From the NCBI RefSeq assembly GCF_963576615.1, contig NC_088710.1:2584001-2648000 (forward strand): a stretch of DNA of 64,000 bases. Reading direction: 5' to 3'. The notes under the pieces were generated by a model. It was not told the DNA's origin. It worked only from the letters and a program-made list of their open reading frames with translations, and did not search any database. Shown here one piece after another: positions 1-64,000 of the stretch. Position numbers and translations under genes: made by a program. The DNA comes from Watersipora subatra (Eukaryota; Bryozoa; Gymnolaemata; Cheilostomatida; Watersiporidae). Within the stretch, counting starts at the first letter, position 1; each line of letters starts with the position of its first letter.

Positions 1-66
1 TTGATCTCTGGTGTCACCTGGTATAACTTACTTTGAACAGCATCGACTGCTGATAGTGAAGTTCTT

Positions 67-444
67 ATCTATCTAGTTACTTATATATCTATTTATTTAC
101 TTTTATATCTATCTACTTATATATCTATCTATTTACTTATATATCTATTTATTTACTTTTATATTTATCTACTTATATATCTATCTATTTACATATATGT
201 CTACTTATTTACTTATATATCTATTTATTTACTTATATATCTATGTATTTACCTATATATCTGTCTATTTACTTATATATATCTATTTATTTACTTTTAT
301 ATCTATCTACTTATATATCTATCTATTTACTTATACATCTATCTACTTATATATCTATTTATTTACTTATATATCTATGTATTTATTTATATATCTATTT
401 ACTTATATATTTATTTATCTACTTTTATATCTATCTATTTATGG
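67..444. repeat. ATCTAT/TTACTTATAT low-complexity tandem repeat
   Basis: Degenerate array built from ATATCTATCTATTTACTTAT-like units of 16-20 bp. Both open frames across it are Tyr/Leu/Ile-only translations of the repeat and are not genes. Confidence 0.9.
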
Positions 445-3400
445 TAAATATCTTTAACCAAAACCCGTCAAGCTACTAAAGAAGAAAATCGCTATATAAT
501 ATTTATTTGTATACTCTTTATTGTCATGCAGAGCTTTCTGGAAATACCTTTTATCTAGTCTCTAAATGAAAACAATGTCGAAAGTTTAGATAAAGTCTCA
601 TCTATGTGTTGCATGTAGTTATGGGCTTGTCTCCTTGTCTATGATGAAATGCCTTGAAGATACCTTCTCTGTTGCTACTGAGTGTTCAAAACAGTGTTGA
701 AAGTTTAGGTTTTTGTCTTCTCAGTTTTCCTAACAAAGAAATAGAAAGATGTCTTTTAAGAGGAGATTCCCGACTTCACCAAAGATATTTATAAAGAAGG
801 CTGTAGTGGTTGCATTTGTTTTCTTCTCCAGAAGTATTTAACAATAGAATCTGATACAGCCAACCAAGTAAAAACTTGGTTTGTAATATTACAACAGAAA
901 AAAACACTGTTGTATTCATCTGTTCAAAACAAATAAGCGCAACTGCACGGCTGGACATGATTAACTCAACAAAAAGCTATGATTGTTGACAGAGCAAACA
1001 TAGCAGGGAAAATCCATTGTGATCAATGCTTGCTTTCCAGAGCCGGTTGCTGCAATTGTAAGGGTGAGGCGAGTCGCTGTGGCTGTCTAAAGACTGTCAG
1101 GGAGCTAGTAACTGGTGAGTTTACAACTTTTGAATGTGTATGTTAGTTTGCTTTCTCCAAGGCTCTGTAAATCTCAAACTGGTAGCTCAGGCTAATAGGT
1201 CCAACAGGCTGCAGAGGTCTGGCCTTGCTAGAATGTTTGCTTCGCTCTACGATTGTCAAAAACATGCAGCTGTTCTTACACTAGATACATGAGGAGAGCT
1301 AAAGAGGGCGGACGGAGAGAATCGCTAGTCAAAGCTGGTTTATTAATATTGGTGTCAGTGATTTCACTGGTTAAAGAGTGTTACTGAGATGTTATGATAG
1401 GTCGACGCAAGTGTTCCAGTGTGCATCACATGCAGTTAGGCTTATACTCCCTGACAGTGTTTATTAAGCCTGGCTTGTCGAGGAAACATAGTAACATTAC
1501 CCACATTGGGGTCAAAGTTCACATTAATAAAACAAAGCAAAAGTTTAACTAAACCCAACATTTCCATTTGTATCATACACATTTTGTTGTCAATGTTCAC
1601 AGACATGTTTCATTAAATTTTTGTCAGCTTTCTCCTTGATTGACAACTAATATAAGCTAGTTTTCAGACTAAAAGCTTGGAGAAGACAATTTTGCCAGTT
1701 GCATTTAGAACAAATTATTATTTTAGGGAAAATATAATTGTTTTCTGCTACTCTAGCTATTTTCTAAAACAAGCTTTGAGCACCTGGAACTTGGAATTGT
1801 TAAAAATGTCTTCCATAAACACACGGAATGATCCATAAATAATTCTATGCTGCGTTTAACTAGATGCTTTCTTTGTTACAAAAACATCAGGGGACTTATT
1901 CCGTACTGTATGTATTGTTAGTACTTATGAACATGTGGTCTGTGTCATATTGAACTCGACAAGCTAGCAAAACAAAAGGTAATTGCAACTGAACATGCTC
2001 AGGTCAACATCTAAGCATAATGAATGCATTCATGACAGCCAATTTTCTAAACAGTATACTGAAAGAATATCGGCTATGTGTCAATGCTAAACGGCTTACC
2101 AAACACGCTCTCAGCAGCAAAAGTAGAGCCACTCAGGTAGAATTTCTTAGCTTTCCGCTTTAACTTTAAAGTACTATAACTTTCTATCTCTCACGTGGAT
2201 TAACAGTTTGAAGAAAGTAGCGAACATTGAAGGTTAGTAGAAACTCAGCGACTAAGTGGAAAGTTATTTAGTCGTTGCATTCTATATACAGTTGTAAACC
2301 TCCATAAGCCATTTTACAGAATTTAAAATTTCAGCCCACATAGATTTCAGGCCATCGTTAATCAAGTCAATGCTCATTGGATGATCATTAAATGCTAGTG
2401 GAGGTAAAGACTGGGAACTAAAAGGTTTGAATTGTACATTCATTGCTGTACAATAATTGTTGACTCAAACTGAAGGGTCGAGTTGTACAACTACTTCTAG
2501 AAGCTTCCATAACTTTCCGCAACTGGTTTTATAACTACAATTGTAAAAAGAGCACAAATTGAGGGAGTTCTAAAGCATAATACGATTGAATTGTTTGATT
2601 CGTCCCAAAGTTGACACAGTTCTGCTTTATGAGAAGTTGCTTTTCCTCAAATAGTCAATCTTAAAAAAGGCTTTTCCTCTAAAGCTGATACTGATTCAAC
2701 ACGGATGTCTGGTTGAAAGAAATGGCAATTTGGTTTGTAACGTTGATTTAACATAGATGTCTCGTGGAGAAAAGGTTTAATTCTAACCGTAATGATGAGG
2801 CTACAGTAGATGTAATAGTTCAATTATAAATACATTCTTGTTGTAAAAAGATCAAGACAAATGTAAAAGAATGCAAAAAAAGAGGCAGCAAAATACGATT
2901 TGTTACACATGAACTCTCCTATACAGGCACCAATCGACGAGACATAGAAACCAGAGACTCATAAAGAGCTCGAGTCTAAACAATGTTGCCCTTAGCAACA
3001 AGCTTGCTTATTACAAGGTGAAATAAGCTTGTAAGGAGATGTGCTCCGGGCCAACTCTCCGCGCAGGCTAGTCAGGAATCAATATTAACACCATTGCTGC
3101 GTAATAGAGTGGAAGGATTGTGCAGTCTATTCAATCTGCACTCACAAAGACTTCTAGCAAGTATAAACTGCCTAACTGGTTATTTTCGTACAACATATGA
3201 GAGCTGAACGGGTTCCTCACCCTTCAGAATACAGAGATATCTTTCACCCTGTCATTTGAGAGTATTGTCTGCGGAAAGACGTTTGCTTGGCAACAGTTAA
3301 TGTTTAAATTATAAAAGACACACAATACTAGTTCGTTGGTTGATTTTCACAAGGTGCCATATAATGGTTCTGCAGAGGATCAGCAATCATTTGACCTCTT

Positions 3401-4038
3401 TAATGTCTCTAGCTAGCAAGCATCGCTGTTTACCTTCTAACAGTTTGATAACAAGTTAGGAAACTTGCTACTGTCTGATAAAGCTTGGATCTAAATCTCA
3501 ACAAATTACGGCTGGTACATACCTCGAACCAACCTTCTCAAACACTGTGCAAAATTTCAGGTTATTTACATAATTATCAAGTTAAGAGTTTTAGAGTTAA
3601 AATATCCCCAACATCGGGAAATGTTAGAATGAACGCAAACGTTTTTGGAGCCATGAGGCAGGCCTTCCTGTCGTCTTAAAATTTAAAACAAACAGCAACA
3701 GCGGTGATTATAGGAAGACAGTAGCATAACCTATGAACTGTAGTATGAAGGCTGGTGTTTTGTTAGTGTCAGGCGTGTGAGTGAATATGGAAACGCATGC
3801 AATCATATTTTTGCAGGTGAGTAACGCAATAGACATAAGTGCCTGTGAAGCAAATCACAACGGCAGGCAAGACAAACTATGTTGTAAGCAGTAGCTTATT
3901 CAAAGTGTCAGCAAAACTCTCAGCGACGTAAATACAATGCCGCGAATCGAATGCAAACAAAGGAATTGTACAATAAAGTCTTACTTGCAGCTCTCACAGT
4001 AGTGGCCATTCAGAGGCTCAAGACTCAAGGGGCTTGCG
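445..4038. other. Upstream noncoding region of ceramide synthase
   Basis: AT-rich, no supported exon, tandem array or transposon end seen. The 5' UTR and promoter of the ceramide synthase gene should lie in the last part, but I could not place them. Confidence 0.5.
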
Positions 4039-7000
4039 ATGGAGATGTTCTTTTCCGAATCCTTCTGGATTCCAAAAGGGTTCACGTGGAAAGATTATGA
4101 GAATAACGCAGAGGATGGTATATATATTCCTCAAACTAAGGACCTACTCTACTGTATTCCAACAGCTATAGTTGTATTCGTTGTCAGGAAATTATTTGAA
4201 AGGTTAGTAGAAGGTTATCTCGTTCTTTGTGTACTGCGAGCATTAGCCAGTTGTCTTCTAGACAGTGACAACAGTTAACAAGTTATCTGAAGAGGGCACA
4301 TGAGCCGCATAGGTTGAGTCACTTTGCAAGGTAAACAATGGCAGCAAGGGTGAGAACTGAAGTAAGTAGGTAGATGGATGGGGTGCTGAGATACTTGGAA
4401 GCTCTATATAGTTGGTACTATAAATTTGGACCTAGCCATGTGTTTTTTAGTCAATCAACACCTGATTTTCTTACAATTGTTAAAATATGCTATCAGTTTG
4501 CATAAGTTGCAAACGCAAGCTGGCAATTATGAATGATTATCCTTATCATTTGAGCTAGTTGTGTTATCTACATACCAGAGCAGAGCATGGTGAGGTTGTC
4601 TTACTTGTGATTTGGCCCTACTAGAAATGCTATATGCAATAAATATTTTATGATCACATTTTAAACATAACTGGGAACCACAAGTATAAACTTTCACAAA
4701 TTTTATCTTTTCAAAATTTTTACCATGCTGCCGATTAGACAATCACTCAACAACCGATTGGTCTGCTGGGTTAGAGACAGCATATATCTATTTATAATGA
4801 TAACATTCCTGGAATGCCATTATTTCTATATTTTGCAAGGTTATATAAAAGCCACTACATTGAGCAAGCTTGTTCAGCCTTTACATTACAGTTTGGGCTA
4901 ATTGCAATGGTATCTGATTAACTGTTTATGAGTACCACATGGTCTAGAAGTTTCTGCTTTAGAAACCTGTTTTCTATTTTAAAACCCCTGCTTTCAGAAA
5001 AGCAGTGGTTTTAAAACTGCACCATTTAGTTGAACATTTGAATTTTTTAACCATATATTAAGACAAGTTAAAAAGATAACGATGCCTGTTCCATGATTTT
5101 TTATAAGACAGGACCGAGTCGCATATGTTTAACTTTGCTTGCTGACATCTCTACCATCTACTAAACTTTCTGATTCTTGTTCTTGGAAAAGTTTTCTGTG
5201 TTTGAATCACAAGTTTTCTGAGTTGATTCAGGAACATATTCGACAGCTTTCTAAAGGCTGGCTCACACTATATCGCCGTATCTCGGCGTTGATGCCACAA
5301 TACTTCGGTGATCGTCGATGATAACGATGTTCACACTATGACAAACCTATCCCGTTTGCATCAGGAAATACTCCATGATGTAGTTTTCCCATTTTTCTTT
5401 TTGAATTTTCACGAAGAAACCTCTTTGTTTTCGCGTGCCGTAATTAAATGCTAGTCCCGCAGCGACTATCATAAACGGATAGAATAAATCATGCTGTTCG
5501 TGACTGCGAATTACTATGGCCGAAGTGGTTCACAATGTAAAGGTGGTCGCCGATGCTCGGCGAAATATCAGGAATGTTTGACAGCTGCAAACTTTCCCGA
5601 CGTGTCCACGTTGCTTCGTCGATGCCATCGGCTCACATAATCGACGATGAATGCCAAAAGGAAAACGCTGACAAACGGCGATATAGTGTGAACCAGCCTC
5701 AAGTCTTTGTCTCTATGTGATGCTTTGTGTTCTCCATTGTTTATATATTATTTTCATGAAGGGAAAGTCGAATATAGCAGTCAAATATGACAAACTATGA
5801 CAAAATATGTACAAACCATACAAACTCTTTACCTACCTTTTTTGCTTATGTTACAACAAAGAAGTACTATATGTTACAGGTTTATAGCGTATCCGTATGG
5901 ACTATATAGAAATATCTCAACAAAAGTACATAGATGTACCCCAAATGCTCAGTTAGAGTCCCTCTACAAGAGGCACCCCAATCCTACAGAGGCTCAACTT
6001 AATGTGAGTACAAGATTAACTTTAGTATGGTACCTGCTTCTAAATGAAACACAGTTTATGGCTGGTCAGAGCGTAAGACTGTCATTATGTAGGACCTGCT
6101 TTTAGATGGAACACAGTCTATGAGTGGTCAGAGGATAATATTGTCATTTGAGTAAGGTTTCTTTTTAGATGGGACACAGTCTATGTCTGGTCAGAGGATA
6201 ATATTGTCATTTGAGTAAGGTTTGCTTTTTGATGGGACACAGTCCATGTCTGGTCAGAGGATAATATTGTCATTTGAGGAAGGTTTCCTTTTAGATGGGA
6301 CACAGTCTATGTCTGGTCAGAGGATAATATTGTCATTTGATTGAGGTTTTCTTTTAGATGGGACACAGTCTATCACTATGTTTCCATAGTGCGCAGTACT
6401 GCGAAGCAGCCCCCTCCGAAGTCGAGGGGAGTGTACGTTTCCATGCTGCGCAGTGGTTTTCAGCAAATTAGCCAGAGAAGAGAAATTGTATAAATCGAAT
6501 CGCCTGATGGAAAAATAGAATCGATCACGGATACCGAATGTCAAAACGGTCTTTTTTATGATTCTGTCGTCATTATACTTTTATTTACAATACACATTCA
6601 CAAGTTTTTACAAACCTTAACACACTCTTTGCAAAGTAATATATTTTTAATAAGTATTTTTAAGTAATATATTACTTAAACGTTAATTTATGACTTGCCA
6701 CCTATTTTTCGAAAAGTGTTGGCATCGATAACAAAGTCCAGGAAAGTAATCACCTCATCATCCTCGTGAATGCAGACCATAATTAAATTTAGGTGAAAGA
6801 AGATCGGAAGAATAGAAAAAACAAGATTAGCAGGACAACCTTTGTACTAGTTTATGGCCCTCGAAGAATCCGTCTCCACGGCATGACAGCTATGCGCAGC
6901 CACTGCGCAGTCGTTGTTTCCTTGCTGCGAATTTGCACTGGCTTCGCACTGATCAGTGCGCAGTGATTTCAGTGCAAAGACGCCGTTTCCATGATTCGGA

Positions 7001-10000
7001 GATAGCGCAACTCCGAAGTACTGCGCATCATGGAAACATAGTGTATGTCTGGTCAGAGGATAATATTGTCATTTGAGTAAGGTTTGCTTTTAGATGAAAC
7101 ACAATCTATGTCTGGTCAAAGGATAATATTGTCATTTGAGTAAGGTTTGCTTTTTGATGGGACACAGTCTATGTCTGGTCAGAATGTAAGACAATCATTG
7201 ATTAGCTGATTTTGCAGCCAACTTTACACTGTGAGAGTGATACATGTCTGTAAAAAGCGTAACTATTCCTAGACAGTCCAGACCAGTTATTCTTAAACGG
7301 CTAGACCATAGAAACACTTAAAATATTGACAGAATCACAGATTCATTTAATACATACATGTAGATATACTTTATTTGAGTTAGGCCTATACAAATAGATT
7401 CTTTGAAAATGTTGAGACAGCTATAAAGAAGGAAAAAGTGCAGCATGGTGAACCACGCATTCTTCATGTTAGCATGAAGGTTTCGAGTCATTCTGATGCA
7501 GTTGAGACTGTTATACATGCAGGGCAGGTTCAGAAAATCTGCTATGAATGCCAGTACAGCCAAAATGCATGCTTCGTAACAAAAAATGTTTTCAAATATA
7601 ACAAAATATTGATTACTGTAGTAATTGGGTCGCGATCTCAGAAGCCATGGTTAAGTCGCAAATCACGAAGTTGAGTTATCCGACTTTGAAGCTGCATCAA
7701 CTGAATTTATAATATTGGTAACGATTTTTGCAACACGTGCATCCAGACCAATCAAAGAGTGATCTTTCAGAATCTGAAATCAGTTTAGCCAATAGAAGTC
7801 TACAACCTTCGGAAAGCCCCTTTGAAAATGTGGTTGCGTCAAAAAAGTCGATTTAATGAAATTAAGACCAATAAAAGGCTAAAACATCAGCTACAAGATG
7901 TCATGTTTGTCTTTGTAGACTAACCCTGTCCAGAGAGATAAGCGTTTGAATGAGGCCATCTTTTAAAAAGCTCAGATTCCAGTGGGTGCTTCATCCGTGA
8001 CGTAACGAGTGATACATCTGAAAAGAGTTCGCGAGCAATAAATATAAGATCGCTTCATTAGCCAATCATCAGCACGAAATTTTATATAGGTCATAATAAA
8101 TGTTGTCACTCGTAAAACGCATTGTCAGTGATCTCAAATTTAGGGATTTCACTCTATTATTAGATCGCATCGACATCGATATATACTAAATTAATTAACA
8201 TCGTTACTTCAATGAAGTACTCGATCGACACATTTTATTGACGAACAACAGAATTGTAAAAATGCTTCCAGCTACTGCGAAGATGACTCTGAGTTTTTTG
8301 AGCATCAGGTGGTTAAATTTTGGGACAGACAGCTTATAGTTAGAGCTGACAGGCGTCAGCAGCGTTATGCTACAGAGGAAGATAGGAGAATGGAGGTAAA
8401 TTTATCTTTTACTTCGAGTCTCTTATAGATGTACTGCTGTGTTGACATTCAGGTTATATTTCCCTGTTTGAGGCTATAATTTAATGACGGCTTCTTTTTA
8501 ATCCATAGCATCTAGCAATACAATGGCTTAGGTTGATGAATATACTAAAGGTAATAATTTTAGTACTAATTAATAGAATTATAACTTTTTGTTACCACCA
8601 ATAATCGTTTTATAATTTTTTATCGTTTAACCTAGCTATATTCCTTCAAATTTTCTGTGGCAGTTTTAGCTAGTAAATTAGATTTATGACTAGACTTAAG
8701 ATCTTCACTTCTCACCTGTAGTATGTGAAAAAATTGATTGATCAATGCACATCTTTAACTTCCAGAACTAAAGCCTCGAATCGTTGGCCTGGCGTATACT
8801 TATGCTTTTGTTAAACATTTATTCATTTTTAAAATTACTCTTGCAATCTATCTAACTTCCAATTTGAAAGCTTTCAGTAGATACGCGTTAGAATGACATA
8901 TCTATGAATGGCATATATTTATTGCATTTGTTTTATTGATTACAGAATGTTTATGTGGTTCCACCAGCCAAAGCAGCTTTGTCAGTGTGGAAACTGCCAT
9001 AAATGGGAAAAGAAAGACTTGAATGTGTGCTGCGTAAAACATGATGTTTTGTTTGAGTTTGCGACAGTAGATGAATTTGTCTTATTGTCTGAGCTGAAAC
9101 TATGTGAGTGGCCACGACTTGGAAGGATATTTTTAATAAAAGCTTTATGCCGAGATAAAAATCTTTTTGCTTTTAAAGATTATATAATAGAATAATATTG
9201 TTGAAGATAATGCAAAACATGATTTGCAGAACATTGAATACATTATAGCCCGGTAGACACCTGTGCTGAAATCTTGTTTGATAGATGGATTTATGAAGTG
9301 TAATCAGAGTTGTATGGACAGGTACTTCTGCATAGCTTGACCATTTGTTTAGTACTTGAATCAACAAATCAAATGTGACCAGTGAATTTTTTTTTACAAA
9401 TCGATACAATAATGACTCGATAACATTGACAGTTGACTACAGTGTACATTACTTTTAGGGATGTAGTTGGTTTCGCCACATATTCTTTTCAAAGACGCAG
9501 CTTGCTTATTTTACTTAGTAAGAAACTAGTTTTCGGTGTGGGTAGCGATGGAACTGTGCCGATACGAAGACCTTGTTCTACATAGTTTGCTTGACATAAT
9601 TACCGTAGACCGATAGAATTGGTAGTCGGTACTCAGATGTTTACACAGCATTTGGAGGAAGCCAATATGACAAGTTTTTAATTTCCCTTGTTTGAGGCTT
9701 TTGAGACATTTGGTAATAATGTATTTGTTGCTGGATTTAAAATTTTATTCTAGCCAACATGAGCAAATACAAAATAAAATATGCCAATAGAGCCGCGTAG
9801 GACTAGAATTTTATCGCAATAGCCTATATGAATACGAGAGATGGAGACAGGTTGTATCACGCGTTACATCATTTTGGACAAGTCTGGGCATGTTTTTTTG
9901 GCCTGAGCGTTTTTACCGCGATCAGATTTTTTAGATTTCAATCTTCAAATATCTTGACAATGAAATCACCCAACACAACAAACAACATATCAACTGATAG

Positions 10001-13000
10001 ACAAAGAAAAATACTTTCTTTTAAAATCAACTCAAATTTGATGCAACCACATCTTTAAAACCGTTTCTATGCTAAACAGGAAGTACTGAAAAATGGCGTC
10101 CAATAAAAGTAATCGATTCTTTTTTGCCGATTTTAAAGATAACTCGGACATTTTAGACACTTAATGAGTACTCTAGTATTCCAACTGCTGTTGAAAGTAA
10201 AGGGAATGACGATAGTATTTTCCTAGCAATTTTTATAAGATTACTATAAGATTTAATTATATGAATAGTTATTCAAATTTACAAGAACGGCGTATATAGT
10301 GTCCGATGGTGTGCCAGTGTTATTATTTTTGCAAAAGATTTTGTTGGTGATACTACGGCTGTGCCCAAAATCGCGATACTACCAAGCCGATTTTAATATG
10401 TACGAAATTAAGAATAAGTAATACATTTTCTGATAGATATACAGCTATTTCGATGACAGCCAGCTAAAATATTTTTAGATTTTTAAATTCAGCATAATTT
10501 TTTGTATATAAATACAGAAATCTAAATAAATATCACAACTTTTTGATATTGGTTGCTATGATGTTTTGAAATGTAAAAAAAATTGTGCATTGGTTTTCGT
10601 TTCTCAAACTTTAACACCAGTTTCCTCAGAACTATGTTTTCGCACTAATGGTGAACGTGCATTCGGTTTATTGACCATAAAATCTGCTGTAATTAAGCAA
10701 GAATCAAAATTCCTTTTGCCAAATAACTGTGAGAACTTTTTTCTGCTAGCGTAAAATACTCCAAATTTCACACACCCGACTTAACCATGGTTTCTGAGAA
10801 CATGACCCAATTTAGAAAAACTGCAATAGAAATACCCAACACTATAGTAACATAGAGTAGCTACAATAGAGGTATCTATCACTGTGGTAACATAGAGTAG
10901 CTACAATAGAGGTATCTATTACCATGGTAACATAGATTAATAACAATAGGGATACTCATGAACTACAATAGACATCCCAAACAAGCATGCAAGACTCAAT
11001 GAGACAATAGCTCAGCACTCCTAACTTCTTTCATCAAATAACAATATTCCATGGTCAAGGGGATATTGTCTTTTTATGGGTAGTTCTCTTAGTCTCGTAA
11101 TTGTATTTTAATCATATATGTGTTTTGTTACAACAACATCAAAGAACTCTCTCATTCATATTCTCTTAATGAGATGATCAGTTGCTGTCTGGACATCCTG
11201 AGTTCATATGACCTGCTGCCAAAGTCAGCTAGACTGGCAGCTCACCCGCTCCGTTGTAGTTGGTCCTTACTTTTATTGAACTCTCTCTTCATCATCATAT
11301 TCTCCCATCTTCTTGAGTTGTAACACTTTTACGACCTGAGAAGACTTTCATTTACATATTTTATAACTTTGCGTATTATCTGCATGTACAATCTATAATG
11401 AGAGCATCTCAAAAGATCTTTGCTGTGTTTTTAAACTACCTTCTTACTTCTTCAGTAGCTTCACTAAATTCAACTTTTATATTTAAAATATTCTTTAATA
11501 GTCTCTCTTCTATATATGAAATTTATTTGAGTAGTTTCTCTTTTATAGAATCCAATTTAGCAGTTTCCTTTTATACATAGAACATACTACTTGAGTAGAT
11601 TATATTTTATATATGGAATCTAATTTAGCAGTTTCTCTTTTATACATAGAACCTACTTGAGTAGTTTCTCTTCTATATATGGAATCTGATTTAGCAGTTC
11701 TCTTTTATACATAGAACGTACTTGAATAGTTTCCCTTATATATATGGAATCTAATTTAGCAGTTTCTCTTTCATACATAGAACCTACTTGAGTAGTTTCT
11801 CTTTTATATATAGAATCCAATTTAGCAGTTTCTCTTTTATACATAGAACACACTTTAGTAGTTTCTCTTTTATATATGTAATCTCATTTAGCAGTTCTCT
11901 TTTATACATAGAACGTACTTGAATAGTTTCCCTTATATATATGGAATCTAATTTAGCAGTTTCTCTTTCATACATAGAACCTACTTGAGTAGTTTCTCTT
12001 TTATATATAGAATCCAATTTAGCAGTTTCTCTTTTATACATAGAACACACTTTAGTAGTTTCTCTTTTATATATAGAATCCAATTTAGCAGTTTCTCTTT
12101 TATACATAGAACACACTTTAGTAGTTTCTCTTTTATATATGGAATCTGATTTAGCAGTTCTCTTTTATACATAGAACGTACTTGAATAGTTTCCCTTATA
12201 TATATGGAATCTAATTTAGCAGTTTCTCTTTCATACATAGAACCTACTTGAGTAGTTTCTCTTTTATATATAGAATCCAATTTAGCAGTTTCTCTTTTAT
12301 ACATAGAACACACTTTAGTAGTTTCTCTTTTATATATGTAATCTGATTTAGCAGTTCTCTTTTATACATAGAACGTACTTGAATAGTTTCTCTTTTATAT
12401 ATAGAATCTAATTTAGCAGTTTCTCTTTTGTACATAGAACCTACTTGAGTGGTTTCTCCTTTATAATTAGAAGAACCTTCTATCGTAGTTTCTCTTTTAT
12501 ATGTAGAATTTATTTGAGCAGTCTCTTTTGTCGAGATGGTCAAGACAATTAGGTTCTTATGCATGTACAGTATTAACATTTTTTGAACCAGACATGATGA
12601 GCTCCAAGACTGTTGTTTTTTCCGTATTCAGACCATTTGATAATTTGATAAGTAGAGAATAGCGCAGCATAGAGTAGGTACAATTCTGTTGCAGACATTT
12701 AATAGAGAAACAAACATTCCTGTTCGATCTATACAAAGATGGCTGCGACGACGACGAAATCAATCTCGACCAACAGCCATGGCCAAATTTACGGAGACAG
12801 CGTAAGGATTTTGCTATGACGGTTTGATGCAATTGAACACTATTTCAGAGTTGGCTTTTCACTGAGGAGACAACTTGACCATTATAGATGAGGAACATTG
12901 GCCTGAAGTATTAAGTTTGCTTTTAGTTGGAGAGGTACTTACTATTTAGCTATACTGATCTATGGACTTGTTGTGCTTTGGGACAAGCCATGGTTTAAGG

Positions 13001-16000
13001 AGCCCAAACAATGCTGGCTGGACAATTTTCCTCGGCAGGTGAGTTTGTAAAACTATAGTGAGGCCTTCGCATTTGTGTCAAATAAAATCAAATAGTTATC
13101 GAGTATGTCAATCGCTTTTCAGTCAGGTCATGAGCAGGAGCAGGACTTTTTTGGTTGAATTTTAATCTTACTACCAATTTTTGCAAAAGGAGATGAAAAT
13201 GAGCACTCACCTTGTATTTGCATCTATTTATAGCACACACCTTGTATTTGTATCTATTTATAGCATACATCTTGTATTTGTATCTATTTATAGTACACAC
13301 CTTGTATTGCATCTATTTATAGCACACACCTTGTATTTGTAGCTTTTTATATCACACACTTTGTACAGTCAAACATGGATAACTCGCCCTCGGATAGCTC
13401 GAACACATGGTTAACTTGGACGGTTTTTTTGTCCGTTCCCAGGTAATGGTAAATTGCTTTAGATAACTCGACCTCAACTTTGTTAACTCGAACAGTTTTT
13501 GCCCAATGGCTACCGAAACTGTTGTTATCGCTTTAAAAAATCACTTTATTCCAAGTCATAGAGGTAAACCTCAACTTTTCGTACTTCATAGGCGTCGTTA
13601 TTACCATCATCAGCGAAATATTTTTGTCAACGACTTTTCTAAAGGTTTGGCGAAATTTGATTTTTACCAAACATCCGCTTAGCGATGGCCCTTCGGACGC
13701 AAGGAAAAGTGAGGTAACCTTCACATAAACTTCAAGAAAAATTGGTAAAATTGATCTTGGTTAAAAGGCTCAAAAGAAAAAGATGTATTTTCTTCTGAGC
13801 ATTTCAACAGCGATCAGGTTTTGCCAATTTTAATCTAAAAAACGTTCTGGCAATAACATCACCTCAAACAACAAACCAATCTCAAGTGATAGAAAAATCT
13901 CTATACTTTTTGATAAAAAATATTTTTAAACTTTATATTAAAAGCATTTAATTTGAAACAAGCTATTTATGCTTGTGATTTATATTACATTTTGTATATG
14001 TACATGTATGTACTAATAAATAAATAAATACATGGACTTGTGACAGTGCTCCGATAACTTGAATGCTCTGATAACTCGAACACTTTCGCTCGGTCCCATG
14101 AAGTTTGAGTTATCCATGTTTGAATGTATTTGTATCTATTTATAGCACATACCTCGTATTTGCTTCTATATATAGCCCACCTTGCATGTGCATCTATTTA
14201 TAGCACATGCCTTGTATTTACATCTATTTATAGCACACACCTTGCATTTGCATCTATTTATAGCCCACCTCGCAATTGCATCTATTTTTAGCACACGCCG
14301 GACTCCATATTCTGGTACTATATGATCTCTCTTGGCTTCTACCTCACTCTTCTCTTCTCCCAGTTTGTAGACGTCAAAAGAAAGGTAAAGATCTCTTTTT
14401 AATTGTATTTGCTAGTCTGTAGCTTATACCCAGGTTCTACTATGGGAATTTTCGATGAAGGAAAAGAAAACAGTAAAACACAATCATGGAACGTTTTAGA
14501 ATATGAAACTCTATACAAAATATATTATCATAATGATTATAAATTTTATTAGGTATTTGTGTAATTTCTTGAAGTCAAGCAGTTTTAGATCAACTGCCTC
14601 CAGTAAAGTTACCCTCAGTATAACTATCCCCGCAACAGCTGTGTCCTGACAATTGCCCATCGAAAGACAGTTCTTCCAGCAGGACAACAGCCTTTTGGAT
14701 AATCACGCTCTCTTTCTTAAAGATTGACTTGCAACAACATTGACATTACAGTTGTTTGGTATCAAAAGGTTCACCATGCTTTACTCGGCTGTGTTTTAGG
14801 TACGAAATATCTGGAAATGTGATTACAAGCTCTTAAAAGCTCAAAAACAAACAGTTAATCGCTGCCATCATGAAACAGCCGTAGATTAGAATCTCTTTCC
14901 AAAACGGCTCAAATAGGACGGAGTTGAACAAGATGGCTTCTGTTTACACTTTCATGCAACCTCATTTGTCGAAATATTTTCACAAATATACTTCACGAAT
15001 TCGATAAAACCATGTCTATTGTCTTCACGCATCTGTTTCATCATCATTGTAATGCTGTCACTTTGAGCCCTGATATCTCAAAACCTACCGTGAAAATTCA
15101 TTTAATTTTTTAACCTTAGCTCGAAGGAGTGCATGTCATCCTCTGATAAACATGACGAGTCTGTTGGTCACCTGTGATAGTCGAAAAACGCTGCAGGAAT
15201 TATTCGCGCTGTTTGGCAGGAAGTATGGGTCACATGATCAGGTTACGACTAGACGATTAGACCAAGCTGAAACGAAGTTGTAACCTAGCGAGCATCTATA
15301 TTTGGTAAGGGCTCTTTGGTAAAGCCTGAAGTGTTTGTCATAAACTAGTGTTACAAAACGTTTTATATTGAGCCTTTAATTGGCCTTTCAATTCACATGA
15401 TAACATCACGTGTTAAAACAATAACCAAATAGATTGACTACGTCAGAGAAATAAACTGATTCCAATCTACGGCAGTTTCGTGATGACGGCGATTAACTGT
15501 TCGTTTTTGAACTTTTAAGAGCTTGTAATCACGTTTCCACATATTTTGCACCTGCAACACAGCAGAGTAAAACATGGTGAATCTTTTGATACCAAATAAC
15601 TGTAATCTGAATTTTGTTGCAAGTCAACCTTTAAGCCATAAAGCTCAAAAACACCAACGTTTATTTAACTAATTTATTTTTAAAAACTTTCCAATGCAAT
15701 AAAAATGTTATCTAGCCTAAGTCTGGAGCCAAATAAATGATTGTTCTCAAAGTTATAACAGCAATTAAAAAGAATATAACTATCTACTGAAACCATAAAT
15801 TGTATGTTATGTATGTATCTCATAAAGTCTAGCTAATGAAGGCTTTCAAACTCCATGATGGGTGCTCCTTGTGTGTCTAAATACCGATGAAATGATTATT
15901 GGTAAATAAAGGGCTTTTAATTTTTCTGTTTGTTCTAAATTGTTATTGAACTTTGCACAGCAAATAAATATTTTAAGCTTATTATTTAAAAGAGGAGAAG

Positions 16001-19000
16001 TTTTTCAGATACCAAGTTAAGTATGCAGACTACTGGAATCGTGACAGAACCTCACAGGATTTTGGTCTCCCGTTGAAGTCTGATAAGTTTCATGCATTTA
16101 TGATATTTTCAAGTACTTTTTTCCAGTGTCACAAGTCTACAAAGAGAATTGAAGAAAATTTTTGTTGGTGCATTTTAGGACTTCTGGGAACAATTTATTC
16201 ACCATCTGACTACAATATTCTTGATGACATTCTCATGGATGTGTAACTTCACTCGAGTCGGCTCCCTTGTGCTCTGCATACACGATATGGTTGATTGGAT
16301 GTTAGAGTTTGCCAAACTTAACAGATATCTTAACAACACACGACTTTGCGACTTCCTGTTTGGGTTGTTCACTATCAGCTGGTTCATAACTCGACTAGTC
16401 ATGTTTCCATACTTGTAAGTTATCCTCTCCTTTTTCTCTGGCGGGATGGCTACTGTAAAACCTCCATTTGCGCGCTATGGTGTTGTATTTTCAACCCTTC
16501 TTTCGTGGCATTCTATTAAAAGTGACACTCAAATAAAGGTAGAACTCAAATAGAAGTTTTACGGTATTTTGGCTGATGTTTTAATAAACTGAGGTTCACT
16601 AAAGGGCTTCAAGCTAAACGCGTTGTCTAATCCATTATTTGCACTGATGAAACATTAGCTAACAAGGATACACATTCCAGCCGTCTTTTGCCATTTTTAT
16701 TGTCTACACTTACCCTTACACTTACTTATCTCTTGTGCTGTGAGACATCATCAGGTCTATTACCTACTTATCTGCACAATTATTCCACAATCTGGCAAGG
16801 TGATGGAATGGTGCAGGTGCTAAAATGTGGATCGATGAAGCAGACCATCATGAGTTCAAACCTTATGTGAGGCAATCTTTTCCCTAAAATCAAAACGTGG
16901 CTTCAGACCAGTATATCTTGTCAGGAATCGTCAGACCTTGGCATAATAAAGTCTTTGTCTATTTGAGGTATTTTGTTACGCATGGTCTAGATGTTGTTAG
17001 TCTAATGTTGTTAGTCATTTTTATTATTTTTCAAGTGAGAAGAATTCAGTGATGACTAAAGGTTTTATAACTATTTGAGTGTGACTTTTGCAAAATAGCG
17101 GTAAAAATCTAAGGATTTCAAATCGCTTAGCAATTACCTCAAATCTGAACGTATTACATTATGCCTAGATTCGAGGTTTTCCGGTGCATGATGCACTGCT
17201 TCAGACAGTCGGACACGATTTTTATTACATTAAAGATTATATTATTATATTATATTATTATAGTAACAGCTAAATGAATGCACGGCGTTGCAGGGTAATA
17301 AAATAATTACCCAATGAGCTTGAGTAACTTACCTGGTAAGCTTGTAACTTAAAAGTCTTGACTAGAATCAAAACTACATGTAAAGTTATGTTAATAATAA
17401 TTACTTTTCGCGTAAGAAAGAAGCATGCTAATTAACATAAGTGCTTTAAACATGAGTATTTTAACTGATGTAGTGAATATGAACACGATTAATCCAGGGC
17501 AACTCAAGTAGAGTATGCGGCTTAATGGGTGAGTTTGGCACCTCTAAAATAGGAGGTCTCGAGTTCAAATCCAATACAAAGTGCATTTTCAGTGTTAAAT
17601 CTTTATCGCTAAAACAGCTAGGCAAACAACAAACAGTGCAGTTTATATAGTTGGATTTATAATATATAATAATTTATTAGAACACAAAAATGTGCTCATT
17701 TCTAGTCAAATTACCTAAATCGATGTAAACACACTTTGCCCTAATTCAGACCTAGTTCCAACATCATTGATAGCGTTTCATCACAGCATTATGCGTGCCA
17801 TGGCTTGCCTCAAGCAAAGCACCTATATGAAGACAGCAGAACAGCGAATATTCACACAGCCTGCTCACATGTAAGCCGAATTGGTACCACTGAGGGAGTC
17901 ATATGAGAAAGACACGTTTAGTTACTTTTGAATTAATCGACCATCAAGCTACTCCAGGAAGATGCACCGCTAGTCGACGGCGTTAAAAAAGTAAATGGTG
18001 CACACTATTGCTCTTTATTTTCTGCAGCAGTTTTGTTGACAGCCCTATTCCATTTTGATAATTTCGAATATTTTAATAATTTCATTTTTATAATTATACT
18101 TATTAAAAAGTATCGGTGCTAAGTTACTGTTATAAGAAACATCGCAAGGCATATTCGTCTGCAAAGCGTAATAATTACAATCAGATTACAGTATCTGTTT
18201 TTATATGTCCTCACATAAGTTTTGAATAGCAGCTCACTTCTTGTGAATTTCTCAACTAGTATCTCAGTCTAATACTTGCTAGTTGGCGCCTTGTCATGAC
18301 TTTGAAAGTTGACTTGCAACAAAATTCACACTACAGTTATTTGGTATCAAAAGATTCACTATGTCTTACTCTGATGTGTTTTAGGTGCAAAATATTTGGA
18401 AATGTGATTACAAGCTCTTGAAAGCTCAAAAACGAAGTTAATTGCAGCCATCATGAAAACACCATAGGTTGGAATACCTTTATTTCGATGACGTACTCAA
18501 CTCGACGTGGTTATTGTTTCGACACGTGATGTTATCACGTGAATTGAAAGGCCAATAAAAGGCTCAATATAAAACATCTCGTAGCACTAGTTTATGACAA
18601 ACACTTTGGGTTCTACCAGAAAGCCAGTATCAAATATAGATGCTTGCTACTTTACAGTTTCATTCCAGCTTGATGTAATCATCTAGTCGCAATCTGATCA
18701 TGTGATCCATACATCTTGCCAAATGGTGCGAACAATTTCTGCAGCATTTTTCGACTATCACAGGTGACCAACAGGCTCCTCATGTTTATCGGAGAATGAT
18801 ATGCACTCTTTCGAGCTAAGGTCAAAAAAATAAATTAATTTTTAGGCTAGGTTTTGAGATATCAGTGCTCAAAGTGACAGCATTACAATGATGTGAAATA
18901 GATGCAAAAAGGACAATAGATATGGTTTTGATGAATGCGTGAACACCTACAACATAGCAGAGTGAGACATGGTGAACCTTTTGATACCAAATAACTATAA

Positions 19001-20267
19001 TGTGGATTTTTGTTGCAAGTCAACCTTTAATGGATTATTCCACCTACAGCATTCGCAACAACTTGCATATTGATCATGATAGCTGCCAGTAGCTATCAGT
19101 AGCTGTCAATCTCTGTCAGTAGCTACCGATTTTTGTCAGCAGTTATCAATCTCTGTCAGCAGCTGCCGATCTCTGTCAGCAGCTGCCAATCTCTGTCAGC
19201 AGCTGCCGATCTCTGTCAGCAGTTATCGATCTCTGTCAGCAGCTGCCGATTTTTGTCAGCAGTTATCAATCTCTGTCAGCAGCTGCCGATCTCTGTCAGC
19301 AGCTGCCAATCTCTGTCAGCAGCTGCCGATCTCTGTCAGCAGTTATCGATCTCTGTCAGCAGCTGCCGATAGCTGCCAGAGACCAACACACTTTTCAGTT
19401 TAGCATTGTTATTCATGTCTATTCTGTTACAGCATTCTCTACACAACATCGGTTGATGCAAGTAAGATTTTTGGTGAGGCCGGGTTCTACTACTTTTTCA
19501 ATGCCCTTCTCTGGGTTCTCCAGATCCTCCATGTTATATGGTTCTACATCATCTTTAGCGCTGCCTACAAGGCAGTCATTGTTGGACAGGTAAGACTGAC
19601 TTAGCCTCAGTTTAACCGATTAACTTGGTGTGAAGAGCTGAGGCAAGTTTGGGCTATCAACCTAATTACATCAATCATTGATGAGCCAGCAGTAGGAACC
19701 AAGGCTATTTCAGTCAATCAAAAACTGCAGCTAGGTAGTTAACCTCTACTAACCATAAACTTTATGCCTATCAATCATAGACTTCTCAAACTATTATACT
19801 ATAACTCCCCAAGTTTATTACTAGTTCAAGATCTTAGGCTAGCTGTCTGAGCTAGTGATCAATGCAGTACTAACTAACCAGCCAAATGCTGTAGATATGT
19901 TGGTTAAAACATGTCGTACTGATACAGATAAAGAGTTTTCCGCAAATAGTTAACTAAAAATGTTAACATTGTTACACTTTTTTTCTAGAAGAGGGTAAAG
20001 CCTAGTTTCCCTAAGCTATACAGTATAACAATGTGTACCACAGTCTATACCGACTGTCACGATAATACTTGATATAAAGTTAGATTCTGACTTGCAAATG
20101 ATCAAAAAGAACATATAAATGTGTTATAAATAGCTGTCGTGTTACTACAGGTTGAAAGAGATGTTAGAAGTTGCAGTGAAGAATCGGGCATCTCAGATGA
20201 AGAGCTCAAAGAACGCACTGATCTCCTACAGAGCAGCTCTGAGAATGTAAAGCCTCATGTTGATTAA
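4039..20267 (+). CDS. CERS: Ceramide synthase (LASS/CerS family), 8 coding exons, complete
   Basis: Acyl-CoA-dependent N-acylation of sphingoid bases in the ER membrane. Exons: 4039-4202, 5880-6003, 12695-12801, 12927-13038, 14292-14384, 16179-16414, 19433-19589, 20151-20267; all GT-AG, phases add to 1110 nt, 369 aa, normal for the family. The N-terminus has the CerS-typical W-P-x-G-x-x-W region, then PQTKDLL and a first membrane segment ending KLFER (residue 55). Residues 97-122 are the end of the CerS homeobox-like domain (RWLRRRRNQ at 111-119). WDKPWF follows at about 151-156, and VDVKRK ends exon 5. Exon 6 carries the Lag1p motif: the catalytic pair H208 H209, then TRVGSLVL and CIHDMVDWMLEFAK (233-246). 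The tail is acidic (SDEEL) as in vertebrate CerS. The start is the first Met matching the family N-terminus. Minisatellites and transposons fill introns 1-6. The vertebrate subtype is not resolvable by eye. Confidence 0.96.
4977..5015. repeat. 18-bp hairpin in ceramide synthase intron 1
   Basis: The arms TTTTAAAACCCCTGCTTT and its near-perfect complement (17 of 18) surround a 3-4 nt loop. Confidence 0.6.
5255..5699. mobile_element. MITE with AGGCTGGYTCACACTATATC termini
   Basis: The left end, AGGCTGGCTCACACTATATC then GCCGT, is mirrored at 5674-5699 with few mismatches, about 26 bp. The element is 445 bp, holds no gene and lies in ceramide synthase intron 1. The flanks are TAA and CAA, so a mutated 3-bp target duplication (PIF/Harbinger-like) is possible but not clean. 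Confidence 0.7.
6025..6373. repeat. 63-bp minisatellite, left part
   Basis: Five to six copies of a 63-bp unit containing GTCTATGTCTGGTCAGAGG and ATAATATTGTCATTTGAG, starting about 20 bp after the donor of ceramide synthase exon 2. It is interrupted by the transposon at 6374-7043. Confidence 0.9.
6374..7043. mobile_element. CACTA-like (CMC) non-autonomous element inserted in a minisatellite
   Basis: The ends are CACTATGTTTCCAT and its complement ATGGAAACATAGTG, continuing inward as TGCGCAGTACT. It lies within the 63-bp repeat; comparison with uninterrupted copies (GTCTATGTCTGG) shows a 3-bp duplication TAT at 6371-6373 and 7044-7046. A CACTA start and a 3-bp duplication are typical of the EnSpm/CACTA group. 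It is 670 bp, rich in TGCGCAG motifs and has no transposase. Confidence 0.8.
7044..7190. repeat. 63-bp minisatellite, right part
   Basis: Continuation of the 6025-6373 array after the inserted element, about 2.3 copies. Confidence 0.88.
7191..10828. other. Middle of ceramide synthase intron 2
   Basis: AT-rich intron sequence. Apart from the Cys-rich fragment at 8908-9195 I see no repeat array or transposon end that I can delimit. Confidence 0.5.
8908..9195 (+). pseudogene. Possible P2X7 intracellular-domain-like fragment in ceramide synthase intron 2
   Basis: An open frame contains WFHQPKQLCQCGNCHKW followed by NVCC. The spacing C-x-C-x-x-C ... C-C resembles the zinc-binding Cys cluster of the P2X purinoceptor 7 C-terminal (ballast) domain, W-C-x-C-G-N-C ... 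x-C-C, which also occurs in many stand-alone invertebrate proteins. TTGATTACAG just before ATGTTTATGTGG could be a 3' splice site (exon from about 8945). An open segment at 8212-8395, ending GAG|GTAAAT, could be an upstream exon but its phase does not join. It lies on the same strand inside the ceramide synthase gene and is probably a broken copy or chance. Confidence 0.3.
10829..10965. repeat. 40-bp tandem repeat, about 3.3 copies
   Basis: Unit contains GTAACATAGAGTAGCTACAA and TAGAGGTATCTAT; the period is 40 bp. Confidence 0.85.
11491..12530. repeat. 33/66-bp minisatellite, about 31 half-units
   Basis: Alternating 33-bp halves, one with CTACTTGAGTAGTTTCTC and one with CCAATTTAGCAGTTTCTC, make a 66-bp unit; longer periods of about 197 and 263 bp are multiples minus one base. 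On the minus strand each half reads as 11 codons without stop (SMYKRETTQVG / SIYKRETAKLD). There is no splice or start support, so I treat it as noncoding. Confidence 0.92.
13195..13363. repeat. 30-bp minisatellite, left part
   Basis: Unit contains CACACCTTGTATTTGCATCT then ATTTATAGCA, period 30. Split by the transposon at 13366-14126. Each unit carries TCTATTTATAG|CACAC, the same as the 3' splice site of ceramide synthase exon 5. Confidence 0.92.
13366..14126. mobile_element. Tc1/mariner (pogo-like) MITE inserted in the 30-bp minisatellite
   Basis: The termini CAGTCAAACATGGATAACTC and the complement of GAGTTATCCATGTTTGAATG face each other, flanked by TA at 13364-13365 and 14127-14128. Removing it restores the minisatellite phase (TTGTATTTGTATCTATT). 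The CAGT start and TA duplication fit the pogo/Tigger branch. Inside are further TAACTCGA repeats. It is 761 bp with no recognisable transposase. Confidence 0.82.
14127..14305. repeat. 30-bp minisatellite, right part, overlapping exon 5
   Basis: About six copies continuing the array at 13195. The last copy covers the intron end CATCTATTTTTAG and the first eight bases of exon 5 (CACACGCC against CACACACC in the consensus). Confidence 0.9.
14721..15630. mobile_element. TTAA-flanked MITE, copy 1
   Basis: The ends are AGATTGACTTGCAACAACAT and the complement of TTTGTTGCAAGTCAACCT, with inverted similarity extending about 170 bp inward (GATTACAAGCTCTTAAAAGC). Flanked by TTAA at 14717-14720 and 15631-15634, as for piggyBac-type insertion. 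910 bp, no transposase. Confidence 0.85.
16780..16900 (+). repeat. Possible tRNA-like SINE fragment
   Basis: ATGGTGCAGGTGC followed about 35 bp later by ATGAGTTCAAACC resembles pol III A and B boxes. No tail or target duplication was identified. Confidence 0.3.
17270..17600 (+). repeat. SINE-like repeat, copy A
   Basis: It starts with ATGAATGCACGGCGTTGC and AATAAAATAATTAC, and ends in a tRNA-like stretch with a B box (GAGTTCAAATCC near 17562). The same two blocks on one strand, in the same order, occur at 28670-29235. Family not identified. Confidence 0.5.
18306..19026. mobile_element. TTAA-flanked MITE, copy 2, inverted relative to copy 1
   Basis: Same family as 14721-15630; the interior (for example GTGATGTTATCACGTGAATT) is the reverse complement of copy 1. 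The right flank is TTAA at 19027-19030, the left flank TTGA (one mutation). 721 bp, in ceramide synthase intron 6. Confidence 0.83.
19085..19380. repeat. 20-bp minisatellite with 120-bp higher order
   Basis: Unit CTGTCAGCAGCTGCCGATCT, about 15 copies; a six-unit block repeats at a 120-bp spacing. It ends about 50 bp before ceramide synthase exon 7. Confidence 0.93.
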
Positions 20268-20740
20268 ATGCTACCAGTCCTTTTGGCTATTGAAGTGCTG
20301 GCATAAGTTGCAAGTGCAACTCTTCTTTTCATTCGTTGAGTTGTCTTTTCTTGTTGTCATTTACTGTGTGTAGACAACTCTCCGTAACATATACATGTTA
20401 AACTTTCCTATTAGGATCTTCATAGAGGGACGTGTGATCTCATGGTTAGTCAGGTTGATTTAGTTTTTCAAAAACACACAGACTATGTATACATAAGTAA
20501 ATAGCTGTTTTATATTATAAACATAAATACAAGAATATAAACTGTATTGCAGGTTGTGTTACATTTTATCTTGATTTACTTTCATCAAAACTGTAAAATA
20601 CTACTTGAAATGAACTATGCAATATTAAGATAAATTGTAGTTGTGTGATTTATAGCCAGCAAGCTGTACCCTAATACTCATGCAATACACATGAACAGTG
20701 AAAACTAGGTCAGACAGACAACACGCAGTCATGTGACACT
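20268..20740. other. Convergent 3' region between ceramide synthase and YDJC
   Basis: 473 bp shared by both 3' UTRs. No canonical AATAAA signal was placed with confidence. Confidence 0.5.
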
Positions 20741-23700
20741 TTACAAATTTTCCCAGGATGCCTTGTTCCATCCCTCAGCGTTCCAATATTCTTGAAGTTC
20801 TTTGCTAGTGAGAAAGTTCAGTTCCCAATTTCTAGATATATCTTTAGCGAAGTCATCGGGGCCTTGTCCACAGCCCCCATTCTCAGTGGTACTGGCATAG
20901 CCTGGATGAACCATTAGTTCTAGGGAAATTGTTCCTGTAGGCACTGATGTCATAACGGATCTCAAGTTTTCCAGAGTTAAGTTGGCCGTTGACTCAAAGT
21001 TCATCAGCGAGCAGCCTAGAAAGGCATCACTTGACCTACAGTCAGCCTTGGGATCTTTAGCAGTAGTAGATGCTAGCAAAGGATAAGTCAAAGAGTGCAA
21101 ATGGGAAACTCTGATGTAGTTCCTTAAAAACTGCATCAAACTACAGCACAGGGAGCTGAAAGCTGTTCCTAACAGGCAGTTTTCTCATACGCTATATAAA
21201 ACTAGTCATTGACTAGTTTTAACAAGAAAGGTTGACATATCTCTCTGACTGACAAAAACGTTGGATGATTTTAAGGAGCCATCAAAACCTCTCATGAAAG
21301 GACAACTTCCAACCTCCGTATTTCAGCTTTTTCATAGCTGATAGCTATGAAAAAGCTGAGATACGAGTATAATTGTTGGATTATTTTCTATTTTCTATTT
21401 TTTGTTTATTTCTTTTAGTTGCACAGAATGAACTCAATTTTGTCAAAGAAATATGTAAACGCGCTGGCTTTCTCGCATAGCATCTTTACTACTCCACAGC
21501 TCAGAACTTCAAGTTGAGAGATTATCTTTACTGGTAGATATCATGTGTCGCAACTTATATAGGTATGATAAAAATCATTAAAGCATTTTTGTAACCCAGG
21601 CTACACAACCATAAATTTATGCTAAGCAACCATAGACTTAGGTTATACAATCATAGACTCAAGCTAAACAACCACAAATCTTTAAAACAGGTCAACTATT
21701 TATCAAATCTGTAAAACAGCCACCTTCATGGATGCAAATGACAAACTGCATAGATTAAATTAAAACAGAAATTTTTGTTAAAGAACATCTTAGTGATATG
21801 ATAACTCCAACAATACTCTTACTTGATGCCATGAGCGGTGAACAACTCTCGAGTTTGTTTAGCGCACTCGTTTACTTCCTCCAGAAACTGCTTCAGTTCA
21901 GGTACCATCCAATCAGCTTGAGGCAGACTTTTATCAAGAGGAATCCTAGTCAGTGCTATATTATATTCATTCAACACCTGCAAGTTTCATGTCTAATTAC
22001 AACAGCGTGAGAAATCATTACTCTAGCGATGCGAGACAACTCAGACTGACTCTTAGCGAGTTCAGTTCAACCTTTCCATGAATAGTTAATTTGTTTCGTG
22101 TGCCAGCACCGACATGCGTTAAAGTAACTAATTGTAATAAGATTACAATTCATTTCGTTTAGTTCAGTCCACAGCCCAAGAACGTAACTATAAATGCTTC
22201 ACATAATTATATATAAATTATTTTATATTAAGACAAATGCATAACATAAAGATATGTGAAAAGCAAAAGCTTCAAATTTAAATAGTATGCACAAAAGTAA
22301 ATTAATAAAACAATAATATTCAATAAAATATTATTTTCGGTAAATTATTACTCTCCCCGGTAAAGTAAAAGTGAACGACATGTTCATGTGAGAATGTGTT
22401 AAAACAAGGACAGAAATGCACAACTTGACTCGCTCTCAGTTAAACTAGATAAAGTTAACAAAAATGTAGTTCGTATATTTTTTATTTTTATCTTCAACTT
22501 TCCCCGGCCTTTTCACTTCAAAAACTCCAATACTACAGGAAACTTTGAAAACTATTTTATATGCAACGTATCTTGGAAAGTTCTGGTGTCAAATCTTCGT
22601 GACTGTAGCAAATTTATCATAGCTAAGCATTCATTACATAGTACTGTTGTGCAAAAGCGTGATTTTTGTAAGAGTCGGCAGGGTCAGATGCGTATCAAAG
22701 TTTTTTGTATAGGACAACTCCATATGCATGATAACAAAAGTGACAAAAAGCTATTTCAGATATTAAGAAAATGAAAATATATATGACAATCAATTTGATT
22801 TTTAGCCTTAAGTTTTTTTTCAACCCTACATAAATGAAGGTAAAAAATCATGTGCCGAGATTATAGTACACGAGAAAAACATATAAAACCAGGGCTGTCA
22901 ATGTTTTCATCACCTAGCAATAGCCTGTGCTCTGCTCTGCAGACAGATAGCAGCAATACTCTTTCACAAATTTTCATGGGTTGCGACAAACCTGTGCAAA
23001 TGCTTCTCGGATTGTAGGAAATACATGAACATGTTGGTGACCGTCAACTCTCTTTGGGTATGAACCTGTTAGGACTTTAAACTTTTCCAACTGGGCCTTC
23101 AGCTCTGTCTTTATCTGAAACATCAATATCAGTCAATATCAGGTGATATATTAGTTAACCACCAACATTAGCTGGCAGCAGTTGAAGTTGCTCACAAACA
23201 CTAGCCAGCAGCCGCTATATAATTATTGATTATCCATGATCTATTCGCTATGTTCCAACTGATTAACTACAATGTATTAGTTGTTCATCAGAGAACAAAG
23301 ACGTGATATTGTAGGATTGCTAGGCTAGTAAATGTGAATAATGAATGCAAGTCAGACATACACAACTCCACAATGTTATGACACGCTGAATACATGCTGT
23401 TACACAGCTAAAGCTTTGTTATGCCACAGACTACTCCGAATCTGTGAAACGCTATGTCTATGAGAGTAGATCAATTTCGTTTGATAAGTCACCGATCATA
23501 CTGATAGGCTCAAAGCAAAGGTATTCCTTTCCCTGCCTATTCAGGGTTGATGTTTAATCGCATACCTGATTGACACATAATCTTCGTTCTTCTCCAGCGA
23601 GTAGCATTTGGTCCTTGTCAAGGAAACACCCATCCTTGTCGAGGAGGGACTCTATGTCCTTCGCCTCACTCAATGGATGGCCCTCACTAACATTGAAGTG

Positions 23701-24051
23701 TAGCCCTAAATTGTAATTAATAAAACTGTGTATGGTAACCTTTTACCACTCGATACTTTGCAAATGCAAACATCATATCTAGAAATTGCTATATGCTTTT
23801 TAAGATGCTGAAGCTGAAAATACTGGACACAAGACTCTGAAGATGAAAGCGGCTGGTTTTAGCACGTACTAACCCATGGGAAGACCATGATGAAGTCCTA
23901 AGTCTACAGCGTGTTTAGCATAGGAGGTGTTGACCAACAGACTTGTATCTGTTATACCATTTTCCTTGAAACAGTCAATAATTCCATGATTTCTCTGCGG
24001 ACAGTAGCCAAAATCATCTGCTGTGACGTATAGCACCCTGTCAGCACTCAT
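20741..24051 (-). CDS. YDJC: YdjC-family carbohydrate deacetylase, 5 exons, complete
   Basis: Predicted metal-dependent deacetylase of N-acetylated sugars. Exons on the minus strand: 24051-23874, 23705-23566, 23114-22992, 21977-21823, 21035-20741; phases agree, 891 nt, 296 aa (human YDJC about 323). Visible motifs: VTADDFGYC near the start (D12, D13, likely metal ligands), GLHFNVSEG (60-68), DGHQHVHVFP (130-139), and near the end ELMVHPGY and GGCGQGPDDF. The final exon acceptor is taken at 21036/21035 because it gives IKSSDAFLGCSLM, matching the family; the open frame runs further upstream by chance. TGTGTAG directly before the ATG looks like a 3' splice site, so a noncoding 5' exon upstream is likely. 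The 3' end lies about 470 bp from the stop of the ceramide synthase gene (convergent). Confidence 0.96.
21317..21365. repeat. 23-bp hairpin in YDJC intron 4
   Basis: The arms TCAGCTTTTTCATAGCT and AGCTATGAAAAAGCTGA are perfect and extend outward with one mismatch; the loop is GAT. Confidence 0.75.
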
Positions 24052-24867
24052 CTACACAGCATATATTAGTACGAGTTGATATTGAGCACTTATGATTGTC
24101 TTTTGTTAGGCGCTCAGTTATACTATTGTTAGCATATAACTTGGTCTAAACGTTATAACCCAATATCTGTCACACCAGCGAGCTTTACACGTAAAATGAA
24201 TGACTAAGGCTGGTTATCCGAGACTTAATGTAACTACACAATACTTGTCAGATTTACCTGCAGCACAAGTCGGAAAAAGTATGTTCTATGTGATTTATCG
24301 TGGTTTAGTCAAATTTGAATAGTCATTTGTAAGGCACTCGCTTAACACCTGTCCGATGTAGTGTATATGTATGTGTTATACTAGCAATTATTTTATGTTA
24401 ACCATTTATTACCGTATTGTTGTAAGATTTGTATTTTACTATATAAACATTCAGAAAATTATTAATACCTGTATTGCGTGATTAGTTAGTGACGAACATC
24501 ACTGTTTTTGGCACTTTTGCATTCGAAATATTTTAGTGTGGCAACAGTTGACCTAATTATTGTGCAGCCAATCAACTGTGGATTTTTCCCTTGGTTTACT
24601 ATATAACCCTTCAGTTTTGTCATTGCTGTTGTGTTACTGTTTTGCGCTGAGAGATATAACACCAATAAAGATACTGCGTTCTTCAACAATAGCTCCGCTT
24701 GAGTTTCCAAGACAAATGGAGTATAAAATTCTTGTCACTGTTTCTGACTTTAGCATTGTGATATCAGCCAGCGTATCATAGCTGCCTTCACTATAAGTGC
24801 TATTGGCCGAACACCAAGAATTATTGCAATTGGCTTACTAGGGTGTAAAAGTTGTGAAAAGGCATCC
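24052..24867. other. Upstream region of YDJC
   Basis: No exon supported. A noncoding 5' exon of YDJC may lie here. The overlapping open frames around 24486-24781 show no family features. Confidence 0.4.
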
Positions 24868-25335
24868 ATGAGTCTGTTTATCGGCTCACCTCCGAGTCTG
24901 TTTATCAGCTCACCATCGAGTCCGTTTATCGGCTCACCATCGAGTCTGTTATTGGCTCACCACCGAGTCTGTTTATCGGCTCACTATCGAGTCTGTTTAC
25001 CAGCTTACCAACGAGTCTGTTTATTGGCTCGCCCTCGAGTCTGTTTATCGGCTCACCATCGAGTTCGTTTATCGGCTCACCATCGAGTCTGTTATCGGCT
25101 CACCATCAAGTCTGTTTATCGGCTCACCATTGAGTCCGTTTATCGGCTCACCAGCAAGTCTGTTTATCAGCTTACCAACGAGTCTGTTTATCGGCTCACC
25201 CTCGAGTGTGTTTATCGGCTCGTCCTCGAGTCCGCTTATCGGCTCCCTCAAGTCTGTTTATCGACTCACCCTCAAGGCTGTTTATCGGCTCACCCTCAAG
25301 TCTGCTTATTGACTCACTATCGAGGCTGTGTTGGC
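24868..25335. repeat. 24-bp minisatellite, about 19 copies
   Basis: Unit GAGTCTGTTTATCGGCTCAC plus CATC. Frames across it (up to 156 codons) are low-complexity repeat translations. Confidence 0.93.
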
Positions 25336-28300
25336 TAGCTCTTGAGTTGGGAGTTGCCTAATCTTGCCTAGTAGAGTTTACTTCACACGGATGCATAAGA
25401 GCTAACTGCTTCTATAAGCCATTTTTGACGTGTTATGTAGAAAGGTTGAACAGTTTCATCAGCTGATGAGCAAAAAGTAGGCCTATCTAGCAAAAGTACA
25501 CAACTTAGATTGTTAGTGTGATTTCTCTTTATAACCAAAATATCTGTAGAAGCTAGATATGGTGAATGACTACTCGCTGAAGTCTGCGGTAAAAGCTATG
25601 ACTAATGGGTTGCTCCACGACCTAGTTATAATGAAAGCGCTGTTGAAATTTAGGTAATAATAGCAGTGTTATCCAGCCTGATTTAATCTAAAAATTAAAT
25701 TGAGTTATTGTTTGTTTGTTATATCTTTGAGAAGATTCTCGTTAAATTAACCGTCCATTTTGCAACCATATTTTTACATGTTCAAGACCAGTTAACCAGT
25801 TAAAACAGTCTTGAACAAGTTAACTGTTTCAACTTGAGTCTTGAACAAGTTAAAATAGTCAACTTGTTCAAGATGCAAGTTAACTATTTTAAAGCTAACT
25901 TTGACCATTCATATTTAACAAACCTTTACAATATACAGCTGGATTAACAAAGCAAACCTTATATGTGTGAAACTGCCTCTCAATATAGCTCTATAGAACG
26001 TTAAGGTAAAAGACTAAAAGAGACTAGTCAGGCATAAAGTAAGTAACAAAATACAGAATTTATCTAAACACAAAGAAGAACAACTTTAGTTTTTAAACAG
26101 AAAAATGATTGCACTCTATATGCATTATTTTTTAACAGTTTGAAAATCTTTGAGCCACTTCAAAACAGATTTTGTACAATTGAGATGGTGATATTTCAGG
26201 GGTATTTCACCAAAAAGTCTGATTGTTTTCATCAAATTTTAACCTTCATCTGTAAATAAACATTGAAACAATTGAACTCTCATTTAAATAGTATAATGCA
26301 TGTAAAACACATTTATTCAAAGTGATGCTACATATGATAACTATTATAGTTGAAACAAATAATCTAAAATTAAGTTGTTATTTTAATTTATCGTAGGAAA
26401 CAGATCACGCCCTACCTCATGTGATGAACTCTCTGAATTGCCAATAGACTACCCATCTAAGACTATCCTCAATTATCTTCGTGTTTTATAGCTATTCGAG
26501 TCATTTCACAGGCTACGAATTATCATTTTAAAAAGTCAGAAACGGACTCGCGAGAAGACATCGAAAATGTAAAACTGGCAGTCAGAAGATAATACTCTCT
26601 GCGTAGTCTTTAAAGAAAAACGATAGGTTATCTAACAATGAATGCCGAAAGATTCATGTATGGCTGTAATATATACATATAAATAATTATATATTTCATC
26701 ATGACGTTTTTCTGTCCCAACTTCACAGATTTTTAACTCGAGCGCATTGTAGACCTAGACATGTGTTAATTTCCCACGAAATGGTTTGAGTCGATTACTC
26801 AAGCATACATGTAGCACTCCGTGCAAAGTTTGTTATATTTAGGAACAATTGAAGTAATGTGTTAGACAAATTATATTTTAGTTACGAAAAATTAATTTGA
26901 CTGTGAACAAGTTATTCATCTGTACATAGTTTAATGAACTGTCGTTGTACCGTGAAAGACTCACCCTAGCAAGGAGTATCAAACCGAATCAGTACCAAAT
27001 AATCGGTCTTTTTGCATATCTTAAATTTAGTCATTGTCTGACTATGCTTGGACGAAATAGTGATATGGAGCGTTCGAGATGGCTGGGATAAGCTCAGGGT
27101 TGTTTGGTTATATACTGAAAGAGATCTCTAGAAGTAATCTACAAACACTAGCTTTTTTTAGAAAGTCTTTAAAAAGTATTTTATAAAACAGCTTTCAAAA
27201 AATAATTTGCTAATTTCGTCAATAAATATGGTCACCTGCTAAAGCGAAACATAGAATATCAGCTGTATAAAACTATCGCGTGATAGTTACATATGGTTGT
27301 TAATTTATTAACTTGATTCATACACAAACCGAACCAAAAAATGGTTGTGGAGGGCTTTATGCTTGCAGCTTGAATTTCAAAGAATTTCTTTAAAGCAGTT
27401 CAATCTGCTGAAAGAAATAGGATTAAACCAAGCTGGAGAAACGACTAATATGTTTTTTTTTAATAAAAACCCTTGGTTTAATTGTTTATCCATTTATAGC
27501 TTGTGGATTAAACAGAATAGAAATTTATTTTCGCAATAAAATAAAAGTTTGCTTTATATGATTCTAATGTCATCTCTTAGCATATAATCCACAACCTTTC
27601 ATTTGACAATACATTAGGCTATCAACAATTTGCTATATGATCTCTTATTTAGTCTCCGAAAAAAAAATTCATGAATAAAGACGTAAAATCTGATCAGAGT
27701 GCTCAATGATAAAATAAAAGCAAGTTAAAATTTGTAAAACAAACTATTACCTTGGATAAAACACTTTATTATTAATAGTTTCATGCTTGCTGAGAGCAAT
27801 TTTCAGATAAAATGCTTATATTAGTTTTGGTTATTTTATAGATAGCTCTAAACTAAGTATTAAATTTACTAAAACTTTGTAGACAGATTATTATGGTCGC
27901 TTAAGGCTTCATAGAAGCATCAGGTTTTAAAATTTGACAACAAGAATTTGCTAGCGGGCCCGCGGACACTGGCACGTTCATCACATCTGTATAATGATGC
28001 TAGATGTGGCCTGTATATGATGTAAAACTTCCCTTTTATCCATAAGGCACAGTTTTTAGATCCATTAGTGAGTGAGAGATGGACTGCTCCAGTTGATGGA
28101 ATAGTTGGTGGTGGAGTCTTTTAATCGCCATGTGTATTTGCTGAGCTCGGTGGCAGTTCTTTTGTGTAATTATACTAACAATGCTTTATGGTTGACAGAG
28201 CAAGTTTTAAATGCAGCTTTTGTAAGGCCAATATAGTTTTTTTCACCATTTTGGTATGTGACAGTAGCTTGATAAATTACGACAGACTGCAAAAATTTTT

Positions 28301-28669
28301 CTTATAGTGAGCAGTTGGCTTTTAAACGGCAGTTACAGGATTTTGCTGATGTTTCTTTTTCGGTTGCTTGATGTTTTTCACCATTCAAGAGTTTTTGGTT
28401 GTTTTTCACATTTCTCGTACAACTATAGCTGACTTTCAATGTGTTCTTGTTTAAAATGGTGTGCATTGGATAGTTCTTGGGAAATTCTTCTTTTATGATT
28501 CTTAAGAATTATTTGTCGATGTCAGTCGCGGCGCGTTTGCTGAATGGAGGTTATGTCATGTGGTGTTACGCACTCGGCTTTTACATGCGTGTAATATATA
28601 TCTCAGTGTTTTTCTTTTGTTTTCTTGTCTTGTACGTAGTTATAATGATTAAAATCTAGTGTTGAAAAA
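25336..28669. other. Intergenic, nothing recognised
   Basis: AT-rich. A diverged internal repetition of GTTAAAATAGTCAACTTG occurs near 25790-25900. No exon-like segment with homology was seen. Confidence 0.45.
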
Positions 28670-29235
28670 TCCGTTTCGCAGAGGAATTAATCTCGGAACC
28701 TCCAGGTTTGAAGACCAGTGATGTAAACCACTAAACTACGATCGTTCAAATGGTGATTGTGATGACACTATATGGGTTGAAATACTCACACCTAAAGCGC
28801 TTAGAGGTATTAATCTATCTTTATTTTGTACGTCATCACCCTGTCTGCACATGCGCTCGTCCTCGAAAAAGCCGCCATCTTTGTAGAAAACGATCGTCAT
28901 TCTCTTGATTTTTAGTATTTAGTGGTGTTGTTTTGATGCTAAAATATTTGCAAAATAAAATTTGCAAACTTAATTATTGTTTGCAATAATTAATTGCAGA
29001 AGCTTCATGTTTTAACGATAAAAGTTGTTCATAAAGATGGCAGGCAACGATAGAATGACGTCACGAAAAAACGAAGGATTAGCACAGTTGATTGTTATGC
29101 GTAATGATTGTTACGCTGGTCACAAACACTTGTTATTTTAGTAAAGATTTAGACTGCGAGCTTACAATGTAAGTTACTCAAACTGATTGAGTAATTATTT
29201 TATTACCAGTGCAACGCCGGGCATTCATCTAGTAT
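28670..29235 (-). repeat. SINE-like repeat, copy B
   Basis: Read on the minus strand it begins ATGAATGCCCGGCGTTGCAC then AATAAAATAATTACTCAAT near 29232-29170, as in the 17270 copy, and ends in a tRNA-like block with TAGTTTAGTGGTTTACATC and GGTTCCGAGATTA near 28745-28690. A third, short match to the left end (GTGAATACCCGGC) lies near 40636. Confidence 0.5.
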
Positions 29236-31280
29236 TATAATTTAACGCTAAAATGCACAATAAGTTTTCACTTGTGTTTACTTTCCACCAATTTTCGTTG
29301 CACACATGCAATGGCAAGCATTTACAAAACACAAAAAATACTGAACTAAAAGAAAGTGAGCATTGTACAGTATCTCTTTCAGGCATTGTGGGAGGGCTTT
29401 CGGTGAGTAGCATATTGGCATCTTCGGGATTTCGACGTATTCAGCACACCGACTGTCAAATATGAATTTCAAGAGACATTTTTGTTGGTGTCGTAAAAAC
29501 ATCGTGTTCCACATCGTAAGGCGGAAAAGCCCGAAAACAGTTACGCTGTAACCCTGGGGTGCACTGCACCTGGATACTACTATGTATAATAGAGATACCC
29601 CTATATATCATTTTTTCTCCTAACTGCAGCAAGAGAGAAAACGATATTTTTAAGGCTAACCACAAGATGCATGTTATTCAAATCGAATTGGAGAACTCGC
29701 CCCAACTTCACACTTGATGCTAAATAGAGTTTCTTACGTAGTGCGAAGCAAAAACTACATAGATGTTTTACTTGGGGAGTTTAAATTATAGGAGGTATAC
29801 GTTATAAGAGTGTAGACTGTATATATTATCAAGTCATTAGGCATTTATACGTTTGACTTTGGTGCATTAGGCATGTTATAAGATAGAGTGTAGATGACTA
29901 GTGCAATCTTTGACTAATATTTCAGATAAGATTAACTTCTGAGGGTAGTCAGTATCTTCAGACTTGAACTCTACTTTTGGACCATAGAACACACTTATAA
30001 TACTTACGCGTGACCTCGTAATACTCTAACATGGAAAGGTAGGAACTAAACTAATTCATCTACATGTATATATGCATAAATATCAGTGTTTATTTGTCAT
30101 TCGTGTGTCTAGTGTCTAGCAATTCAAATCTAGCAACAAAAAAAGTTGCTTCGCAAAATATCGGTTTGGCATATCGGAGTTGTCTTACCACTTTTACTTT
30201 TAACAACAATTGCAGGTCACAAGCTAAGTATGTAATTTTATTATTAATTAATATTACCTTTTGCGTTCATTTTTATTTTGAGTTTTAAAAGCCTTATAAC
30301 CAAAACCATTTTTTAATTTGTCATTTTCAAATGGGCCGTTTCAATTTCAAATGTGCTCTTACACGCTTCAATTTTTGGTTCTTCCTATAAACACTAAAAA
30401 TTGATATCTCTCTTTCACGTTTGTACCAGTATCGAGAGGTACCAGAATCATTGTACTTAAAATGATTGTATTATTACGTTGTATTTAGCATATTCGTGAT
30501 TGTTATTTTATTTCTCCAGTTCATATTGTATCGGTATCAAATCATTTGTCATTTTAATAGAACAGAGTATCGAGTCATTACTTGCTAATTATATCACATG
30601 TAAACACCTTTATATTTGTTTTATTTTTTCTCTAAATTCATTTGAACTGCACATAACACTTTACTCAGAATGTGAAGTTTAATAGAATGGTAAATGTTGT
30701 ATACATTAAATAAAAAATTTTCTGTGTAAAAACTTTTTAATTACCGCGGGTAGCACCTGTAGCTAACATTCTGTGCCATTGTGTATAATGGTCGTACCGT
30801 GTAGTTACTACTAGTAACTAGTTATTAGTAGTACATACATGTAGTTACTACTAGTAATAAACATGGTTACTGATCAGCTGACGAGTAGTGCGTGTTTTAA
30901 TAAGACTAAAATTTTGGTTTTTCGAATGATTTCAAGACTAGTGCACCAGCCACGATCAACGTAACCTATGTTATAACAATATTGCTCAGTTTTTTCATTT
31001 TCAGTTGAATGTGTTTGAGTATGCTGAAAGCTGACAAGTACTTTAAACCAGTCTGTATGTAAGCTTATTAGAAATGTTTATATTGCTTAAATAGCCGTAA
31101 TCATCAGTGTTTGAGCGTGTTATCAAGCTAAGAGAGATAACTCCCAAGTTTACTATTACTCCGAGTGATTAAATCTTTACTATAATAAGAGTGGTGTTTA
31201 TCTGAAGACTCGGCTAAAGGTTGAGATACATGTATCTTGCACAAGAATCAAACTGATATATTAGGTTTAGCAGCTTGACT
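29236..31280. other. Intergenic, nothing recognised
   Basis: AT-rich. A near-palindromic TAGTTACTACTAGTAA cluster lies at about 30800-30860. No gene supported. Confidence 0.45.
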
Positions 31281-31358
31281 CACTACCACCTGCCCCTCTC
31301 AACCACCTGCCCCTCTCAACCACCTGCCCCTCTCAACCACCTGCCCCTCTCAACCACC
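31281..31358. repeat. 17-bp tandem repeat
   Basis: CACCTGCCCCTCTCAAC, about 4.5 nearly perfect copies. Confidence 0.95.
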
Positions 31359-32120
31359 TTGCGGTATTGTGGAATGATTGTACACATACTTATTACATCT
31401 GATAATCTCTCACGGCTCCTTGGACTAGTGGTTACGAAAAATAAAGTGAAACAGTTGTAAAATAGAAAAGGTTAACCTTCAGTATCACATATGTGAACAA
31501 AATTGGACACATAAACTGAGATGGCAGGTACATGAGATGAAAAGGTCTATCACTTTATGTTCATTCGAATGCATGGGATGGTGAGAGTTACGTCTAGCTA
31601 AAAGACATTTTGCTAAAGAACTGAAGCCAATTCTATCCATAGTTTGATGCATTCTCTTTGTCTTCAGCTTTATATGTGGGAAGATAAGTCAACCATTTGT
31701 TGCTTCCGTCACCATCATCATACAAATGACCAGTTCGAGTTGGTGCAAGTTTAATACATTTTATGTTTCGACCATCTTCTACATAAAATGATAGTGATAA
31801 CGTGGTCTTAAAGTTTTATTACACCTAGATTATATATGTCACTCGCTGCAGCCTCGTGTTAGCTCTTAAGAATTCTTTCAAATAACAAACTAAAACTGAC
31901 TTGTATAGTAGTAGAGTCACACGGGTCTGTGTCAGTGATTGTCATTAGGAATACTTGCATGTGTTTAACAAAAATGCTGACTTTTGGCTAACAGCTTTTG
32001 TAGCTAGGTTTAGCTTGGCGGTGTAGTCTGTGCTCTAACATTGTCAAGTGTCTCAGATGTTTAGTTTAGGCTAGCTTTGTTGTGTTTAATACTCACAGTC
32101 TAGATGATGTTTTACCTTTT

Positions 32121-32197
32121 ATACATATGATGCTTTCCATAGACATATGGAAAGCATCATATGTATCATATCAACACATATGGACATATGTGTTGAT
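32121..32197. repeat. Two adjacent perfect hairpins
   Basis: The first has 21-bp perfect arms (32121-32141 and 32146-32166) with loop GACA. The second has 13-bp perfect arms (32170-32182 and 32185-32197) with loop GA. It lies upstream of the first recognised ICA1 exon. Confidence 0.9.
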
Positions 32198-32803
32198 GAT
32201 CTATACCGGTTAAATACAATCTATTCCTCGACTTTCTAGCAACCAGAAATATATCTATGTTCTAATGAACTGTATTATTAGGTTTTAAAATAAATCTATT
32301 GATGATTCATTTGGAGAAGCATATTATTACAATGTATACGCTGTCAGTAAAAGTATTAGCAATAGTATAAGTGTATATATTATTCTGACATTATGAAGTT
32401 GCCATTCGGCGATGGTAGGCAGTTCTGCCCACCAAAGCAATAAATTTCTACACACGTTTGGTTAAAAAATTACCAGAAACCGATAGCATTTAATGGTTAA
32501 AGTGTTGAAAATGCATTATTGGCTACAGCTTAGTCTATTGGGAATCAACTGATATAAATTGAGTTCAACCAATTTTAAAATACTTCTGACAAAATGTCAT
32601 TTTTGTCACCCCGAATCTATAAATTAGATCCTTGTATTAGTCTCTTATAAGTGCCTTTTTGACTTGTCACCTGTATCTGTAGGTTCCTTCCTATCCGCTG
32701 GTGAGTTTTGGCTTCATACAGCTTTTGTTCTTTATCTGTTATTTGCACCTGATTGCGGGAACATTCCAACTAGTTCATTTACGTGCTGATATAATTTCGT
32801 CTT

Positions 32804-47382
<14,579 letters not shown>

Positions 47383-49046
47383 AAGCTTACTACATCTGTT
47401 TAAATTATTTCTATAAAATAGGAACGATACATACACCATTTCCATTGTTTTATTGTGATGATATCCTTTTTTCTGCACAGATGAGCAAAGATCTCACTAA
47501 TTACCAACCGACTCACTAAACACAACTTGTCTCTTCCGCTTTCACACGATGCCCGTGTAGTCTTCGTGTGTTTTATTTTTCTAAACATACGCTTCCTGAT
47601 CATGGTAGATCTTCATTCTTTCTACTCACAAGTTTCTCATATGGTGTTGAATCTGATAGGAATTCTGTTAGGATCTGTTGAATTGGCTGATCTGATAGGT
47701 CAGCTTTAAAACCAAAACTCAGCGCTCTGCATGCTTACACGAATCTCAAAAACTGCTGTCGCTATATTTTCTAATTCAGATATTAAATTGAACACACCTT
47801 TATCTATTCATAGATAATGAGCCATTGAAACCAAGCAGGCAGTGCATGCTTGATGCACATCTCGGGCCTTGCTGGGACAATGAGCATCTTCAGATGCAGG
47901 TCTGATTGTGTCAGTGCGCTCTCTCTAACGCTCATCTCACAAAAACTTGCCACTTATAACGTTCTGCTCCTTAGTCCAGTTCACCATCCCACCTCCTCAG
48001 GGTTTCATGGAAATCTCTATACATATCTAACGCCGCCTCTGACCTCCATTAACCATTCACGCTTTTAATTCCAAAGGCTGTTTAAATTTCTACTATATAT
48101 TTTCAGCTGTTTGACAAGGATTCTGTGTTGCTAAGTATTATAACATCGGGGTTGGTTTTATGTTTGTCTTGTGTATTTTCACTTCCATGTCCACTCATTT
48201 ATTAGACAAGGTTAAGGGGTTATTCTCTTCCTGCCACACTGGCAGCACTAGCTATAACTGCACCAATATCTATTCTTTAATTGTTATATGTTTTCTTACA
48301 TATCTGCGTATTTATGAGCATCCCTAACACTAGTGATATTACCATATGCGTGATAAAAGACTCTTGATCTTTTTAGACAGCTGTATTCACTATTTATTGT
48401 CAATTTTGCATGCTTGGACCTATACCAGTCCTATATTTACAACATTTGCCTTTTACTTCATAGCACTGCCTTTTGCGCTAAAAATCTTGTACGACTGTCG
48501 AGATGTCGTCATATCTTGTATTGTTGTTCTTCTAGTCATCTCCCTATGCATTGTATGTAGAATAAATCAGTTATCAGTTCACGGTAAAATTCTACTTTAT
48601 TGCAATGATCAGACATTCTTCCTGCCTTGATCCATTTCCTTGAAATGAACTTTTTTAGTCTCAGCGTTGAGATTTTTATACAATTGTAGAACATTCGAAT
48701 GAGAAAGAATAATTACAATATAAATATGGTTTAACACAATAAGTGACAGCAATAAAGCATATTGACTCGTATAAAAATCTAATCCAAAATTATATCAAAA
48801 TAATTCGCTGTCATTACGACAAACGAGTGAGACGAGGACACGAGTCGTACTGTGTGTCCAGTGACTTGTAAAAGTAACATTTAGTGCGAAAGATGCCGAG
48901 ACTGGCAGAAGAAAATTAAAAACAGTTTAATGAGAACAAGCGGCATGATAGTGTAGCTCACATCACCTTTCATAATATTTCTATGAGAATAATATAAAAA
49001 TAAACAAGAAAGTAATTAAGAATAACGAAGAGGGAAAATCTAGCGA
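47383..49046. other. Convergent 3' region between ICA1 and RAS
   Basis: No gene supported. An open segment 47814-47899 bounded by TTCATAG and CAG|GTCTGA may be an alternative ICA1 exon. TTTATT near 48596 would be an AATAAA signal for RAS on the minus strand. Confidence 0.4.
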
Positions 49047-61906
<12,860 letters not shown>

Positions 61907-62291
61907 TGTTGGAATCAACAAAATGTGTTGTGAGAGAAAGAAAATGAGCGTCGATGTCTTTGAGTAAAATTTGCTCAAAGTAGCAGCCCACTACAATAAA
62001 TAGGTTGGAAGGCGTTCTATTTTTAGGCTAAGACAACTGAGTAGTACCGCACCAAATTTAGCAACTATATACACAGATTCTAGTTGGTTAAATTACCGAT
62101 AAACTAGCCAATAGTACAGTATTTATAAAGTAAACGAGCCAATCATCCAGATTTCACGTGACGCTATACCGCGTTATTTGAGCTTGCGTCACGGCATCGA
62201 TTACCGCTGCTTAACAATGGCAGCGTGTCTTATATTTTTTAGCATTTCGCTAGTCTGAAACTTTAGCCATTATCTTTTTATTCATGTTGTG
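61907..62291. promoter_or_regulatory. Divergent promoter between RAS and the 62292 gene
   Basis: 385 bp separate the two start codons. It contains two CCAAT cores (near 62107 and 62138), a TATTTATAAAG stretch near 62119-62129, a palindromic E-box TCACGTGA at 62154-62161, and a CRE-like TGCGTCACG near 62186. The cluster lies nearer the plus-strand gene. Transcription starts were not located. Confidence 0.5.
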
Positions 62292-63263
62292 ATGGCACTG
62301 GTATCTAGTTATACTGATGCAAGGCGAACAAGCAATTCTTTTAATAAGTAAGTTGTAGTTTACATATAATACCTTTATCGGATTTTGCCTAATGGCTTGC
62401 GGTCAATTTCGTAACGCTAATAGACGACCGTCACTAGAGTAATAACTTCTATTTTGGTAATAAAAAATAACTGTAGAAATCCTTGTGCAGCAGTTATTCG
62501 AGAGGAAATTAACGCATAAATCAGAATGTCGAAATTTATCTTGATCGTGGAATTTCCTAAAATTAAAAATGCTTAAACCGATTTGTTTGCTTCTTTGTGT
62601 GATGATATTATCATATCGCTGGTCGGAAAATGAATCTAAATTATGGTTTGTCATAGTTGAAAAAGTTCAAATGTGGTGCACTTTCACAATAAGCTTTTTT
62701 ACAATAACGAACAAGCTTTTATTATTGAACCTAGTGGGATGGATCGGTTTTAGCATATGCCAAAGATCGTACTCCTATCGATACTGTATTTTGTGATGGA
62801 ATTTATCGTCTGGTGTAGCGCACTCCATGAAACTCTGTTACCTGCCTAACCGTAATAAATACTCGTTGCTGCCAGTAACATTTCACACAACACGAATTTT
62901 GTAGCATATGTAAATACAGAATTTAGCCCAACTGTATATTGGCAAAGCTTTGGCTTACTTGCATTGTTTAGAATTTTGTAACATTGACCTTCAATGTTTT
63001 GTCTTTGCTGAATATTATTAGGGCCAGTTTACAAACTTTTGCAATAGAATGCTGGGAGAGTCCATTTTAGGAACTTGTAATTATAATGCATTGGAGAGAG
63101 TTTTGGTGAATAAATGAGGTGAAAGGTTGCGTGCCAAAAAGTATTGCAACCCAGTTTTGGTGTAACTTGTAGTGGTTCTCTGTCCAACAACTCCATGAGT
63201 GAGACAGACAGCGATGGGGATTCAGAGCAAGGTGTGGAGACACCACCCTGGTCTAAAGTTGAG
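62292..63263 (+). CDS. 5' end of an unrecognised gene: two exons, continues past the window
   Basis: Not recognised. Two exons fit: 62292-62347 (ATG GCA CTG..., donor GTAAGT) and 63173-63263 (acceptor TTGTAG, donor GAG|GTTGGT). The phases agree (2 nt + 1 nt) and the joined frame is open for 49 codons: it starts MALVSSYTDARR, then is rich in Ser/Asn and acidic residues (SMSETDSDGDSEQ), ending ETPPWSKVE. Low complexity and acidity suggest a disordered N-terminus. Alternatively the first Met could be the one at 63195 inside exon 2, with exon 1 noncoding. A weak third exon candidate begins at 63472 (after AAATGTAG, phase 0, AEMEQSQ). The gene diverges from RAS. Support is splice signals plus open phase only. 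Confidence 0.45.
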
Positions 63264-64000
63264 GTTGGTTTCCATAAGTTTTGCCAACACAAAATTTGTC
63301 GTCATGCGAAGATTTGTCGTCATGCTTATCTAGATTTAACTACAGAAAATTGCATGCCTTCTCAATATGAAGGCAATTTGCTTGTTTCTTCTAGTCCTTA
63401 ATGATTGTTGTTAATTAATGCCATCTGCTGCAATTGTTTATCTGCTTCCTGTCTCATCACCACAAATGTAGGCTGAGATGGAGCAATCACAAGTATTTCA
63501 AGTCTGTTTGCCTAGTATCGCTACTTAATCAGGCTAGCTCTGAAACACTATTACGTACCAGAAAAATGCGACCTGGCTAGTGTTTGCATAGCAGGTGATT
63601 GATGTTAGGTTACGCTGAGATTTCAATAGAAGAGTTTCTTATGCGGTCAGTGCAGTTCTATGTACCTGAGGGACTACTGAGTAACGCTCTACTCCCTATT
63701 GTCCTCTAGTTGTTTACTCGTAAAACATAAACTGAGTGTGCTTTGATAAAAATTAGCGGGAGTTGGCATCAGAGTAATTAATGGTAATTAGTAAGTTCCA
63801 AAAGAAAGAAAACAAGCATTGTATGACAGTCAGAGGTATGACAAAAGATGGTGTTTTAATTGCAGTTTTCTGAGCGTTTCCATAATCAGCCTTTTAGGAG
63901 GTGTGACCTCAGTAAAGTCTATTTATTTTGTAATACAAATTACGAGACTGACAATTTTTTAATCAGGAGTAAATTCCTTGTGAAGCTATAATCCTGTTCA
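63264..64000. other. Start of an intron of the 62292 gene
   Basis: No firm exon. TGCCATCTGC-type sequence and a weak exon candidate at 63472-63503 are all I see before the window ends. Confidence 0.4.

Follow-up and report, generated by a model that had tools for sequence, protein, structure and literature searches.

The original mirage paper is reportedly that of Canestro et al. (2002), and introns are said to have been traced to tandem arrays by Zhuo et al. (2007). In the excerpts of two later articles on which this account draws, mirages are tandem repeats lying across exon-intron boundaries, found in amphioxus Adh3 and also in globins, troponin C and PGBD5, and the amphioxus cases are stated not to disturb regular splicing (PMC3087553, PMC3902484). 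It has been suggested that new introns may come from junction-spanning repeats (PMC3087553, excerpt), and the duplicated splice signals involved in intron gain by tandem duplication in Drosophila have been described as raw material for new introns (PMC2891723, excerpt). In human segmental duplications, variable tandem repeats with units averaging 30 bp lie, in some cases, at exon-intron boundaries and can yield new splicing patterns (PMC2812944, excerpt). Repeats that span a junction constitute natural tests of how the spliceosome chooses among nearly equal acceptors.

The window analysed here is a stretch of 64,000 nucleotides (C3:2584001-2648000) of a genome of 783.7 Mb in 239 contigs. It holds a ceramide synthase gene on the plus strand (gene A), as well as a Ras gene on the minus strand (52179-61906) with seven located coding exons. 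The spliced protein of gene A matches PDB 8qz6 (ceramide synthase 6, isoform 2) with an E value of 1e-46 and carries a Pfam TLC domain (E 1.2e-41). Its exons were placed by tblastn, with a human CERS6 query sequence, and by splice context; no frame break occurs across the located exons 1-7 (exon 8 is unlocated). A 30-bp minisatellite (13202-14299) crosses the 3' splice site of exon 5 and covers eight exonic bases. The features concerned are the following, with the basis of each in brackets.

12927 to 13038, plus strand: ceramide synthase exon 4, ending in NFPRQ at the exon border (tblastn with the human CERS6 sequence, splice context)
13202 to 13365, plus strand: left block of the array, units 0-4 and the first half of unit 5 (Tandem Repeats Finder, unit split, decoy list)
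13366 to 14126, no strand assigned: 761-bp element with terminal inverted repeats and TA on each side, inserted in unit 5 (ends, TA, empty site)
14127 to 14291, plus strand: right block of the array, second half of unit 5 and units 6-10 (Tandem Repeats Finder, unit split, decoy list)
14290 to 14291, plus strand: true acceptor AG of intron 4, TCTATTTTTAG (splice context, acceptor matrix)
14292 to 14299, plus strand: exonic portion of the last partial unit, CACACGCC, comprising codon H, codon T and two bases of codon P (seven of eight bases equal to the unit)
14292 to 14384, plus strand: ceramide synthase exon 5, 93 bp, phase 0, HTPDSIFWYYMISLGFYLTLLFSQFVDVKRK (protein match, tblastn, splice context, paralogs)
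16179 to 16414, plus strand: ceramide synthase exon 6 (protein match, tblastn, splice context)

Without the insert, the array measures 335 bp, or 11 units plus 10 bp, with eight units of 30 bp, one of 29 bp and two of 28 bp; units 7 and 10 have 28-bp variants in common. Tandem Repeats Finder returned it as two blocks, 13202-13365 and 14125-14299, the latter being the longest row. The border, GCATCTATTTTTAG/CACACGCC (a slash marks the exon-intron border throughout), departs from the most frequent form of the unit at 2 of 22 bases, exactly the 20 of 22 that the earlier sequence-only reading of this DNA had given. Upstream of the real acceptor, nine intact acceptor copies (hereafter decoys) stand at unit borders, with exon starts at 13234, 13264, 13294 and 13323 in the left block and at 14146, 14176, 14204, 14234 and 14264 in the right block. 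One more copy, at the start of unit 5, is destroyed, its AG having been lost (TATATC), so that the "about a dozen" copies of that reading come down to nine intact and one destroyed. Eight decoys end in TTTATAG and one in TATATAG. Three further AGs within the listed interval (13204, 13343 and 13369) are not unit-border copies; the second is new in unit 4, and the third lies within the inserted element. The same reading had the array run through the splice site, which is true of eight exonic bases, but the implied continuity is not, since 761 bp of the interval are the insert. It had also placed H170-T171-P172 inside the array: H-T-P are indeed codons 1-3 of exon 5, but the last base of the P codon falls outside, and the H is residue 168 when counted from MFF (170 with an ATG two codons upstream).

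A count by eye gives 19 matches among the 21 bases of the inserted element's inverted ends, and removing the 761 bp together with one TA restores one perfect 30-bp unit; the empty site being an intact unit, unit 5 is older than the insertion. A TA target duplication is characteristic of Tc1/mariner-like elements, and terminal inverted repeats being present as well, the insert at 13366-14126 is tentatively assigned to that class. A dispersed element lies in intron 5 as two inverted halves (14720-14989 and 15458-15631), with relatives in locus L005; the start of locus L021, upstream of exon 5 of gene C (see below), is similar to it by eye.

This architecture agrees with that of the described mirages in several respects, as far as the excerpts go. 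As in Adh3, BflGb6, BflGb9, troponin C and PGBD5, minisatellite-like repeats lie across an exon-intron boundary, and on the acceptor side, as in amphioxus BflGb6; many mirage units retain AG/GT signals, as gene A keeps nine upstream acceptor copies; and the unit lengths of the Adh3 mirage (10-72 bp) bracket the 30 bp found here (PMC3087553, PMC3902484). The units of gene A span the junction together with exonic bases, and those upstream keep splice signals. The array is genuine and belongs to a kind of repeat already on record, and its paralogs make an informative set.

A genome search with exons 5-6 returned six matches, corresponding to three genes, namely gene A and two paralogs. Paralog C (C3:59082340) has an exon 5 of 93 bp with the same start codon (Q/HVKPAVFWYY) and an ordinary acceptor preceded by CTTGTACATGTTACAG; a repeat array was looked for in its sequence at the exon 5 junction, and none is there. 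Paralog B is inverted on the same contig as gene A; its exon 5 lies some 47 kb before the window begins, and its 414-bp intron 4 ends in exactly two junction copies (Tandem Repeats Finder, 30 bp x 2.0). Intact decoys, therefore, number zero in C, one in B and nine in A, within one genome. The real borders of A and B both read TTTTTAG, whereas all decoys (nine in A, one in B) end in ATAG. The pair of copies in B best matches units 0-1 of A (56/60), followed by units 1-2 and 2-3 (54/60 each), compared with 51/60 for units 9-10. At the other end of exon 5 of gene B (L005:5774-5866), the codon adjoining the donor is ACG (T), giving the context ACG/GTGGGT, as opposed to AAG (K) in A and C.

An unrepeated, a twofold and an elevenfold junction in one genome offer a built-in comparison for acceptor choice and intron origin. 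Unlike the amphioxus mirages, the array lies in a ceramide synthase gene whose family includes members with zero, one and nine intact decoys, and it is broken by a transposon-like element. A report of a mirage in a ceramide synthase gene was not found in the literature searches, which were not keyed to that gene name. The human boundary repeats, according to the excerpt seen, alter the transcript, whereas exon 5 of gene A has the length and start of that of the array-free paralog (PMC2812944). Unlike intron gain by tandem duplication, gene A shows no new intron.

Does the overlap with exon 5 go beyond coincidence? In the register fixed by the array, the first eight exonic bases agree with the unit at seven positions (P about 4e-4 to 6e-4), and the following 22 exonic bases match it at 6, so that the likeness to the array ends after eight bases. 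The 21-mer CATCTATTTATAGCACACACC, with up to three mismatches, occurs nine times in the window, including the border, all within the array, and zero occurrences are expected in shuffled sequence. According to one alternative, some arrays in a minisatellite-rich genome must end at a splice site, and the eight exonic bases would be coincidental or a small later overwrite. This draws on the abundance of local repeats in introns (94 of 744 intron words 60-400 bp away from junctions are locally repeated), on array ends within 12 bp of junctions being only marginally above the within-intron expectation (p 0.055), and on the shortness of the overlap. It has to contend with the register match and with the two-copy array of paralog B, which shows the same overlap, and we consider it unlikely; it concerns the frequency of such cases more than the nature of this one, and is partly compatible with the explanation preferred here. 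Given the seven matching bases and the duplicated junction of paralog B, the overlap is treated as real and not due to chance.

Two directions of change had been offered for the overlap, either the array arising by copying of the border or the border being captured from the array. The array-free junction of C and the two-copy junction of B favour the former, and the exon 5 border looks older than the repeat, because C shares the exon start codon without having an array. Under the latter, the last unit would have taken over as 3' splice site after loss of an earlier acceptor, and the protein would have gained H-T-P. The array does contain the acceptor and the greater part of three codons, and the first codons are unconserved (HVK in C, and PLT in CerS6 where exon 5 of gene A begins HTP). 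Nevertheless, C shares the phase-0 position, the 93-bp exon and the first residue H, and the alignment of gene A with CerS6 is free of gaps from the exon 5 border to the WYY/YYY motif. With exon start and length identical in C, capture as a splice-site shift is unsupported, and we regard it as highly improbable. Codons 2-3, which differ between C (HVK) and A (HTP), may have been rewritten by the array.

Taken together, the minisatellite quite probably began as a tandem duplication of a 3' splice junction already in place, and is a repeat of the mirage kind. The simplest history would lead from a single junction (as in C) through one duplication (as in B) to expansion in A and, finally, insertion of the element. 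Two 10-mers, the intronic AGCACTCACC and the border sequence AG/CACACGCC, are almost identical and lie 20 bp from each other, and slippage between them could have produced the first duplication. A published model of array origin is said to expect near-identical short bounding sequences, and the two 10-mers bounding the array of gene A are consistent with it, without being diagnostic. Microhomology was also considered as proof of origin and rejected: AGCACxCxCC stands at both ends of the array, but such ends are found wherever the copy number is fractional. The intronic copy would then have been amplified, as suggested by the ATAG endings of all decoys as opposed to TTTTTAG at both real borders. 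At a later stage, the three-unit block adjoining the exon may have duplicated along with the border. The block formed by units 6, 7 and the head of 8 agrees with that formed by units 9, 10 and the border at 58 of 68 aligned bases, a hint that one later block duplication included the border itself, although other registers do almost as well (58/70). The TA-target element would have landed in unit 5 afterwards. The real acceptor was presumably kept by selection on the protein, and the decoys have no evident function.

The unit variants bear less directly on this history. The border-proximal units are the most diverged, and when the decoys are taken in order of approach to the border, their mismatches to it (of 22 bases) number 2, 5, 4, 2, 4, 7, 2, 3 and 4; ordering the variants outward from the border, as the sequence-only reading had proposed, thus reveals no gradient of likeness. 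CpG decay was rejected as an indicator of polarity: the border of A has CG where the units have CA or TG, but the border of B has CA, so that the G is likelier derived in A. Unit 8 (TG) and the border of A have this G in common, which is a hint only. The order C, B, A is deduced from paralogs within one genome, and B could have shrunk from a longer array. Moreover, the array may have moved between A and B instead of being inherited in parallel, since exon 5 of these two genes is a probable patch of gene conversion.

The evidence for this patch comes from third codon positions. In exon 5, 5 of 31 differ between A and B, whereas in the rest of the coding sequence compared (exons 4 and 6, and parts of exons 1-3 and 7) the count is 121 of 259 (Fisher p about 0.001, or about 0.005 when only silent changes are counted). 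Exon 2 is low as well (window 5880-6003 vs L011/L005; 4/40 third positions differ), which would make any conversion patchy and not a special property of the array. Between A and C, the corresponding counts are 13 of 31 (exon 5) and 52 of 78 (exon 6), and exon 5 may, therefore, be somewhat slower-evolving in general. The similarity of A and B in exon 5 is probably due to patchy gene conversion, although this is not proven. A broader reading, in which a growth series (zero, one and nine decoys) was combined with conversion between inverted paralogs carrying the repeat along with the exon, such that repeated junctions both arise from and feed exchange, is possible but doubtful.

Whether the decoys could be used in splicing was judged with an acceptor matrix built from the window's own acceptors (18 of 19, the YDJC one being dropped). 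The nine decoys score from -3.8 to +0.8 and the real site -0.4, the leave-one-out range of the 18 real acceptors being -3.5 to 9.7; the highest-scoring decoy is the nearest one, 28 bases upstream. The other AGs score -12.4 (13204), +0.4 (13343) and -4.2 (13369). As the scores overlap, the sequence around the AG cannot separate the decoys from the real site. All nine decoys lead to a premature stop, seven in the retained intron, one in exon 5 and one, following a 28-nt shift, in exon 6, and for five of them the stop is the TAG of the next unit's acceptor, nine codons on. Such similar scores, together with stops from every decoy, might be expected of a splicing switch that lowers protein level through transcripts subject to nonsense-mediated decay. 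The amphioxus cases, however, are reported, in the excerpts, to leave regular splicing undisturbed (PMC3087553, PMC3902484), and intact decoys numbering zero, one or nine among the paralogs argue against a conserved switch. We find such a switch very unlikely, and, with all nine decoys giving premature stops, functional decoy use is itself unlikely. The array looks like a hazard tolerated by the gene, with no evident function.

The sequence-only reading had generalized from this locus to splice junctions as seeds of minisatellites, which would be a new rule of genome evolution if true; the present sample gives no support for it. As raw counts from a small sample, 2 of 93 junctions are locally duplicated, compared with 94 of 744 intronic control words (at least 18 of 24 bases matching), and both duplicated junctions are the homologous exon 5 acceptors of A and B. 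The control words are non-independent and some may touch exons, and the 10 exonic bases included in the 93 junction words favour depletion. The comparison restricted to intron bases, counted in the same manner, gives 3 of 45 intron-end 18-mers with a local copy (at least 15 of 18 bases matching), compared with 60 of 450 controls. The junction sample includes 23 of 30 myosin loci (of 75 myosin matches, 30 have loci), with borders set by a simple AG/GT rule near the match ends; the borders of the other seven (L030, L034, L035, L039, L043, L047 and L049) could not be pinned, and these were dropped. Among the 60 putative exon edges of all 30 myosin loci, none lies inside an array, the nearest array being 13 bp off (L045).

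The main result in favour of such seeding is that array ends lie somewhat closer to junctions than expected from a within-intron null. Of 29 arrays, 3 end within 12 bp of a junction (0.91 expected, p 0.055) and 9 within 100 bp (4.4 expected, p 0.012), with p values of 0.17 at 25 bp and 0.024 at 50 bp. When two long uncertain introns are excluded (18 arrays), p is 0.04, 0.13, 0.18 and 0.06 at 12, 25, 50 and 100 bp, respectively. Under a uniform null with 42 junctions and 39 arrays, the window junction lists being hand-made and incomplete for YDJC, the number of junctions no more than 12 bp from an array is 3, where 0.54 would be expected (p 0.015), and at 100 bp it is 10, compared with 3.28 (p 0.002); if the arrays are limited to those scoring at least 150, 2 junctions fall within 12 bp (0.33 expected, p 0.04). 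Dense intronic minisatellites and selection against disturbance of exons explain these data without a seeding rule. The parallel that had been drawn with ICA1 is weak. Its exon (34668-34790) lies between two arrays, one (34327-34660) stopping 8 bp before the acceptor and the other (34799-34931) beginning 9 bp past the donor, and the best local copy of the intron end matches at 13 of 18 bases.

A second clear acceptor duplication in this gene pair, outside the window, is found at exon 6 of gene B, where about three copies of a 64-bp unit run up to the AG and stop precisely there. The final 18 bases of the intron recur twice without mismatch farther upstream, once at -134 by the scripted comparison and once as read from the printed sequence.

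L005:3191-3395, read on the minus strand: 64-bp repeat upstream of exon 6 of gene B (printed sequence)

In intron 2 of the ceramide synthase gene in the window, a 66-bp minisatellite (11527-12472) ends 223 bp before the exon, and acceptor-like motifs, such as TTTCTCTTTTATACATAG and TTTCTCTTTTATATATAG, can be seen by eye in its unit.
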